Of a stretch of 52,425 bases of DNA, positions 1 through 52,425 are shown one piece after another; position 1 is the stretch's first letter; each line of letters begins with the position of its first letter. The stretch is from a virus, in IMG/VR virus record IMGVR_UViG_3300015371_000053, positions 1 to 52,425 of that record; one strand, given 5' to 3'. The notes under the pieces were generated by a model. That model searched no databases. It had not been told where the DNA came from and worked only from the letters and a program-made list of their open reading frames with translations. Both the position numbers and the translations under genes were made by a program.

Positions 1-59
1 AGGAAGAAGATGAAGATCCCTACTCCCGCGCAGATGATGAGTGCTTCCCACCAGTCCAT
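1..59 (-). CDS. partial small membrane protein, N-terminus only
   Basis: An ATG at 59 on the minus strand opens a frame that runs off the left edge: MDWWEALIICAGVGIFIFF. The residues after the charged start are continuous hydrophobic, so this is probably the first membrane segment of a small protein. It follows the ribbon-helix-helix gene by about 46 bases in the same direction. There is no strong Shine-Dalgarno sequence (GGTTGGTG lies just upstream), so the start is tentative. Confidence 0.45.
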   Translation of the reverse strand, partial: MDWWEALIICAGVGIFIFF

Positions 60-105
60 GTCACCAACCTATGTTCTGTTCGTCTCAATGTACATAGGAC
101 ACGCC

Positions 106-276
106 CTAGAAGTCCTTCAGTTGCTTGATCAATTCGGCCTCGTACTTCTTCGCCACGATCAACGCACAGCGCAGTACTTCGGTCCTGGTCTGGTGATGTT
201 CGTGAGCTATCCGATCCAGCCACTCCAATCCCTTCTGACCGAGACGAACACTCACATGAACCCTGTTGTCAGCCAT
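106..276 (-). CDS. ribbon-helix-helix DNA-binding protein
   Basis: 56-aa protein starting MADNRVHVSVRL. A short beta strand with alternating hydrophobic residues (VHVSVRL) is followed by two helices (KGLEWLDRIAHEHHQ and TRTEVLRCALIVA), the pattern of MetJ/Arc-type ribbon-helix-helix proteins, which bind operators as dimers. I chose the ATG at 276 because the fold begins right after it and two 17-bp direct repeats lie immediately upstream, although an in-frame extension to 309 is possible. Likely a small transcriptional regulator, perhaps autoregulatory; the target is inferred from the repeats only. Confidence 0.6.
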   Translation of the reverse strand: MADNRVHVSVRLGQKGLEWLDRIAHEHHQTRTEVLRCALIVAKKYEAELIKQLKDF

Positions 277-288
277 GGAGAGACCATA

Positions 289-324
289 ACACGTCTGTGG
301 GATCATCACACGCCTGTGGGATCA
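289..324. repeat. two 17-bp direct repeats upstream of the RHH gene
   Basis: ACACGTCTGTGGGATCA at 289-305 and ACACGCCTGTGGGATCA at 308-324 differ at one base and are spaced 19 bp centre to centre. They lie between the end of the upstream gene and the ribbon-helix-helix start codon. RHH dimers commonly bind tandem short repeats, so this is a candidate operator. The repeats are seen; the binding is inferred. Confidence 0.6.
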
Positions 325-582
325 GTCCTCTAGAAGATCTTCGGGAAAAGGGGTCTTCACGTTCACATGTAGCCAGCGCATCTTGGGCTGCATACGCTCG
401 TTGTCCCAGCTCTTCTGACCATTAGAAGTCACGTCGTAGACCTCGATCTCCATGTGGTCCTTGTCGATGATCTCTACCTGGAAGTCCAGGGGAACGTTGT
501 TCACGTTGATCCCATGCTCATTCATCCAGTCCAGAACCCTCTCCCGATCCTCATGCCTCCCAATGAGGTTCTTCACCCTCAT
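322..582 (-). CDS. hypothetical protein, 86 aa
   Basis: Starts MRVKNLIGRHEDRERVLDW and ends in an acidic PEDLLED tail. Residues 10-20 look helical and 33-50 strand-rich (DFQVEIIDKDHMEIEVYDV). No family recognised. The ATG at 582 overlaps the stop of the upstream gene (ATGA), with a GGGAGATGAG sequence in front, so it is translationally coupled within the minus-strand replication operon. Confidence 0.65.
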   Translation of the reverse strand: MRVKNLIGRHEDRERVLDWMNEHGINVNNVPLDFQVEIIDKDHMEIEVYDVTSNGQKSWDNERMQPKMRWLHVNVKTPFPEDLLED

Positions 583-728
583 CGCTCATCTCCCGGCCAT
601 GTGGCTACAGAAGCGAGTGTGGCGTGTACCTGGGCTCGGGCAACCAGCCTCTCCTCGAACTCCTCGTTGTAGTTCTGTGCTTCATTGAGTAAGTACTCGG
701 CCTGCTTGTAATGCTCATGTGGACTCAT
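579..728 (-). CDS. hypothetical protein, 49 aa
   Basis: Starts MSPHEHYKQAEYLLNEAQ; largely helical and acidic in the middle (NYNEEFEERL). The ATG at 728 was chosen because GGGGAGGA lies seven bases before it; a longer in-frame start at 767 lacks a ribosome site. Overlaps the preceding and following genes by ATGA. No function recognised. Confidence 0.6.
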   Translation of the reverse strand: MSPHEHYKQAEYLLNEAQNYNEEFEERLVARAQVHATLASVATWPGDER

Positions 729-919
729 GCTGACTTCCTCCCCTTGTAGACCTCTGGTACCGCCCATCCCTCTTCAAAGTGTTTGTCCTCGCAGTCCCTC
801 GCAAGAGTCATCACTGGGTAGACCATCCGGCAGCTCTGGCATATCCAGGGCTCCAACGTGTGCCAGTCGCTCGTCTTGCCCGTCATAAACAAGGCGGTTG
901 TTCTCTCCTGTTGTGACAT
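725..919 (-). CDS. small Cys/His protein overlapping the HNH gene
   Basis: About 64 aa. The C-terminal half holds WICQSCRMVYPVMTLARDCE followed by DKHFEEGW, a C-x2-C ... C-x3-H arrangement like a small zinc finger. The stop overlaps the next start (ATGA), typical of genuine coupling here. It overlaps the end of the HNH frame by about 146 bases, which is unusual. The start is uncertain: ATG 925, 919 or 886 or TTG 892 are possible, and a GGAGAG lies before 892. Confidence 0.5.
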   Translation of the reverse strand: MSQQERTTALFMTGKTSDWHTLEPWICQSCRMVYPVMTLARDCEDKHFEEGWAVPEVYKGRKSA

Positions 920-1184
920 ATCCACTGATCATCAGTCCTGAGTCGTGACCACCTGGTCCGTGAGCGACCACATGGTGCTGGTGGCACAGCGCAATGAGAT
1001 GGGCGGTCTCCCCGGCTGCATCTAGCAGTAGCCCTCCTCTACTCCTCGTGAGCATGTGATGTACCTCTATTGGACTACGAAAACACCGAGTCCACACTCC
1101 ACTCACTTCCACCATGGCCTCGCACATACCTTGTGATCTGACTACCACTTGGTATCTGGTGTCTAGTTTGTTCTCCCTAATCAT
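774..1184 (-). CDS. HNH endonuclease-like protein
   Basis: 136-aa frame starting MIRENKLDTRYQ. The HNH core spans about residues 20-80: a Cys pair region (CEAMVEVSGVWTRC), then VHHMLTRSRGG and LCHQHHVVAHG, giving the two histidines and Asn/His positions of the beta-beta-alpha metal site. HNH proteins in phages act in packaging, recombination or as homing nucleases; this one sits directly after the polymerase gene (ATGA overlap) and not next to terminase. The tail after about residue 95 has no recognisable motif and overlaps another frame. Confidence 0.75.
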   Translation of the reverse strand: MIRENKLDTRYQVVVRSQGMCEAMVEVSGVWTRCFRSPIEVHHMLTRSRGGLLLDAAGETAHLIALCHQHHVVAHGPGGHDSGLMISGYVTTGENNRLVYDGQDERLAHVGALDMPELPDGLPSDDSCEGLRGQTL

Positions 1185-3856
1185 GTGATTGACTCCAGAG
1201 CCCCGGCGTCACGTAGGGCTGCCAGATGACCAGTGAAGTCGTCTAAGTCCCCCGCATAGCCCTTCCTCCCGGTCAACTTGGAGGGGGTTCTCTCCAACAG
1301 ATCTGCTATGTCCTTGTAGGGCTGGTGGTCTTCTACGATCCGGGCGGCTACTTCCCCGATTCCCTTCACGCTCTGTAGTCCCCGCCTGATGGACCCTGTA
1401 CGTGAATCCACTGTGTAGGTTGCTCCGGACGCATTGACATCCGCCTTGGAAATCCTGATCCCGCGTCTACGAGTGGCTTGGACGTACCCTGGCTCTTTCT
1501 TCGGATCTCCCGCTGCCACAGCCAAAAGAGCAGCGTGGAACTCAAGTCCGTGATGAACCGCAAGGTAAGCACAGCGATAAGCAGTGAGGCCGTAAACCGT
1601 CGCATGGGCACGGTTGAACCCGTACTCCGCGAAGCCTTGGATCGCTTCATCCAGGAAGGTCTTGTCTTCATCACTCATCCCTATCTCGGTTGTCTTCTCT
1701 TCGATCCAGCCCTTGTAGGACTTGATCACTTCTCCCGCAGCCCCGATGTTCTTGTTGCTGGCTTTGACTGCCTTGAGGAACTTGGTCAGGTTCTCTGCAT
1801 CCATCCCCAGTCCCCGCAACATGTCGATCACCTGTTCCTGGTACAGCATCACCCCGTAGGTGTCCTTGGTGACCCTGTTGATCAGCTCGTGTCTGTCCGG
1901 GATCTCTTGCCGCTTGTGCTTGCGGTTGATGAAGGCGTCTGTTCCCCCCGACACCATCGCCCCTGGCCTGAACAGAGCCATGGCAGCGATCACGTCCTTG
2001 ATGTGGGTGGGTTGAAGCCTCTTGATCCCCTTCTCAGATGAGTAGCCCTCCAGTTGGAAGATCCCGGCCATGTCTCCCCGGCGCATGAAGGTGTACGCCT
2101 GCCTGTTGTCAGTGGGGATCTCTTGTAGCTTCTCGACTGACAGACCGAGGTTGTCCATGGTCCGCTTGAGTACAGTGAGTGTCTTTGACCCCAGCACATC
2201 GAGCTTCACCAGACCGAGAGCCTCGATATCGTCCTTGTGGTACTGGGTCACGTACCCGCCGCGTGACATGTAGGCGAGTGGTACCAACTTGGCGAACTCG
2301 TGTTGGGTAGATGTGATCACCACACCCGCAGCGTTGGTGCCCATACCTGAGAACAACTCACGATCAGACAGCCGATACAGCATGTCCTTGTCCTCTTGGG
2401 GGATGTCCTTGTAGGACTCGATGGGGTTGTCCCGAAACTTGTTGCGGCTGAAGTACCGACGTAGCAGGGAGCCCTTCTCCTCATCATCAGAGTCCATGGA
2501 GTACGTAGCCCACGATCCAATCTGGTGGGCAGCAAACTTGGTGTTGATCCAGGCGATCAGCTCTTCCCGGCGATCATGAGCAATGTCTAGATCGATATCC
2601 GGTGGCTTGGTCCTGTCCTTTGACAAGAATCGGTCAAAGCGCAAATTCCACTTGATGGGGTCTACCTGAGTGATGCCCAGCAGCCAGCACACCAGAGAGC
2701 CAGCAGCACTACCTCTGGTCTGGAAGGGAACGTCGTTCTCTACGAGCCAGTCGGTCACCATGGCAACGAGCATCATGTAGCCCGCCATGCCACCAGCCTT
2801 GATGGTGTGGAACTCTTCGAGCAGTTGATCTCGGTAGCGCTTGCTCCACAACCCTCTCTTAGCCAACTCGTTGGTGCAGCGCTTCTCCATCGCTGGCTGA
2901 GGATCGTCTACGACAGAGGGGACCGCATAAGAGTAATCGTCAAGGACCGGGACCCGTAGCTCGTGTCTACTGAGGAGATCTGCCAGCCCTTCCAGTCCTC
3001 GTTCAAGATGATGGTCGCGGTGATGGTCTCTAATCCAGGATTCAGTTCCGTACTGGAATCCGTCACCTGGGAAAACGGCGTCATCTTCTTCGGGGCCGAA
3101 GGCGACGAGTCGCTTGAGGGCTTCATGGTCATCCTTGTCATCTGGTTCGAGATAGTGGGAGTCCTGGGTGATGACCACAGGCAGTCCCATGCGATCCGCA
3201 ATACTGACCATCTGATCAGCGACCTGTTCATCACTACAGCCGTCATCATGGGTGATGTTGTGATTCTGGATCTCAACGTAGACAGACCCTGGGAACCACG
3301 ACTCAAGAGTCGCGAGGTAGCGCTCAACTGCCTCATCCCCATCCTTGATCAGGGTCTGGACTGCGTACCCGAAAAAGCAGCCAGTAGTGATGGCTAGACC
3401 ATTTGTCCTCCCATCATCAGACAGTTGGGCCAGAGTTGTGAAGTCCACCAGCGGCTTGTGAAAGTGCTGAAGATGCGATGTTGTAGACAAATGGACCAGG
3501 TTTTCATAGCCCTCAGAGGTATACGCGACGACGCCAAGATGGTAGCGGGACTCTTTGATCTTGGGATCGATGTAGTTTCGTTTGTGCTGGGCTATGTCGG
3601 GAACGAAGTACAACTCACTGCCAGGAAAGGGCTTGAGTCCTCGCTTCATGCACTCCGTGTAAAGCTCAACTGAACCAGCCATGTTGCCGTGATCAGTAAG
3701 ACCCACTGCCTTGTGACCAAGATCAGCAGCTTTGGCCACGATTGATTCAACAGACGGTAATGCGTCATTGTTCGAGTACCTACTGTGTGTGTGAACGGAC
3801 CACCACTTAGGGGTCCTGCGGATGTTCATCCGCTTTTGCGTACGGACGATCTTCAT
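1181..3856 (-). CDS. dnaE-like: DNA polymerase III alpha subunit (DnaE-type) with PHP domain
   Basis: 891-aa replicative polymerase of the C family. The N-terminal PHP domain begins at VHTHSRYSNNDA (H22, H24) and GLTDHG (D55, H56), followed by ITQDSHYL, so its metal ligands appear kept and it may proofread. The polymerase active-site motif PPDIDLDIAHD lies near residue 420, with FNRAHATVYG further on. A helix-hairpin-helix (LQSVKGIGEVAARIVEDH) is near the C-terminus. Bacterial DnaE is about 1160 aa; the OB-fold and tau-binding parts are missing, so it probably works without a standard clamp-loader contact. Lies with helicase, primase and SSB in one operon. Confidence 0.93.
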   Translation of the reverse strand: MKIVRTQKRMNIRRTPKWWSVHTHSRYSNNDALPSVESIVAKAADLGHKAVGLTDHGNMAGSVELYTECMKRGLKPFPGSELYFVPDIAQHKRNYIDPKIKESRYHLGVVAYTSEGYENLVHLSTTSHLQHFHKPLVDFTTLAQLSDDGRTNGLAITTGCFFGYAVQTLIKDGDEAVERYLATLESWFPGSVYVEIQNHNITHDDGCSDEQVADQMVSIADRMGLPVVITQDSHYLEPDDKDDHEALKRLVAFGPEEDDAVFPGDGFQYGTESWIRDHHRDHHLERGLEGLADLLSRHELRVPVLDDYSYAVPSVVDDPQPAMEKRCTNELAKRGLWSKRYRDQLLEEFHTIKAGGMAGYMMLVAMVTDWLVENDVPFQTRGSAAGSLVCWLLGITQVDPIKWNLRFDRFLSKDRTKPPDIDLDIAHDRREELIAWINTKFAAHQIGSWATYSMDSDDEEKGSLLRRYFSRNKFRDNPIESYKDIPQEDKDMLYRLSDRELFSGMGTNAAGVVITSTQHEFAKLVPLAYMSRGGYVTQYHKDDIEALGLVKLDVLGSKTLTVLKRTMDNLGLSVEKLQEIPTDNRQAYTFMRRGDMAGIFQLEGYSSEKGIKRLQPTHIKDVIAAMALFRPGAMVSGGTDAFINRKHKRQEIPDRHELINRVTKDTYGVMLYQEQVIDMLRGLGMDAENLTKFLKAVKASNKNIGAAGEVIKSYKGWIEEKTTEIGMSDEDKTFLDEAIQGFAEYGFNRAHATVYGLTAYRCAYLAVHHGLEFHAALLAVAAGDPKKEPGYVQATRRRGIRISKADVNASGATYTVDSRTGSIRRGLQSVKGIGEVAARIVEDHQPYKDIADLLERTPSKLTGRKGYAGDLDDFTGHLAALRDAGALESIT

Positions 3857-3945
3857 GCGACGAGAGCCTTTACTTGTGGTGCTGAGTGGGGGCCACGGGG
3901 TGGCTTATCCACATGGGGAAGGACAAACGCGACCCCCACCCAGGC

Positions 3946-4719
3946 TTAGTGGTTGATCAGCCAGTCAACAGCCTTGTCAGTGTTTTCGGCTTCCATCAAC
4001 TCATCAGGGAGGCTCTCGCCTTCCTTGTCACACACGATCACAAGTTCCTCGAAGGGCAGCGCACGCAGCTCATCTTCGGTCCATTCCTTCGGCTCTTCCT
4101 TGACTGCCCACTCGGGCTCTTCCTTGACCACCTTGAGTCTGGACTTGACCTCATCCTCGTCTTGCTTCTGTTCCGCGTTGCTCTGCGTCTGCAGGGCTGA
4201 GTCCGAGTCTCCCCACGCCTGCTCGTACGCATCAGCGAGCATCTGCTCCACATCATTGAACTGCAGACCAGAGGTGTCAACGGCGATCTTGTCGTGACCT
4301 TCGAGGTCGTAGTCCACCTTGATGTCACCGTTGGCCTTGCGGGTCTTGATCTTGATCACCGTGTAGTCACGGTCACAAGCAGATCCGTTGCGGTCAGCGC
4401 GGTTGGAGAGCTTGTCGGCCAGCGTCTTGGGGAACTTGTAGACGTTGACGTACTCACCTTCGAGTACCTGGATGGCGATACGCCGAGAGGCGCTCTTCAT
4501 CTTCTCGTTGCGAGACGTGCATCCCGGACAGGTGCTCCGGTCAGTGGTGCAGGGGAACGGGTAGCCACCGGGGTTGAAGTGTTCCCAGTACCCAATCCAG
4601 TCTGCAGGCTCCTGCAGCACCCGGAAGGTGGTGGTGTCGTTCTTGAAGTACTTGATGTATCCGTTGTTGGACGTGGTGGTGCTGTTCTCAACCTCGTCCC
4701 AGGTCTGACCGAATCTCAC
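3946..4719 (-). CDS. ssDNA-binding protein, gp32-like
   Basis: 257 aa. The core carries a zinc-type motif, H47, C57, C64 and C67 (HFNPGGYPFPCTTDRSTCPG then C), followed by basic and aromatic strands (RRIAIQVLEGEYVNVYKF). The C-terminus from about 165 is strongly acidic (QKQDEDE..., EEPEWAVKEEPKEWTEDE). Zinc-bearing OB-fold core plus acidic tail is the design of T4 gp32-like proteins that coat single strands and recruit replication partners. Position between the polymerase and primase genes fits. The family match is from motif memory, not a search. Confidence 0.75.
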   Translation of the reverse strand: MRFGQTWDEVENSTTTSNNGYIKYFKNDTTTFRVLQEPADWIGYWEHFNPGGYPFPCTTDRSTCPGCTSRNEKMKSASRRIAIQVLEGEYVNVYKFPKTLADKLSNRADRNGSACDRDYTVIKIKTRKANGDIKVDYDLEGHDKIAVDTSGLQFNDVEQMLADAYEQAWGDSDSALQTQSNAEQKQDEDEVKSRLKVVKEEPEWAVKEEPKEWTEDELRALPFEELVIVCDKEGESLPDELMEAENTDKAVDWLINH

Positions 4720-4949
4720 TTGTGGTTCCTCACTGTCTCTACTGTTTTCATCACTGCATCCATGACGCCCTCGTTGACGAACCTGATGGTTCTCTCACTG
4801 GCCTCTTCGGATGTTTCCTGGTTGACCCTGCTGTTCGCCTCGTAGCGGACCCATGAGGATTCGCCACCGATCTTGATCTCGTGAGTGACGGCCACGGTGA
4901 TCGTGTCCCCATCACGGATGAAGGAGGCTCCTGTTTTCTGTATCTTCAC
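4716..4949 (-). CDS. hypothetical protein, 77 aa
   Basis: GTG start inside a GTGA overlap with the upstream HTH gene; its own stop overlaps the SSB start. Sequence is strand-rich first (DTITVAVTHEIKIGGESSWV) and helical after (TSEEASERTIRFVNEGVMD). No family recognised. Tight coupling to the SSB suggests a replication accessory role, which is inference only. Confidence 0.7.
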   Translation of the reverse strand: MKIQKTGASFIRDGDTITVAVTHEIKIGGESSWVRYEANSRVNQETSEEASERTIRFVNEGVMDAVMKTVETVRNHK

Positions 4950-5284
4950 CTAACCTGCTCTGTCTTTGAGTTGCCGTGGGTCTTGCTCATGGTGTCCTTC
5001 TGGAGCTTGTCTCGGTCAGAGAAGTAGTCCCGGCACTCCTGTACGTCTTCGGGAGTGAAGAGGTAGATCACCATCCGACCTGACTTGGTTGCGTTAGAGG
5101 GAGCCTTGACTCGGGGTGTGCGGCATAGCCTCCGGAGGGTCTCGATGTGTACACCACACATCTCAGCGGTCTGACGCATCGTGTAGTACTCACCCTCAAG
5201 TGAGTTGATGATCAGTTGGGCGGGGGATGTACGAGTCTCAGCCTTGACTTCGCTGGAGCTGTACACCTTGGGCTTATCCCTCAT
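4946..5284 (-). CDS. MerR/excisionase-like helix-turn-helix protein
   Basis: 112 aa. Residues 33-80 read YYTMRQTAEMCGVHIETLRR, then a basic stretch, SGRMVIYLFTPEDVQECRDYF: a winged helix-turn-helix of the MerR/Xis type, where the recognition helix is VHIETLRRLC and the wing ends at the TPEDV helix. Such proteins bind DNA as regulators or recombination directionality factors. No integrase was found, so a regulatory role is more likely here. Starts 11 bases inside the upstream gene. Confidence 0.7.
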   Translation of the reverse strand: MRDKPKVYSSSEVKAETRTSPAQLIINSLEGEYYTMRQTAEMCGVHIETLRRLCRTPRVKAPSNATKSGRMVIYLFTPEDVQECRDYFSDRDKLQKDTMSKTHGNSKTEQVR

Positions 5285-5687
5285 CGTTATCGTCCTTTGT
5301 GCGGTAGGTCAGGTATGTCTTTCCGGGTACCTGCTCCACGAACTTCGCGACGATCACTGGGTCGATCTCACCATCAGTCATGGCGTTCTCAAGTGCCTTG
5401 CGGTCCAACTTCTTGACCGTGAACTTGTCGTACACCTTGGCTGTCAGTGCCTTACGCAGACCGTTCTCGTTGATCTGGTTGGTGGTCCGCTGGGTGTAGG
5501 TGGCTGTGTGCTTGACCCCATCCCAATGGAACCCAACCGTCTTCTGCTTCTTGTTCTGCATGATGTTGAGCAACTTGGCTTCAGCGTCACTCAGGCGACT
5601 GACCGCCTGATCCGCAGCCCGCTTGGCCTCGATGTAATCCATGAACGCTGCTTGTTCTTCGGTGTCGATTCTGCGCTTGATCTGCAT
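5274..5687 (-). CDS. hypothetical protein, 137 aa
   Basis: Starts MQIKRRIDTEEQAAFMDYIE. Residues 10-45 form a long charged helix (KRAADQAVSRLSDAEAKLLN), followed by a mixed region with WDGVKHTATYTQRTT. The frame overlaps the C-terminus of the primase by 97 bases or more; the exact start is unclear because no good Shine-Dalgarno is present (GTG 5705, ATG 5687 or ATG 5642). No family recognised; likely replication-associated by position. Confidence 0.65.
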   Translation of the reverse strand: MQIKRRIDTEEQAAFMDYIEAKRAADQAVSRLSDAEAKLLNIMQNKKQKTVGFHWDGVKHTATYTQRTTNQINENGLRKALTAKVYDKFTVKKLDRKALENAMTDGEIDPVIVAKFVEQVPGKTYLTYRTKDDNDEG

Positions 5688-6517
5688 GTGGATGACTCTA
5701 TACACACACTGTCGGGCAGCGCAAGCGCAACACGCCGAAGTTTTTCAGATCCGATCTCATCTACGTCCTTGCCCCAGGACGCGGGCCAACGCAGAGCGGA
5801 CACGAACCGGTGGCGCATTGATCGCTCCACATCGCAATGTGCGCGGAATCCAGCGTCGTCATTGTCAAACGCGGTGTAGACGTACTCGGGATCGATCCGG
5901 TCGATGAGGCGTATCTGGTCAGGACCCAGACGTGATCCGTAGATTGCAAATGCAGTGACTCCGACATTCCAGAGGGCGATGGCATCGAGGGCTCCTTCTA
6001 CGAGTACGACTACTCGTCTGTGTTCTGGTGAGTAGTTGAAGAGGTGTCGAGACACGTCGATGCCTCGGGGGTACTTGTACTTTGGCCCATCATCTTGTTC
6101 CAGGCTTCTGCGAACCACACCGAGGACGGCACCGTCGTCACTCCGAAGTGGGTAAGTAACCGCATTACAGCCGGTGTCGTATCCCAACCTAAAGTGACGA
6201 GCAGCTCGTTCACCGACTCGTCCCAACCAGTAAGGGTGGACTGGTCCTGCGTCCCATCGGTTGAGCCAGGACTCGGGGTAGACACGATTCTCCTCCATCT
6301 TCTGTTCGAACCAGATCTTCATCTGGAGGTAGTCAGGCTCCATCAGGGCGTGTTCACCAGTCAGAGAGCCATGGGCACCGCAGGTGTAGCAGTACCACTT
6401 CTGCTTGATGATGTTCAGAGAGGCGCTGGGGCGGCTGTCACCGTGTACTGGACAGAGGAACGGCCTCTCGGTCCCGTGGCCTCTGGTGACCGCCTCAGAG
6501 AGCGTGTAGGCCCTCAT
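5591..6517 (-). CDS. dnaG-like: DNA primase, DnaG-type (CHC2 zinc finger and TOPRIM)
   Basis: 308 aa. The N-terminal CHC2 finger is C22-P-V-H25 ... Y-C43-Y-T-C46 (LCPVHGDSRPSASL, WYCYTCG). The TOPRIM core follows: VVLVEGALDAIALWNVG (catalytic Glu) and AFDNDDAG (metal-binding Asp pair). It makes RNA primers on the lagging strand with the helicase encoded just upstream. There is no fused helicase domain. The last 35 or so residues overlap the next gene in another frame and have a Ser/Arg-rich composition, so they are probably not part of a conserved fold. Coupled to the SNase gene by ATGA. Confidence 0.9.
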   Translation of the reverse strand: MRAYTLSEAVTRGHGTERPFLCPVHGDSRPSASLNIIKQKWYCYTCGAHGSLTGEHALMEPDYLQMKIWFEQKMEENRVYPESWLNRWDAGPVHPYWLGRVGERAARHFRLGYDTGCNAVTYPLRSDDGAVLGVVRRSLEQDDGPKYKYPRGIDVSRHLFNYSPEHRRVVVLVEGALDAIALWNVGVTAFAIYGSRLGPDQIRLIDRIDPEYVYTAFDNDDAGFRAHCDVERSMRHRFVSALRWPASWGKDVDEIGSEKLRRVALALPDSVCIESSTCRSSAESTPKNKQRSWITSRPSGLRIRRSVA

Positions 6518-6837
6518 TCCTTGTACTCCCCTGCGTAACCTGACTGGATCATCCAGGTGTTCACATTGGTTTCCCCGAGGTAGATGGTGCCGAGGTACCT
6601 GCCGTACTTGTCGATGGGCTTGTAGGTCTTCACCACCACCCTCATCCCGTCAACGAACCGCTCCAAGAACAACTTGGCGTCCTTGCCCCCCTGAGTGTTC
6701 ATCTCAGGGGCGTTGATGAAGGCCAGCCGCATCGGCATCTCCGCGAACATCCGGAAGCCCACATCTACTCTGATCACCACGGTGTCCCCATCAATCACTC
6801 GGAGGACTTCTGCGTTGTAGGTGTAGGGGACCTCCAT
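6514..6837 (-). CDS. SNase-like (thermonuclease family) nuclease
   Basis: 107 aa starting MEVPYTYNAEVLRV. Family signatures: VIDGDTVVIRVD, MRLAFINAPE and DKYGRYLGTIY, ending NTWMIQSGYA. By comparison with staphylococcal nuclease the two catalytic arginines (R in MRLAF, R in YGRYL) and the Glu (APE) are kept, while the calcium-ligand Asp of the usual D-x-P-E is Asn (INAPE). No signal peptide, so it acts inside the cell, perhaps on host DNA. ATG at 6837 forms a TGATG overlap; GTG 6840 is an alternative. Confidence 0.85.
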   Translation of the reverse strand: MEVPYTYNAEVLRVIDGDTVVIRVDVGFRMFAEMPMRLAFINAPEMNTQGGKDAKLFLERFVDGMRVVVKTYKPIDKYGRYLGTIYLGETNVNTWMIQSGYAGEYKE

Positions 6838-7022
6838 CACTCACCCACTCGATCAGATCGAGGGGGAGATACATCAGGGCGATCAGAGTCCAGATCGGCA
6901 ACAGGAGGAAGCTCAGTGTCCTCCACCTTGCGGATGTACTGGATGCGGCACTCAGGGTTGGCTGGGTCCTTGACCAGAGAGACCTCAATGATCCTCCCCT
7001 CCTTGATGATCACTTGTGCCAC
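6837..7022 (-). CDS. hypothetical protein, 61 aa
   Basis: GTG start (MAQVIIKEGRIIEVSLVKDP). First half is strand-forming with CRIQYIRKVEDTE, second half acidic and proline-rich. Overlaps the upstream 45-aa gene by 13 bases. Ribosome site is weak. No family recognised. Confidence 0.5.
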   Translation of the reverse strand: MAQVIIKEGRIIEVSLVKDPANPECRIQYIRKVEDTELPPVADLDSDRPDVSPPRSDRVGE

Positions 7023-7147
7023 TTCACGTAGTAGTGGTGGTCACCGTCGCACTCGCTCTGAGCGCAGATCCAGAGGCCGGTGGTGGTCACCTTGCCGTGG
7101 GGAGGAACCTCGATGGGCAGGGGTGTGTCAGTCAGTGCGTAGTTCAC
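7010..7147 (-). CDS. small Cys/His protein, 45 aa
   Basis: GTG start sharing one base with the helicase stop (TAGTG). Product begins MNYALTDTPLPIEVPPHGKV and continues TTTGLWICAQSECDGDHHYY before a basic end, KWHK. Two cysteines and two histidines close together could bind a metal ion. Translational coupling to the helicase and a codon pattern like its neighbours support it being real despite its small size. Confidence 0.6.
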   Translation of the reverse strand: MNYALTDTPLPIEVPPHGKVTTTGLWICAQSECDGDHHYYVKWHK

Positions 7148-8388
7148 TACATCTCCATTTCGTACTCAGCGACGAGAGCTTCTACATCCCCAGGCTCGAT
7201 GTCCCGGTAGATGCCTTCGTTCGGTTCAAAGGTGGTGTTGAAGTAGATGCCACTCTGACCGTGCCGGTTCTTCTCCAGACTCATCATCGAGGCAACGTTG
7301 TGCGGAGCGGCCCGGAGGGTGACGACGACATCACCGTCTTGGCCCAGCGCGTCGGACTGTGACAGGTTCTTCACCTTGGGCGGGAGCAGTCCGGTCTCAC
7401 CGTCTCGGTTGATCTGGGAGGCTGCCAAGATCCCGGTCTGCTCGGACAGAGCGATCTCTTTCAGCCGGTTGCTGATGGAGGCTGCTGTACGCCAGTCGTC
7501 TACCGCAGAAGAGCCGTTGTCGGCCCTCATCAGGGTCACGTAGTCGATGATGTTCAGCTCGTACTCCGCAGCCCGTGTAGCCACCGTTGCGGGGCTCACA
7601 GGGCCGTCTTTCGGGGTGTGTACGTCGAGGTTGCCGGGGATCTTGCCGGGTTCATCGAGGAACTGGATGAACTCTTTGTACTGGTGCATGTCTACGCGCC
7701 GGTCCCGGATGTCTTGGACGTTGATCCCCTTGACTCCGTAATGGGTCGCCAAAGCAGCGTGGAACCGCGCACGGACCTCCATCTCGGACATCTCCAGGGA
7801 GTAGAAGATGACGTTGGCTCCCTGCATCACCGCGCTGGTGGCCATATTGCACAGGTGGGCTGTCTTGCCGTTGGCAGGCCGAGCAGCGAAGTACCAGAGG
7901 TTCCCCGGCTTGATCCCCCCGGTGTGCCGCTGGAGCAGGCGGTAGGGGACCTCCACACCACGGTGGTCGTCCTCCCAGGTGTCGAAGAAGGTCAGATCGG
8001 TGAGCAGGCGCTTCGGCTTGGCGCTGGTAGACCAGGGCTTCGCGTCCGCGATCACGTTGTAGGCAGCCTGTAGGTCACCCAGACCCATCAGGTCCATGGC
8101 CTCGCTCATCGCGGAGGTCAGACGGGCCTTGCCCCAGGACTTGAACACCATGTCCGTGGCCGAACGGACATCGGCATGGTCAGAGAGCGGGAACGAGGGG
8201 AACTGGGCCTTGAACGAGTCCCTGGTGGGTTGATCCCCGTAGGTCTTGACGTAGTTCAGGAGCCAGTTGTACTCGTCCTTGTAGCCACGGAAGTGGTCGG
8301 GTGTGACCCCGAAGGACTGGGCTTCCTCTGCGTCCCCGACGTTGATCAGGGCTGAAATGAGCAGAGACTCCCCCGATGGAAGAGGCAT
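7147..8388 (-). CDS. dnaB-like: replicative DNA helicase, DnaB-like
   Basis: 413 aa. N-terminal helical domain, linker, then a RecA-type ATPase: Walker A is ARPANGKTAH (K175), preceded by LQRHTGGIKPGNLWYFAA, the DnaB pattern GL..G.L..IAARP. VIFYSLEMSEMEVRAR is the H1a/SLEM motif, LNIIDYVTLM is Walker B, and GILAASQINRD the H3 motif. It unwinds the fork 5'-3' as a hexamer and partners the primase. ATG 8388 was chosen because GGAG lies six bases upstream and homology starts there; the longer frame to 8484 is spurious. Confidence 0.92.
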   Translation of the reverse strand: MPLPSGESLLISALINVGDAEEAQSFGVTPDHFRGYKDEYNWLLNYVKTYGDQPTRDSFKAQFPSFPLSDHADVRSATDMVFKSWGKARLTSAMSEAMDLMGLGDLQAAYNVIADAKPWSTSAKPKRLLTDLTFFDTWEDDHRGVEVPYRLLQRHTGGIKPGNLWYFAARPANGKTAHLCNMATSAVMQGANVIFYSLEMSEMEVRARFHAALATHYGVKGINVQDIRDRRVDMHQYKEFIQFLDEPGKIPGNLDVHTPKDGPVSPATVATRAAEYELNIIDYVTLMRADNGSSAVDDWRTAASISNRLKEIALSEQTGILAASQINRDGETGLLPPKVKNLSQSDALGQDGDVVVTLRAAPHNVASMMSLEKNRHGQSGIYFNTTFEPNEGIYRDIEPGDVEALVAEYEMEM

Positions 8389-8435
8389 GTGGTGCTCCGT
8401 TCGTAAGCGACGAGTAGAACGTACTGCTGTATAGC

Positions 8436-8804
8436 TTAGGATGCAAGAGGTTCGTAGAAATGAACCTGATCCGGCCACACCCACTTGGTCACGAAGTCTT
8501 GATCACCAGGATCGCGGAGGAGGCCGACGTAAGAGGTAGTACGACTGATAGTGACCCTTACACCACCGTTGTGGGCACAGGGTCGGGCTCGCTTGTTGTT
8601 GCAGGTGGGACAAAAACGACGCACCACCTTGATGCGGGGTGCGTCTGGGTAACAGACCTTGCAGGGCCGGGTGAAGTTGAGGTCTGCGATCTCCACCCTG
8701 ATCACCGGGTGAGGTACTCCCCGCGCTGGTCTCTTGGTGAGCTGCTTGCAGTCTTCGACACGGTGGAAGGTCTTGTTCGACTCCCGCATGAAGACCTTGG
8801 GCAT
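8436..8804 (-). CDS. Cys-rich hypothetical protein, first gene of the replication operon
   Basis: 122 aa from ATG 8804 (MPKVFMRESNKTFHRVEDCK). Cysteine pairs PCKVCYPDA and FCPTCNNKR suggest a zinc ribbon; the N-terminal half (FHRVEDC..L) resembles small phage proteins with a Cys-x-x-Cys knuckle. Downstream of an intrinsic terminator in the leader, and the start codon lies in GTCATGCCCAAG, echoing the CATGCCCAAAA seen after three plus-strand terminators. No clear Shine-Dalgarno. Function unknown. Confidence 0.65.
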   Translation of the reverse strand: MPKVFMRESNKTFHRVEDCKQLTKRPARGVPHPVIRVEIADLNFTRPCKVCYPDAPRIKVVRRFCPTCNNKRARPCAHNGGVRVTISRTTSYVGLLRDPGDQDFVTKWVWPDQVHFYEPLAS

Positions 8805-8828
8805 GACAGGGAGGGTATGCCCGGTCTG

Positions 8829-8866
8829 GACAAAAAGGAAGGCCCCCAGGTGTGGGACTGGGGGCC
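8829..8866 (-). terminator. intrinsic terminator in the leader of the minus-strand operon
   Basis: On the minus strand GGCCCCCAG, loop TCCCACAC, CTGGGGGCC (9 bp perfect) is followed by TTCCTTTTTG. It lies upstream of the first replication gene rather than after a gene, so it could act as an attenuator for the replication operon. Confidence 0.7.
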
Positions 8867-8904
8867 AACCACGTTCTCGTCGCTTAGAACGGCCAGAGCA
8901 GGCG

Positions 8905-8934
8905 TACAGAACAGTACAGAACAGGACAGAACAA
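8905..8934. repeat. three tandem 10-bp repeats in the divergent region
   Basis: TACAGAACAG at 8905 and 8915, then GACAGAACAA at 8925, in perfect register. They lie between the divergent operons, where iterons or operators are common. Whether this marks an origin or a repressor site is not shown by the sequence. Confidence 0.65.
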
Positions 8935-9143
8935 CACAACCAATCTAGACAAATGGGCGTGTCCCTTGCGCCACAGGACGAACGGGTATACGTTCCTGAT
9001 CTCCAGGTAGCGGGCTTGGTCCTGGATCACCAACTAACCAAGCGTGTGGGTAACCGGCGTTCGTTATGACTACTCCAGCGCCTAAGCCTCTTACAGGTTA
9101 GCGACCCATAGGCTCTATAGGGTACGTCTATGTCTTCAGCCAG
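8935..9143. other. intergenic region, no gene recognised
   Basis: No convincing coding frame on either strand. A 38-codon plus-strand frame from 8953 lacks a ribosome site. Small inverted repeats are present, for example TCCAGG/CCTGGA around 9001-9026. A promoter for the minus-strand replication operon must lie here or nearby, but I could not identify one with confidence. Confidence 0.5.
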
Positions 9144-9171
9144 TTGACATATGTATAGATTGTGGTACTAT
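9144..9171 (+). promoter_or_regulatory. sigma70-like promoter P1
   Basis: TTGACA (9144-9149, consensus -35), 16-bp spacer, TACTAT (9166-9171). The predicted start is near 9178. Transcripts would enter the structured region that follows and then the second promoter. Confidence 0.65.
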
Positions 9172-9177
9172 GTAATA

Positions 9178-9312
9178 GAGATGGAAGTACCACTCTCGAT
9201 AGGAGTGAATCGTAGAGATAGCTCTTCGAGCTAATTCTTCAAAGAAACACATCTCCCTTGGAATCAATCAGTTATCCCGACAAGTAGTCATAGTGATGCG
9301 CTGCAATTCCAA
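9178..9312 (+). ncRNA. candidate structured leader RNA after P1
   Basis: GAGATG (9178-9183) pairs with CATCTC (9250-9255), enclosing two hairpins, CACTC/GAGTG near 9191-9207 and TAGCTC/GAGCTA near 9218-9232. A second domain is closed by TTGGAAT (9258-9264) and ATTCCAA (9306-9312). There is no credible coding frame. The helices are seen by eye; no energy calculation was made. Confidence 0.45.
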
Positions 9313-9368
9313 GATATGAATAGTCAAGAGACTAACGCTCAACCCAATGAGAAACCTCTTGGCCATTC

Positions 9369-9397
9369 TTGTATGTATAGCATGTTTATGCTATACT
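9369..9397 (+). promoter_or_regulatory. promoter P2 with overlapping palindromic operator
   Basis: TTGTAT (9369-9374), 17-bp spacer, TATACT (9392-9397). A 9-bp perfect inverted repeat, GTATAGCAT (9375-9383) and ATGCTATAC (9388-9396), covers the spacer and the -10 box, so a dimeric repressor could block it. Predicted start at 9404, where the AGTTGACGGGAGAGGT sequence shared with the promoter at 21168 begins. Confidence 0.75.
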
Positions 9398-9403
9398 AGA
9401 TTT

Positions 9404-9498
9404 AGTTGACGGGAGAGGTCTATCCACTCCTAATAGGTTTGGATAGATATCCTCACTCGTTAACTAAAGCCCTGGAGTAATCCTCTGGGGCTTTTTTC
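9404..9498 (+). ncRNA. short structured leader with intrinsic terminator (attenuator-like)
   Basis: Starts AGTTGACGGGAGAGGT. AGTTGACG (9404-9411) pairs with CGTTAACT (9458-9465) with one G-U pair; inside it TCTATCCA (9419-9426) pairs with TGGATAGA (9440-9447). The terminator is AAAGCCC (9466-9472)/GGGCTTT (9488-9494) with inner GGA-GTAA-TCC, followed by six Ts. It separates promoter P2 from the gene at 9532, so it must be read through or is a small RNA in its own right. Confidence 0.65.
9466..9497 (+). terminator. intrinsic terminator between P2 and the first plus-strand gene
   Basis: Stem AAAGCCC/GGGCTTT with an inner GGA/TCC helix and a T6 tract at 9492-9497. The following TTTTTTCATGCCCAAAA (9492-9508) recurs exactly at 13804 and 15463. 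Confidence 0.75.
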
Positions 9499-9510
9499 AT
9501 GCCCAAAAAC

Positions 9511-9531
9511 GATCAGACAAGGAGACTGATC
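9511..9531 (+). promoter_or_regulatory. Shine-Dalgarno hairpin for the gene at 9532
   Basis: GATCAG (9511-9516), loop ACAAGGAGA (9517-9525), CTGATC (9526-9531). The ribosome site AAGGAG is the loop and the stem ends directly at the ATG. Same loop with other stems at 13820, 14163, 14825 and 15489. This hairpin also fixes the start at 9532 rather than the in-frame ATG at 9499. Confidence 0.75.
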
Positions 9532-10230
9532 ATGGAATCAACACCAAGTACCAGAACCAAAGAGGTTCTAGAAAAGGAGATGGAAAAGCTCCGAGAGAAC
9601 CTCTACACCACCGAGGATATGGCGGAAGAACTTTCGTCTGGCCGTGAGGAAGTTGAAGCCTGCAACGTCGAGTATGACTTCAACGATGAGCCTCTGGTGG
9701 ATGAGTACAAGCCTGAACACCCCCAGGTTCAGGCTGTGGTCAACGAGCAGGTCGTTGAGGTAGACGAACAGCTCCTGGAAGTTCTGCGGTACCTCTGGAG
9801 AGAGGGCATCGTGACCTTCTACTCCTGCCAGGGAAACCCTGGAGCAGACATCAACGACCCGGATTCTCGGGCTCTCAACAGTGCCTACATCTTCATGCAA
9901 GATGACGGTCGCTGGCGTGAGCTGGTGGAAGACCTCTTCTGGCGTCAGCGCAAGCTGGGTCTCAACCGTCAGGAGTGGGAACTCATCACCCGGATGTTCT
10001 TCCCCACGGTGAAGTCCTCTACCTGGGTGGAACACGACCACGATGATCTGGCGATCCACGGTCAGTGGGTCGAAGAGATCATCAGCCCCAGTCCCTCGAC
10101 CTGGATCGAGGAACACGACCACAACCTCAGTGACAACCGTGGCAAGGGGATCACAGTCCGGTTCCCCAACGAAGACGTGCCTCTTCTGGAGAGCGTCCTG
10201 AAAAAGAGAGAGAGGCTGATCAAGCGATGA
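9532..10230 (+). CDS. hypothetical phage protein with SCQG motif
   Basis: 232 aa, acidic. N-terminus is a charged helix (TKEVLEKEMEKLRENLYTT). The centre reads LRYLWREGIVTFYSCQG followed by AYIFMQDDGRW; a short domain of the form leu-trp-x2-gly-ile-x-thr-x3-ser-cys-gln-gly is, from memory, widespread in phage proteins of unknown role. The C-terminal third is rich in His and Trp (STWVEHDHDD, STWIEEHDHN), an internal near-repeat. First gene after the P2 leader. Confidence 0.8.
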   Translation: MESTPSTRTKEVLEKEMEKLRENLYTTEDMAEELSSGREEVEACNVEYDFNDEPLVDEYKPEHPQVQAVVNEQVVEVDEQLLEVLRYLWREGIVTFYSCQGNPGADINDPDSRALNSAYIFMQDDGRWRELVEDLFWRQRKLGLNRQEWELITRMFFPTVKSSTWVEHDHDDLAIHGQWVEEIISPSPSTWIEEHDHNLSDNRGKGITVRFPNEDVPLLESVLKKRERLIKR

Positions 10231-10451
10231 GCTTGCTCAACTGCGTTCGCCCCGGTGACCGAGTGGAGATCACCGGGGTCATGCGTGATGACCCCGCTCC
10301 CATGCAGATCGGAGACCGAGGAACAGTCACCAGGATCAACCCTAGCTCCAGATTGGAGCCCATCCAGTACTTCGTGGACTGGGACAACGGCAGGTCTCTG
10401 ATCCTGCTGTCCATCGACCCCTTCAAGGTCGTCACCTGGGAGGAGCCGTGA
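10227..10451 (+). CDS. DUF4314-like protein
   Basis: 74 aa: VRPGDRVEITGVMRDDPAPM, then GDRGTVTRI and FVDWDNGRSLILL, ending DPFKVV. This matches the remembered DUF4314 pattern (G-D-R-V ... D-D-P-x-P ... G-x-x-G-T-V ... W-D-N-G-R-x-L), a small SH3-like beta barrel of unknown function common in actinobacteria and their phages. ATGA overlap with the gene before and GTGA with the one after. Confidence 0.75.
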   Translation: MSLLNCVRPGDRVEITGVMRDDPAPMQIGDRGTVTRINPSSRLEPIQYFVDWDNGRSLILLSIDPFKVVTWEEP

Positions 10452-10681
10452 CCGAAGAAGACGAGACGGACGAGACGATCCGTCAGGCCCTATTGGAGGA
10501 CGCCATGGTCGAAGGATATGACCCAGATATCGATCCGTACGAAGACATGCCGAAGTTCGAATTCGTCGTCGTTATCCGTTGCCCGACGCAGGAACAAGCA
10601 GAACAAGTCATGGCCGAACGAATCAACCATGACGAGGAGTACGGATTCGACTACGAGATCGGATGGAGCAGGGAATCGTGA
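10448..10681 (+). CDS. acidic hypothetical protein, 77 aa
   Basis: GTG start in a GTGA overlap. N-terminal 35 residues are very acidic (TEEDETDETIRQ..., DPDIDPYEDMP); the rest resembles a small alpha/beta unit (FEFVVVIRCPTQEQAEQVMA) as in short ferredoxin-like folds. Function unknown. Confidence 0.65.
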   Translation: MTEEDETDETIRQALLEDAMVEGYDPDIDPYEDMPKFEFVVVIRCPTQEQAEQVMAERINHDEEYGFDYEIGWSRES

Positions 10682-10860
10682 GCGAAACACCAGGAGGCGA
10701 ACGTACAGCGTGGTGCAGGTGCTTTATCCCTCCGAATAATCGGTGCAAGCAGATAGTGCCGATTGATCAGCCATTCTGCGACGACTGCATTGAACATGCG
10801 GAAACCGGAGACAGCGATCACTGCAACCTGGAAACAGCGGTGCTTCCGGGGTTGCCATGA
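10678..10860 (+). CDS. small zinc-ribbon-like protein, 60 aa
   Basis: GTG 10678 was chosen because it overlaps the upstream stop (GTGA) and has GAGCAGGG in front. Cysteines occur as WCRCF, RCKQ and FCDDCIEH, a treble-clef or zinc-ribbon-like spacing. No function recognised. Confidence 0.65.
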   Translation: MSETPGGERTAWCRCFIPPNNRCKQIVPIDQPFCDDCIEHAETGDSDHCNLETAVLPGLP

Positions 10861-11108
10861 AGAGGCTGTTCGAGAAGTACTGGATAGCCGGTCTGGATTT
10901 CTGTGGCGCTGCGTTGAACGTCTTCGTCGCGGCCACAATCCACACCTGGTTCCAGGTCGTCAACTTAGCCGCAGCAGGGTTTCTCGTTTGGCTTGGTTTC
11001 TGGTCAATCAGTTTCGCTAAAAGGCAAGAACGAGAGAGAGCAAATCGAGAGGAGGAGGCGAGAATACGACACATCAATGATGAATTTCCGTGGCTAGGAG
11101 GAGAGTAA
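10857..11108 (+). CDS. small membrane protein, two helices
   Basis: 83 aa. Hydrophobic stretches at about 11-28 (AGLDFCGAALNVFVAATI) and 33-52 (VVNLAAAGFLVWLGFWSISF), then a charged cytoplasmic tail rich in Arg and Glu (KRQERERANREEEARIR). Overlaps neighbours by ATGA and TAATG. Role unknown. Confidence 0.7.
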   Translation: MKRLFEKYWIAGLDFCGAALNVFVAATIHTWFQVVNLAAAGFLVWLGFWSISFAKRQERERANREEEARIRHINDEFPWLGGE

Positions 11109-11398
11109 TGGAAACCGCAAGATGCGCAGTTGATGTAGTAGCTGGAGTAATGCCGCCCGAGGTGCAGATCGAAGACACCCCGGATGGTCCTCAGCCTTCT
11201 GGCTGGGTGAAAGCCCGTCCAGAAGAGGAGCTGACCCGTCGCTTCGTAATCACTTCCAAAGAGTGGAACGACGCAGATGACAAGGAGAAGGGGAACCTTC
11301 TCATGGACCTTTCCGGGAAGGCCACTGCCTACGGTGCCTACCTGATGCAGAGCCCGAACCGAGTGAACTGGGTCAAGATCGAGTGGATCTGGTTCTGA
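11108..11398 (+). CDS. hypothetical protein, 96 aa
   Basis: ATG 11108 follows AGGAGGAGAG. Acidic protein with FVITSKEWNDADDKEKGNLL then MDLSGKATAYGAYLM, suggesting a helical core, and a C-terminal strand NWVKIEWIWF. Resembles short actinophage proteins of unknown function; no family named. Confidence 0.7.
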   Translation: METARCAVDVVAGVMPPEVQIEDTPDGPQPSGWVKARPEEELTRRFVITSKEWNDADDKEKGNLLMDLSGKATAYGAYLMQSPNRVNWVKIEWIWF

Positions 11399-11411
11399 TG
11401 GAGGGTGAGTC

Positions 11412-11750
11412 ATGAGTTGGTGGAAACGACGCAAGCCGAAGAAGTGGGAGATCGAAGTGTCTGAAGAGACGTTCAATCTCGCCAAAGAAATGTTCGATGG
11501 CAAGACCTTGGAAGAACTCGTGGAGATCAACCAAGCCTTCGCCACCTACTTCCGTGAAGAGCACGCGGAGCTGCTGGAGGAGATCAATCAGTACCCCTAT
11601 GGCTCGCCCGAGCACCGGGACATCACGTACCGGCTCTACACCATGGGACTACACATCGAGAATGACCGCCGAATGCAGGCAAACCAGACCATGAACTTCG
11701 TCCTGAGCCAGAAGGAGTTCGAGAAGCTCTACTACGGGAGTGACTCGTAG
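11412..11750 (+). CDS. hypothetical helical protein, 112 aa
   Basis: Starts MSWWKRRKPKKWEIEVSEET. Mostly alpha-helical and charged through KTLEELVEINQAFATYF and HAELLEEINQ; C-terminus EFEKLYYGSDS. A GGAGGGTGAG ribosome site precedes the ATG. No function recognised. Confidence 0.65.
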   Translation: MSWWKRRKPKKWEIEVSEETFNLAKEMFDGKTLEELVEINQAFATYFREEHAELLEEINQYPYGSPEHRDITYRLYTMGLHIENDRRMQANQTMNFVLSQKEFEKLYYGSDS

Positions 11751-11777
11751 TAATCGACAAGTGGATAGAGGAGCACG

Positions 11778-12134
11778 GTGGAAACAACCAAGATTAAGAC
11801 AGCAGACCTTCTGACGACGGTTCAGGAGAACAGGGACAAGCACAAGACGGAGTTCGAGAAGGCTCTGAAGAAGTGGAGGAAGACGGCGACCAAGGCCCTT
11901 CGCAAGGCGGCTGACAAGGCCGAGAAGGACGGCGACATCAACCAGGACCCACTTGGTGGACTTCCCAAGCCTGTTCACTACCTGAAGTCCTACGACACGG
12001 TGATCAGGCGTCTCCAGATGGAGGTCGAGAAGACCGTGGAGCTGGACGACCGGGAGTTCCAGTCGTGGGTCCTCGACCAGTGGCAGTGGTCTGGAGCCTT
12101 CGTCGGCACTACGTCGCTCTACAACTCGCGATGA
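11778..12134 (+). CDS. Lys-rich hypothetical protein, 118 aa
   Basis: GTG start after GAGGAGCAC. The first 60 residues are a highly charged helix (EKALKKWRKTATKALRKAAD), and the second half reads PVHYLKSYDTVIRRLQMEVE and DREFQSWVLDQWQWSGAF. The pattern (helical N-terminus, then HYLKSYD..I..L) recurs in actinophage proteins from memory, without assigned function. Confidence 0.65.
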   Translation: METTKIKTADLLTTVQENRDKHKTEFEKALKKWRKTATKALRKAADKAEKDGDINQDPLGGLPKPVHYLKSYDTVIRRLQMEVEKTVELDDREFQSWVLDQWQWSGAFVGTTSLYNSR

Positions 12135-12253
12135 AGGTCAGGGTCAGCAAGAGGGGTCTGGACTGGTACGCCGAAACAGACCAAGAGGTCATCTGCACCT
12201 TCTCGTGGCACGCTGCCATGCAGGCAGCCTGGGGACTGGTGATGTTCCCGTGA
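12131..12253 (+). CDS. hypothetical protein, 40 aa
   Basis: ATG overlaps the preceding stop (ATGA). Sequence MKVRVSKRGLDWYAETDQEV with a C-terminal helix TFSWHAAMQAAWGLVMF. Short but coupled on both sides and of normal codon composition. Confidence 0.55.
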   Translation: MKVRVSKRGLDWYAETDQEVICTFSWHAAMQAAWGLVMFP

Positions 12254-12390
12254 GCAAGTGCGACCTGACGATGGTGTCCAAGGCCGTCAAGGACCACACC
12301 CACACCTGTACCGGTGACCACCGGGACCAAGGCCACTACTGCGCAGGGTGCAAGCGTTGGTGGTGGCGGAAGGAGGACATGAACAAGTGA
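12250..12390 (+). CDS. small Cys/His-rich protein, 46 aa
   Basis: GTG in a GTGA overlap. MSKCDLTMVSKAVKDHTHTC, GHYCAGCKRWWW: four cysteines with nearby histidines, a probable single zinc-binding knuckle. Function unknown. Confidence 0.55.
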   Translation: MSKCDLTMVSKAVKDHTHTCTGDHRDQGHYCAGCKRWWWRKEDMNK

Positions 12391-12548
12391 GGGACGAGGG
12401 CTTGAAGTTCCGGGTTGAAGTGGCCTGCGACGGATACGCCAACCTCACCGAAAGCGACGTGCCCGACTCGGTGGTATGCGATGAGGACTACCTCCAAGGA
12501 GCCAGGGACGCTGCCGAGGGAATCCGCTCCGCGCTCGAAGCCACCTAA
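12387..12548 (+). CDS. hypothetical protein, 53 aa
   Basis: GTG in a GTGA overlap with the gene before. Reads MRDEGLKFRVEVACDGYANL, then an acidic helix (DYLQGARDAAEGIRSALEA). No family recognised. Confidence 0.5.
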   Translation: MRDEGLKFRVEVACDGYANLTESDVPDSVVCDEDYLQGARDAAEGIRSALEAT

Positions 12549-12559
12549 GTGAAGGAGAA

Positions 12560-12700
12560 ATGAACCTCTACTACTGCAACCACTGCGGGCAGACAGTGGA
12601 ACGAGATTCAGAGAGGCGCTGGATCAAGTCGATCTGCTCAAGAACAGGCAAGACAACTCGTCTATGGAAAGTGAGGAAGGGACGTAGTGAAGGACGGTGA
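12560..12700 (+). CDS. small basic Cys protein, 46 aa
   Basis: AAGGAGAA precedes ATG 12560. MNLYYCNHCGQTVERDSERR and SICSRTGKTTRLWKV: a C-x2-C knuckle (CNHC) followed by a basic tail. Overlaps the next gene by 14 bases. Such single-knuckle proteins are frequent in this region. Confidence 0.55.
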   Translation: MNLYYCNHCGQTVERDSERRWIKSICSRTGKTTRLWKVRKGRSEGR

Positions 12701-13022
12701 GAAGAAGCAAGTACCGGCTCCCGATTGGTTGATGGATCTGATCTACGCGAAGCTGGAAGCAATCAAGCCAGCTCTGGCCAACAACCCGGCCAAGATCATC
12801 CTGACCCCAGCTCGGGAAGCCCCTGAAGACACTGATGAGAGTGTCAAGAGGTGGGAGAGGTGCTGCGACAAGTGCGGTACCTACTGCCCTCCACTGGATG
12901 ACGACGCTGAAGAGGCCAACTTCTTCACCGGACTCACCAAGCTCGATTACGAGGAAAAGGAGATCTTGTTCTCCTTCGGGATGTGCCCCAAGTGCGCAGG
13001 AGAGGCAGATGGAAAAGGATGA
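12687..13022 (+). CDS. zinc-ribbon-like hypothetical protein, 111 aa
   Basis: GTG start after AAGGGA. N-terminal lysine-rich helix (LIYAKLEAIKPALANN), then two Cys pairs, CCDKCGTYC and MCPKCAGE, about 45 residues apart, forming a likely zinc ribbon around an acidic insert (DDDAEEANFF). Function unknown. Confidence 0.65.
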   Translation: MKDGEKKQVPAPDWLMDLIYAKLEAIKPALANNPAKIILTPAREAPEDTDESVKRWERCCDKCGTYCPPLDDDAEEANFFTGLTKLDYEEKEILFSFGMCPKCAGEADGKG

Positions 13023-13218
13023 CGTACTTCACAAGCTGAGATATATGGCTTTTAGGTACGCCAACAGGGCTAGAGCGAGCATCGATCGCGATGATCGCGA
13101 TTTATGGGCTGCTAAGGCAGCAGTTGTTCGCGACTGCATCGAGTTGGTCGAACAGATAGACCAGAAGCCCAAGTTCACAGACAGGTTCAAGCGAGATGAA
13201 ACTTATCGAAAAGGGTGA
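13009..13218 (+). CDS. hypothetical helical protein, 69 aa
   Basis: ATG 13009 follows GGAGAGGCAG. MEKDDVLHKLRYMAFRYANR and DLWAAKAAVVRDCIELVEQI: two amphipathic helices joined by a short charged turn. No family recognised. Confidence 0.6.
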   Translation: MEKDDVLHKLRYMAFRYANRARASIDRDDRDLWAAKAAVVRDCIELVEQIDQKPKFTDRFKRDETYRKG

Positions 13219-13423
13219 TGACGACACCTTAAAAAACATCACGGTTCTGGAGCTTACCGAGAGGAACCTTCGTGGTCTCCTGGAGAAGCTCTCCATTGAA
13301 GGGTCTGCAAGGACTCTGATCGATGGTGAAAGCAAGATCGCAGTTCGCGCGGTCAAGAACGAAGAGCACTATTCAAATCGACCGGCAGGAATCATGTACA
13401 TGCCGGGAAAGGGATATGAGTGA
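13196..13423 (+). CDS. conserved actinophage-type protein, 75 aa
   Basis: LELTERNLRGLLEKLSIEGS, ARTLIDGESKIAVRAV and HYSNRPAGIMYMPG. The pattern leu-thr-x-arg-asn-leu-x2-leu-leu-x-lys-leu ... gly-ser-ala-arg-thr-leu ... his-tyr-x2-arg-pro-x-gly is one I recall from many actinobacteriophages, always without function. Overlaps the preceding gene. Confidence 0.7.
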   Translation: MKLIEKGDDDTLKNITVLELTERNLRGLLEKLSIEGSARTLIDGESKIAVRAVKNEEHYSNRPAGIMYMPGKGYE

Positions 13424-13450
13424 ATGCTTCCCGGAATTAGGGAGTACAAG

Positions 13451-13702
13451 ATGGCGATCAAACTGGCTAAGAAGAAAGAGCGTTGGGCATGGGTCTCAAT
13501 GTTCCTCTACTCAGCCGGTGTAGCACTGAGCATCTTCCTTGCAATGAAGTACAAGGACGATTCGCTCTGGGCGTTCATGATGGGAGGGATGATGTGGGCG
13601 AATCTCTACTTCGTCATCGTGAGCATCAGTGACATCCGAATCAACCAGAAAGCGGCAGAGATTCTGGTTGTAGAAATGGAGAAACGCGAAGCCTTGAAGT
13701 AG
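13451..13702 (+). CDS. two-helix membrane protein, 83 aa
   Basis: From ATG 13451 (AGGGAG six bases upstream): MAIKLAKKKERWAWVSMFLY. Two membrane helices, WVSMFLYSAGVALSIFLAM and FMMGGMMWANLYFVIVSI, with lysines at the N-terminus and a charged C-terminal helix. An in-frame ATG at 13424 is an alternative. Last gene before promoter P3. Confidence 0.65.
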   Translation: MAIKLAKKKERWAWVSMFLYSAGVALSIFLAMKYKDDSLWAFMMGGMMWANLYFVIVSISDIRINQKAAEILVVEMEKREALK

Positions 13703-13731
13703 TTGCGTATACAGTGTTTGTACTGTATACT
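13703..13731 (+). promoter_or_regulatory. promoter P3 with overlapping palindrome
   Basis: TTGCGT (13703-13708), 17-bp spacer, TATACT (13726-13731). Inverted repeat GTATACAGT (13707-13715)/ACTGTATAC (13722-13730) spans the spacer and -10 box, the same layout as P2 with a different operator sequence. Confidence 0.75.
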
Positions 13732-13737
13732 TGTAGT

Positions 13738-13809
13738 CAGTGGGTAGGGGAAATCTGTCCCTAAAACGCCCGCCCCCCTTCAGAGGAGAAATCCTTGGAG
13801 GGGTTTTTT
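13738..13809 (+). terminator. P3 leader hairpin and intrinsic terminator
   Basis: Leader hairpin TAGGG (13745-13749)/CCCTA (13759-13763) is followed by the terminator CCCCTTC (13775-13781)/GGAGGGG (13797-13803) with an inner AGGA-GAAA-TCCT hairpin and T6 (13804-13809). It separates P3 from the gene at 13836, so it is an attenuator candidate. TTTTTTCATGCCCAAAA follows, as after the P2 leader. Confidence 0.75.
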
Positions 13810-13814
13810 CATGC

Positions 13815-13833
13815 CCAAAACAAGGAGAGTTGG
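13815..13833 (+). promoter_or_regulatory. Shine-Dalgarno hairpin for the gene at 13836
   Basis: CCAA (13815-13818) pairs with TTGG (13830-13833), with the ACAAGGAGA loop at 13820-13828 plus one A-G mismatch closing it. Weakest of the five examples. Confidence 0.55.
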
Positions 13834-13835
13834 AT

Positions 13836-14075
13836 ATGGCAAGGACCATCACCATCGAGTTCAACGAGGGCGTTGACGAGGGAACGTTCTGTCGGTGGGC
13901 GAACGTGATCGAGGCTTTGACCTGGATCGAGCCCGACAAGGCCAGTGTGACCGTTGCGGACGACGGTCAGACCGACGAGAAGCTCACGGAGAAGCTCAAC
14001 GCAATGGCCAAGGACCACGCTGACAAGCTTTGGACCACCGAAGAGAAGGAAGAGAAGAAGGCCAAGACCGCCTGA
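13836..14075 (+). CDS. small acidic hypothetical protein, 79 aa
   Basis: Starts MARTITIEFNEGVDEGTFCR. Strand-helix-strand beginning (TITIEF, helix to ALTWIE, KASVTVAD) looks like a ferredoxin-like half, then a charged helix (LTEKLNAMAKDHADKLW) and a Lys/Glu tail. Start chosen from AAGGAGAG. Product unknown. Confidence 0.7.
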   Translation: MARTITIEFNEGVDEGTFCRWANVIEALTWIEPDKASVTVADDGQTDEKLTEKLNAMAKDHADKLWTTEEKEEKKAKTA

Positions 14076-14157
14076 TCTCGCCGCAGCCGCTGACGAGCGG
14101 TTCGTCCACGAGGAGCGTGGCCCCGGCTCTTGCGAACACGGGGCACACAACTTTCTA

Positions 14158-14176
14158 GTCAGACAAGGAGACTGAC
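14158..14176 (+). promoter_or_regulatory. Shine-Dalgarno hairpin for the gene at 14177
   Basis: GTCAG (14158-14162), loop ACAAGGAGA (14163-14171), CTGAC (14172-14176); ATG follows directly. Confidence 0.7.
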
Positions 14177-14668
14177 ATGCCTAATTGGGAACGCGGTGAC
14201 TACTTCGAGATCACCCACCTCAACGGAAACAAGGCTTTGGCCTGCGGTTGGTCAAATAGAAACCGCGCTAACAGCGCACAGAGTTTCGCTTGCTTCGGGT
14301 GCAACGTCTCTCACGGCATCAGCGAAATCAAGGAAGTCCGTCAACTGATCGTCCTTGACCCGGACGACTGGCAGGCGCTGAGCGACCTGTTCCGGTCATA
14401 CGACGTGATTCGCGGCCACCCCAATGTCGGCGAAACCACCCACAACCGCCGCGTGGACTACCTGCAGACGGCTCTTCAGAAGATGAGGCGACCTCAGCCC
14501 GTCGAGGTCTACTCCCACGTCGTGATCAGCTCGACCGAGCAGGAGGACACAGGCGACAAGGTGGCCGTCGCCATGTGTGGAAAGGTCTGGAAGCCCGGTG
14601 CTGAAAACATCGAGGTCAAGGGCCACTGCCCAGAGTGCCAGTCCCTTGCAGGGGTGTGGACGGCATGA
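14177..14668 (+). CDS. hypothetical Cys-containing protein, 163 aa
   Basis: Starts MPNWERGDYFEITHLNGNKA. First domain contains FACFGCNVSHG; the C-terminal domain has VAMCGKVWKPG and GHCPECQSL, a Cys4 arrangement of the CG-x-x-W-x-P ... CP-x-C type that I recall from many actinobacterial phage and chromosomal proteins of unknown function. The middle is helical (DYLQTALQKMRR). Overlaps the next gene by ATGA. Confidence 0.7.
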   Translation: MPNWERGDYFEITHLNGNKALACGWSNRNRANSAQSFACFGCNVSHGISEIKEVRQLIVLDPDDWQALSDLFRSYDVIRGHPNVGETTHNRRVDYLQTALQKMRRPQPVEVYSHVVISSTEQEDTGDKVAVAMCGKVWKPGAENIEVKGHCPECQSLAGVWTA

Positions 14669-14841
14669 AGCTCGGATACGTGCTTGGTGCCGTGAACCTG
14701 GCGATGAGCGCCGCGAACCTGTTCGTTGGCGATTTTCTTGAGGCGACCGTGCTGGGATCAACCGGCCTGTTCGTCATCGGAGCGGAAGCAGCCGCTTCAG
14801 ATCGGAAGAACAAAGCACTAGACCACAAGGAGAGGTCATGA
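14665..14841 (+). CDS. small membrane protein, 58 aa
   Basis: MKLGYVLGAVNLAMSAANLF and ATVLGSTGLFVIGAEAAA are two hydrophobic helices separated by a short VGDFLE turn; the C-terminus is charged. Starts in an ATGA overlap. The 3' end contains the Shine-Dalgarno hairpin of the next gene. Confidence 0.65.
   Translation: MKLGYVLGAVNLAMSAANLFVGDFLEATVLGSTGLFVIGAEAAASDRKNKALDHKERS
14821..14837 (+). promoter_or_regulatory. Shine-Dalgarno hairpin for the gene at 14838
   Basis: GACC (14821-14824), loop ACAAGGAGA (14825-14833), GGTC (14834-14837); ATG follows directly. Located inside the end of the upstream coding region, so coding and RNA constraints overlap. Confidence 0.65.
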
Positions 14842-15098
14842 ACGTGCTCATGAAGTTCAGAAACGACACCAACTGGGATCTCCTGGTTGTTGTCGAGGAG
14901 GCCACCTTCAACGGTGAGCCTCTGCGTCTTCTCCCCGACGAGAAGATGATCATCCACGGAGAGACCGAGGATCACTACTTCTGCACACCACTGATCGGTC
15001 CCGGACTGGTCAACGTGGTGGTGCCCAAGGACAAGGCCCGACACCTTAACGAGAGGGAGAAGCAGTCCCTGATCGGCAAGGAGATCCGAATCAACTAA
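14838..15098 (+). CDS. hypothetical protein, 86 aa
   Basis: MNVLMKFRNDTNWDLLVVVE ... IIHGETEDHYFCTPLIGPGL. Beta-rich in the first two thirds with a basic helical end (KARHLNEREKQSLIGKEI). No family recognised. Last gene before the long gene-free structured region. Confidence 0.7.
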   Translation: MNVLMKFRNDTNWDLLVVVEEATFNGEPLRLLPDEKMIIHGETEDHYFCTPLIGPGLVNVVVPKDKARHLNEREKQSLIGKEIRIN

Positions 15099-15101
15099 GA
15101 C

Positions 15102-15468
15102 CTAGAAAACATTGGTGTCGCAGCGAAACCGTGAGTGCCCTTATATCAGGGGATAAACACAAAACCGTGGGCTGAGCGACTTAAAGAAACATTACCCAAC
15201 GCCAATGTTTTCTAGCTATGTTGACTCGCGCTGCAACAAATAGGACTGGTACAGCCCCGACCAGTAGAAGGCGAGCAGGGGGCTCTTCCGGTTGATGTGG
15301 CCGGAACGAGGGTTATCCAGAACCCAACCCCTCACATGGGGGAAGACAAAAATGGACGTAGGTACCACATAAGGAGACATGGGCGGCACCCATGATCTGA
15401 AGCTCGGTTAGCCACCGAACACCTACGAGAGAGGGGTCGGCCTATATGGGTCGGCCCCTCTCTTTTTT
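15102..15468 (+). ncRNA. 367-nt highly structured candidate noncoding RNA
   Basis: No credible coding frame. Helices found by eye: P1 CTAGAAAACATTGG (15102-15115)/CCAATGTTTTCTAG (15202-15215), 14 bp perfect; inside it GTCGCAGC (15117-15124)/GCT-GA-GCGAC (15171-15180). Then ACTGGT/ACCAGT (15245/15260), GAGC/GCTC (15273/15282), TTCCGG/CCGGAA (15286/15301), GGGTT/AACCC (15310/15321), CCCC/GGGG (15328/15338). A domain closed by GTAGGT (15358)/ACCTAC (15421) holds CATGGG/CCCATG and TCGGT/ACCGA. It ends in a 14-bp terminator. It may be a leader or an independent RNA; no upstream promoter was recognised. Confidence 0.65.
15429..15468 (+). terminator. strong intrinsic terminator ending the structured RNA
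   Basis: GAGAGGGG then TCGGCC (15429-15442), loop TATATG, GGTCGG then CCCCTCTC (15449-15462): 14 bp with two G-U pairs, followed by T6 at 15463-15468. TTTTTTCATGCCCAAAA follows at 15463-15479, identical to the two other modules. Confidence 0.85.
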
Positions 15469-15483
15469 CATGCCCAAAACCTA

Positions 15484-15502
15484 GTTGGACAAGGAGACCA
15501 AC
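15484..15502 (+). promoter_or_regulatory. Shine-Dalgarno hairpin for the gene at 15504
   Basis: GTTGG (15484-15488), loop ACAAGGAGA (15489-15497), CCAAC (15498-15502), one base before the ATG. Confidence 0.7.
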
Positions 15503-15503
15503 G

Positions 15504-15749
15504 ATGACCCAAAACAAGCTTCAGCACAGGGCGAGCCTGCATGAGAAGGCCGTCCAGCGTGTCGCGTCGAACGAGATCGATGCAATCAAGACCCCGCGCA
15601 AGCGAGGCCAAAACAAGAACAGCCGTCTCACCATCATCAAGGTCAAGCCCGAGGTGATGGAGGTGGCGAAGAAGCTCCTCGAAGACTCCGAGGAGCACGG
15701 CTACACCCGGATGGAGATCGTCAGCGAGGAAGAAGTGATCCTCCGGTAG
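15504..15749 (+). CDS. basic hypothetical protein, 81 aa
   Basis: MTQNKLQHRASLHEKAVQRV; a basic N-terminal half (KTPRKRGQNKNSRLTIIKVK) followed by a helix, PEVMEVAKKLLEDSEEHGY, and a final strand, RMEIVSEEEVILR. Could bind nucleic acid through its basic part; this is inference. First gene after the structured RNA. Confidence 0.7.
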   Translation: MTQNKLQHRASLHEKAVQRVASNEIDAIKTPRKRGQNKNSRLTIIKVKPEVMEVAKKLLEDSEEHGYTRMEIVSEEEVILR

Positions 15750-15794
15750 CAGCACAGCCCAACCCCAACACCGGATTGAGTCCGGACAGAGAAC

Positions 15795-15813
15795 CGCCAG
15801 GTTGTGCCTGGCG
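15795..15813 (+). promoter_or_regulatory. hairpin directly before a ribosome site
   Basis: CGCCAGG (15795-15801), loop TTGTG, CCTGGCG (15807-15813), 7 bp perfect, followed at once by AAAGGAGAG and the ATG at 15826. No T-tract, so not a terminator; possibly a processing or stability hairpin. Confidence 0.6.
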
Positions 15814-15825
15814 AAAGGAGAGTTC

Positions 15826-16188
15826 ATGAACGGATATCGCGAGGCTACTCGGATAGACGCCGAGGAGTTCGCGGAGGGATTGTCAAAGGCCCATCTGACG
15901 TGCCGGTCCTATGGGCACAATCCATACCCCCAGAAAGTCAGAGTCGTGACTACTGAGGGGTCTCGTCGGCAGTACTACGAGCAGACGCTCAAGTGCCGCA
16001 ACGACTGTGGCGTCATCTGGCGATTGTTGATCAACATGACCACTGGTCGCCAAGTAGCACGCCGAGCCGACTACACCCGAGCCAAGGGGTATCTGGCCAG
16101 GGGAATCGGACGCATTACAGCTGATGGCAAAGGAGCTATTCGGTTGAAGGCAATTACCGATCATTACTTCACTGAGGAGAGTGAGTAG
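15826..16188 (+). CDS. hypothetical protein with Cys/Tyr core, 120 aa
   Basis: ATG after GGAGAGTTC. LTCRSYGHNPYPQKV, RRQYYEQTLKCRNDCGVIWR, then ARRADYTRAKGYLARGIGRI. The spacing CRSYGH ... Y-x4-L-x-C-x-N-D-CG ... Y-x5-Y is one I recall from actinobacteriophages; the three Cys and a His could hold zinc. Role unknown. Confidence 0.7.
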   Translation: MNGYREATRIDAEEFAEGLSKAHLTCRSYGHNPYPQKVRVVTTEGSRRQYYEQTLKCRNDCGVIWRLLINMTTGRQVARRADYTRAKGYLARGIGRITADGKGAIRLKAITDHYFTEESE

Positions 16189-16191
16189 AGA

Positions 16192-16761
16192 ATGGCGCTA
16201 CAAATCATCACCAAGATCACCTGCGACTTCCACGCGCTGAAGGAAGAGCCGGAAGAGGTCGATGCAGGAACGATCCAGATCATCCTGCCCAACGGTCAGA
16301 TCCGTGAGATCGACCTGTGCGATGGCTGTCAGTCCACCATCGTCTACAAGCATCTCATCGAGCTGGCCCAGTCCGACGTTGCTCGGGACGCCGAGGAGCA
16401 GGAGCAGCCCTCTCCCCGTCGCAAGAAGTCCCGGCCCTCCAAGTCCACATCGGACCTTCCGGAGGACTTCTACTGCACAGCCGACAACTGCGACAGAGCA
16501 TTCACGTCCGAACAGGGCGTGCTCATGCACTTGCGTCGTGCTCACCCTGACGACCAGGAAGCCCGCAAGAAGCAGATCGAGAGGACGGGTGGCGACATCA
16601 TCGTCTGCGAGAAGTGCGAACCGCCAGGACTCTTCTCCAGTGCGGAGAGCCTCACCCAGCACAACCGGACCTTCCACGCGGAAGACGACCAGCCCGCCGA
16701 CACCGGCACCAGGATCACCAGTACCGACGCGATTCCGATGCCTCACGGCGCAGAGGTCTGA
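16192..16761 (+). CDS. C2H2 zinc-finger protein, 189 aa
   Basis: Residues 1-60 hold a small domain with C11-D-F-H14 and DLCDGC (C43, C46), similar in layout to Lsr2-adjacent or actinophage zinc domains. A basic linker (RRKKSRPSKS, 76-85) follows. Finger 1 is C95-x4-C100-x12-H113-x4-H118; finger 2 is C139-x2-C142-x14-H157-x4-H162. Two classical-looking C2H2 fingers plus a basic linker suggest sequence-specific nucleic acid binding, which is unusual in a bacteriophage. The C-terminal 25 residues look disordered. Confidence 0.75.
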   Translation: MALQIITKITCDFHALKEEPEEVDAGTIQIILPNGQIREIDLCDGCQSTIVYKHLIELAQSDVARDAEEQEQPSPRRKKSRPSKSTSDLPEDFYCTADNCDRAFTSEQGVLMHLRRAHPDDQEARKKQIERTGGDIIVCEKCEPPGLFSSAESLTQHNRTFHAEDDQPADTGTRITSTDAIPMPHGAEV

Positions 16762-16768
16762 CCATCTT

Positions 16769-16874
16769 CCTGGTGTCCTTCAAGCCTGGCTGGGTGCTCC
16801 CGACTGGGCGTTTGAGGTCGCCATTTCCGTCTGGTCGGTCTCCTTGCATCCAGCCAGGTTCGTGGGACACCAGG
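16769..16874 (+). ncRNA. 106-nt structured leader before the gene at 16907
   Basis: CCTGGTGTCC (16769-16778) pairs with GGACACCAGG (16865-16874), and inside it AGCCTGGCTGG (16783-16793) with CCAGCCAGGTT (16850-16860). The apical part has CCGAC/GTCGG (16800/16834) and GGCG/CGCC (16807/16819). No coding frame. Ends 20 nt before the ribosome site, so a cis-acting leader is likely. Confidence 0.6.
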
Positions 16875-16906
16875 ACCAACTTTCAGCAGAAAACAGAAGG
16901 AGAGAA

Positions 16907-17602
16907 ATGAACAACGTTCCAGATGTCATGCCCTTCCTCTCAGGAGGAGGGCACAACGACCCCAAATCGGGCGCGTGCTTCATGGAGATGGAGTCGTTCC
17001 TGGCCGGGGAGAAGTGGGGAGCAGACCTCCAGTGTGCTCACCCCAGCCTTCGGGCGATGGCCATCTCGGTCAACGACCGATGCACCGACGAGCGTCGGCA
17101 GGAGCTGGTCCACCTGCTCGGTCGCACCATCAACACTCGTCTGGAGGACAAGAACGAGAACTTCCGGATCGCTCTGGAGCTGTGCTACTGGGCGTTCGAG
17201 CGGTTCTTCGAGCTTGGCCAGAGGGCGCGGTCTGAGGGTTCGCTTCACGATGCCACTGACTTCACCTTGAAGCAGATGCAGGAGGTCTTCAACCTGATCA
17301 AGGAGTCCCCGGAGCCTCCTTTCATCGGCAACTACGTGTTCCCGCACCCTCTGGTCACCGAGATGTTCCGGATGATCCTGAGCGCCAAGTTCGATAACGC
17401 CCTCCACATCGTGACCAGAACCGAGGCTCTGGCCAACGCAACGGCTCGGCTGGTGGACTTCATCGGTGACAAGTGGCGTCCGACGTTCCTCGCGGACTAC
17501 TTCGCGGAGTACGACGAGTTGGCCGGTCGCACCACGAAGGTCATCTCCGAGCAGGAGATGGCGGCTCTTGCGGAGGACTTCTCGAAGGTCTCTCAACCCT
17601 AG
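16907..17602 (+). CDS. conserved hypothetical protein, 231 aa
   Basis: N-terminal part reads FLSGGGHNDPKSGACFMEME, SFLAGEKWGADLQCAHPSLR and AISVNDRCTDERRQELVHLL. The motif G-A-C-x-M-E-x5-A-G-E ... C-x-H-P ... V-N-D is one I recall from many actinobacteria and their phages, with no known function. The remainder is helical. ATG 16907 was chosen from AGAAGGAGAGAA; it lies after the structured leader. Confidence 0.75.
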   Translation: MNNVPDVMPFLSGGGHNDPKSGACFMEMESFLAGEKWGADLQCAHPSLRAMAISVNDRCTDERRQELVHLLGRTINTRLEDKNENFRIALELCYWAFERFFELGQRARSEGSLHDATDFTLKQMQEVFNLIKESPEPPFIGNYVFPHPLVTEMFRMILSAKFDNALHIVTRTEALANATARLVDFIGDKWRPTFLADYFAEYDELAGRTTKVISEQEMAALAEDFSKVSQP

Positions 17603-17620
17603 GAGGATGAGGGTCTGGCG

Positions 17621-17666
17621 GGGTGTACCCGTCTCTCCGAACCCCCCGAGCAGGGCGGGTACACCC
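17621..17666 (+). promoter_or_regulatory. 11-bp inverted repeat before the gene at 17679
   Basis: GGGTGTACCCG (17621-17631) and CGGGTACACCC (17656-17666) are perfectly complementary around a 24-nt loop. AAGGAGATCC and the ATG follow within 12 bases. No T-tract. Confidence 0.6.
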
Positions 17667-17678
17667 TTAAGGAGATCC

Positions 17679-17948
17679 ATGGAGACTTACTTCTGGCTCG
17701 TGTACTTCTTCGAGGTTTTGTTTATCTCGATGTCTGCTGGTTGCGCGATGTCAGCTCCGCAACGTCGCTACATGAGTAAGAGCGCCCTCAAGATTCGCAA
17801 GCTGGCGTTCATGTCGATTCTCGGGTCGTTCATCTGGCCTATCTGGATTCCCGGTGTGGCCTTCTACCTGCTGTTCCTCTTGGCAAGACCAACATTGGAA
17901 AGGATTCATGCCGACTCCACCGAAAGAAAACCTCTTCAAAATCCGTGA
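17679..17948 (+). CDS. membrane protein, 89 aa
   Basis: Starts METYFWLVYFFEVLFISMSA: one hydrophobic helix, a basic loop (APQRRYMSKSALKIRKLA), and a second long hydrophobic region SILGSFIWPIWIPGVAFYLL. C-terminal tail charged. Overlaps the next gene by 41 bases. Function unknown. Confidence 0.65.
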   Translation: METYFWLVYFFEVLFISMSAGCAMSAPQRRYMSKSALKIRKLAFMSILGSFIWPIWIPGVAFYLLFLLARPTLERIHADSTERKPLQNP

Positions 17949-18111
17949 TCGACTCACCAGCGAGATGGTGATGGACTTCGCTCGCTCGCGGGAGTTCGAT
18001 CTGGTCGAGAAGCACCTGTTCGCATACGGGATGTGGCTCGAACGTCGCGATGACGCCTGGTCGAAGCTGGGCGTCCCTGGTCCGACGAACCGGACCTTCA
18101 GCACCGCGTAG
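17908..18111 (+). CDS. hypothetical protein, 67 aa
   Basis: ATG after AAAGGATTC. MPTPPKENLFKIRDRLTSEM then DFARSREFDLVEKHLFAYGM: helical with acidic and basic faces. No family recognised. Confidence 0.6.
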   Translation: MPTPPKENLFKIRDRLTSEMVMDFARSREFDLVEKHLFAYGMWLERRDDAWSKLGVPGPTNRTFSTA

Positions 18112-18123
18112 GTGCCCGCAGAC

Positions 18124-18240
18124 CCAGCGGGGGCGAGAGACCCGAGACTCTTGCCTCCGCTGGCCCCACGTCGCCTCCAAAGCATCTCCATGAGGATGGG
18201 AGGCGAAAGTGCCCCGGACAGGTCATGGTCCATCCGGGGC
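18124..18240 (+). ncRNA. three-hairpin structured leader
   Basis: Hairpin 1: 18124-18139 with 18148-18163, 16 bp including two G-U pairs, loop ACCCGAGA. Hairpin 2: CGCCTCC (18172-18178)/GGAGGCG (18199-18205) with inner CATC/GATG. Hairpin 3: GCCCCGGA (18211-18218)/TCCGGGGC (18233-18240). No coding frame and no T-tract, so a cis regulatory or processed RNA before the duplicated cassette starting at 18285. Confidence 0.65.
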
Positions 18241-18284
18241 GCACCTGTTTCACCACACCAACAAGTGAAAAAGGAGAGTTGTAC

Positions 18285-18566
18285 ATGCTGTTCAAGCGCA
18301 ACAAGTCCCAGGAGACCGAGGTCGAGACCCCCAAGGTGGTCGAGCCTCACGTCCTCAACATCCTGGACTCCACGGGTCACACGACCATCACCTTCGACCC
18401 CACGTCGGAGGTCGAGGTCGAGGAGACCCGCAAGAAGTTCAACGAGATCATGGCCGCTCAGCACGGCCTGGCCTACAAGGTCAGCGATGGCGAGTCCGAG
18501 ACCATCCGGGAGTTCGACCCGGATGCCAAGGAGCAGTTCATCACTCCGCAGATCCAGGGCGGATGA
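18285..18566 (+). CDS. paralog A1 of a duplicated two-gene cassette, 93 aa
   Basis: Core: VLNILDSTGHTTITFDPTSE, then ETRKKFNEIMA, and the end ETIREFDPDAKEQFITPQ followed by IQGG. The gene at 18973 repeats this plan (HIVDDSGDTRITWDP ... EVIREFDSQQRAIIMTPQ ... VGG). The pattern D-x-T/S-G-x-T-x-I-x-F/W-D-P ... I-R-E-F-D ... P-x3-G-G resembles small bacterial proteins of unknown function that I recall appearing beside the partner type found here. Preceded by ACAAGTGAAAAAGGAGAGTT. Confidence 0.75.
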   Translation: MLFKRNKSQETEVETPKVVEPHVLNILDSTGHTTITFDPTSEVEVEETRKKFNEIMAAQHGLAYKVSDGESETIREFDPDAKEQFITPQIQGG

Positions 18567-18931
18567 CGGTCAGCTACGACGAGGCCGAACAACGCGCCCA
18601 GTCGCTCCTCCCTAGTGTGCTTACTAGGGAGGAGCGGGCGCACTTCGAGATGACCGGGGAAATCATCATCACCGGCTCTCGTGGTACGAAGTTCACTATC
18701 CAGAGACACACCGTCACTGGAAACGTGATTCCGCACACTCCGGTCTACGTCAGTGGAATGTCGAGAGTCAGGGGTGGTGTGAAAATCTGCGCTCACCCAC
18801 GAATGTCCGTCTGGAGCGTCACCGGGAAACGCGCAGTTCTGCCACTCACTGATGCTCTGATAGCCCAGATCCTCGCGATCAAAGCGGATGAGGCGAAGTT
18901 CTGCCAAACCGCGTATTTCTATTCCTACTAG
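18563..18931 (+). CDS. paralog B1 of the duplicated cassette, 122 aa
   Basis: ATGA overlap with A1. Core: LTREERAHFEMTGEIIITGS, GTKFTI, a GNV, KICAHPRMSVW, then LTDALIAQILAIKADEAKF. The C-terminal 120 residues of the gene at 19225 repeat this (GEIAVTGSEGGQYVV ... GNV ... FCAHPRMYY ... DAVVSQILALQHDEFDF). Cys-Ala-His-Pro is the most conspicuous conserved element. Function unknown; presumed partner of A1. Confidence 0.75.
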   Translation: MTVSYDEAEQRAQSLLPSVLTREERAHFEMTGEIIITGSRGTKFTIQRHTVTGNVIPHTPVYVSGMSRVRGGVKICAHPRMSVWSVTGKRAVLPLTDALIAQILAIKADEAKFCQTAYFYSY

Positions 18932-18972
18932 TCGTTCCAACCACATCAAACAAGTGAAAAGAAAGGAAGGTC

Positions 18973-19221
18973 ATGACGACCATCCAGGAAACCGCAGTCC
19001 ACACCCTCCACATCGTGGACGACTCCGGGGACACCCGCATCACCTGGGACCCCAGCAAGCCCTTCGAGGTCGAGCAGGCGAAGAACTCCTTCGACGCCCA
19101 CAAGACCAAGGGCTACCTGTCCTACACCGTCCAGGGCGACGGCACCAAGGGCGAGGTCATCCGGGAGTTCGACTCCCAGCAGCGGGCGATCATCATGACC
19201 CCGCAGCACGTCGGCGGGTGA
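18973..19221 (+). CDS. paralog A2 of the duplicated cassette, 82 aa
   Basis: MTTIQETAVHTLHIVDDSGD ... ITWDPSKPFEVEQAKNSFDA ... GYLSYTVQGDGTKGEVIREF. Clear relative of the gene at 18285, diverged at DNA level, so the duplication is old or the copies were acquired separately. GGAAGG ribosome site. Confidence 0.75.
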   Translation: MTTIQETAVHTLHIVDDSGDTRITWDPSKPFEVEQAKNSFDAHKTKGYLSYTVQGDGTKGEVIREFDSQQRAIIMTPQHVGG

Positions 19222-19224
19222 TCG

Positions 19225-20226
19225 TTGCCCATCAACTACAGTTCCTCCACGGCTGCCACCACGATCAATAACGACCTGATCTGGAGGAACTGGGTTACTC
19301 AGAACTCGACAACCTCCACTGGCGGCACCATCGTCATTGACGATGTGTGGAGGAACTGGACCGCGACGGTTGCTGCCACATCCAGTGGCGAGTACACCAT
19401 CACCGTGGAAACCGACGAGCAACGCGCTCGGCGTACTGAGCAGCGTCGGCAGGAGTTCGACAGCGAGAACGCTCGGATCGCTCATCGGGAACAACTCCGA
19501 CAGGAAGCCATTCGATGGGCTCACGACAACCTTCCAACCCAGGAAGAGCGTGAAGCCTATATCGAGGCTGAACCCGAACAGCGTCGGGAGATCCAAACGA
19601 GGGTCATGGAGACCCGCCGTCAACGGCGGTGGGCTCTGGACGTTCTCGACGGTTGGTTCCGAGGCGCTGAGTTCGCTGAAGAGCGAGCGCAGTTCGAGAA
19701 CGCTGAGTACGAGGAACAACGTCGTCTGATTACTGCACACCAGCAGTTGATCAGTCGTCGTCGGGAAGAGGAAGCAGAGCGGCAACGAGAGCGGCAACGA
19801 GGTGCGGAAGCTCGCGCCAAGGAGCTGCTCAAGATGGTGGTCACTCCATTGCAGTTCGAGCAGTTCGAGCGAGATGGAGAGATCGCTGTCACCGGATCGG
19901 AAGGCGGTCAGTACGTCGTCCGGTCCAACACCCACGAGGGAAACGTGGACTACTACGAGGATGGCCGGAAATGCACTTCTTTCTGTGCTCATCCCCGGAT
20001 GTACTACGACAACGATGGTCATCGTCGTATCCCCACAGTGGATGCCGTAGTCAGCCAAATCCTGGCGCTACAGCACGATGAGTTTGATTTCATCGTCACG
20101 GCCAACCAGTACAGCACATGGGTCGATGGTCCTGGAATGAGACTCAAGGAACGGGCGCGTGAAGCCATCACGGCCCGTCGCACAGCAGAACAACAGCAGC
20201 GACCCGTTTTCGCCATCGCTGTGTAA
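19225..20226 (+). CDS. paralog B2, 333 aa, with extra N-terminal domains
   Basis: TTG start three bases after A2. N-terminus carries a twofold repeat (NNDLIWRNWV and IDDVWRNWTATVAATSSGEY), rich in Thr/Ser and strand-like. Residues 70-200 are a long Arg/Glu/Gln helical region (ARRTEQRRQEFDSENARIAH; EEEAERQRERQRGAEARAKE), probably coiled coil. The C-terminal domain (about 205-310) matches B1: GEIAVTGSEGGQYVV, GNV, FCAHPRM, SQILALQHDEFDF. B1 thus equals the C-terminal domain only. Confidence 0.75.
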   Translation: MPINYSSSTAATTINNDLIWRNWVTQNSTTSTGGTIVIDDVWRNWTATVAATSSGEYTITVETDEQRARRTEQRRQEFDSENARIAHREQLRQEAIRWAHDNLPTQEEREAYIEAEPEQRREIQTRVMETRRQRRWALDVLDGWFRGAEFAEERAQFENAEYEEQRRLITAHQQLISRRREEEAERQRERQRGAEARAKELLKMVVTPLQFEQFERDGEIAVTGSEGGQYVVRSNTHEGNVDYYEDGRKCTSFCAHPRMYYDNDGHRRIPTVDAVVSQILALQHDEFDFIVTANQYSTWVDGPGMRLKERAREAITARRTAEQQQRPVFAIAV

Positions 20227-20230
20227 AACC

Positions 20231-20280
20231 GGTGAGGGTCGGATTGGCGATCCGAGAGGCATGGGCATCCGGCCCTCACC
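20231..20280 (+). promoter_or_regulatory. branched hairpin before the gene at 20299
   Basis: GGTGAGGG (20231-20238)/CCCTCACC (20273-20280) encloses a second perfect hairpin TCGGAT/ATCCGA (20239-20255). AAGAAGGAGAG follows. No T-tract. Confidence 0.55.
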
Positions 20281-20298
20281 CTCAAGAAGGAGAGTTCT

Positions 20299-20424
20299 AT
20301 GAGCAGCAGAAATAACCGAAACAGCAGAAGAAAGGAAGGTGAGGCCATGAACGATGCAAGTGGGGCGAAAGCCCCTAACCCATCGACGCGCCTAGAGAGG
20401 GGTGTTGAAGATGGAAGGGAATAG
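20299..20424 (+). CDS. small Arg/Ser-rich peptide, 41 aa
   Basis: ATG 20299 after AAGGAGAGTTCT. MSSRNNRNSRRKEGEAMNDA, then GAKAPNPSTRLERGVEDG. Overlaps the next gene by 14 bases. A GGGGC-GAAA-GCCCC hairpin (20361-20374) lies within it. Coding status rests on the good ribosome site; it could instead be a leader frame that couples translation of the next gene. Confidence 0.45.
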   Translation: MSSRNNRNSRRKEGEAMNDASGAKAPNPSTRLERGVEDGRE

Positions 20425-21190
20425 TCCTTTCGAGGGTTCAGGTGAGATGCCCGAATTTCTCAAAGCAATCCTCAGTGATATCTCGGAAAAAGCTTTTGAT
20501 ACCGGATTGGCCCATGACACCGCCGCAGAGGAGATCATGCCCACGGCGGAACAGCTAGAAGTAGCTCCCGGCGATCTGGTCCACACCTACGACATCAATG
20601 GTGATGGAGCACTGATGGTCGGTGAAGTCATCGATCCGGAAACCCAAGCCGAGGAATATCCAGACTGGCAGACCAGACTGGAGAAGTACTACATCCTGGG
20701 ACGTTGGCGCTCGTCCAACGAACCTCTGGGAGAAGAAGTCCTTGGTTGGGAAGCAAGATCCAAGCTGATCAAGATCACTCGCGATCAGTACATCGAGATC
20801 CTTCGTTGGATCGAGATGCGGGGTGAAATCCCCAAGGAAGGTACCGAGTGGTGGTACATCCTGGTCAGCGAAAAGCTGAACGATGCTGCCGAAGTCAATC
20901 CAGACAAACTGTTCCACGTCTTGGATTGCAACAACTGTGGCTCCCATGGAGTCATCGTGAAGGTAGTCAAGACCATTACTGCTTACATGCGTCCCGGATA
21001 CGACTCGGAAGAGGAGAATCCAAAGGGAACGCTGTACGAGCTGAGCAACCCGCGTGAAGACGAAACAGAAGGCACGGCAGAGGTCTTCTGTCTCTCATGC
21101 GGTCACCAAGAAGTACTTCCGGATGACGTGAGAGTCCTTCGGAAGGGAAACCGCACAGCGGTAGATCTTGTCAGTGTGTTGCGTATGTGA
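20411..21190 (+). CDS. hypothetical protein with two Cys pairs, 259 aa
   Basis: MEGNSPFEGSGEMPEFLKAI; acidic overall. The C-terminal third has LDCNNCGSHG and FCLSCGHQEV, a split zinc ribbon. A central segment reads YYILGRWRSSNEPLGEEVLG. ATG 20411 chosen because GAGAGGGG lies eight bases upstream; GTG 20402 is also in frame. The 3' end contains the -35 and -10 boxes of promoter P4. Confidence 0.65.
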   Translation: MEGNSPFEGSGEMPEFLKAILSDISEKAFDTGLAHDTAAEEIMPTAEQLEVAPGDLVHTYDINGDGALMVGEVIDPETQAEEYPDWQTRLEKYYILGRWRSSNEPLGEEVLGWEARSKLIKITRDQYIEILRWIEMRGEIPKEGTEWWYILVSEKLNDAAEVNPDKLFHVLDCNNCGSHGVIVKVVKTITAYMRPGYDSEEENPKGTLYELSNPREDETEGTAEVFCLSCGHQEVLPDDVRVLRKGNRTAVDLVSVLRM

Positions 21191-21196
21191 TATACT
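21168..21196 (+). promoter_or_regulatory. promoter P4
   Basis: TTGTCA (21168-21173), 17-bp spacer, TATACT (21191-21196). Predicted start at 21203, exactly where AGTTGACGGGAGAGGT begins, seven bases after the -10 box as in P2. It overlaps the end of the upstream coding region. Confidence 0.75.
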
Positions 21197-21202
21197 GATA
21201 AC

Positions 21203-21310
21203 AGTTGACGGGAGAGGTGCGCCCGTTACGGTGACATAGCCCCGAGACCTTTGAGGTCCGGGGCTTTTGTCATGTCGGAGCCCGGTCATCCCTTGGAGGG
21301 GGACCGGGCT
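21203..21310 (+). terminator. P4 leader with two successive terminator-like hairpins
   Basis: Leader hairpin ACGGG/CCCGT. First terminator AGCCCCG (21238-21244)/CGGGGCT (21259-21265) with inner GACCT-TTG-AGGTC and TTTTG. Second hairpin AGCCCGGTC (21279-21287)/GACCGGGCT (21302-21310). Both lie between P4 and the gene at 21348, so expression needs read-through or the short RNA has its own role. Confidence 0.7.
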
Positions 21311-21347
21311 TTCCCATGCCCGCACCAAACAACAGGAAGGCAGTGCT

Positions 21348-22691
21348 ATGGCACAGGCAACCCTGGCCCCTCCTCCGGTACCTCCCGATGAGGTAATCGA
21401 GGAAGAGGTCACGACGGTTACGACCGTCAAGAAGAAGGCCAAGAAGCCCAAGAACCGCAAGGGCAAGGGCTTCTGGAAGCGCTCGAAGCGCCGCTTCAAG
21501 AGGGCGATGAAGAAGGTCTCGAAGGTCATGAAGAGTGGCTGGGAGAAGACCAAGAAGGGCGCAAAGACCGCCTACCGGTGGTCCAAGACCAAGGTGAAGC
21601 AGACCGGCGCACAGCTCAAGCGCTTCGGTCGCTGGACGGGTCGTCAGGCTCGTTCATTCGGACGGTGGACAGTCCGGGTAGCCAAGGCGACCCCGATGTT
21701 CATCCGTCGCACCATCGGCTACATCCTCCGCGCAGCCTCCTGGGTTGTCCGGACGGTGCTGGCAACCGCGTTCCGCGTGACGTGGGCTGCCTTCCTCGTG
21801 GCTGCACTCGCCATGACCTTCATGGCGTTCACACACGACAAGTACGAGTCCAAGGTTCACCGCAAGACCAAGACCCTCTCGAAGGGTAAGAAGGCCAAGA
21901 GGTCTCCCATGGAGACCGAAGCCCGTCGTACTGCGGGCAAGGCAGTCGGCAAGGTGGAGAAGGGTTCGCTTGGCAAGTGGACCCCGTACCACAACGTTGT
22001 CCAGGTCAAGAAGTCGAAGAAGACCACGACTGACGACCAGGAGGGCGACATACAGGTCGAGGAGAAGTTCTCCATCACTTCGTCCATTGACTACTTCGAT
22101 GAGTGGTTCGTGACGGATGACAAGGACAAGATCCTCGACTCCAGGAGAGATCTTCCGATCCCGGATGATCTCTCTGAGGACAACATCGAGTTCTTCGTGA
22201 GAACGATGACCTTGATCGACAACCCGGCAGCCGAGGCTCACCTCGGTCTCTGGGAGGGAACAGTCCTCGAAACCGAGAAGGGCAAGGCCCTCACGGACAA
22301 CGCCTACTACATCACCAAGAGCTACTGGCTTGGTCGATTGGCGTCGTTCGAGACCACTCGGGATGTCATCGGTGAGTTCGATCAGAGCGATCCGTGGCCC
22401 GAGTACTCGGCCCAGGTCAACAACAAGGTGAACGCTGCCTTGGCGTTGGCCATCAAGAACCACAAGGACGAGTTCGACGCTCGTCGCCTGCACCAGCCCT
22501 CATTCGTCAAGGGCTGGAAGCACCAGCAGGAGTGGATGATGGAGCGTGAGAAGCGCAACGTCGAAAAGCGTGCCGAGGAAGACGTCGAAAGGGTTGCTGC
22601 AGCCCAGGCAGCCAAGAAGGCGTCGGCCAGCAAGAAGACGGCAGCGAAGAAGACCGCTGCCAGCAAGAAGACGACCTCCGCTAGCCAGTAG
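21348..22691 (+). CDS. large basic membrane protein with histone-H1-like tail
   Basis: 447 aa. Residues 28-120 are extremely basic (VKKKAKKPKNRKGKGFWKRS, FKRAMKKVSKVMKSGWEKTK). A hydrophobic segment near 145-162 (TWAAFLVAALAMTFMAF) likely crosses the membrane, with amphipathic residues 117-143 before it. After a second basic stretch comes an acidic globular region (DEWFVTDDKDKILDSRRDLP ...). The end (about 418-447) is KKASASKKTAAKKTAASKKT, a Ser/Ala/Lys repeat like histone H1 and bacterial H1-like proteins. Likely binds DNA at the membrane; inference. Single gene between P4 and a terminator. Confidence 0.7.
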   Translation: MAQATLAPPPVPPDEVIEEEVTTVTTVKKKAKKPKNRKGKGFWKRSKRRFKRAMKKVSKVMKSGWEKTKKGAKTAYRWSKTKVKQTGAQLKRFGRWTGRQARSFGRWTVRVAKATPMFIRRTIGYILRAASWVVRTVLATAFRVTWAAFLVAALAMTFMAFTHDKYESKVHRKTKTLSKGKKAKRSPMETEARRTAGKAVGKVEKGSLGKWTPYHNVVQVKKSKKTTTDDQEGDIQVEEKFSITSSIDYFDEWFVTDDKDKILDSRRDLPIPDDLSEDNIEFFVRTMTLIDNPAAEAHLGLWEGTVLETEKGKALTDNAYYITKSYWLGRLASFETTRDVIGEFDQSDPWPEYSAQVNNKVNAALALAIKNHKDEFDARRLHQPSFVKGWKHQQEWMMEREKRNVEKRAEEDVERVAAAQAAKKASASKKTAAKKTAASKKTTSASQ

Positions 22692-22702
22692 GGAGGGAGG
22701 GG

Positions 22703-22734
22703 AAGGGCCGGTGTGAAAGCACCGGCCCTTTCTT
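22703..22734 (+). terminator. intrinsic terminator
   Basis: AAGGGCCGGTG (22703-22713), loop TGAAAG, CACCGGCCCTT (22720-22730), 11 bp perfect, followed by TCTTC with a short T-rich run. Closes the P4 unit. Confidence 0.75.
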
Positions 22735-22786
22735 CGTGTACAGCCCACACAACCCTGGGCCTTCCGGCCTATGGAAGGAGAGTTAC

Positions 22787-23014
22787 ATGATTACAAGGGT
22801 CGTAATGGACATTGTTCATAACGAACCACTCACTGACCGTCAGCAGCGGAACTTCGCGGTTGGCGCTGACGAGTTTCTGAAGGGGGTGGTATGCCCCCAA
22901 ATGAAGGTGAAGTTCGACCAGAATGACTTCTGGTCGTTCGCTCACACTCATGATTCAAACCCGGATGAAGCGTGCGTTGCTTGCTTCAACCACTCTCGGG
23001 ACGGTCGTTCCTGA
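22787..23014 (+). CDS. hypothetical protein, 75 aa
   Basis: ATG after GGAAGGAGAGTTAC. MITRVVMDIVHNEPLTDRQQ, CPQMKVKFDQNDFWSFAHTH, DEACVACFNHSRDG. Four Cys/His-rich positions near the end suggest a weak metal site. No family recognised. Confidence 0.6.
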   Translation: MITRVVMDIVHNEPLTDRQQRNFAVGADEFLKGVVCPQMKVKFDQNDFWSFAHTHDSNPDEACVACFNHSRDGRS

Positions 23015-23062
23015 GTTCTTCCAGAAACCACAAGTAAACAACAAGCAGAGGATTTGTTCCTA

Positions 23063-24700
23063 GTGACCGTTGAAGTCAACGAAATCACCGATGCCCGCGA
23101 AACTCGTGAAAACGCGGCCAAGAAAGAGCGCAAGACGCGCAAGCGGATCATGGACATGCTGGAGGCGTCAGCAGGCCAGATCACCTCCCATGAGACAGGG
23201 ATCGCCACCCACCCCAGGACGGCAACCAGCCCCCTGATCTCGATCCGGGAGGATGCTTCACCCGAGCAAGCTGCTTCGTGGCTCACGAAGTACTGCAAGT
23301 CCGAACTCACGGAATCTGTTTTTCAGCTTCCGCCTGAGATCAAGTGCCGTCCCTGGGACGGTGCTGTGAACGTGAACGACCTGCTGAAGAAGATCTACGG
23401 CGTGGCATCTCAGGGTGTCGCGATCCGAAGCTTCTTCGGTACTCAGCCTCCGCAGGAGATCACTGTGGAGGTCGGGTTCGAGCAGCACCGTGCGGTTCCG
23501 TTCGGTCTGATCGACTTCCCGGACTTCGAGGGCCAGATCTACCTGGGCCAAAAGGAGGACCCCGAGTACGGGATTCTCTTCGACGCCTACGTCAAGTGCC
23601 CGAAGAAGTACAAGAAGGCCGTTGATGGGTTCTGGAACCAGCTCAAGGACCACATCAAGGACCACTCGATCTACAAGGGGAAGGCTGTTGTGGGTGTCGG
23701 TCGGATGAACCGTCAGACCGGCACGTTCGAGCACCCGACCTTCCTCGACCCCTTCTCACTCGACCCGAACACCGTGGCCTACAGCCAGGAGGTCTTCAAC
23801 GGTCTGAGGGCGAGCGTGTGGGGACCAATCAGGACGGCGGTGCTTCAGCGCATCGCTGGACTGAAGCTGAACCGAAAGACGCTGCTGTACGGCACGTTCG
23901 GCACCGGAAAAACTCTCGCCGGTGGTCTGACAGCCCGTGTGGCAGTGAATAACGGCTGGACATTCATCCAGGCGAAGACCGGCGAAGAGGACTTGCGAAC
24001 GGTCCTTAAGACGGCAGAGCTTCTTGCCCCGGCAATCGTCTTCTTTGAGGACATCGATATCTTGATCGAGTCTGACCCGGCTGAGATGTCGAAAATGCTG
24101 GAGATGTTCGACGGGATCAGCAAGAAGGACAAGGAGGTCGCGGTCCTCATGACCTCCAACTACATCGAGTCGCTCAGCAAGGGTATGACCCGAGTTGGGC
24201 GGATCGACTCTGCTATCGAGATCGGTAGCTTGGACCAGGGAGCGTTGCACCGCTTGATCAGTAACGCTTTCGAGAAGGTTCAGCCGTACAACGGTTCTGT
24301 AGACAACGGCGTGTACGAGGCCATGAGCAAGGTGTTGACCGCTGACGACCTGAAGATGCCGGATCGCTCGCTGCTCTCCGACGAAGTGGACTTCGAACGC
24401 ATCATGGAGTCCATGGAGGGTTACGAGCCCGCGTTCATCATCGGGACGTTCAACTTGGCGAAGTCCAACGCCATCATCCGTACGGAAAGCCTCGACTTCA
24501 GGCTGACCACGGAGGACTTCGTTCTTGCAGCGGAGACGCTACGCAACCAGCACGACACCCACACCAATGCCGCTGACCGTCCAGACGTGGACAAGATCGG
24601 ACAGGTGCTCGGGAACGTGATGGAGCAGGCCAACGCCAAGGCTCTGCAGAGCCACAGGGTCGATTTCCAGGAAAAGGGCGATATTGTCGCTACTTCGTAG
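23063..24700 (+). CDS. AAA+ ATPase (classical AAA clade)
   Basis: 545 aa. An N-terminal domain of about 240 residues of unknown type precedes one AAA module: Walker A GTFGTGKT (277-284, K283), Walker B IVFFEDID (325-332), sensor-1 TSNY, and an arginine-finger region MTRVGRIDSAI (R377, R380), the layout of Cdc48/FtsH/proteasome-type ATPases. There is no protease motif. It probably remodels or unfolds a protein or nucleoprotein complex as a hexameric ring. GTG 23063 is the likely start; TTG 23054 is possible. Substrate unknown. Confidence 0.85.
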   Translation: MTVEVNEITDARETRENAAKKERKTRKRIMDMLEASAGQITSHETGIATHPRTATSPLISIREDASPEQAASWLTKYCKSELTESVFQLPPEIKCRPWDGAVNVNDLLKKIYGVASQGVAIRSFFGTQPPQEITVEVGFEQHRAVPFGLIDFPDFEGQIYLGQKEDPEYGILFDAYVKCPKKYKKAVDGFWNQLKDHIKDHSIYKGKAVVGVGRMNRQTGTFEHPTFLDPFSLDPNTVAYSQEVFNGLRASVWGPIRTAVLQRIAGLKLNRKTLLYGTFGTGKTLAGGLTARVAVNNGWTFIQAKTGEEDLRTVLKTAELLAPAIVFFEDIDILIESDPAEMSKMLEMFDGISKKDKEVAVLMTSNYIESLSKGMTRVGRIDSAIEIGSLDQGALHRLISNAFEKVQPYNGSVDNGVYEAMSKVLTADDLKMPDRSLLSDEVDFERIMESMEGYEPAFIIGTFNLAKSNAIIRTESLDFRLTTEDFVLAAETLRNQHDTHTNAADRPDVDKIGQVLGNVMEQANAKALQSHRVDFQEKGDIVATS

Positions 24701-24709
24701 GTGGGGAGG

Positions 24710-24874
24710 GCTGCCACACCTGGCGGCACGCTCCTGGGGGTCGATCTGAAGCGCTGTAAAGACGCCGACTCAGGGATTCTGCTGACTTGAGTCGGTTGGC
24801 GCTGGGGATTCGTCCCCATCTGGAAGAACGGCGGGGGCTGGACACTTCGGTGTCTGGCCCCCGTCACCTTTTTA
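24710..24874 (+). ncRNA. structured 3' region or small RNA ending in a terminator
   Basis: Successive hairpins: GCTGCC (24710)/GGCGGC (24722); AGCGC (24750)/GCGCT (24799) enclosing CCGACTCA (24765-24772)/TGAGTCGG (24788-24795); TGGGGA-TTCG-TCCCCA (24803-24818); then a 14-bp terminator with a TTCG loop (24832-24863) and TTTTTATTT. No coding frame. It may be the AAA gene's 3' UTR or an RNA released from it. Confidence 0.55.
24832..24874 (+). terminator. strong intrinsic terminator after the AAA gene
   Basis: CGGGGGCTGGACAC (24832-24845), loop TTCG, GTGTCTGGCCCCCG (24850-24863), two G-U pairs, followed by TCACCTTTTTATTT. Confidence 0.8.
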
Positions 24875-24899
24875 TTTGAGTTTCAAAAAAGGAGAGAAA

Positions 24900-25202
24900 G
24901 TGGAGATTGGAGAGCACTTCGATGCTGAAGTCATCGAAGCCAGTCAGGTCTACCTCACTGATGAGGAAGACGAAGAATTGAAGAGCGTTTTACGCGATCT
25001 GCAAGCTGCGCAGATCGAAGCATTCCCGGATCTGGACGACGAGGATAGAACCATCAACCTCGCCGCCTACGCATTCGTAGCGGGTCGTTCTGCCCAGAAG
25101 TCCGTGGAGGCAGGGCCTGTCACCGAATTCATCGGTACTGACCCGTCTCGGGAAACCGTCACCATGAGCATCGCCGCTCTGAAGCATTTGCTCGGAGGCT
25201 GA
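24900..25202 (+). CDS. acidic hypothetical protein, 100 aa
   Basis: GTG 24900 follows AAGGAGAGAAA; an in-frame TTG at 24876 precedes the ribosome site and is rejected. MEIGEHFDAEVIEASQVYLT, then acidic and helical (DEEDEELKSVLRDLQAAQIE). The end SRETVTMSIAALKHLLGG is strand-helix. Unknown function. Confidence 0.65.
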   Translation: MEIGEHFDAEVIEASQVYLTDEEDEELKSVLRDLQAAQIEAFPDLDDEDRTINLAAYAFVAGRSAQKSVEAGPVTEFIGTDPSRETVTMSIAALKHLLGG

Positions 25203-25204
25203 TT

Positions 25205-25354
25205 GTGTTCAAGTGGCTTAAGCGGGCAGTCCGCAAAATCGTCGCCTTTGTGAGGCGTCTGGTGACAAAGCGCTACAAGAACGAGTACGAGCGCATCCTG
25301 TTTGAAGCAACTTACGCGATTGGTTACCAGTTCCGTAAAGGGTTGATGGCATGA
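25205..25354 (+). CDS. small basic protein, 49 aa
   Basis: GTG after GGAGGCTGATT. MFKWLKRAVRKIVAFVRRLV: a cationic amphipathic helix, then KRYKNEYERILFEATYAIGY. Could associate with membrane surface or nucleic acid. Ends in an ATGA overlap with the next gene. Confidence 0.55.
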   Translation: MFKWLKRAVRKIVAFVRRLVTKRYKNEYERILFEATYAIGYQFRKGLMA

Positions 25355-25977
25355 GTAAGCAGAACGATGACTTCAAGGCTGTGGTCGAGTCTCGGAGTAT
25401 CGAAGAACAGATCAAGCACCTGATTAGCGACAAGATCCCAGGCGAGATCGAGTTCGTTGGTGTGCTGAGAAGCAACATCAAGACCATGCTTTCCAGGTCC
25501 AGAATGCATTTCGCTGGGTCTGACCCATGGCCTGACGGTGATGAAGCACTACGAGCGACCGCAGATCACATGAAGGCCAACATCTACGCCTGCCTTTGCA
25601 ACTCGCTGGCGTGCGGAATCGTAGTAGGCAAGAACAAGGAGTACCAAAAGAAAGAATCCGAGGAGTACTACGAACTCTTCGGAAAAGACCTCGTTTTCCG
25701 GCTTAGCTGCGCGGCGCAGACGGCTGGGATTACGTCCGATGAGGAGATGATGCTGTCACTTCGAGATGCTCTCGAATCAAGCGTTCAGGGAGTCGGGCAG
25801 ATGATGTCGTTCAAAGAGAAGACCGGCATCGCAACGCTGCATATCTGGGATCTGTGGAACGCAGCTCTCGGTAGTTCCTGTTTGACCCTTTACACCATCG
25901 GTTTCGAGCTGGGTGTGAAGTGGAGCGAAGAAGAGATCCTAAATGGGATCTTGGAGGCATCTGAAGAAGGAAGCTAA
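25351..25977 (+). CDS. hypothetical protein, 208 aa
   Basis: MSKQNDDFKAVVESRSIEEQ; helical protein with acidic C-terminus. Cysteines are scattered (YACLCNSLACGIVVG). Ends one base before the next gene's start. No family recognised. Confidence 0.65.
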   Translation: MSKQNDDFKAVVESRSIEEQIKHLISDKIPGEIEFVGVLRSNIKTMLSRSRMHFAGSDPWPDGDEALRATADHMKANIYACLCNSLACGIVVGKNKEYQKKESEEYYELFGKDLVFRLSCAAQTAGITSDEEMMLSLRDALESSVQGVGQMMSFKEKTGIATLHIWDLWNAALGSSCLTLYTIGFELGVKWSEEEILNGILEASEEGS

Positions 25978-26322
25978 ATGGACGTAGAACAGCGGTACAA
26001 CGAACTTCTCATCAGAGAGGCTCGCGTCATAACCATCCTGGAAAGATGGTTAGAAGCAGGACGACTGAAAGAAGTGAGCTTCATTCATCGTATATTCGGT
26101 GGCAATTTCTACTACTACATCACCTTCGATAGGACCAAAGGTTCTCTCGGAATCAACAAGGCGGGGTATGTAGCCATCGAGGCTGATTCGCTGGAAGATG
26201 CGATAGCTAAGGCTGAGGAAATGTACGGCCATCATGTACGAGATGTCACCATTGAGTACGAGTTCGAACCGAAGCACTACCACAAGGGGCTATTGTCATC
26301 CCCTGAAAAAGAGACAGTTTGA
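25978..26322 (+). CDS. hypothetical protein, 114 aa
   Basis: MDVEQRYNELLIREARVITI; central FGGNFYYYITFDRTKGSLGI and YVAIEADSLEDAIAKAEEMY, a strand-helix pattern seen in small DUF proteins where D-x-L-x-D-A-I-A-K-A-E is the helix. Abuts the preceding stop. Last gene before the terminator at 26335. Confidence 0.65.
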   Translation: MDVEQRYNELLIREARVITILERWLEAGRLKEVSFIHRIFGGNFYYYITFDRTKGSLGINKAGYVAIEADSLEDAIAKAEEMYGHHVRDVTIEYEFEPKHYHKGLLSSPEKETV

Positions 26323-26334
26323 TCCACCCAGAAG

Positions 26335-26361
26335 AGCCCCCGGAAGGTCCGGGGGCTTTTT
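26335..26361 (+). terminator. intrinsic terminator
   Basis: AGCCCCCGGA (26335-26344), loop AGG, TCCGGGGGCT (26348-26357), 10 bp perfect, then a T5 run to 26361. Confidence 0.85.
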
Positions 26362-26382
26362 GCATGTAAAGAGGAGATAAGC

Positions 26383-26994
26383 ATGTTCTTTCTGACCATG
26401 ATCGTGTTTCCGATCCTGATGACGTGGCTCTACGGGTTCATCACCATCGGGAAGTACGACCACTTCAAGCGCAAGCTCGACATGACCAAAGAGGACGCGA
26501 AGGACAGCCTCGGTGCTGCTGCGATGTGGCCTCTTTTCCTCATGGTGGAGCCCAGCGCCGCCAAGGGGCTGCTCTTCCCCACTCTGTATCTGTGGCCTCG
26601 GTTCAGGGAGGAGTACCCGGAGATCAAGGCCCGTGAGGAGCGGGATCGGAAGTTCAAGCGCGAGATCAAGGTGAAGCAGAGTGAACGCCAGCGTCGTGAG
26701 AACCACGGTGAACTCCGTCTCGCGGATGCCCAGGAGGAGGTCAAGCACACCCGCAGGATGGCTCTTCTCCACAGGGAGACCGAGGAGTTCCAGAAGCAGA
26801 TGGTGGACGACTACCCGCCAGAACTGGAGTCCGGTGAGACCTACAAGAAGATGAAGGAGAAGGAGGCTGCGGAGCGGGAAAAAGCACGAATGGAGGACGA
26901 GTCCATGGACACCGAGTTCTGGTGCGAGAAGCACGGCTCTGGACACTGGACGACCCTCCGTATCGCCCGCGAAACCAGAAGAAGTTGCTCGTAG
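26383..26994 (+). CDS. membrane-anchored coiled-coil protein, 203 aa
   Basis: Starts MFFLTMIVFPILMTWLYGFI, one N-terminal membrane helix, with a second hydrophobic patch (LGAAAMWPLFLMVEPSAAKG). From about 85 the chain is a charged coiled coil (REERDRKFKREIKVKQSERQ; EKEAAEREKARMEDE). The C-terminus has WCEKHGSGHW. GAGGAGATAAGC precedes the ATG. May tether a complex to the membrane; inference. Confidence 0.65.
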   Translation: MFFLTMIVFPILMTWLYGFITIGKYDHFKRKLDMTKEDAKDSLGAAAMWPLFLMVEPSAAKGLLFPTLYLWPRFREEYPEIKAREERDRKFKREIKVKQSERQRRENHGELRLADAQEEVKHTRRMALLHRETEEFQKQMVDDYPPELESGETYKKMKEKEAAEREKARMEDESMDTEFWCEKHGSGHWTTLRIARETRRSCS

Positions 26995-27104
26995 ATCGGT
27001 ACGACAGCATCACCTGTCCTGTTTGTGACATGACTTCGTACAACCCGAATGACATCCGTTGGGGTTACTGCGGGAATTGCCACGACTGGACAACCTACAA
27101 GTGA
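26922..27104 (+). CDS. zinc-ribbon protein, about 60 aa
   Basis: DRYDSITCPVCDMTSYNPND then IRWGYCGNCHDWTTYK: C-x2-C ... C-x2-C ribbon with the S/T-x-N-P-N-D ... G-Y-C-G-x-C-H-D-W signature that I recall from many actinobacteriophages. It overlaps the previous gene by 73 bases if it starts at GTG 26922; TTG 26982 is a shorter option. Confidence 0.65.
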   Translation: MREARLWTLDDPPYRPRNQKKLLVDRYDSITCPVCDMTSYNPNDIRWGYCGNCHDWTTYK

Positions 27105-27120
27105 AAACAAAAGGAGAGTA

Positions 27121-27498
27121 ATGAAGGAAGTAGCAGACGTACTCGCAGAATCCCGTGAGTACATCGAGAAGCACGGGTGGACTCAGCATGAGTTGAGCCG
27201 AAGTGGAGCCGGAACGAGCGTTTGCTCACTCGGAGCCATCATCTACAGCCAGTACGAAGACGTGAATGTAGACAACGAAGATCACGTCTACGACCAGCAC
27301 AGGGGCGAGATCGAGTCTGTGATCAGGTCACTCATCAAGGCTGGCGTTCCGGTAACGGTGAGTGAATCACCCTTCACCACCATCGCAGCCAACATCACCG
27401 GTTGGAACGACATGTCGGAGCGCACCCAGCAGGAAGTCCTCGACCTGTTCGCCAAGGCCGAGAAGATCGAAAGGGCTGGATATGACCCAGACGCCTGA
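27121..27498 (+). CDS. DUF6197-like protein, copy 1
   Basis: 125 aa. VADVLAESREYIEKHGW, VCSLGAIIYSQ, TGWNDMSERTQQEVLDLFAK and AEKIERAGYDPDA. The plan (helix with E-K-H-G-W, then C-x-x-G-A-I, then W-N-D near the end) fits the family I recall as DUF6197, common in Streptomyces and phages. Tandem paralog of the next gene. Confidence 0.65.
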   Translation: MKEVADVLAESREYIEKHGWTQHELSRSGAGTSVCSLGAIIYSQYEDVNVDNEDHVYDQHRGEIESVIRSLIKAGVPVTVSESPFTTIAANITGWNDMSERTQQEVLDLFAKAEKIERAGYDPDA

Positions 27499-27874
27499 GA
27501 AGTCGGTAGCAGACATCCTTGCGGATGCCAGGGAGTACCTGGAGAAGCACGAGTGGGTTCGCGGAATGATCGCTGAAAACGGAATTGACGAGAACAACCG
27601 TCGGCAAGTCGTAGGCGTGTGCGCTGTCGGTGCCATCTGTTACAGCCAAGGCTGGCTCGACATCAAAAAGCCCATGCTGGAACGCGAACATGTTCGCGAG
27701 AACCAAAAGGTACAGGCTGCTCTGTACAAAGTTCTCGGAGATCTCCCGGAATCAGATGAGTACGACTGCGTAGCTGAGTGGAACGACTACGTGGCCGAGG
27801 ACAAGCAGCAGGTTCTCGACCTCTTCGCGAAAGCGGAAAAGATCGAACGCGCCGGGTTCGACCCCGACGCCTGA
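27482..27874 (+). CDS. DUF6197-like protein, copy 2
   Basis: 130 aa. VADILADAREYLEKHEWVRG, GVCAVGAICYSQGW, CVAEWNDYVAEDKQQVLDLF, and an end nearly identical to copy 1 (AKAEKIERAGFDPDA), although the DNA there differs at many synonymous sites. Starts 16 bases inside copy 1. Confidence 0.65.
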   Translation: MTQTPEKSVADILADAREYLEKHEWVRGMIAENGIDENNRRQVVGVCAVGAICYSQGWLDIKKPMLEREHVRENQKVQAALYKVLGDLPESDEYDCVAEWNDYVAEDKQQVLDLFAKAEKIERAGFDPDA

Positions 27875-27884
27875 AAGGAGAGTC

Positions 27885-27998
27885 ATGAAGCACAGAAAGG
27901 GGCCAGCGTGGAAGTACCACCTGGCCGAATCAGCAGCCTGGTTTCTGGTCTTCGGTGTCGCCGTGTCAGTCGTAGCGATTCTGGCTTGGAGTAGCTGA
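27885..27998 (+). CDS. single-span membrane peptide, 37 aa
   Basis: AAAGGAGAGTC then ATG 27885. MKHRKGPAWKYHLAESAAWF followed by LVFGVAVSVVAILAWSS: basic start and one membrane helix. Stop shares a base with the next start (TGATG). Confidence 0.6.
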   Translation: MKHRKGPAWKYHLAESAAWFLVFGVAVSVVAILAWSS

Positions 27999-28843
27999 TG
28001 AAAGAAGCCAACAAGGAAAACAAGACCACTATCCCGGATAGCAACATCGAGTCCCAATGGGTTCTAGTGACCCCGGAACTCGCCAAGTACTACCTGGAAA
28101 GCAACGTCAAGAACCGCAGCGTTCGTGATCGTCACGTAGTCAAGATGATCTCGGACATGACGAACAAACGGTGGGAAGAGACTCACATGGGGATCGGGTT
28201 CGATGAGAACGGTGTGCTTGTGGACGGTCAGCACCGTCTGTACGCCATCATCCAGTCGAACACGCCTCAGTGGATTCTGATCACCACCGGCCTGTCAGAG
28301 AACGCACGAAGTGTCATTGACATCGGTGCCAAGAGGAAGGCGGCAGATTTCCTCCCTGGTGCCTATCGAGACATGCGTTCTTCCGCCATTCGGTACCTGC
28401 TCGCGCTTCACAAGCGGAACGGCGAGTCTTTCACGGCTCAACAGCTCGCCTACGACACGCAGCAGATCACCAATGCGGAGATCCAGGAAGCCTGGTTCAA
28501 CTTCTACGACGACTTCGAAAGGATGGGAGCGGTTGCCAACGAGGCTTCGAAGAACGTCGCTTTCGGCCCGTCATCGTTGATCGTTGCCTCCATCGTCTAC
28601 CCGAAGCGTCAGGAAGAGTTCCTCGACGGGATCTACACCCAGGCGATGCTTCCTGTCGGTGACCCCCGGTTGGCCCTCATCAAGTTCCGTGGTGGTCAGA
28701 CGGCAACGAACCCGAGTACCGGCAAGGTCAGGGTTCCTACCCCCGTTGGGATGTTCGTCTCTATGAAGGCTGCGAAGGCTTTCAACGACGAGAAGTCCAT
28801 CGGGATTCTTCGATTCCACAAGCAGGAGAAGCTCAAGATCTGA
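27998..28843 (+). CDS. ParB-like / DGQHR-domain protein
   Basis: 281 aa. NRSVRDRHVVKMISDMTNKR, GIGFDENGVLVDGQHRLYAI and ARSVIDIGAKRKAADFL. The DGQHR motif and the preceding 'N-R-x3-R-H-V ... M ... W' helix match the ParB/Srx-type domain found in phage and DndB-like proteins, which bind nucleotide or DNA. The C-terminal half is helical. It is a lone gene here without a ParA partner, so a modification or nuclease-like role is as likely as partition. Confidence 0.75.
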   Translation: MKEANKENKTTIPDSNIESQWVLVTPELAKYYLESNVKNRSVRDRHVVKMISDMTNKRWEETHMGIGFDENGVLVDGQHRLYAIIQSNTPQWILITTGLSENARSVIDIGAKRKAADFLPGAYRDMRSSAIRYLLALHKRNGESFTAQQLAYDTQQITNAEIQEAWFNFYDDFERMGAVANEASKNVAFGPSSLIVASIVYPKRQEEFLDGIYTQAMLPVGDPRLALIKFRGGQTATNPSTGKVRVPTPVGMFVSMKAAKAFNDEKSIGILRFHKQEKLKI

Positions 28844-28853
28844 AAGGAGAAAT

Positions 28854-29540
28854 ATGCCCACCAATGCAGAGTTGGAGGCAAGAGTCGAAGAGCTTGCTGC
28901 TGCTCTCGAAGAATCCAAGAAGCAGCATCGTGAAATGAAGCAGACCGTTGTCACGACAGCCCGCAAGTACGCATCAGCACATGGTCTGTGTGAAGTGGTT
29001 GACAAAGCCATCGAGGAGGCCGGTTTGGGTCCCAATCTGGAGAAGATCGAGATCGACATTCAGATTCCCGCCAAGATCGAGTTCGACGTTGACGCCGGAT
29101 TGATCGAGGGGATGAGCGACGACGACAGAGCGATGTACGTCGCCAAGGAGCTTGCTCCTGCTCTTCTCCTGATGGTGGACAAGACCAAGACCGGCATCAT
29201 CCCCCAGCCCATCGGGGTTGGTGCAAGGCGTCGTAACGGGGTCCACGGGGGCGATCCCAAGGTGACCCTCGGAGACATCGTGGTCGAGGGATACGGGACC
29301 GTCGAGATGCCGGAACCCCCGGAGTCTCCGTGGAACACGCCTCCCGGCTACATCACGAGGTACACGTCTAATGAAGGACGGGTGCTTCACCACTTCGAAA
29401 ATCGCGGTATGGGGACGGTGGCTCGGGCTCTCTGTGGCCGGGTTCTCTACACCTACCAAGACTCTCTTCGCGAGGACTCAGCTCGCGGTGAGAACCGTCT
29501 CTGTGGCGATTGCCGTCGCAGGGCAGCAGGAATGCAGTAA
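28854..29540 (+). CDS. hypothetical coiled-coil and Cys protein, 228 aa
   Basis: N-terminal coiled coil (AELEARVEELAAALEESKKQ). The centre is acidic to mixed; the C-terminus reads FENRGMGTVARALCGR and LCGDCRRRAAGMQ, a layout (aromatic/His, A-L-C-G-R, then C-x2-C-R-R) that I recall from small actinophage zinc domains. AAAGGAGAAAT precedes the ATG. Confidence 0.65.
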   Translation: MPTNAELEARVEELAAALEESKKQHREMKQTVVTTARKYASAHGLCEVVDKAIEEAGLGPNLEKIEIDIQIPAKIEFDVDAGLIEGMSDDDRAMYVAKELAPALLLMVDKTKTGIIPQPIGVGARRRNGVHGGDPKVTLGDIVVEGYGTVEMPEPPESPWNTPPGYITRYTSNEGRVLHHFENRGMGTVARALCGRVLYTYQDSLREDSARGENRLCGDCRRRAAGMQ

Positions 29541-29564
29541 CTACAAGTGAAAAAGGAGAGTTAG

Positions 29565-30197
29565 TTGTCAACAGCAACAATCGATGGCGTGGGCATGGAT
29601 CACTACAGCCCATTACCGGAGGTCAATTTCGACCTCCTCGAAGAGGCGGTGTCATGGGCCTACTGGTCCTCGGGTGCTGACCTCAAGGACGAAGCCAAGC
29701 TCGGCTACTTCTGGCGACAGACCGCATGGGCCGGTGACAAGGAATTCAACAACGCCGTGGAGTACTCAAGCAAGTACAACGAGTGCAGCTCTTCGTTCTG
29801 CATCTCTGGCTACGCAGCGATGGTCTCGGGCTTCACAGCGAAGAAGCTTGCTCCGAACTGCGGCAGGTACGAGTGCAACGATTCCGAGTGCGAGCACACG
29901 GAGGTTCTTCAGACCACCTTGGTCAACGCCGACAAGTGGATCGAAGACGACCCAGAGATCGACTCCATGTGGCACAGGGTGGGTCGTGACCTTCTGGGTC
30001 TCACTGAGGACGAGGCTGTTCGCCTCTTCGACGGTGACAACATGATCGAGGATGTCGTGGACATCGCCCAAGGCATCGTCGCCTCCCGTGGTCTCCCGGA
30101 GCTGAATGTTGAGCGCTGGGAGCTGAAGATCGAGAACGAGAAGATCATCGACGGTGAGATGGTCTTCGAAACCTCGGTGGTTCGGAGGGCAGCATGA
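29565..30197 (+). CDS. DUF6197-like relative, 210 aa
   Basis: TTG start, set by AAAAAGGAGAGTTAG directly upstream. FDLLEEAVSWAYWSSGADLK; SFCISGYAAMVSGF; then MWHRVGRDLLGLTEDEAVRL FDGDN. The C-I-S-G-Y-A-A and L-L-G-L-T-x-x-E-A-x-x-L-F-D elements recall the DUF6197 group. Four extra Cys lie at NCGRYECNDSEC. Function unknown. Confidence 0.6.
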   Translation: MSTATIDGVGMDHYSPLPEVNFDLLEEAVSWAYWSSGADLKDEAKLGYFWRQTAWAGDKEFNNAVEYSSKYNECSSSFCISGYAAMVSGFTAKKLAPNCGRYECNDSECEHTEVLQTTLVNADKWIEDDPEIDSMWHRVGRDLLGLTEDEAVRLFDGDNMIEDVVDIAQGIVASRGLPELNVERWELKIENEKIIDGEMVFETSVVRRAA

Positions 30198-30688
30198 CTG
30201 AAGTGATCCCGGAGATCGGGAAGATCGAGGTTCTGAAGCCCGAAGAGGAGATCGCCCGACTCTTGGACCAACTGGTTCGCGAGAAGGGCTACGACTACGT
30301 GTACCCGCACTCATCAGATGGAGATAACCAGATTGGTGACTGCAAGTACGTGGAGGCGAAGGACGACTCCATCTCTCTCATCGGTTGGTCAGTCGAGGAA
30401 GAGCGAGTGCTGACCGCTGAAGAGGTCAAGAATCAGATCGCCCCAAGCTGCATCCTGGGGCATCTCCTCTACAAGGTGGGTTATCCCATCGAGAACTTCG
30501 TTCTCAGTGGTGACAACGAGTCAGGATGGGGAGAGATCGCTATCAACCTGTCTGGTGACTTCGCTGCTCTTCTCACCGGAAACGAAAAGATCGACACCGC
30601 GCTGACCAACCTTCAGCGTGCCCAGGACACAGGCACCGCCTGGGGTCCAGCAGTAGACAAGTTCAAAGAGGAAGTAGGACTGGCATGA
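30194..30688 (+). CDS. paralog pair member 1, 164 aa
   Basis: ATGA overlap. EEIARLLDQLVREKGYDYVY, SCILGHLLYKVGYPIENF, DTALTNLQRAQDTGTAWGPA. Repeats the plan of the following gene; the C-I-L-G-x-L-L helix equals the C-x-x-G-A-I of the DUF6197-like genes upstream, so all five may be one expanded family. Confidence 0.65.
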   Translation: MTEVIPEIGKIEVLKPEEEIARLLDQLVREKGYDYVYPHSSDGDNQIGDCKYVEAKDDSISLIGWSVEEERVLTAEEVKNQIAPSCILGHLLYKVGYPIENFVLSGDNESGWGEIAINLSGDFAALLTGNEKIDTALTNLQRAQDTGTAWGPAVDKFKEEVGLA

Positions 30689-31146
30689 CCGTTGCAGAAC
30701 TGATCAAGACCAAGACGCTCGTGAGCGAGACGAAGGTCGTCCCCGTCGAACTGCCTCCTCTCAAGGAGCAGACCCCGGCGCAGCAAGTGGCCAGGGTTCT
30801 GGACCAGATCGTCCAGGAGTTCGGGTACGGCTACGTGTACCAGAAGGTCTGGTCCATCGAGAGCAGTGGTGTGGGGTGCTTCTACCAGAAGAACGGGAGC
30901 CCTTCCTGCATCGTCGGTCAGATTCTCCACAAGATGGGCTTCAACGTGGCTCAGCTCAAGGGGAACGTCAACCACATGTCCTGGCGTGGTTTCGCCTACG
31001 AGAACACTCCGTACTACGGGGAGATCCCTGCGGCGATGAAGGATCGCAAGGTGTTCGATGCTCTCCAGCGCCTTCAGCAGAGGCAGGACGAGGGCATGAC
31101 CTGGGGCGAGGCCGTTCACATCTTCAAGGGCGAAGTGGGGGTATAA
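30685..31146 (+). CDS. paralog pair member 2, 153 aa
   Basis: ATGA overlap. QQVARVLDQIVQEFGYGYVY, SCIVGQILHKMGFNVAQL, FDALQRLQQRQDEGMTWGEA. Similar to the gene at 30194 through its whole length. Function unknown. Confidence 0.65.
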   Translation: MTVAELIKTKTLVSETKVVPVELPPLKEQTPAQQVARVLDQIVQEFGYGYVYQKVWSIESSGVGCFYQKNGSPSCIVGQILHKMGFNVAQLKGNVNHMSWRGFAYENTPYYGEIPAAMKDRKVFDALQRLQQRQDEGMTWGEAVHIFKGEVGV

Positions 31147-31152
31147 CTCAGG

Positions 31153-31434
31153 ATGATGGCGGTCCATTTAGTGGGAGAGGTCTGCCACTTTTGCTACGAA
31201 TGCGAGAAGTACTACAGGGGACACTTCGAAACAAAGGATGCTCTTGCGGAGGATTTTAGCGAAGGAACCCTAATGGAGGATATCCGTACGTACGAGGTTT
31301 ACTACTGCGGAGATCCAGCAGGTCCATGCGAACTGGAAGAACCACCAAACCAGTATGCAGAAACATGGATGTGTGGCAACTGTGAGGAGATTCATCCCAC
31401 TGCAGCAGACGCAATAACCTGCTGCCAAGAATAG
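31153..31434 (+). CDS. two-zinc-knuckle protein, 93 aa
   Basis: MMAVHLVGEVCHFCYECEKY and the end MCGNCEEIHPTAADAITCC: Cys pairs at each end could form one zinc ribbon. Acidic overall. Last plus-strand gene before the terminator. Confidence 0.65.
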   Translation: MMAVHLVGEVCHFCYECEKYYRGHFETKDALAEDFSEGTLMEDIRTYEVYYCGDPAGPCELEEPPNQYAETWMCGNCEEIHPTAADAITCCQE

Positions 31435-31436
31435 GA

Positions 31437-31485
31437 CCCGTGATACGCCCCCCTCTTCGGAGGGGGGCACACGGGCCTTTTTTTT
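31437..31485 (+). terminator. strong terminator at the convergence of the two operons
   Basis: CCCGTG (31437-31442)/CACGGG (31470-31475) encloses GCCCCCCTC-TTCG-GAGGGGGGC (31447-31468), followed by T8 (31478-31485). It ends plus-strand transcription; read on the minus strand it lacks a T-tract. Confidence 0.88.
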
Positions 31486-31491
31486 GCCCTT

Positions 31492-31860
31492 TTACTCTAG
31501 GCTCAGTGCGATCTTCCCAGCAGGGAGAGCGAAGCCTCCACCGTTGGTCACGATGACTCCACCATCAGGCAAGCGACCATAAGCCCGGAGCTTGCCACTG
31601 TTCTTGGCATTCCAGATGCCAAAGTGGGTCAGACGGTTCGCCAGTAGACCTGAGAACTTCACAGTCTCCATAGACCAGATGGTCCTAGAGGAAGGAGTGG
31701 AGAACTCAAGCTTTCGCCTGACGTAGCCTCCACCAGAGATCTCTCCACGACCGATCCCATTGATCGCTGGGGACTCGTAGTGCAGGGAGCACCATGCGTT
31801 GTCAGCCACACACTCCAGCCATGCGTGGACCAGCTCGTCATCAAAGGTTCCGTCGATCAT
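31492..31860 (-). CDS. minor tail protein, 122 aa
   Basis: Last gene of the late operon. MIDGTFDDELVHAWLECVAD ... GEISGGGYVRRKLEFSTPSS ... THFGIWNAKNSGKLRAYGRL. The pattern S-G-G-x-Y-x-R ... F ... T-H-x-G-I-W is that of small phage tail-tip or fibre-associated proteins I recall. TGATG overlap with the upstream gene fixes the start at 31860. Confidence 0.65.
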   Translation of the reverse strand: MIDGTFDDELVHAWLECVADNAWCSLHYESPAINGIGRGEISGGGYVRRKLEFSTPSSRTIWSMETVKFSGLLANRLTHFGIWNAKNSGKLRAYGRLPDGGVIVTNGGGFALPAGKIALSLE

Positions 31861-34055
31861 CACACAGATCCTGGTTCTACTCGGAAGAATCGTCCTTGGA
31901 AGAACACTGGTTCGTCTCCCTGCTCATCGCAGTAGATCTCGATGAAAAGAGACCCAGCATCCTCTTCCAGAGGCTGCTTGCCCAGTGGGTCAATGAACTC
32001 TGGCCCGAAGTCCCAGCTCCACTGGGTGTCGTCGGTGAGAAGTCCTGTCCTAGCGGCTCCCCGAGAGAACCTCCCCGGAGAATAACCAGCAGGCTCGTAG
32101 TAGTTCCCCCAGCCAACGATCAGTTCGGAGTTACCTCGGGGAAGAGCTGAATCACTCTGGTAGGCAGTGCCATCGGCTCGTACCTGCTCCCATGCATCCT
32201 TGATGAAGGGGTTGGAGTTGCCGACCGAGTAACTGGTGGTGATCCCAGCAGGACGCAGCCACTTCATGTCGCTCGGGTCTTCGCTGAACTCAGGCATGGC
32301 ATCTGGTCCCACACCATTGGTCTTGTAGAGGGAGACGTGGAACCTGACTGGCATCACGTTCCCGTCCTTGTCGTAGGCGGCAATCTGAGTGAGTCTGATT
32401 GCCCCGCTCTGTGACATCCGGATCGGGATAGCCAGCTTCTTGTCGCTCCCCTTCATGGGGATGCCAGACCAGTTGTTGGTCGAGTTCTGGATGTCAGTGG
32501 GACCGATCTTGATGTAGTAACCGGGATACTTCTTCGGTGGGTACTTCCGCGTGTAGTCCTCGTACGGGAAGGAAGCAGAAGCAGGAAGCTTCTCGTTGAA
32601 GAACTCCTTCCCTCCACCAGAGGAGATGATCCCTGACCCAGCTCGGTAGCTCCAGGGGAGAAGAAGATCCTGGATCGTGTTGGAGAACTTCCCTGTCTGA
32701 AGAGCCCGGAGTGGAGACAGAGCGTCCCTCGTCCGGGCCTTGACCTCATCCACCGTCAGCACGTCTCGGTACTTGGAGTCGTAGGTCAGGCTCACTGACA
32801 GGTCTCGGAAGTTGACGCTGGCCTGGGTGATGTGAACCAACAGACCTTCGTTCATCCCCAGGAGGCCGTTGATCCGGAAGGTGGTCCCTGCCTTGATCAG
32901 CATCCTCGGAAAGGGCTTACCGTCCGTTGTGCGGGGGTCTGTGGACAAAGTGATACTTCCAGTCACCCCAGGGTCTGCGAAGCGCTGTAGCTGGCCCTGA
33001 GCGACTCTGGTGGCCCCTAATTCGTCCAGTCCGTCCTGGAACCGGATGATCGTCTCCTTGGCCTTGACGTTCTTCCTCAGAGAGGGGTTTCCCTCCCGTG
33101 GGTAGACCAGAGGAGACCAGGCGTAGGGCTTGAAGTAGGTGTTGAGACCTGCGGGAGAGACGTTCATCCCCGAGAAGGTGATCCCGGCTTCGTCCTTGCC
33201 CTGCCCGTAGATGGTGTTGGCCCGCTGAGTGAAGTCCTTGGTGCCCGTAAAACCCACTCCAGGGGCTCCCAGAGTGATCTCCAGGATCTTGTGGCTGTCT
33301 GAGTTGGGAGGACGCCGTAGGTAAAGCTCAGGGCGTCTGTGGCCGTTATTCCGGATGCTCCACTGCGACCCGCCCTCATCGAACATCGTGGTCAGCGCTG
33401 TCTGGATGAACCCAGAGAGAATCGGCTCCCAGGAACCAGTAGACCTGGAGACCAGACCTGACCACTTCTGGCCAGGAGTCACACCCGCAGGCTTGAGGGT
33501 CGAGGCGTACCCGTTCGGACCCTTGTACTCAGGAACCTTCCGCTTCCAGTCCGGTGGGAAGGTGATCTTCAGTTCCTTGAGACGACAGGGGTACTTCTCC
33601 GGGTTGAAGTATCGCTTGAACAAGATCTCGTAGGGGACCGGACGACGCATGAAGCTGGGCTTGGCCAGATAGTCATCCAGGCCGAAGAGAGCCCCCTTCA
33701 GATCGATCTTGAAGGAGGTTTCGTTGCCAGTGAGGCTGAAGTCGTAGGAAGTGATGAACCCTTCCCAGCGCCAGTCGTAGTCATAGGGACCGTAGTTCTG
33801 CCACACGATGTCTACGTCGGCGTCCGGAACCAGCCAGTCCAGGTCTCCTGTACCGGGATTGTCGAAGATGGTGATCTGAGGAAAGGAGATGGAAGCAGCG
33901 GACTCAGTGAAGGGATCTACAGTCCCGACCTGTTCGATCTGGATAGGAGCACCCCGGAACAGAGTGATCTCCCTCTGGTCACCACCAGGAGGAGTAGCAA
34001 AGACCCGGAAGTAACCGATCTGGTTCTGGTCTACCGGTGCGGCTGTGAGACTCAC
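31860..34055 (-). CDS. minor tail / baseplate protein, 731 aa
   Basis: GTG start in a GTGA overlap. N-terminal region (IEQVGTVDPFTESAASISFP; WRWEGFITSYDF) resembles tail-hub proteins with beta-sandwich folds; a middle part contains TIYGQGKDEAGITFSG and a TTFRINGLLGM segment typical of siphovirus tail-hub or Tal-like proteins. C-terminal 250 residues look like a jelly-roll or carbohydrate-binding module (IPIRMSQSGAIRLTQIAAYD). Likely at the tail tip. Confidence 0.7.
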   Translation of the reverse strand: MSLTAAPVDQNQIGYFRVFATPPGGDQREITLFRGAPIQIEQVGTVDPFTESAASISFPQITIFDNPGTGDLDWLVPDADVDIVWQNYGPYDYDWRWEGFITSYDFSLTGNETSFKIDLKGALFGLDDYLAKPSFMRRPVPYEILFKRYFNPEKYPCRLKELKITFPPDWKRKVPEYKGPNGYASTLKPAGVTPGQKWSGLVSRSTGSWEPILSGFIQTALTTMFDEGGSQWSIRNNGHRRPELYLRRPPNSDSHKILEITLGAPGVGFTGTKDFTQRANTIYGQGKDEAGITFSGMNVSPAGLNTYFKPYAWSPLVYPREGNPSLRKNVKAKETIIRFQDGLDELGATRVAQGQLQRFADPGVTGSITLSTDPRTTDGKPFPRMLIKAGTTFRINGLLGMNEGLLVHITQASVNFRDLSVSLTYDSKYRDVLTVDEVKARTRDALSPLRALQTGKFSNTIQDLLLPWSYRAGSGIISSGGGKEFFNEKLPASASFPYEDYTRKYPPKKYPGYYIKIGPTDIQNSTNNWSGIPMKGSDKKLAIPIRMSQSGAIRLTQIAAYDKDGNVMPVRFHVSLYKTNGVGPDAMPEFSEDPSDMKWLRPAGITTSYSVGNSNPFIKDAWEQVRADGTAYQSDSALPRGNSELIVGWGNYYEPAGYSPGRFSRGAARTGLLTDDTQWSWDFGPEFIDPLGKQPLEEDAGSLFIEIYCDEQGDEPVFFQGRFFRVEPGSV

Positions 34056-35056
34056 TTATCCCCTCCGTAGATAGAAGAGAGTAGAGAGAACTCGTCCCGG
34101 ACCTCTTCTCCGGTGAGAATCTCCGAGTAGAGATTGATCTCCATCAGGGTCATGTCAGCAGTATGCAGTAAGTCACCGTTTGACCTACCCAGCACGACAC
34201 GGCCATCCATGGGAACGACATCACTTCCAGAATCGACCCTGACCTTGGTGACCCCGGACGGCCCACGCCCTGCGTAAAGGCTGATGTAGGGGCGATCAAT
34301 CACCATCGCGATCATCACCGGAGCTGCTGTGCTGAGCAGATCAGAGATCGGCATAGCAGGCTTGCGACGGGTCTGATCGGTCTGAAGGTACAGAGTGTTC
34401 CCCTGGAGGGTCAGGCTTACCCAACCACCCTCTGGAGCTTCAGACATCGGTTCTACTGTGGGCTGTCCGGGGCACCAAAGACCAGCGTATGGAGTCTCCA
34501 GGTTATTCCCGTAGGCAGAGGAAGGGCTGACCGAGAAGATCACTGTGTAACCGGCTACCCCACCAAGGGCTTGAGTCAGATCGGTCCACATGTGTTCGGT
34601 CGAATCAGAGTCGAAGTTGAGTGCCTCCTGCACGAATACCTCTGACCTCAACTCGTACTCATAGTCAGACAGGTAGGTAGGCGCGTACTCAGCCGAGGTT
34701 GACCAGTTGATCGGTGTTTCAGCTTGGTGGGGATACCACTGCAGATCAGTCAGGTTGTAGTACTCGTCGTCAGCAATCCAGCGCAAGTCTGCGCTCGTGA
34801 CCACATCTCTGGCCTGCTCCCGGTAGGCCAGAACCTCTCCCTCAGCGGAGACCAGGGTCCGAGCCTTGATGTCGTAGTCAGGGATCGAGACAGGCCAGCC
34901 GTTGGCGATTCGGAAGTCGTCTGTGGCCCACGCGGACATACGGATTGGATACAACCCACCAGGGGGATCGACCTGATCCTTGGTCTTCTTGTGGACGCTG
35001 CCTCTGCCCTTGGCAGTGACCTGGGTCTTACCTGGACGAAGATTCTTGACGGTCAT
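34052..35056 (-). CDS. minor tail protein with LamG-like domain
   Basis: 334 aa. The C-terminal half reads GYTVIFSVSPSSAYG, GWVSLTLQGNTLYLQ, MIAMVIDRPYISLYAG, DGRVVLGRSNGD and MTLMEINLYSEIL, a concanavalin-A/LamG-type sandwich that often binds sugars at tail tips. ATG coupled to the upstream stop. The N-terminus is basic and may join the tail hub. Confidence 0.68.
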   Translation of the reverse strand: MTVKNLRPGKTQVTAKGRGSVHKKTKDQVDPPGGLYPIRMSAWATDDFRIANGWPVSIPDYDIKARTLVSAEGEVLAYREQARDVVTSADLRWIADDEYYNLTDLQWYPHQAETPINWSTSAEYAPTYLSDYEYELRSEVFVQEALNFDSDSTEHMWTDLTQALGGVAGYTVIFSVSPSSAYGNNLETPYAGLWCPGQPTVEPMSEAPEGGWVSLTLQGNTLYLQTDQTRRKPAMPISDLLSTAAPVMIAMVIDRPYISLYAGRGPSGVTKVRVDSGSDVVPMDGRVVLGRSNGDLLHTADMTLMEINLYSEILTGEEVRDEFSLLSSIYGGDK

Positions 35057-35502
35057 CAGAAGTCCTCTTCGGTGTAGAAGGGACCAAGCTCGATGACCAA
35101 CTCACCAGCGCCGACTACGGCCTGATCTCCTTGGTAGATCATCATCTCTTCTTCCAGGTTCCCCACGAAGTAGACGTAGCCCTCTTCGACAGCGTTACAG
35201 ACAGCCCAGTAGCTGACTCGACCCCACTCAGCCGTGGCAGTCACGAACGGGACCTCTAGCTCGTTTCCTACGACGTGTAGCTCACCTGAGTCTGAGACCC
35301 ACATGGAGGAGTCATTGGGCAGAGCTACTCGTGAGTAACCTGCGTCGATAGACGGCTCGACCAACTCAATACCGGAGACATAGGGAGTGGGAGCAGTACC
35401 CGTGATCAGAGCCAGGTAGAAGTCGGGAGGAGGCTCTGAGGTACGACCAAAGAAGGTTCGGAGGATCTCACCAGCACCCCAGAGAGTCAGTCGCCCAGCC
35501 AT
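35056..35502 (-). CDS. minor tail protein, 148 aa
   Basis: MAGRLTLWGAGEILRTFFGR, then FYLALITGTAPTPYVSGIEL, YSRVALPNDSSMWVS and WGRVSYWAVCNAVEEG. The L-A-L-x-T-x-x-P ... E ... Y-x-R ... W-G pattern is a beta-sandwich tail-fibre-type protein widely seen in actinophages. Start 35502 from a TGATG overlap; TTG 35505 is adjacent. Confidence 0.68.
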   Translation of the reverse strand: MAGRLTLWGAGEILRTFFGRTSEPPPDFYLALITGTAPTPYVSGIELVEPSIDAGYSRVALPNDSSMWVSDSGELHVVGNELEVPFVTATAEWGRVSYWAVCNAVEEGYVYFVGNLEEEMMIYQGDQAVVGAGELVIELGPFYTEEDF

Positions 35503-35987
35503 CAACCAATCCTCTCTCGGGATACGTCTGGATAGCGAGGCACGGTGAAAGTGCTCTGTGCCATCTGGCTGTGCGTCCAGACGTGTCCACGAGCGAATGA
35601 AGCCTCAGCGAGCTGACACCGCCAGTACTCGCGATACTCGTTGAAGGTCCACCTGATCCGGTAGTCGAACTGCTCGAACAACTCTTCGAGGAAGAAGAGG
35701 TTGTCAGCCAGATCAGACTGGTTGTTCCCGTGAATCCAGACCCCGATCTGCTCACTCACCATCTCTGGCACAGCGTGAACTAGGTAGTCACCACCCAGGA
35801 CAGGAGAGGTAGCAGTGACCTTCCTCCAGCTCTTGTTGGTGGCGTTCCTAGTGTTGTCAGCGGCGATCCTGTACCGGTCTCCGTCGTTGATATTGATCCA
35901 CTCACCGCCGTAGCTGATCTCTACAGCGAGGTAGTTCAACCCCTCTTGAGCAGGATCAGTGATCGCGTAGGGGATGGTCCTCGGCAT
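35502..35987 (-). CDS. tail protein downstream of the tape measure, 161 aa
   Basis: GGAGGAGAGTCTG precedes ATG 35987. Position directly after the tape measure suits a distal-tail-type protein. Sequence: NYLAVEISYGGEWININDGD, VPEMVSEQIGVWIHGNNQSD, FEQFDYRIRWTFNEYREYWR; mixed alpha/beta, no signature recognised. Assignment rests on position. Confidence 0.6.
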   Translation of the reverse strand: MPRTIPYAITDPAQEGLNYLAVEISYGGEWININDGDRYRIAADNTRNATNKSWRKVTATSPVLGGDYLVHAVPEMVSEQIGVWIHGNNQSDLADNLFFLEELFEQFDYRIRWTFNEYREYWRCQLAEASFARGHVWTHSQMAQSTFTVPRYPDVSRERIG

Positions 35988-38900
35988 CAGACTCTCCTCC
36001 CGCCCAGTGAAGGCTGGGTAAGCGCCCGAGTCCGCTCCCTGTTCCTCAGCTCAGTCAGGAACTCGTTCGGGTTGTTTGCCTGCACAGTAATCGGTCCAGT
36101 GAAGTTAGACGACCGGTCGATCTGGTAGTTGTAGTAACTGTTGCCACTGATCGCAGGCTGAGCGTGAGCAACCAGTCCTCGCTTTGCGTCCAGACCACCA
36201 CTGGTCTTCATCATCAATCCGGTCAGGAAGTCAGCCCCGTATTCGTTCAGGGGCAGCACCATCTCCGGGCCACGCTCACCCACAGTGATGTTGTGAGCCC
36301 CATCGGTGAAAATGCCACCCTGGCCGTACCAGTTGTGGTTCTGCCAGAACCTCCACGCACCAGCGGGGTCCTTGTATCGGTTCTTGATGTACCGCATTCC
36401 GTAGATGGACTGCAGCCAGGGGTCAGCGGTCTTGTGACCACCCACACCAGCCCAGGTGGAGTCCAGGAACTGGAACATGCCGTATGCAGTAGAAGTCGGG
36501 TTCTGAGCGTGGTTGTTGAAGCTCGACTCGTGCATCACGAGCTGGGAGAGCGCGTTCCACTGGTCACCCCAACCGAAGCGCTTGGCAGCAGCACGCACAG
36601 TCTGTCGGTTGTCCAGGTCACCACCAGGAGCAACTCCTACGTCGCCACCCCGAGCTGTAGTGGGAGCGCCGTACTTGTCCAGAAGTTCGTGATACTTCCT
36701 GCGAGCCAGACGGTTGATGACCTTGGAGATATCGCCTCGCGCAAGGAAGTTGACGCCTTGCATGTTCGTGGCGTCCTTCTCAGCCCTCGGGTAGTAGTCC
36801 TTGAGGATCTCCTTCAGAGTGATCCGACGCTCAGGTGAGCCACCACCGCCGCCTCCAACACCGCCGTAACCGAAGTCGCCCTTCTCACCCAGGTGGTAGA
36901 CCTGGACGAATCCAGAGTCCCTGTAGCCACGAGCGTTGGGACCGACAATCGGTCCCTCACCACCACGAGACTCGACGTTCAGACCATCCAGGGTTCCAGC
37001 CATGTGGCCTACACCACTACCGCCATAGTTCGAGGTAGAACCAATGGTGAACTGACCAGGACCCTTGACGAAGCCAGGCCAGGGGAATGTAGACGTAGCA
37101 CCCAGTCGGAAGTTCGGGTTCTTATACCCACGCAGCACGTTGGTGATCGCAGCCATGAAGCCAGAGCAGTCGTAGTAGGTAGGTCCATGCCCACCCATCA
37201 CGTACTGGTCTCCAGGAGCCATCTTGGACCGGGCGAAGTCTTTGGCCCGCTGAATCGCAGAAGCACTGAGGACACCACCAGCGGCGTACTCCATCGCTAC
37301 TACGTTCGCTGAGTCGCCCAGGACGCCTTCACCCTGGTGACGCTCCTGCTTCGGACGACCACCACGTCGAGCAGCTCGGTTCATCTCCTCTACTGCCCTG
37401 GGACCACCCACAGCCCGAGTCCACTCCGGAACCATGACTGCCTCGCCACCGGAGAGGTTGATCCTCACACCAGTGGTCTTGGACTCGAACCGATGTCCGT
37501 CTACACCAGGAGTGAAACCAGGAAGGACCGAACCAGATGCTGAATTGATCTGTGGTCCAGGCTTAGGAGTATCCCCAGGACCAGTGGTGTCTCGACTGTC
37601 ATTCACGTTGTCGAAGTTGCCGCCCCTGCTCTTCCATTTGGGAGCCTGGTACTTGAACCCGAAGATGTCAGAGAGGGTCTCCATCAGGTCAATGGCGTAG
37701 GGCGAGGTCGAGTTCTTCAGGTCTCGGAACTCAGCGATCACAGTCTGAGCCTGCTCACGAGCGTGACCAGAGAGGTTCTTGGTGGACCTACGCAGGATCT
37801 GAGCAAAGTTACCGTCGATGGTGTCAGCAGCACGAGCTAGGTCTTCAGAGGCCCGAGTCATCGTCTTCTCGTACTGATCGGCCATCCGATCCATCGAGAT
37901 CTCGAAGTCTTCGTCCTGACGACGCAGAGAGCGACGGAAGTCCTCATCCTGGCGATCCAGGCTCCGGTGGAAGTCCTGTCGCCCCTGACGCATGTTGCGG
38001 TCGAAGTCTTCTTGGGCTCGCGTGCGCTGAAGACGGTAGTTCCTCCGGAACTCCTGCCACTCAGTGGAGGACTCGTCCTTGACCAGCGCCCCAGCAGCCT
38101 TCAGGCGCTTGCTGACAGACTCGTTGAACTGCTTGATCAGCTTCGGGTCTTCAGCTACATCAGAGACCAGACGAGCCAACTGCTGAGCGTTCTTGGGGTC
38201 AGTCAGACCGAGCTGCTGGATAGCGTTGTCGCTCATCCCCATATTGCGGAGACGATCCAGATCATGTGACTGGCCCTGCATAGCCTCAAGCTGGTCTTGA
38301 GCGTTGAACAGAAGCCAGTCAGCAGACGCCGTACGCTGCACCGCGATCCGCTGGTACATGTTGTACATCTGCTGGGCCTGAGCCTCGATCATCATCTGGA
38401 CCTGGTGGTGGTGGTCCTCTTCCTGACGATGACGCTGCAGGTTGAACTCGTAGTTGGCACGACGCTGTTGGCGAGCGAAGTCGTCTTCAGCCCGACTACG
38501 CATCAACTGGTAGTCGAACTCGGCCCGGTTCCGCTGCCGGTCGAAGTCATCCTGTGCATACTCACGCTGGAGGTTGTAGTCCTCTTCAGCCCGGTCACGA
38601 GAGACGTTGAACTCTCGCTGCTGGTAGAGCAGTTGCTTGAAGTAGTTGTACTGCTCCTGGACCTGCTGCGCGTAAGCAGCCTGAGCCTGCTTTCGAGCGT
38701 CCTCACCACCGGGGCCAACGTTCGTGGCCATCTCGCCCTTGAACAGACTCGTCTGCGCACCGAACTGATCCGTGCGAGTCATGTACGGCATCCGGAAGGC
38801 CAGAGACTGCTGAAGCTGTCCCTGGGCACCAGCCATCAGATCTGCAGCAAGCTGTGGGTCTCCACCTGCTTCAGCAACCAGATCTCCCAGCATCTTGTAC

Positions 38901-41900
38901 TGCTTGCCGGGGTCCATGGTCGCTCCACGAACCCGGTGCGAGATGTCTTCGATTGCCCGAACAGAAGCGTTGGGGTCCATTGAGCCTTCGGTCAGGGCGT
39001 ACTTGACCGACTGCAGGCCCAGGATGCCGCCAGCGCCGAATACCTTGGTCGTGGCCTTCTCGATAGCCTCAGCAGCGCTCTGCTGCTCGCTACCCTCCTC
39101 CATCGGCTTGGGATTGACGATGGCGTCGTAGATCGCTCGATAGGCGTCTTCGCCCTTGAGGTCTTCATCCAGACCGTACTGACCCAGAGCCGTCTTGAGC
39201 TGCTCGTCGTCCAGAGCGTAATTACCAGTCTGCTCATCGCCCATGACCGTCTGCTTGATGAACTCATTCAGAGTTCCAGGTCGAGCGCTCTCGTTGTAAG
39301 CCTGATCGTGTTCCAGATCGACACCGAGGAGACGCTCGGCCAGACCTTCACGAAGAACACCAGTGGTCTCGATAGTCGAGTGGTAATCACCGGGCTGAGA
39401 AGACGCTACGTCGAAAGCCTTGACCAAATCCTTGGTGGTCTCGGCGGTGAACCTCATGCTCTCTTCGGCACCCTTTGTAGCCGCGAGGTAGTTGGCCTGG
39501 TCGTCAATAGCGCCGAACGCAGCATCGAACTTCTTCGAGGCAAGGGACGAACTGTACGTGTGGGTCAGCCAGTCCATCTTGCCTTTGGTACCTGGAGTGG
39601 CGATCTCTCCAGCAAGCTGAGTGATGTCCAGATCCTCTGGCCGGTTGTTGTCAGCCAAGTAGTTCAGGGTGGACTGAGCAGCACCAACACCAAACTTGGC
39701 GGTCAGATCCAGAGCAGCCTGATGGATAGCTTGAGGGTTCTGACCCAGTTGACCCCATTGAGCCTCAAGTCCAGCCCTCGCTTCAGCCAAGCTGCCTGCG
39801 TTCTTGATCCGGTCGTTGGTGTACTTGTAACCAGACGAAGTAGCGAGCTGTCGATCTTGAGGACTGACCTGAAGGGCAGCCGACATGCCGATGTTCTTCG
39901 GAGTAGTGGAGATCAGCTCCTCAGCAACCGGAGCGATCCCTGGCATGTTGTTGGCCTGGTAGTACGCATTGCTGAATCCCGACATGTCGGTCTTCTGGTA
40001 TTCCTGGTCACCAGTAGCGCCCTTGTACATCGAGTACAGAGCGAAACCACCAAGAGCAGACGCCATCAGCGGGTTGCCACCCACAAGGCCATAGGCGCTC
40101 TTGGCCAATCCGCCAGTGAACTTCGCAGCACCACCGGCAGTGGCCATCATCATCATCGTCGCGTTGCTAAGACCACGACCGAAGGCAGAGAAGCCACGAG
40201 AGGCAGTCATAGCCTGTCGCTCCAGGTTCCCCATCGCCTTGGCAGCGTTCGAGGAAGCCATGACCTCACGGTCAACCTGCGCAACCTTGTCAGCGCCAGA
40301 AGTGAGACCAGAAAGCCTGCTCTTGTTGAGCTGGTCCATGCGCTGGTTCATCTTCTGGGCGTCGTCGTACATGACGATCCGCCCCTGCTTGTCCATGAAG
40401 GCGTCCCCGCCCTTGAGCAAGCCCTGAGAAGCGAACTGGAGACGAGCAGCAGCGTTAATCCCACCGATGTTTCGATCAATAAAGCGACCGCCTGCGTCTA
40501 TTCCACGACCGAGGGTTCGGCCAGCAGCTCCGAACGATCCTCCCATCGTGGGAGAAGAGAACATCCGGAACCTGCGAGTCACATCGCTGTATCCGCCTGA
40601 TCCCTCCACCCCAGGGATACGCATGGCACCCGGAGCGTAGAAGAACTGACCACCCATCCGAGCCATCCAGCCGCCGCCCTGAAGAGCACGACCCACCATC
40701 TGGTTCGAGAAGGTGGGGGCTCCAGGAGCGACGTTTCCTGCGCGGCTCATAAACGCAGTTTGAGCACCGGCGTTGTAGAACATCCGATTGGACCAGGAAC
40801 CGCGAGGGCCAGCGATCTGCTCACCTTGGGTGCCCAGCGGAACTCGTCCTTCACCAACTCCAGGACGGACACCAGTGGCCATCATCTCTGCCCGCATTGC
40901 AGGTGTCATCGCACGCCGGGTCTCTAGGAATCCCTTGACCGGAGCAGAGCCCAAGAACATAGAGGCGGTAGCAAAGGTAGCCAGAGCCTTACTGGCCATC
41001 AGCACAGCGCCACCAAGAGCCATGAATGGTGCAGCGATCCCCGCGATCAGAGCAGCCATCTTCCCAAGAGGGGAGTCCACGAGCATCCGTACTGCCGTAC
41101 TCATCTTATCGACAGCCCAGAGGAAGATTCCGGCAGACTTCGCGAAGTTACCACCGAACGATTCGGCGGTCTTCATCAGCTCGGAACGTACCTCAGCCAG
41201 CTTGTGGGTGAGGGTGTCCAGAGCAGCTTCACTACCCCGACCCAGGGCCTTGGGGTCAGCGCTACGAGCAGCGTTGATCTCGCTGGCCATACCTCCCTGC
41301 TGGGCCATAGCGGTGACCGTACGCACGGTCTGCATACCGTCGTAGCCCATGCGGTTCAGGGTGCTGATCGCCTGCGGACCCTGACGATTGATCGCTTCGA
41401 AGATCGAGTTGATCTGCTCGGTACCACCCAGTTCCTTGAACTGCTGGGTAGTCATCCCCACGAGGTTCGCGTAGGTGTTGAGCTGTGGTGACCCACTCTG
41501 AGCTGCATAGGCGATGTCAGAGACCATCCGGGTCCACACGTTGGAGGCTCGGTAGCCGTCCTGACCAGCCTTCATGAAGGCGTTCGCAGTACCCATGATG
41601 TCGGTCTGGGTCATGTTCAGCAGACGACCGACAGGAGCGATGTTCTGGGAGAACTCCAGGATCGAGGAAGCGCTGGCACCAGAGCGCTGGCTCAGGGTAA
41701 AGAGCTGATTGTTGTACTTCTCAACGTCCCGCTGCTGTGTACCCATGGTCCGCTGGAGCTGGAACATCCCAGCAGCCAAGTTGGCTGAGGACTCACCAGT
41801 AGCGGCACCAAGCTTGACGAAGGTGTCCGTGAGCTTGGAAGCAGAAGCAGTCTGGTCACTGAGCGTCCTGACCGTCTGCACCAGTTGAGCTGCTTCAGTG

Positions 41901-42256
41901 GTAGCCAGACCATAGGCACCGCGAAGTCGATTCACTTCCTCGACGCTGTTCGCGAACATCTTCTGCTGAGACTCATGCGTCTTGGTCAGAGCAGCAGCCT
42001 GGACGTTGAGGCTGGATACCTGCTTCTCGAACGCTGCGTAGGCAACGGTCGTAGAGACCACCAGAGCGTGGTCCGCAGCGGAGATGCCCAGCATCTTTCG
42101 GCCAGCGGATTTGGTGAGGTTGCCAACCTTTGCAGACAGAGTGTCTACTGTCGCAGCGAACTGAGATGTCTGAGCAGCCGATTGCTGCATAGACTGGTCG
42201 TACTGGGAATTGTCCGCAGTGAGTACGACGTTTGCCTCAACGGGCTGCTGCGACAC
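35987..42256 (-). CDS. tape measure protein with two peptidoglycan-hydrolase domains
   Basis: 2089 aa from GTG 42256 (AAGGAGTAGGC upstream). N-terminal region is of the TP901-type tape measure (AAFEKQVSSLNVQ; MFQLQRTMGTQ), with hydrophobic stretches around 400-440 and 720-770. Two hendecad arrays lie at 38402-38599 and 37796-38026. Near the C-terminus an NlpC/P60-like domain has YYDCSGFMAAI (C1697) and GHMAGTLDG, and a lytic transglycosylase-like domain has MHESSFNNHAQNPTSTAYGM (E1910). At about 1.5 angstrom per residue the tail would be roughly 310 nm. It sets tail length and likely opens the cell wall. Confidence 0.92.
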   Translation of the reverse strand: MSQQPVEANVVLTADNSQYDQSMQQSAAQTSQFAATVDTLSAKVGNLTKSAGRKMLGISAADHALVVSTTVAYAAFEKQVSSLNVQAAALTKTHESQQKMFANSVEEVNRLRGAYGLATTEAAQLVQTVRTLSDQTASASKLTDTFVKLGAATGESSANLAAGMFQLQRTMGTQQRDVEKYNNQLFTLSQRSGASASSILEFSQNIAPVGRLLNMTQTDIMGTANAFMKAGQDGYRASNVWTRMVSDIAYAAQSGSPQLNTYANLVGMTTQQFKELGGTEQINSIFEAINRQGPQAISTLNRMGYDGMQTVRTVTAMAQQGGMASEINAARSADPKALGRGSEAALDTLTHKLAEVRSELMKTAESFGGNFAKSAGIFLWAVDKMSTAVRMLVDSPLGKMAALIAGIAAPFMALGGAVLMASKALATFATASMFLGSAPVKGFLETRRAMTPAMRAEMMATGVRPGVGEGRVPLGTQGEQIAGPRGSWSNRMFYNAGAQTAFMSRAGNVAPGAPTFSNQMVGRALQGGGWMARMGGQFFYAPGAMRIPGVEGSGGYSDVTRRFRMFSSPTMGGSFGAAGRTLGRGIDAGGRFIDRNIGGINAAARLQFASQGLLKGGDAFMDKQGRIVMYDDAQKMNQRMDQLNKSRLSGLTSGADKVAQVDREVMASSNAAKAMGNLERQAMTASRGFSAFGRGLSNATMMMMATAGGAAKFTGGLAKSAYGLVGGNPLMASALGGFALYSMYKGATGDQEYQKTDMSGFSNAYYQANNMPGIAPVAEELISTTPKNIGMSAALQVSPQDRQLATSSGYKYTNDRIKNAGSLAEARAGLEAQWGQLGQNPQAIHQAALDLTAKFGVGAAQSTLNYLADNNRPEDLDITQLAGEIATPGTKGKMDWLTHTYSSSLASKKFDAAFGAIDDQANYLAATKGAEESMRFTAETTKDLVKAFDVASSQPGDYHSTIETTGVLREGLAERLLGVDLEHDQAYNESARPGTLNEFIKQTVMGDEQTGNYALDDEQLKTALGQYGLDEDLKGEDAYRAIYDAIVNPKPMEEGSEQQSAAEAIEKATTKVFGAGGILGLQSVKYALTEGSMDPNASVRAIEDISHRVRGATMDPGKQYKMLGDLVAEAGGDPQLAADLMAGAQGQLQQSLAFRMPYMTRTDQFGAQTSLFKGEMATNVGPGGEDARKQAQAAYAQQVQEQYNYFKQLLYQQREFNVSRDRAEEDYNLQREYAQDDFDRQRNRAEFDYQLMRSRAEDDFARQQRRANYEFNLQRHRQEEDHHHQVQMMIEAQAQQMYNMYQRIAVQRTASADWLLFNAQDQLEAMQGQSHDLDRLRNMGMSDNAIQQLGLTDPKNAQQLARLVSDVAEDPKLIKQFNESVSKRLKAAGALVKDESSTEWQEFRRNYRLQRTRAQEDFDRNMRQGRQDFHRSLDRQDEDFRRSLRRQDEDFEISMDRMADQYEKTMTRASEDLARAADTIDGNFAQILRRSTKNLSGHAREQAQTVIAEFRDLKNSTSPYAIDLMETLSDIFGFKYQAPKWKSRGGNFDNVNDSRDTTGPGDTPKPGPQINSASGSVLPGFTPGVDGHRFESKTTGVRINLSGGEAVMVPEWTRAVGGPRAVEEMNRAARRGGRPKQERHQGEGVLGDSANVVAMEYAAGGVLSASAIQRAKDFARSKMAPGDQYVMGGHGPTYYDCSGFMAAITNVLRGYKNPNFRLGATSTFPWPGFVKGPGQFTIGSTSNYGGSGVGHMAGTLDGLNVESRGGEGPIVGPNARGYRDSGFVQVYHLGEKGDFGYGGVGGGGGGSPERRITLKEILKDYYPRAEKDATNMQGVNFLARGDISKVINRLARRKYHELLDKYGAPTTARGGDVGVAPGGDLDNRQTVRAAAKRFGWGDQWNALSQLVMHESSFNNHAQNPTSTAYGMFQFLDSTWAGVGGHKTADPWLQSIYGMRYIKNRYKDPAGAWRFWQNHNWYGQGGIFTDGAHNITVGERGPEMVLPLNEYGADFLTGLMMKTSGGLDAKRGLVAHAQPAISGNSYYNYQIDRSSNFTGPITVQANNPNEFLTELRNRERTRALTQPSLGGRRV

Positions 42257-42258
42257 GC

Positions 42259-42630
42259 CTACTCCTTACGCATCATCCTGGCACGCTTCATTGCCTGCAA
42301 CTTAAGCTTGGCCTTCATCATAGGCGTAGTAGGGACCAGTTTGACGTTGGTGCCAGGCAGGGATTTTGACTCGGTATCCGAGAACACCGACTTCTGGTAA
42401 CAGCCGTTACAGAACTCCTCGGTCGCCTGATATGCGTATTTGTTGTTTTCCCACTCCCAGGGAGCCGTCCCACACATAGTGCAACGAAGGGCTGCTTCCA
42501 GTTGGAAAGCCATTGCCTTGGCTCTGTCTTCTGGGAGCCAGCCCAGGAACTCCGAGTGAGGAATGCCCTTCTCATTACAGAAGGACATCTCCATGTGGAA
42601 ATTGGGGTCCGCTCTCAGACGCTTTCGCTG
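42259..42630 (-). CDS. tail assembly chaperone, frameshift extension (G-T product)
   Basis: Read only by a -1 shift at 42630-42636 in the upstream chaperone: the joined product continues QRKRLRADPNFHMEMSFCNE and then KGIPHSEFLGWLPEDRAKAM. The bases between the shift site and the internal ATG (42594) code for RLRADPNFH in the correct frame, which fits tail chaperone T-type domains and supports the frameshift over independent start. Cys pairs (CTMCG, CNGCYQ) lie near residue 40 and 65 from the ATG. The fusion is 264 aa. Confidence 0.82.
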   Translation of the reverse strand, partial: QRKRLRADPNFHMEMSFCNEKGIPHSEFLGWLPEDRAKAMAFQLEAALRCTMCGTAPWEWENNKYAYQATEEFCNGCYQKSVFSDTESKSLPGTNVKLVPTTPMMKAKLKLQAMKRARMMRKE

Positions 42631-43052
42631 AAAGGGATGTCCACACCCCGGTTGTTCAGCTCGACTGCCTTCCGGAACAGCACCATCAGGTCACCACGGG
42701 ACCATTCAGGAGAGTTCCAGATCTCCTTGGCGTCCTTCTCACTCATCTCAGGCTCCACACAGACCTTGGAGATCAAGGCGGGACCAAAGGTGTCGATATT
42801 GAAGGAGGCACCCTCGACTCGCTGATCCGCAGTAGGCGGGTGCTTCGCAACCAGCTTGTCGTAGTCCTGCGCACCAATGGCTTGGTAAGTCAGGGTCAGC
42901 TCCTGAGATTCACCCTCTTCGTCATTGAGGAAGATCGAGAAGGTTTCCTTGGCACGGATCTTCTTCTTCAGGTGATCAAGAGTTGCCTTGGGCTTGTCTG
43001 ACCCTGACTTACTCGCAGCCTTCTTGGCAGGTGCAGTAGCAGTGTTAGGCAT
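42615..43052 (-). CDS. tail assembly chaperone (G product)
   Basis: 145 aa. Lys/Ala-rich start (PAKKAASKSGSDKPKATLDH), then KETFSIFLNDEEGESQELTL, TYQAIGAQDYDKLVAKHPPT and IWNSPEWSRGDLMVLFRKAV. Position between the tail tube and tape measure genes and the slippery site near its end identify it. It acts with the frameshifted longer form to hold the tape measure during tail assembly. Confidence 0.8.
   Translation of the reverse strand: MPNTATAPAKKAASKSGSDKPKATLDHLKKKIRAKETFSIFLNDEEGESQELTLTYQAIGAQDYDKLVAKHPPTADQRVEGASFNIDTFGPALISKVCVEPEMSEKDAKEIWNSPEWSRGDLMVLFRKAVELNNRGVDIPFSESV
42630..42636 (-). promoter_or_regulatory. -1 programmed frameshift slippery site
   Basis: On the minus strand the zero frame reads ATC CCT TTC, so C CCT TTC is a perfect X-XXY-YYZ heptamer; slipping gives CCC TTT. 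The zero-frame stop is 4 codons later (TGA, 42615). Tail chaperone gene pairs generally use such a shift. Confidence 0.8.
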
Positions 43053-43098
43053 ATTTTTCCTTGGGCGGTAGGAAGTGGTTGTTCAGTTGTACTACAAA

Positions 43099-43581
43099 TT
43101 ACGACGCAACTACAGCATCCTCGTCGGGCTCCTCGTTCACGGCGCACGAAACCGTGAAGGTGAGAACGGTGTTGTTGCTCATGTTCGCCATCGACCGACT
43201 GGTCACCATAACCGGCCAGACCTCAACCTCATCGGCTGCAATCGGCAGGTTGTTGGCACCGGAACCACCGAAGCGGCTGATGATGAAGAAGCCACGAGTA
43301 CCACGCGGGAGAAGCTCCCAGGCAGCGTCGTCTTCGTCATCCCGGTAGAAGTCAGCGTCGAAGGTCGCTGCCGAGGTACCAGCGGTGCTGGTCTCGAACA
43401 GCGTGTCGAAGCTCGGCGTCGGCACCGTGTTTCCACGGGACGAAGCGTTCAGTGAGATGAGATGCGGGGTCACGTCCTCAGCCGCAGCCACCTGGGCCGC
43501 AGTAGGCGCGGCGATGTTGGTGATCGACGCAGCCGCCGCGAAACCAACCCAAGTGTTCTCATTGGGAATGAGCCTTGCCAT
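43099..43581 (-). CDS. major tail (tube) protein
   Basis: 160 aa. MARLIPNENTWVGFAAAASI; ATFDADFYRDDEDDAAWELL; RGTRGFFIISRFGG; VWPVMVTSRSMANMSNNTVL. The beta-rich middle with a 'tail tube' pattern (R-G-T-x-G-F-F ... V-W-P-V) matches major tail proteins of actinobacterial siphophages. Lies just before the chaperone genes. Confidence 0.78.
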   Translation of the reverse strand: MARLIPNENTWVGFAAAASITNIAAPTAAQVAAAEDVTPHLISLNASSRGNTVPTPSFDTLFETSTAGTSAATFDADFYRDDEDDAAWELLPRGTRGFFIISRFGGSGANNLPIAADEVEVWPVMVTSRSMANMSNNTVLTFTVSCAVNEEPDEDAVVAS

Positions 43582-43586
43582 GTCGA

Positions 43587-43796
43587 TTACTCCTCGTCGT
43601 TAGTTCCGAAAAGCTGCTGCTCCTGCTGTTCCAGCTCCTCGGCCTGCTTCTGCTCTTCCTGCTGAGCAGCCTGGGCGTCCTTATCTCCATCATCTACAAC
43701 CGTCCAGCCGCGCTTGGCCAGCCCCTTGAAGGTGTTCTGGTCAGCCTCAGCGCGAACGCCATCCTTCTCGATGACGACAGTCTTCCTCTTGCTCAT
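43587..43796 (-). CDS. small acidic Gln-rich protein, 69 aa
   Basis: MSKRKTVVIEKDGVRAEADQ, a short beta unit, then a Gln/Glu tail (EEQKQAEELEQQEQQLFG). AAAGGAGAGGAC before the ATG. It sits between the tail terminator-like and tube genes; possibly a tail assembly accessory protein. Confidence 0.65.
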   Translation of the reverse strand: MSKRKTVVIEKDGVRAEADQNTFKGLAKRGWTVVDDGDKDAQAAQQEEQKQAEELEQQEQQLFGTNDEE

Positions 43797-44248
43797 GTCC
43801 TCTCCTTTGATGTCCAGACCTCGAAGAGGTCCACTTGTGTGAAGTAATCAGGAAAGGAACCACCGATCCTGTTACTGCCGCCAATCGAGGTACAGCGGAT
43901 TTGCTGAATCCTCCATCCACCAACCGACTCACGTTCGATCCCCACGAGCTTCGTGCGGATCTTGTCAGCCAGCCAGTCCAGTTGTGCCCTACTAACACAA
44001 GCGTAGGTAACGCTATAGGGCAGTTTCCATTCACTCGCTGAAGCTCCCATCGCCCCGGTACCAGCTTGACCGGTACTGGCGGCAATCGTCATCCACGGGA
44101 TGAAGTCGGAATCATCAGCGTTTGGTTCACCCTGCCATCCGAAAGGGTCATCAGGCTGGGACTGGTCTCCTACAGGCAAGCCTGTCTCTGCCAGCTCACT
44201 GATCAGGCGGTCAGTGATCGGCCCTCGGACGATAGTGGCTACAGTCAC
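43793..44248 (-). CDS. tail terminator-like protein, 151 aa
   Basis: GTG start in a GTGA overlap (AAAGGAAGCTTC upstream). TVATIVRGPITDRLISELAE; IPWMTIAAST; WKLPYSVTYACVSRAQLDWL; FPDYFTQVDLFEVWT. Size and position between the gp10-like neck gene and the tube gene are those of siphovirus tail terminators. Assignment mainly by position. Confidence 0.6.
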   Translation of the reverse strand: MTVATIVRGPITDRLISELAETGLPVGDQSQPDDPFGWQGEPNADDSDFIPWMTIAASTGQAGTGAMGASASEWKLPYSVTYACVSRAQLDWLADKIRTKLVGIERESVGGWRIQQIRCTSIGGSNRIGGSFPDYFTQVDLFEVWTSKERT

Positions 44249-44691
44249 GAAGCTTCCTTTATGAACCGTTGTACGTGTGCTTCTGCAACCAGTCCACCAA
44301 GGGTGTCCACCCACGCCTCAAAAGCAGGGCGTACGAAGGGCTGGGGCTTAGTTCCGGGGTGATTTACCCGCTTCACGAAGATCATCCGTCCACCCACCTG
44401 GAACGCCAGAGTCTTGCCAGGACCGGCTGAAATGACGTGTGGGCTGGTCCCGAACTCCACGTACTCCGCGTAGGGGGTGTCAGGGCCGACAGTGATCGTC
44501 TTGCCCGATACACGAACCTGAATCGACTGACGCAGACGCCCAGTACGAACTGGAACCCGAGCTTCCATCTCGGTCTTCAGATAGTTCGCTGTATGGAGGA
44601 GAACCTCCTCGGTCGTGACATCAGCGTTCTTACCAGACTCCTTTAGGGCGGCAGCGAGGCTGGAGATATCTGCGCTTGCTACTCCGCTCAT
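44245..44691 (-). CDS. HK97 gp10-like neck / tail completion protein
   Basis: 148 aa. VPVRTGRLRQSIQVRV, PYAEYVEFGTSPHVIS and KPQPFVRPAFEAWV: the V-x-T-G-x-L-x-x-S-I, Y-x-x-x-V-E-F-G-T and Q-P-F-x-x-P-A signatures of the HK97 gp10 family. It sits at the head-tail joint. Ends in a GTGA overlap. Confidence 0.85.
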   Translation of the reverse strand: MSGVASADISSLAAALKESGKNADVTTEEVLLHTANYLKTEMEARVPVRTGRLRQSIQVRVSGKTITVGPDTPYAEYVEFGTSPHVISAGPGKTLAFQVGGRMIFVKRVNHPGTKPQPFVRPAFEAWVDTLGGLVAEAHVQRFIKEAS

Positions 44692-45047
44692 GGCAGTGGC
44701 TTCTTCGGTCGGGTGTACGTGTTGTCCTTGATGGCCTTACGAGACCCTTCCCGAGCCAGCCTGCCAATCGCAGCGTTACTGTGGGTCTCTGTCCACTTGG
44801 CTTCGGAAGCATCCAGATTAGACGGTAGCTTGGCACCCTTCGTAGGCTTCAGCTTGTCCCACTCAGACTTGGATCGAGCAGCTCGCTTACCGGCCTGATG
44901 CGCTCGTACTCGAAGATAGGTGTGGTCACCGCGCGACAGAGGACGGCCACCCTGGAACGTTCTGGTACCGGAGGCACCGATGACAGGAGCGATGTCCTTC
45001 AGGTACCGAGGAAGACCCTTGTGGATGATGCCGAAAGCGCTGATCAT
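44688..45047 (-). CDS. basic head-region protein with SAFG N-terminus
   Basis: 119 aa. Starts MISAFGIIHKGLPRYLKDIA, sharing the SAFG(I/V)xxH element and the following KGLP with the genes at 47111 and 45951. The rest is basic (HQAGKRAARSKSEWDKLKPT; ARKGSR-type ends). AGGGGAGGAATCG precedes the ATG. Located between the head-closure-like and gp10-like genes. Function unknown; possible capsid-associated protein. Confidence 0.65.
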   Translation of the reverse strand: MISAFGIIHKGLPRYLKDIAPVIGASGTRTFQGGRPLSRGDHTYLRVRAHQAGKRAARSKSEWDKLKPTKGAKLPSNLDASEAKWTETHSNAAIGRLAREGSRKAIKDNTYTRPKKPLP

Positions 45048-45469
45048 CGATTCCTCCCCTGGTATGTCACGTTGAACCGACGAGTGGCCCGTAGGTCTCC
45101 TGCCTTAGCTGAGGACTCGATTGCGAACCTCTTGCCCACCAGAGAGAAGTCCGTTGGAGCCTCGATAATCTGTACCTCATCATCCCGTTCCGGAACAGGA
45201 TTGGTACCCCAGGGAATAGAAAGCTGGGTGTTCTGGGTGACGACCTCATCCTCAGCAATCATGATGGGACCCCCACCGGAGACCTCCCAGATCCGGCAGG
45301 GGCCTTCGTAAATGGTGGTCTTCTGACCAGGGACGGCTGTACCAGTCTCTTGGTTAAAGGAGGGTCGCTTCACCCTCTCGATCCGACAGACCGAGTTCAT
45401 CATCCCGGTGGCACGCTCGCGTACGTACGCCAGCGCGGTAGAAGAGATGTCGGTGGGCTCGTAGACCAT
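45044..45469 (-). CDS. head closure protein (head-tail stopper)
   Basis: 141 aa. MVYEPTDISSTALAYVRERA; PGQKTTIYEGPCRIWEVSGG; TQLSIPWGTNPVPERDDEVQ; RFNVTYQGRN. I-Y-E-G-P-C-R-x-W and the following beta barrel match the SPP1 gp16-like stopper of siphophages. Start 45469 from a TGATG overlap. Confidence 0.7.
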   Translation of the reverse strand: MVYEPTDISSTALAYVRERATGMMNSVCRIERVKRPSFNQETGTAVPGQKTTIYEGPCRIWEVSGGGPIMIAEDEVVTQNTQLSIPWGTNPVPERDDEVQIIEAPTDFSLVGKRFAIESSAKAGDLRATRRFNVTYQGRNR

Positions 45470-45942
45470 CACGCACCCGGCTGGTACTCAGGCACGTACT
45501 CCGGATAGGGACGATTACCGTAGTTCTGACGACCGGCTTCGAGGTTGTCGTGCATCCCCGTACCGAAGTCGAACGGAGTGACATCGGGAGCAGTCTGCTC
45601 GCCGGGGGTGATGCCGCCCACATCAGGTGCTCCCCCGACGAGCAGATTCTTGTGCTGCACCCGAAGGTTCGCAGCAAGATCACGGAACTGCTGTGCGAGG
45701 TTCGCAAGAGAAATGTTGACGCCATCAGCCGAGTAATTGGCTTCCCGAGCGAAGCGTGCAGCGATGGTGTCAGCGACTACAGAGGCGCAGTACTCCACAG
45801 TGTTGTAGAGCGGAAGCCACTTGGTGATCGTCCACTCGATTTCTTCGTCGGTAACCAGAGCTTGGTTCGGATTGGTGTCACCGATGAGAAAGCGAACGGC
45901 GTCCTTGTCGTCTGAGTCAGGACTCGTGTACGTGGCGGTCAT
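45469..45942 (-). CDS. head-tail connector protein (gp6/gp15-like)
   Basis: 157 aa. DDKDAVRFLIGDTNPNQALV then TDEEIEWTITKW are the hallmark of the HK97 gp6/SPP1 gp15-type connector helices. C-terminus is Pro/Tyr-rich (YPEYVPEYQPGA). It forms the ring between portal and stopper. Confidence 0.8.
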   Translation of the reverse strand: MTATYTSPDSDDKDAVRFLIGDTNPNQALVTDEEIEWTITKWLPLYNTVEYCASVVADTIAARFAREANYSADGVNISLANLAQQFRDLAANLRVQHKNLLVGGAPDVGGITPGEQTAPDVTPFDFGTGMHDNLEAGRQNYGNRPYPEYVPEYQPGA

Positions 45943-45950
45943 GAGTCCTC

Positions 45951-46304
45951 CTAGTACTGTCGCTTTTGCCTACCACCAGCGAGGCCATAGCCAGCTCCAC
46001 CGACAGCAGCAGTACCGCCACCGATAGCAAGACCACCAGTCAGCCCAGGCTTTGCAGCCATAGCACCACCAAGGCGCTTGAGCTGTCCACCAACCTTCAC
46101 CCGACCGGCTCCACCACGCTGCATACCCTGACCGAAGCTACCGCCCATCTGACGGCCTACGGACATGTTGGCTGCACCAGAGCGGCGAAGACCCTGTCCG
46201 AACTTCTGAGTACCACCAGCGATCTTGCTGCCTAGAGAAGCCATGCCAGGCAACGCAAGCTTGGAGACCTCATCTCCGTGATCCACACCGAACGCGCTGT
46301 ACAT
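45951..46304 (-). CDS. SAFG-tagged glycine-rich head protein, 117 aa
   Basis: Starts MYSAFGVDHGDEVSKLALPG (the shared tag), then a basic Gly/Ser/Gln region (SLGSKIAGGTQKFGQGLRRS) and a glycine-rich hydrophobic end (LTGGLAIGGGTAAVGGAGYG LAGG). AAGGAGAATC precedes the ATG. Likely packaged in or on the capsid; no homologous function recognised. Confidence 0.65.
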   Translation of the reverse strand: MYSAFGVDHGDEVSKLALPGMASLGSKIAGGTQKFGQGLRRSGAANMSVGRQMGGSFGQGMQRGGAGRVKVGGQLKRLGGAMAAKPGLTGGLAIGGGTAAVGGAGYGLAGGRQKRQY

Positions 46305-46321
46305 GATTCTCCTTAAGAGGA

Positions 46322-46343
46322 GCCCTGGGCCGAAGCCCAGGGC
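46322..46343 (-). terminator. 9-bp UUCG hairpin between late genes
   Basis: On the minus strand GCCCTGGGC-TTCG-GCCCAGGGC lies between the gene ending at 46352 and the next start. It lacks a T-tract, so it may be a processing or stability hairpin rather than a full terminator. Confidence 0.5.
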
Positions 46344-46351
46344 ATCACTCG

Positions 46352-46615
46352 TCAGTTGTTCTCTTCGTCCTTCGCCTCTTCCGAAGCCTCTTGCCTCTCA
46401 TCATGGAGCTCGCGAGCAGTCTTGCCCGAATCGATGTCGCGACCTTCACGGAAGGCTCCGTCTTCGGCGTTGTCGATTTCCCGCTGGGTTTCGGGAACGG
46501 TGTCCTCATGGGAGAGCTTGCTCGGGCCATCGACTCGAACCAGGTCTTCAAGTTGATTGGGGTTGTCATTGGGGTCCGGGGCAGTGTTCTCGTCCCGAAG
46601 CTCACGGTCAGCCAT
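46352..46615 (-). CDS. acidic, disordered head-region protein, 87 aa
   Basis: ATG 46615 follows AAGGAGGAAACCA. MADRELRDENTAPDPNDNPN; no hydrophobic core, rich in Asp, Glu, Asn and Arg. Overlaps the upstream stop. A short scaffold-like or adaptor role is possible but not shown. Confidence 0.6.
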   Translation of the reverse strand: MADRELRDENTAPDPNDNPNQLEDLVRVDGPSKLSHEDTVPETQREIDNAEDGAFREGRDIDSGKTARELHDERQEASEEAKDEENN

Positions 46616-47102
46616 TGGTTTCCTCCTTGTTCTCTTCCTCAGCCTGTTGGTTGAGGATGTCATCCAGCTTTGACTTCAATGTTGAGCGGTTCTTGCCCTG
46701 CTCTTCCAGGGCGTACACGGAGAGCGCCTCGTCAGGATGGTTCTCCACATAGTCGAGTACCTCGTTGACGCTGTGCTCACTCGGGTCGAACCCGAGATCT
46801 TCGCTGGAATCCAGTTCCGAAACGGGAGGGGACTGGTCCAAAGCGGTTACTACATCCCGAGATACTCCCAGCCGACGCTCGACATCACTACGGAGGCGAA
46901 CCTCCCGGTGCCAGTGCCGAGGCTTGACTGAGGAGTTCTCTACAACCGGAATGATCCTGCGGGTGCGAACCAACAGCTCGATCCGGCCAATGGCGATGTT
47001 CTGATCGAAGTCATCACCAAGCTTGTATTGGACTCCATCCCATACGAAGTCCTTCGCGACCAGGAAGGTCACGTTGTCGTTCTTAACCAACTGACTGGGC
47101 AT
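46608..47102 (-). CDS. hypothetical head-region protein, 164 aa
   Basis: MPSQLVKNDNVTFLVAKDFV, IGRIELLVRTRRIIPVVENS, VNEVLDYVENHPDEALSVYA, LDDILNQQAEEENKEETNG. First half looks like a small beta barrel; second half a helical repeat with an acidic C-terminus. Position suggests a head-joining or decoration role; no family recognised. Confidence 0.6.
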   Translation of the reverse strand: MPSQLVKNDNVTFLVAKDFVWDGVQYKLGDDFDQNIAIGRIELLVRTRRIIPVVENSSVKPRHWHREVRLRSDVERRLGVSRDVVTALDQSPPVSELDSSEDLGFDPSEHSVNEVLDYVENHPDEALSVYALEEQGKNRSTLKSKLDDILNQQAEEENKEETNG

Positions 47103-47110
47103 CTCTTCTC

Positions 47111-47449
47111 CTACGGAAGAATTCGGTTCTGTGGCTTCGGCCCGCCGAATCGGTCAGCCCTGCCGCGAGGCTGTGCCCGGTAACCAGACAGACCCTTCGC
47201 ACTGTTACCCAGGCTCTGCCCAGACATCTTGGTGCTGTGAGCAAGACTAAAGCCTTGAGTCTCAGCGTTCCGAGTCTTGGCTCCACGAGCGCGAGCAAAC
47301 TGCTTTGCAGCCGTCTTACCCTCGCGGTGAGCAACCTGACGGAACTGACCATAGGCAGTCTCAGCCTGACGCGGCAGACCGCCCTTCAAGGCACCAGGGA
47401 GGCCCTTACTGACCTCATCCCCGTGGTCTACACCGAATGCGGATTCCAT
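47111..47449 (-). CDS. SAFG-tagged basic head protein, 112 aa
   Basis: Starts MESAFGVDHGDEVSKGLPGA, then a basic, Ala/Gly-rich chain (VAHREGKTAAKQFARARGAK) ending GGPKPQNRILP. The tag is 14 of 15 residues identical to the gene at 45951. Coupled to the upstream gene by TGATG. Confidence 0.65.
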   Translation of the reverse strand: MESAFGVDHGDEVSKGLPGALKGGLPRQAETAYGQFRQVAHREGKTAAKQFARARGAKTRNAETQGFSLAHSTKMSGQSLGNSAKGLSGYRAQPRGRADRFGGPKPQNRILP

Positions 47450-47742
47450 CAGTTCTTACTTCCTCTCGGAACAACCTTGGCCTTGTACTTCGCAGGACGG
47501 ATGGCAGCACCAGCACCAGAACCGATACCAGCACCGATTCCAGCGCCGATCAGACTCGCTCTACCACCGGCTTCAGCGCCAGCCATGGCACCTAGAAGCC
47601 CACCAGTGGTCCCCAGAACAGCAGTGTTGCCGACCCGAGCACGCCTCCGGTCCTTCTTGGTGGTAGGCACAATGGCGATCCGGTGCTCATCAGGCTCGCG
47701 CTTGCTGAACTCACCGTGGTCTACACCGAACGCTGATTCCAT
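47449..47742 (-). CDS. SAFG-tagged glycine-zipper head protein, 97 aa
   Basis: Starts MESAFGVDHGEFSKREPDEH, then a basic patch (KKDRRRARVG) and a long glycine-zipper-like hydrophobic segment (LGTTGGLLGAMAGAEAGG, ASLIGAGIGAGIGSGAGAAI), ending basic (KYKAKVVPRGSKN). The G-x-x-x-G spacing suggests membrane association or self-assembly. TTGAGGAGTAGAG precedes the ATG. First gene after the capsid terminator. Confidence 0.65.
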   Translation of the reverse strand: MESAFGVDHGEFSKREPDEHRIAIVPTTKKDRRRARVGNTAVLGTTGGLLGAMAGAEAGGRASLIGAGIGAGIGSGAGAAIRPAKYKAKVVPRGSKN

Positions 47743-47754
47743 CTCTACTCCTCA

Positions 47755-47791
47755 AAAGAATGAGGGGCTGGGCCAGAGACCCAGCCCCTCA
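47755..47791 (-). terminator. terminator after the major capsid gene
   Basis: TGAGGGGCTGGG (minus-strand order) pairs with CCCAGCCCCTCA across a 7-nt loop, 12 bp perfect, followed by TTCTTTTG. It probably ends a fraction of late transcripts, giving more capsid than downstream mRNA. Confidence 0.75.
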
Positions 47792-47809
47792 CCATCTTCC
47801 CTGCAGCGA

Positions 47810-48793
47810 TTAAGCGACAGCGTTTGACAGGAAGACACCCATCTCCGGAGAGACAACCTTCATGTCGTAAGTCATCTCGCCCTCAATGCGGTCGGACGCG
47901 ATGTGCTCCATGCGGAAGTTCTTCATCCGGATGCCGTAGCTGTTGCCAGCCAGGTAGCCGTTCCAGGTGAAGATGTAGCCCGCAGCCGGGGTCATCAGGG
48001 AGGGAGCAGACGGGGTGTAGCAGAGCAGAGCGCCCTTCGATCCCGACATGAAGTCGTAGACCGCGTTGTCGTCCTGCGTCTGGCCGTCAGCGAACTCCTG
48101 ACCGGAGGTCTCCTGCGTAGCGTAGGAAACCAGGATCTTCTCCACGTCAAAGAGAGACGCAAGCAGATCCTCGGTGACCACACCGCGCTGGGTGTACTTG
48201 ATCCGGTCGATGATGTCCGGGTGGTTCTTGAGCTGTGTGATCGTGTCCGCACCGAGGACAAGGGTGTTGGCCTTGCGCCCCGACTGCTTGATGAACTCGG
48301 TCTGCAGATCAGCGAACTGGACAATCGGGTCTGAAGCAGCGTCACTCCAACGGGTGAAGTCAGTACCACCGGCAAGGTCGGTACCCCAGACACCAGTCTT
48401 GAAGTAGGCGTTGTTCCAGTCCAGGTCCCGCTTCAGGAGGAGCTGGTTGGTCACGAACAGAGTCGCGTCCTTGTCCAGCTTCCAGAAGCTGTCGGCGTTG
48501 GCCCGAACCTGGTCATCGATGTCCTTGTGGACGCCGTAGACGTGGCAGTAGTACTGCCCGGTGTCGGTCTTCCAACCGGCACCAACGGTCTCGGTACCAG
48601 GCGCACGACGCTGAACGTCAGTACGCCGCCAATCCGACTTGCGGTACTTCCAATACAGATCGCTCTGCTTGTTGACCGGAACTCGCGGGAAGATCTTGTC
48701 CGCGATGAAGTCCTTCCGGTCAATCATGTAGCCGACCGACACATTAGTCAGCGGGACATTGATGTGGAGATCAGACTGAGTGGGATTAGGCAT
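47810..48793 (-). CDS. major capsid protein, HK97 fold
   Basis: 327 aa. MPNPTQSDLHINVPLTNVSV; DFIADKIFPRVPVNKQSDLY; an extended E-loop region; then TLVLGADTITQLKNHPDIID and a C-terminal part with GYIFTWNGYLAGNSYGIRMK. The I-A-D-x-I-F-P-x-V-P-V start and the whole plan fit the E-type (lambda E-like) capsid family of actinophages. GGAGG precedes the ATG. Between decoration and small head protein genes. Confidence 0.88.
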   Translation of the reverse strand: MPNPTQSDLHINVPLTNVSVGYMIDRKDFIADKIFPRVPVNKQSDLYWKYRKSDWRRTDVQRRAPGTETVGAGWKTDTGQYYCHVYGVHKDIDDQVRANADSFWKLDKDATLFVTNQLLLKRDLDWNNAYFKTGVWGTDLAGGTDFTRWSDAASDPIVQFADLQTEFIKQSGRKANTLVLGADTITQLKNHPDIIDRIKYTQRGVVTEDLLASLFDVEKILVSYATQETSGQEFADGQTQDDNAVYDFMSGSKGALLCYTPSAPSLMTPAAGYIFTWNGYLAGNSYGIRMKNFRMEHIASDRIEGEMTYDMKVVSPEMGVFLSNAVA

Positions 48794-48808
48794 TGGTCAA
48801 ACCTCCAA

Positions 48809-49210
48809 TCACAGGGTCAGGAGGACCGAGATAAGCTCGTCGGCCTCCGTAGCGGACGTGAGAGCAATGCCCCGACTGGAACCGGCAGTACCGGACACCC
48901 CTCGACCATCAGCCCCACTGTTGACTCCCGCGCCTGCAGCGATGGCACCGGCGACCCGGACCTTGCTGACTCCACGGATTGCAACCGTAGCTGCCTCGTT
49001 AGGCACCTGCGGCTTGTTCTGCAGGACACCGATAACCGGGTCATCGGCATCGGCACGTCCAGCCAGGTGCTCACCCTTCACGGTGACGAAACGGTACTGA
49101 TTTCCCGCATTGTCAACCGGGGAGCCTGGAGCGTTGCTCACGCCAGTTCGGACAGCAAGAGTGTTATCCGAAGTCAGCGTGATAGACCGAATGGACTCTT
49201 CATACGCCAC
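48809..49210 (-). CDS. capsid decoration / head fibre-like protein, 133 aa
   Basis: GTG start after AGGTAGGGA. NTLAVRTGVSNAPGSPVDNA, EHLAGRADADDPVIGVLQNK and SKVRVAGAIAAGAGVNSG. The G-V-L-Q-N-K-P and V-x-G-x-I-x-A-G motifs are those of DUF2190-type decoration proteins encoded just before the capsid protein. Confidence 0.75.
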   Translation of the reverse strand: MAYEESIRSITLTSDNTLAVRTGVSNAPGSPVDNAGNQYRFVTVKGEHLAGRADADDPVIGVLQNKPQVPNEAATVAIRGVSKVRVAGAIAAGAGVNSGADGRGVSGTAGSSRGIALTSATEADELISVLLTL

Positions 49211-49233
49211 AGCAGTTCCCTACCTTTCTTTTC

Positions 49234-50031
49234 TCAGTACCGTCCCCGCTGTGACGCGAGGTACTCTTCGTACGCCTCCGGGCTGGAGTCGAACACCTTG
49301 GTGATGTTTTCCGGGTCAGCCGACTTGCCGATCTCGACAGCCTGCGCCTCAACCTGGCTCATGATGTCCTGGTTGTCACCGCCACCGATGTAGCCGACCT
49401 CATCGAAGATCATCGCGCCCGCGCCCTCAAGGCACTTGGCAATGACTGCGCAGTCGTCGTAGCTCATCGACTCGGCCATCCGGTACAGGACCGGGCCAAG
49501 CTCGGTGGGGTCAACCGGGACGTTGTAGTCAGCAGCCTTGGAGATGTACTCACGGGTCAGGCGAAGGTCACGCTCAGACTTGGCGATCTCTTCAGCGGCC
49601 TGATACCGCGTCTCCAGCTCCTCGACTCGGCCCAGAGCCTTGGCAATCACCTGGTCCCGGTCGTCGTCCGAGTAAGCCTTGGACAGCTCCTCCATGACCA
49701 GCTCGGAGAAGGACTTAGCGCCCTCCTGGTTCTGGTCGTTCTTCTGGAAGAAAGCCGACTTGCCAACCGGCTCGGGCTCAGGCTCTTCGACCTCTTCCTC
49801 TGCATCGAGAGTGAACTCGTAGGCATTGCCATCACCGTCATAGACGATCTGGCCATCCTCCAGGGTGTTCTCATCGAGGAGAGTTCCGTCCTCGGTGTAA
49901 AGCTCGGGCATCGTTTCCTCCTCGGGAGCCCTCTTTGCGATGGTGATCATCGCGTGCTGGTTAGCGCCCTTGTCCACCAAAGAGATCTCATCGATCTCCA
50001 TGTTGGAAAGCTTGCGGACTGGTCTGGGCAT
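49234..50031 (-). CDS. scaffold protein with XkdF-type EISLVDKGAN motif
   Basis: 265 aa from ATG 50031 (GAGG nine bases upstream). Residues 9-33 read LSNMEIDEISLVDKGANQHA then MITIAKR, the segment that in XkdF-like phage proteases follows the catalytic part. Acidic and helical after it (EDGQIVYDGDGNAYEFTLDA; EEEVEEPEPEPVG), then coiled coil (KALGRVEELETRYQAAEEIA), typical of capsid scaffolds. Directly upstream of decoration and capsid genes. Confidence 0.75.
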   Translation of the reverse strand: MPRPVRKLSNMEIDEISLVDKGANQHAMITIAKRAPEEETMPELYTEDGTLLDENTLEDGQIVYDGDGNAYEFTLDAEEEVEEPEPEPVGKSAFFQKNDQNQEGAKSFSELVMEELSKAYSDDDRDQVIAKALGRVEELETRYQAAEEIAKSERDLRLTREYISKAADYNVPVDPTELGPVLYRMAESMSYDDCAVIAKCLEGAGAMIFDEVGYIGGGDNQDIMSQVEAQAVEIGKSADPENITKVFDSSPEAYEEYLASQRGRY

Positions 50032-50070
50032 GTTCATCAACCTCACTATTAGTCTCTGGGTAAGCGCAAG

Positions 50071-52290
50071 TCAGTCAGTGAAAGCATGATCGATCTCTTC
50101 CAGGGTCATTCGCCTGCCTTCACTACCGAAAAACCCATCACCGAATGGTGACCCCTCGTAGCTCTTCTTGATCGGCCTCTTACCCTTCTCAGCCTCCGCT
50201 CCGGTGTACCGAGCGAAGTTGAAAGCCCCGAGAGATCCGATACCAGCCGAGGTAGCCAGCATCGGAGTGATCGTTCGGTTCAAACTCGGCTCCTTCGGCT
50301 CTGCCGTCAGAGACTTCGGCATCTTGCGACCAGCTTGCTTGAAACCAGCGCGAAGTACCTTCTGACCTGGGCGAGTAGCCAAAGCGGTACCAGTCAGAGC
50401 AGCCAGACCCAGAGTTCCTGTGACTCGACTGACTCGGGCCTGAGTCCGCTTCTTCTGCTTGATCTGGGCAGGAGTCAAGGTCGCGTGCTGTCGCTTCTCC
50501 ACGCTTTCCTTCTTCTCCTTCTTCCCGTGCAGGTGATGGGCAACTCCTAGTAGAGCTGCTCCAGTACCCACAGTCGCAGCCTGTCGTCCTCGAAGAGCCA
50601 TCTTGGAGGGACCAGAGATGATCCTAGAGTTGCTGATATTCACCCGACGACCAGATCGAGTAGGCGATCCGTTGGCGATGGTGGAATAGACCTTTGTCTC
50701 TCCAGCGTGCTTACCGGTGTACTTAGGAGATCCACCGTCAGTGTTCGGCGTGAAAGCTCCTCGGTTGATCCGCTCCCGATGAATTCTCTGCTGGGCACCG
50801 TGGTACAGATTCCGGGTAATGCTGATGGCGGGGCGCTCTCCACCCTCGATCACCTTGACCGGAACATGCTTGTCGCCCCGAGCAATACGAGCCGTAGCCC
50901 TGTGATTGCCATCGAATGGAATTACACCCCCGTCCTTGTACTGGACAATCTTGGTGGGGCTGTTCTCCAGATGACCGAGGTTCCGAGCCATCACCTTGAT
51001 CGAACGCTTGTTACCAGGGCGGTAACCGGGGTTGACGATCTTCTTGGCGTCACTGGAGGAGATCTTCCCGTCCTTGATGTCTACCTTCCTGGCAGACCGA
51101 CGAACGGGGGTAGCGGCAAGCGCTCCCACTCCTGCTGTCCCAGCAACGCCTGCTTCAAAATCCCGGTTGTCTCGCTTTGCGACCATCGTGATGTTCTTGC
51201 CAGCCTTTATAGCTCGCTTCAGCTTGTAGGGCTTGGTCGAGTACTTCAAGGTGTCCTCGACTACTCCATGAGGCCGCTTGGCGGTGTTCTTTGCGCGATT
51301 CTTCGGCTTGTAGTTCTTGATGTGTCCCTGGATCGCTCTCTCAGAGAGATTGAAGTTTTGCTTCAACCGACGTTGCTGATAGCGGCCCTGAGCCCGACGA
51401 ACCAGCTCTTCGCCAGTCCGACGACGAGGACGGTATCCAGGGGCATCCTCGATCTTGATCAGCGTCTTTCGCCCCTTCATGGCGTTGGCCATGACTGAGT
51501 GAGCGTTGTCTCGCTGAATCACACCGTCCTTGTACCGAGTGATCGGGACCGGTGAGTACGGAGCAGGCCGCTCGTGAGCCATCGCAGCCACATACGAAGT
51601 CTGCTGCTTCCGAGCCCCGAGCTTCCGAGGCTTCTTGGCCAGCATCTTGGTATCTACTTCGTGGACCCCAGGTGGGAGGTTGTTGATGTACTTCCGGGTC
51701 TTCTTGGAGTAGTGAGAGTGCTCCGGGATCTTGGTACCCATCGCTACTGCGGTGCCGCCAGCGACAGTGGCACCACCACCGATGGCTACATTCCGCCCGG
51801 TGTGCTTCTCATCCTCCTTGCGCTGTTCAGCCTTGGAGATCTCACCGTGGGAGATGCCGAAGGCAGACACGTCATGGTTCTTCTTCATGTCTTCCTTCTT
51901 TTCCTGGTATGCGGCGGCACTTGCTCCTCCAATCACCGGAACTGCCACTACTCCGCCAAGAAGTGCGCCCTTGGCCCCGCGAGTGAGTTCTCTATCTTGA
52001 TCAGTCCATTTGTACGTACGAGCCTTCTGTCCCCGAGTCAGGTGAATACTCTCAGTGGTCTTCTTCGGGCCTACGAATCGATTGCTGGGTCCGGTCTCGT
52101 GGATCTTGACGTTCCGATACCGCTTCGGGTTCTTCGGATCGAACGACGTATCGCCCTTTACCTTGACCGAACCTTCCTTGTGTCCGATGGCTTTCAGGTA
52201 GAACTTTCGGGCACCACTCGGACTCTTCTTGGCTTTCCCAGCCGCCTTGGTGGCCTTGGCTGCAGGTGCTACGTATCGCTCGATACTCAT
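50071..52290 (-). CDS. 739-aa basic protein with ParB-like and SAFG elements
   Basis: ATG 52290 shares a base with the protease stop (TGATG); TTG 52293 is adjacent. Very basic. Gly/Ala hydrophobic segments at about 105-127, 167-186, 381-395, 571-586 and 624-641. Residues 142-153 read SAFGISHGEISK, the tag shared with small head proteins. Two ParB/Srx-like units: TRYKDGVIQRDNAHSVMANA (251-270) and VQYKDGGVIPFDGNHRATAR (449-468), each followed by a hydrophobic strand. A late head gene by position; may be an internal capsid or ejection protein. No enzymatic function shown. Confidence 0.6.
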   Translation of the reverse strand: MSIERYVAPAAKATKAAGKAKKSPSGARKFYLKAIGHKEGSVKVKGDTSFDPKNPKRYRNVKIHETGPSNRFVGPKKTTESIHLTRGQKARTYKWTDQDRELTRGAKGALLGGVVAVPVIGGASAAAYQEKKEDMKKNHDVSAFGISHGEISKAEQRKEDEKHTGRNVAIGGGATVAGGTAVAMGTKIPEHSHYSKKTRKYINNLPPGVHEVDTKMLAKKPRKLGARKQQTSYVAAMAHERPAPYSPVPITRYKDGVIQRDNAHSVMANAMKGRKTLIKIEDAPGYRPRRRTGEELVRRAQGRYQQRRLKQNFNLSERAIQGHIKNYKPKNRAKNTAKRPHGVVEDTLKYSTKPYKLKRAIKAGKNITMVAKRDNRDFEAGVAGTAGVGALAATPVRRSARKVDIKDGKISSSDAKKIVNPGYRPGNKRSIKVMARNLGHLENSPTKIVQYKDGGVIPFDGNHRATARIARGDKHVPVKVIEGGERPAISITRNLYHGAQQRIHRERINRGAFTPNTDGGSPKYTGKHAGETKVYSTIANGSPTRSGRRVNISNSRIISGPSKMALRGRQAATVGTGAALLGVAHHLHGKKEKKESVEKRQHATLTPAQIKQKKRTQARVSRVTGTLGLAALTGTALATRPGQKVLRAGFKQAGRKMPKSLTAEPKEPSLNRTITPMLATSAGIGSLGAFNFARYTGAEAEKGKRPIKKSYEGSPFGDGFFGSEGRRMTLEEIDHAFTD

Positions 52291-52425
52291 CAAATCACCG
52301 AAGGGGTTCGCTGGCCTCGGCCATGGATGGAGAACCCAGTTCGCTTCCCGCTCTTGACCAGATTCCAGGCTTCGTCGTCATTGATCTGGTACCCGACCCA
52401 CCAGCCCGTAGGCATCTCGTCGGGC
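52290..52425 (-). CDS. capsid maturation protease, XkdF-like, partial C-terminus
   Basis: The frame enters from the right edge and ends at 52290. Visible: PDEMPTGWWVGYQINDDEAW then NLVKSGKRTGFSIHGRGQRT. G-x-W-x-x-G ... D-D-E-x-W-x-x-V-K-x-G-x-x-T-G-F-S-I-x-G is the signature of XkdF-type phage serine proteases. Usually an EISLVDxxAN segment follows in the same chain; here it is in the separate gene at 49234. Stop shares a base with the next start. Confidence 0.75.
   Translation of the reverse strand, partial: PDEMPTGWWVGYQINDDEAWNLVKSGKRTGFSIHGRGQRTPSVI

Follow-up and report, generated by a model that had tools for sequence, protein, structure and literature searches.

Start-Associated Sequences (SAS) have been known in mycobacteriophages since 2011, and the accessible part of a 2024 source still gives their function as "not known" (PMC11373665). 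According to the accessible text of the reports, SAS of Cluster K mycobacteriophages (TM4, Pixie, and Anaya) have the consensus GGGATAGGAGCCC, laid out as GGG[ATAGGAG]CCC (PMC3203893), and Cluster EF Microbacterium phages (AnnaSerena and Krampus) carry about ten start-site copies of GGGAAAGGACCCC, laid out as GGG[AAAGGAC]CCC (PMC7302621). About half of SAS are described there as having an upstream promoter-bearing ESAS inverted repeat. In the portions of the SAS literature available to us, we found no description of the element as an RNA hairpin.

Here we describe a set of hairpins in a window of 52,425 nucleotides, positions 1 to 52,425 of the viral record IMGVR_UViG_3300015371_000053, for which the Cluster K and EF SAS are the closest known elements. 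As in the accessible description of Cluster K, where complementary arms (GGG/CCC) enclose 7 nt with the Shine-Dalgarno (SD) core, the start codon follows within a few nucleotides, and the element is repeated at unrelated nonstructural genes of one genome, mostly after a noncoding gap (PMC3203893), the window elements occupy the place of the ribosome-binding site a few nucleotides upstream of the start, in one orientation, and recur at unrelated nonstructural genes, mostly with a noncoding gap of >50 bp upstream. The geometry and the placement of copies at starts are likewise those described for Cluster EF in the text available (PMC7302621). The arms, in contrast, are nearly constant in Cluster K (GGG/CCC at 86 of 112 sites) and constant in Cluster EF save at gene 39, whereas those in the window differ at every site; the Cluster EF loop is also different, and we found no sequence relation. 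Neither SAS consensus, GGGATAGGAGCCC (with up to 2 mismatches) or GGGAAAGGACCCC, matched the window, where the arms are GATCAG, CCAA, GTCAG, GACC, and GTTGG and the loop is ACAAGGAGA. No ESAS repeat was seen in the window, which has instead a conserved leader (AGTTGACGGGAGAGG or CAGTGGGTAGGGGAA) and a terminator.

RESULTS

Six copies of the loop word ACAAGGAGA, each on the + strand, are present in the window, versus 0.65 expected. Five copies stand at start codons (Table 1), and the sixth (11280) lies within an open reading frame and is without a stem. These are the five sites of the original prediction, and each stem ends, as had been proposed, 0 to 2 nt from the ATG; the closing mismatch at 13815 is A·G. 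At the other four sites (9511, 14158, 14821, and 15484), the loop is closed directly by Watson-Crick pairs, and the stem sequences differ. The hairpins precede five small nonstructural genes, with an upstream gap of >50 bp in four cases and of just 16 bp at 14838.

TABLE 1 Hairpins, the genes behind them, and upstream elements in the window, with folding predictions for the hairpins
Feature	Position	Strand	Description	Predicted folding
Promoter, type 1 leader, and intrinsic terminator	9387..9492	+	-10 TATACT; leader AGTTGACGGGAGAGG at 9404; directly 5' of hairpin 1	
SD hairpin 1	9511..9531	+	GATCAG-ACAAGGAGA-CTGATC; 6 bp; 9-nt loop; adjoins ATG 9532	Local dG -5.1; stem pair probability at least 0.92
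Gene behind hairpin 1	9532..10230	+	232 aa; no assigned function	
Promoter, type 2 leader, and intrinsic terminator	13725..13810	+	-10 TATACT; leader CAGTGGGTAGGGGAA; directly 5' of hairpin 2	
SD hairpin 2 (weak)	13815..13833	+	CCAA-AACAAGGAGAG-TTGG; 4 bp; A·G mismatch beside loop; ATG 13836	dG -0.5 kcal/mol; fold not favored in context
Gene behind hairpin 2	13836..14075	+	79 aa	
SD hairpin 3	14158..14176	+	GTCAG-ACAAGGAGA-CTGAC; 5 bp; adjoins ATG 14177	Local dG -3.8
Gene behind hairpin 3	14177..14668	+	163 aa; no assigned function	
SD hairpin 4	14821..14837	+	GACC-ACAAGGAGA-GGTC; 4 bp; adjoins ATG 14838	dG -3.0; stem probability 0.98
Gene behind hairpin 4	14838..15098	+	86 aa; no assigned function	
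Intrinsic terminator	15427..15468	+	17-pair stem; U-run; directly 5' of hairpin 5	
SD hairpin 5	15484..15502	+	GTTGG-ACAAGGAGA-CCAAC; 5 bp; then G and ATG 15504	dG -3.5
Gene behind hairpin 5	15504..15749	+	81 aa	

A conditional test was applied to the 616 start-associated, SD-containing loop words in the window. Only ACAAGGAGA had two or more closed copies, its five sites having stems of 6, 5, 5, 4, and 0 bp (P = 1.6e-9; Bonferroni corrected, 1e-6). Across these sites, 92% of cells were paired, both sides had changed at all five pairs, and the covariation score was 1.20 versus 0.27 for shuffled arms (0 of 500) and at most 0.35 with the partner slid. This bears out the earlier reading of a constant loop with jointly changing arms as covariation for an RNA structure, to which site 13815 contributes little. 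A loop-agnostic scan of the + strand found 3 stems of at least 5 bp versus 0.24 expected, and because this excess is only modest, the case rests on the constant loop. Stem formation is well supported by these comparisons, and because the arms differ at every site yet keep pairing, the pairing itself is, as judged from sequence, what selection acts on. That the flanks of a favored ribosome-binding word pair by accident, a reading that could draw on the modest loop-agnostic excess, is barely credible given the P value for ACAAGGAGA and the recurrence of the hairpin in two relatives, and chance is excluded for the hairpins as a set, the weak site 13815 taken alone being the exception.

The hairpins tend to lie behind terminators, an association that, like the likeness to SAS, the original prediction had not mentioned. 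Of nine hairpin starts, six lay directly downstream of an intrinsic terminator, versus 3 of 45 plain AAGGAG starts (Fisher P = 2e-4), and site 7888 of the related phage G002 also follows a terminator hairpin, one with a larger loop. Many genes of the window phage have plain AAGGAGA without a hairpin, some of them behind terminators. Two further candidate features of these regions were rejected: a leader peptide opening at the ATGYCC that follows the terminator, of which the frame differs between sites, and a 5'-terminal stem shared by all leaders, which was clear in G1_22367, weaker in W9404 and G1_18384, and within the shuffle range in the others.

The window phage lies outside Clusters K and EF: a nucleotide search with the 6.4-kb region found no match in 50,697 phage records, and the best helicase matches among those listed were 25 to 29% identical. 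Protein searches with genes 9532 and 15504 found no match in IMG/VR, nor did 15504 match in the phage records, and a helicase search of genome contigs was also negative. Relatives were found through the helicase and the leader motif. The likely hosts of these phages are Actinobacteria. Matches to the type 2 leader pattern were real in G002 alone and due to chance elsewhere, and the pattern CATGCCCAAAA..ACAAGGAGA gave two matches in IMG/VR, both chance occurrences within coding DNA. Rfam gave no match above the gathering score in the window and nothing convincing at E values up to 1 between 9300 and 15600.

Two relatives, G001 and G002, have the same arrangement with new stems (GTCTG/CAGAC, ATGTGG/CCACAT, TCTGTG/CACAGA, and ATGTG/CACAT) and a weak fifth one (TTTGG/CCAAG), and the loops vary among these close relatives (ACAAGGAGA, AAGGAGA, AAGGGAGAC, and TCAGGAGAG). 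A covariance model built from the five window sites did find the G001 and G002 sites, at E values of about 1 to 5 only; recovery is poor because loop lengths differ. The expectation that related phages keep complementary flanks held for one of three orthologs: the G002 ortholog of gene 9532 (27% identity) retains the SD hairpin with a wholly different stem of 6 to 7 bp, whereas the ortholog found in G001 for gene 13836 (37% identity across 68 aa) starts behind AAGGAGA in unpaired GATCAAGGAGAGAAC and has no hairpin, and the G001 N-terminal ortholog of gene 15504 is without a hairpin site. No SD hairpin was seen in the more distant relative L055. Because these two G001 orthologs and L055 do without it, the hairpin is evidently dispensable.

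DISCUSSION

We think it somewhat probable that the hairpins, with stems of 4 to 6 bp and loops of 7 to 9 nt, keep the SD sequence free beside terminator or leader RNA. Where a strong terminator or a structured leader lies alongside, the start region would fold locally, and this self-folding would shield AAGGAG from pairing with the pyrimidine-rich terminator arms and U-runs. The 30S subunit could then dock on the exposed loop, after which the weak stem would melt and the AUG at its base would pass to the P site. Stem sequence would be free to vary, since local folding would be its sole task. Genes read from transcripts that pass a terminator would gain most because coupling to an upstream gene is unavailable to them. 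The hairpin also suggests a compact genetic part with which genes lying directly behind terminators could be translated.

The earlier proposal of ribosome capture fits these predictions in part. At 7 of 10 sites, the native arms gave a higher predicted SD exposure than random permutations of them (for example, 1.00 versus 0.60, 0.98 versus 0.63, and 0.97 versus 0.64); counting against this reading, the other three (W13836, G2_8938, and W15504 in short contexts) showed no gain. When W15504 was folded with just the 3' half of the terminator, the SD sequence was captured (predicted exposure, 0.03), and with the whole terminator exposure was 0.70 versus 0.49 for permuted arms.

A constant AC before AAGGAGA, present at 5 of 5 hairpin sites and 0 of 10 plain AAGGAGA starts in the window (Fisher P of about 3e-4), goes beyond what SD exposure requires and favors a possible, though in our judgment unlikely, alternative: the hairpin as an operator at which a phage or host RNA-binding protein or small RNA reads ACAAGGAGA in any stem and switches the gene set together. 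Consistent with such a factor, one loop word is common to unrelated genes in each genome, as are ATAGGAG in Cluster K and AAAGGAC in Cluster EF, and in the Cluster K phage Aminay an ATAGGAG loop sits on a long, GC-rich stem ~40 nt upstream of the normal SAS, away from the annotated start. However, the loop word changes between close relatives, constancy within a phage could stem from copying of sites, and no candidate RNA-binding protein was identified, CsrA being absent from the window and its relatives. Slightly more doubtful is the broader version, in which unrelated actinobacteriophage groups would each pair their own constant SD loop word and free stems with a dedicated factor that switches genes together, making SAS RNA operators and not improved ribosome sites.

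T4 RegB sites and the translational operators of phages are known cases in which phage control acts on the SD region (PMC3014915), and all loops here have an unpaired GGA or GGGA, as would suit a GGAG-cutting, RegB-like endoribonuclease for the timed shutoff of early mRNA. RegB by itself cuts GGAG in which GGA is unpaired and the fourth base is under partial constraint, but it is inhibited by structure and favors an A-rich 3' flank (PMC3014915), where the window has a paired stem. Neither a nuclease nor a repressor was identified, and no RegB-like gene was seen in a search that was not detailed; we regard this reading as improbable.

Slightly more improbable still is a CsrA/Rsm-type site, at which CsrA would repress the genes. 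In CsrA/Rsm mRNA operators, a short hairpin loop covering the SD sequence contains GGA, and the window loop, with ACA-A-GGA, agrees with the consensus ACARGGA. CsrA is, to our knowledge, mostly absent from Actinobacteria. Unlike CsrA sites, the window loop lacks the UGU after GGA, and ACA-R-GGA is absent from the G001 and G002 loops, in which GAAGGAGA or TCAGGAGAG is without ACA; in CsrA sites obtained by SELEX, ACA and GGA are invariant, GGA lies in hairpin loops, and stems are mostly of 4 bp or less (PMC7652899). We rejected a CsrA/Rsm regulon, since no CsrA gene (PF02599) was found in the window or in three relatives (G001, G002, and G003), while controls were positive.

It is highly improbable that the arms, which form short inverted repeats close to promoters and terminators, are DNA sites for a transcription factor, with RNA folding incidental. 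True palindromic repeats of this kind exist in Cluster O and EG phages (PMC4351075 and PMC7302621), but known DNA palindromes have constant arms and a variable center. Here the center is constant, the arms vary, on which ground a DNA palindrome was rejected, and every copy overlaps the SD sequence and is on the coding strand.

By analogy, the window hairpins suggest what the unexplained SAS of some soil-bacterium viruses are. Because SAS arms hardly vary, whether they pair could not be decided from their sequence alone; uncultivated phages of the window type supply arms that vary and are still paired, which reduces a long-standing question to a plain claim, open to testing, about a stem of 3 to 6 bp. 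Covariation within Cluster K is itself weak and was rejected as proof of pairing: we saw one clean both-sided change (CGG/CCG, in Pixie), a GTAC/GTAC site that perhaps derives from a local repeat, and about 15 third-pair mismatches. In Cluster EF, AnnaSerena gene 39, described in the accessible text as having ESAS and no SAS (PMC7302621), carries CCTG[AAAGGAC]CAGG directly 5' of its start, which is a stem-swapped SAS. Across the sites with 7-nt loops (G001, G002, and AnnaSerena), 95% of cells were paired, and the covariation score was 1.07 versus 0.23.

Hairpins with a constant loop on changing stems

All five plus-strand hairpins carrying a Shine-Dalgarno (SD) sequence in their loop lie where the original prediction had placed them, with the arms that it had reported. 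At four, the 9-nt loop ACAAGGAGA is closed gaplessly by 6, 5, 4, and 5 Watson-Crick pairs; the fifth, at 13815, has the closing mismatch that had been noted, an A·G next to the loop followed by four pairs, which makes for a weak site. A sixth copy of ACAAGGAGA, at 11280, is intragenic and has no stem. Among the 616 SD-containing words present at at least two starts in the window, ACAAGGAGA was the only one with at least two closed copies (P = 1.6e-9; ~1e-6 corrected). The predicted covariation likewise held, in that all five pairs were altered on both sides and the pair count exceeded shuffled and slid controls. With loop sequence disregarded, hairpins at SD starts showed no more than a modest excess; what exceeds chance is that the loop stays constant while the stems change. 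Judged from its sequence, the hairpin is a real, small RNA structure. At three of the five hairpins, CTA lies directly 5′ of the stem (14155, CTAGTCAG; 14818, CTAGACC; 15481, CTAGTTGG).

A series of small genes of unknown function runs rightward, divergent from the replication genes, and the sites fall within its first 6 kb. The window, a 52,425-base record of an uncultivated virus, encodes a DNA polymerase, a primase, a DnaB-type helicase, a major head protein, and a tape-measure-sized gene. Because a nucleotide search of the hairpin region against 50,697 phage records gave no match, and the best helicase matches among those listed (many in Gordonia phages) were only 25 to 29% identical, the virus represents a distant actinobacteriophage-like group.

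Related phages

The helicase and the leader motif TANACT-N6-AGTTGACGGGAG led to two relatives in IMG/VR, IMGVR_UViG_3300031939_000013 (G001, 40.6 kb) and IMGVR_UViG_3300027927_000003 (G002, 76.3 kb), which share proteins extensively with the window (90% for the G002 head protein, about 70% for the helicase of either phage). The G002 ATGTGG hairpin sits on the ortholog (27% identity) of window gene 9532, whose own stem is GATCAG/CTGATC; gene and device are the same, and the stem differs. In G001, neither the ortholog of gene 13836 nor that of gene 15504 has a hairpin, and the more distant relative L055 (helicase, 57%) lacks one too; the hairpin is not retained in every case.

Positions of hairpins, leader cassettes, and SAS-like sites
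Feature	Genome	Position	Sequence or gene
Hairpin	Window	9511	gene 9532
Hairpin	Window	13815	gene 13836
Hairpin	Window	14158	gene 14177
Hairpin	Window	14821	gene 14838
Hairpin	Window	15484	gene 15504
Hairpin	G001		GTCTG[AAGGAGA]CAGAC, 5′ of non-homologous first gene
Hairpin	G002		ATGTGG[AAGGAGA]CCACAT
Hairpin	G002		TCTGTG[AAGGAGA]CACAGA
Hairpin	G002		ATGTG[TCAGGAGAG]CACAT
Hairpin, weaker	G002		TTTGG[AAGGGAGAC]CCAAG
Cassette	Window	9387-9492	
Cassette	Window	13725-13810	
Cassette	Window	21189-21272	
Cassette	G001	25957(-)	
Cassette	G001	22367(-)	
Cassette	G001	18384(-)	
Cassette	G002	9064(-)	
Cassette	G002	about 8003(-)	
SAS-like	AnnaSerena (L065)	15341-15357	CCTG[AAAGGAC]CAGG
Long stem	Aminay (L067)	about 12138-12170	ATAGGAG loop
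Shared site	Pixie (L061)	11261	AAGGGG in place of CAAGGG
Shared site	TM4 (L064)	7435	CAAGGG[ATAGGAG]CC(A)CTTG
Shared site	Unicorn (L066)	10931	same
Shared site	Anaya (L068)	11771	same

Terminators and leaders upstream

When all AAGGAG/AGGGAGA starts in the window, G001, and G002 were compared, a terminator-like hairpin with a U-run lay at most 75 nt upstream of 6 of 9 hairpin starts versus 3 of 45 plain starts (P = 2e-4). A seventh hairpin start, G002 7888, is behind a terminator with a larger loop, and the tenth hairpin site, G002 6142, has a terminator upstream as well. Several terminators are preceded by a promoter −10 element and a leader with invariant first bases (AGTTGACGGGAGAGG or, in a second type, CAGTGGGTAGGGGAA).

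The repeated cassette order is −10 TANACT, 6 to 7 nt, the presumed transcript 5′ end (either invariant start), a structured leader, an intrinsic terminator, and the gene. Orthologous cassettes precede the same genes at window 21205 and G001 18384. The cassettes look like attenuation or an RNA-borne (put-like) antiterminator. A conserved (C)ATGYCC follows the U-run (window 9499, 13811, and 15470; also G001, G002, and L055 leaders), in frame with the gene at some sites and out of frame at others. The 405-bp noncoding gap at window 15096-15470 gives strongly folded RNA (MFE, −148.6; z, −5.0 for 15096-15505) that contains a 14-bp inverted repeat (CTAGAAAACATTGG/CCAATGTTTTCTAG) and has no Rfam match.

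A proposed function for the hairpin

Folding was used to predict SD exposure at 10 sites with native arms and with random permutations keeping composition. Exposure was predicted to be greater with native arms at 7 of the 10; no rise was predicted at the starts at window 13836 and G002 8938. At window start 15504, the SD was predicted to be open at just 0.03 when the terminator was unclosed, its 3′ arm being able to capture the SD, and at 0.70 with the full terminator, versus 0.49 for permuted arms. These predictions lend support to, rather than prove, a locally folding shield that presents the SD. Since the stem ends at the start codon, we infer that the ribosome would first dock on the loop and that the stem would then melt, allowing AUG to enter the P site. 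The AC before AAGGAGA is constant at the five hairpin sites and was seen there only. This counts against a pure shield, and a factor, such as a regulator, may read the loop.

Start-Associated Sequences of Clusters K and EF

Start-Associated Sequences (SAS) are given as GGG[ATAGGAG]CCC in Cluster K (PMC3203893) and GGG[AAAGGAC]CCC in Cluster EF (PMC7302621), and a 2024 paper still calls their role unknown (PMC11373665). The window hairpins have geometry and position in common with both but differ from the strict SAS in consensus, in the ESAS (a promoter-bearing inverted repeat upstream of about half), and in cluster. The window sites and the SAS probably function alike. The window sites show the clearest covariation, and their form is a new variation on a kind already described and as yet unexplained. 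In seven Cluster K genomes, GGG/CCC arms occur at 86 of 112 start-near ATAGGAG sites; deviant arms are mostly one-sided, the one clean both-sided change being Pixie CGG/CCG, extended by T-A. AnnaSerena (EF) gene 39, described as having no SAS, has a stem-swapped SAS-like sequence directly 5′ of its annotated start.

About 40 nt 5′ of a normal SAS, Aminay (Cluster K7) has a GC-rich stem, some 14 bp long, whose loop is ATAGGAG; this is possibly a decoy or regulator site. The site common to Pixie (where AAGGGG occurs), TM4, Unicorn, and Anaya would form a stem of about 6 bp in which one A is bulged.
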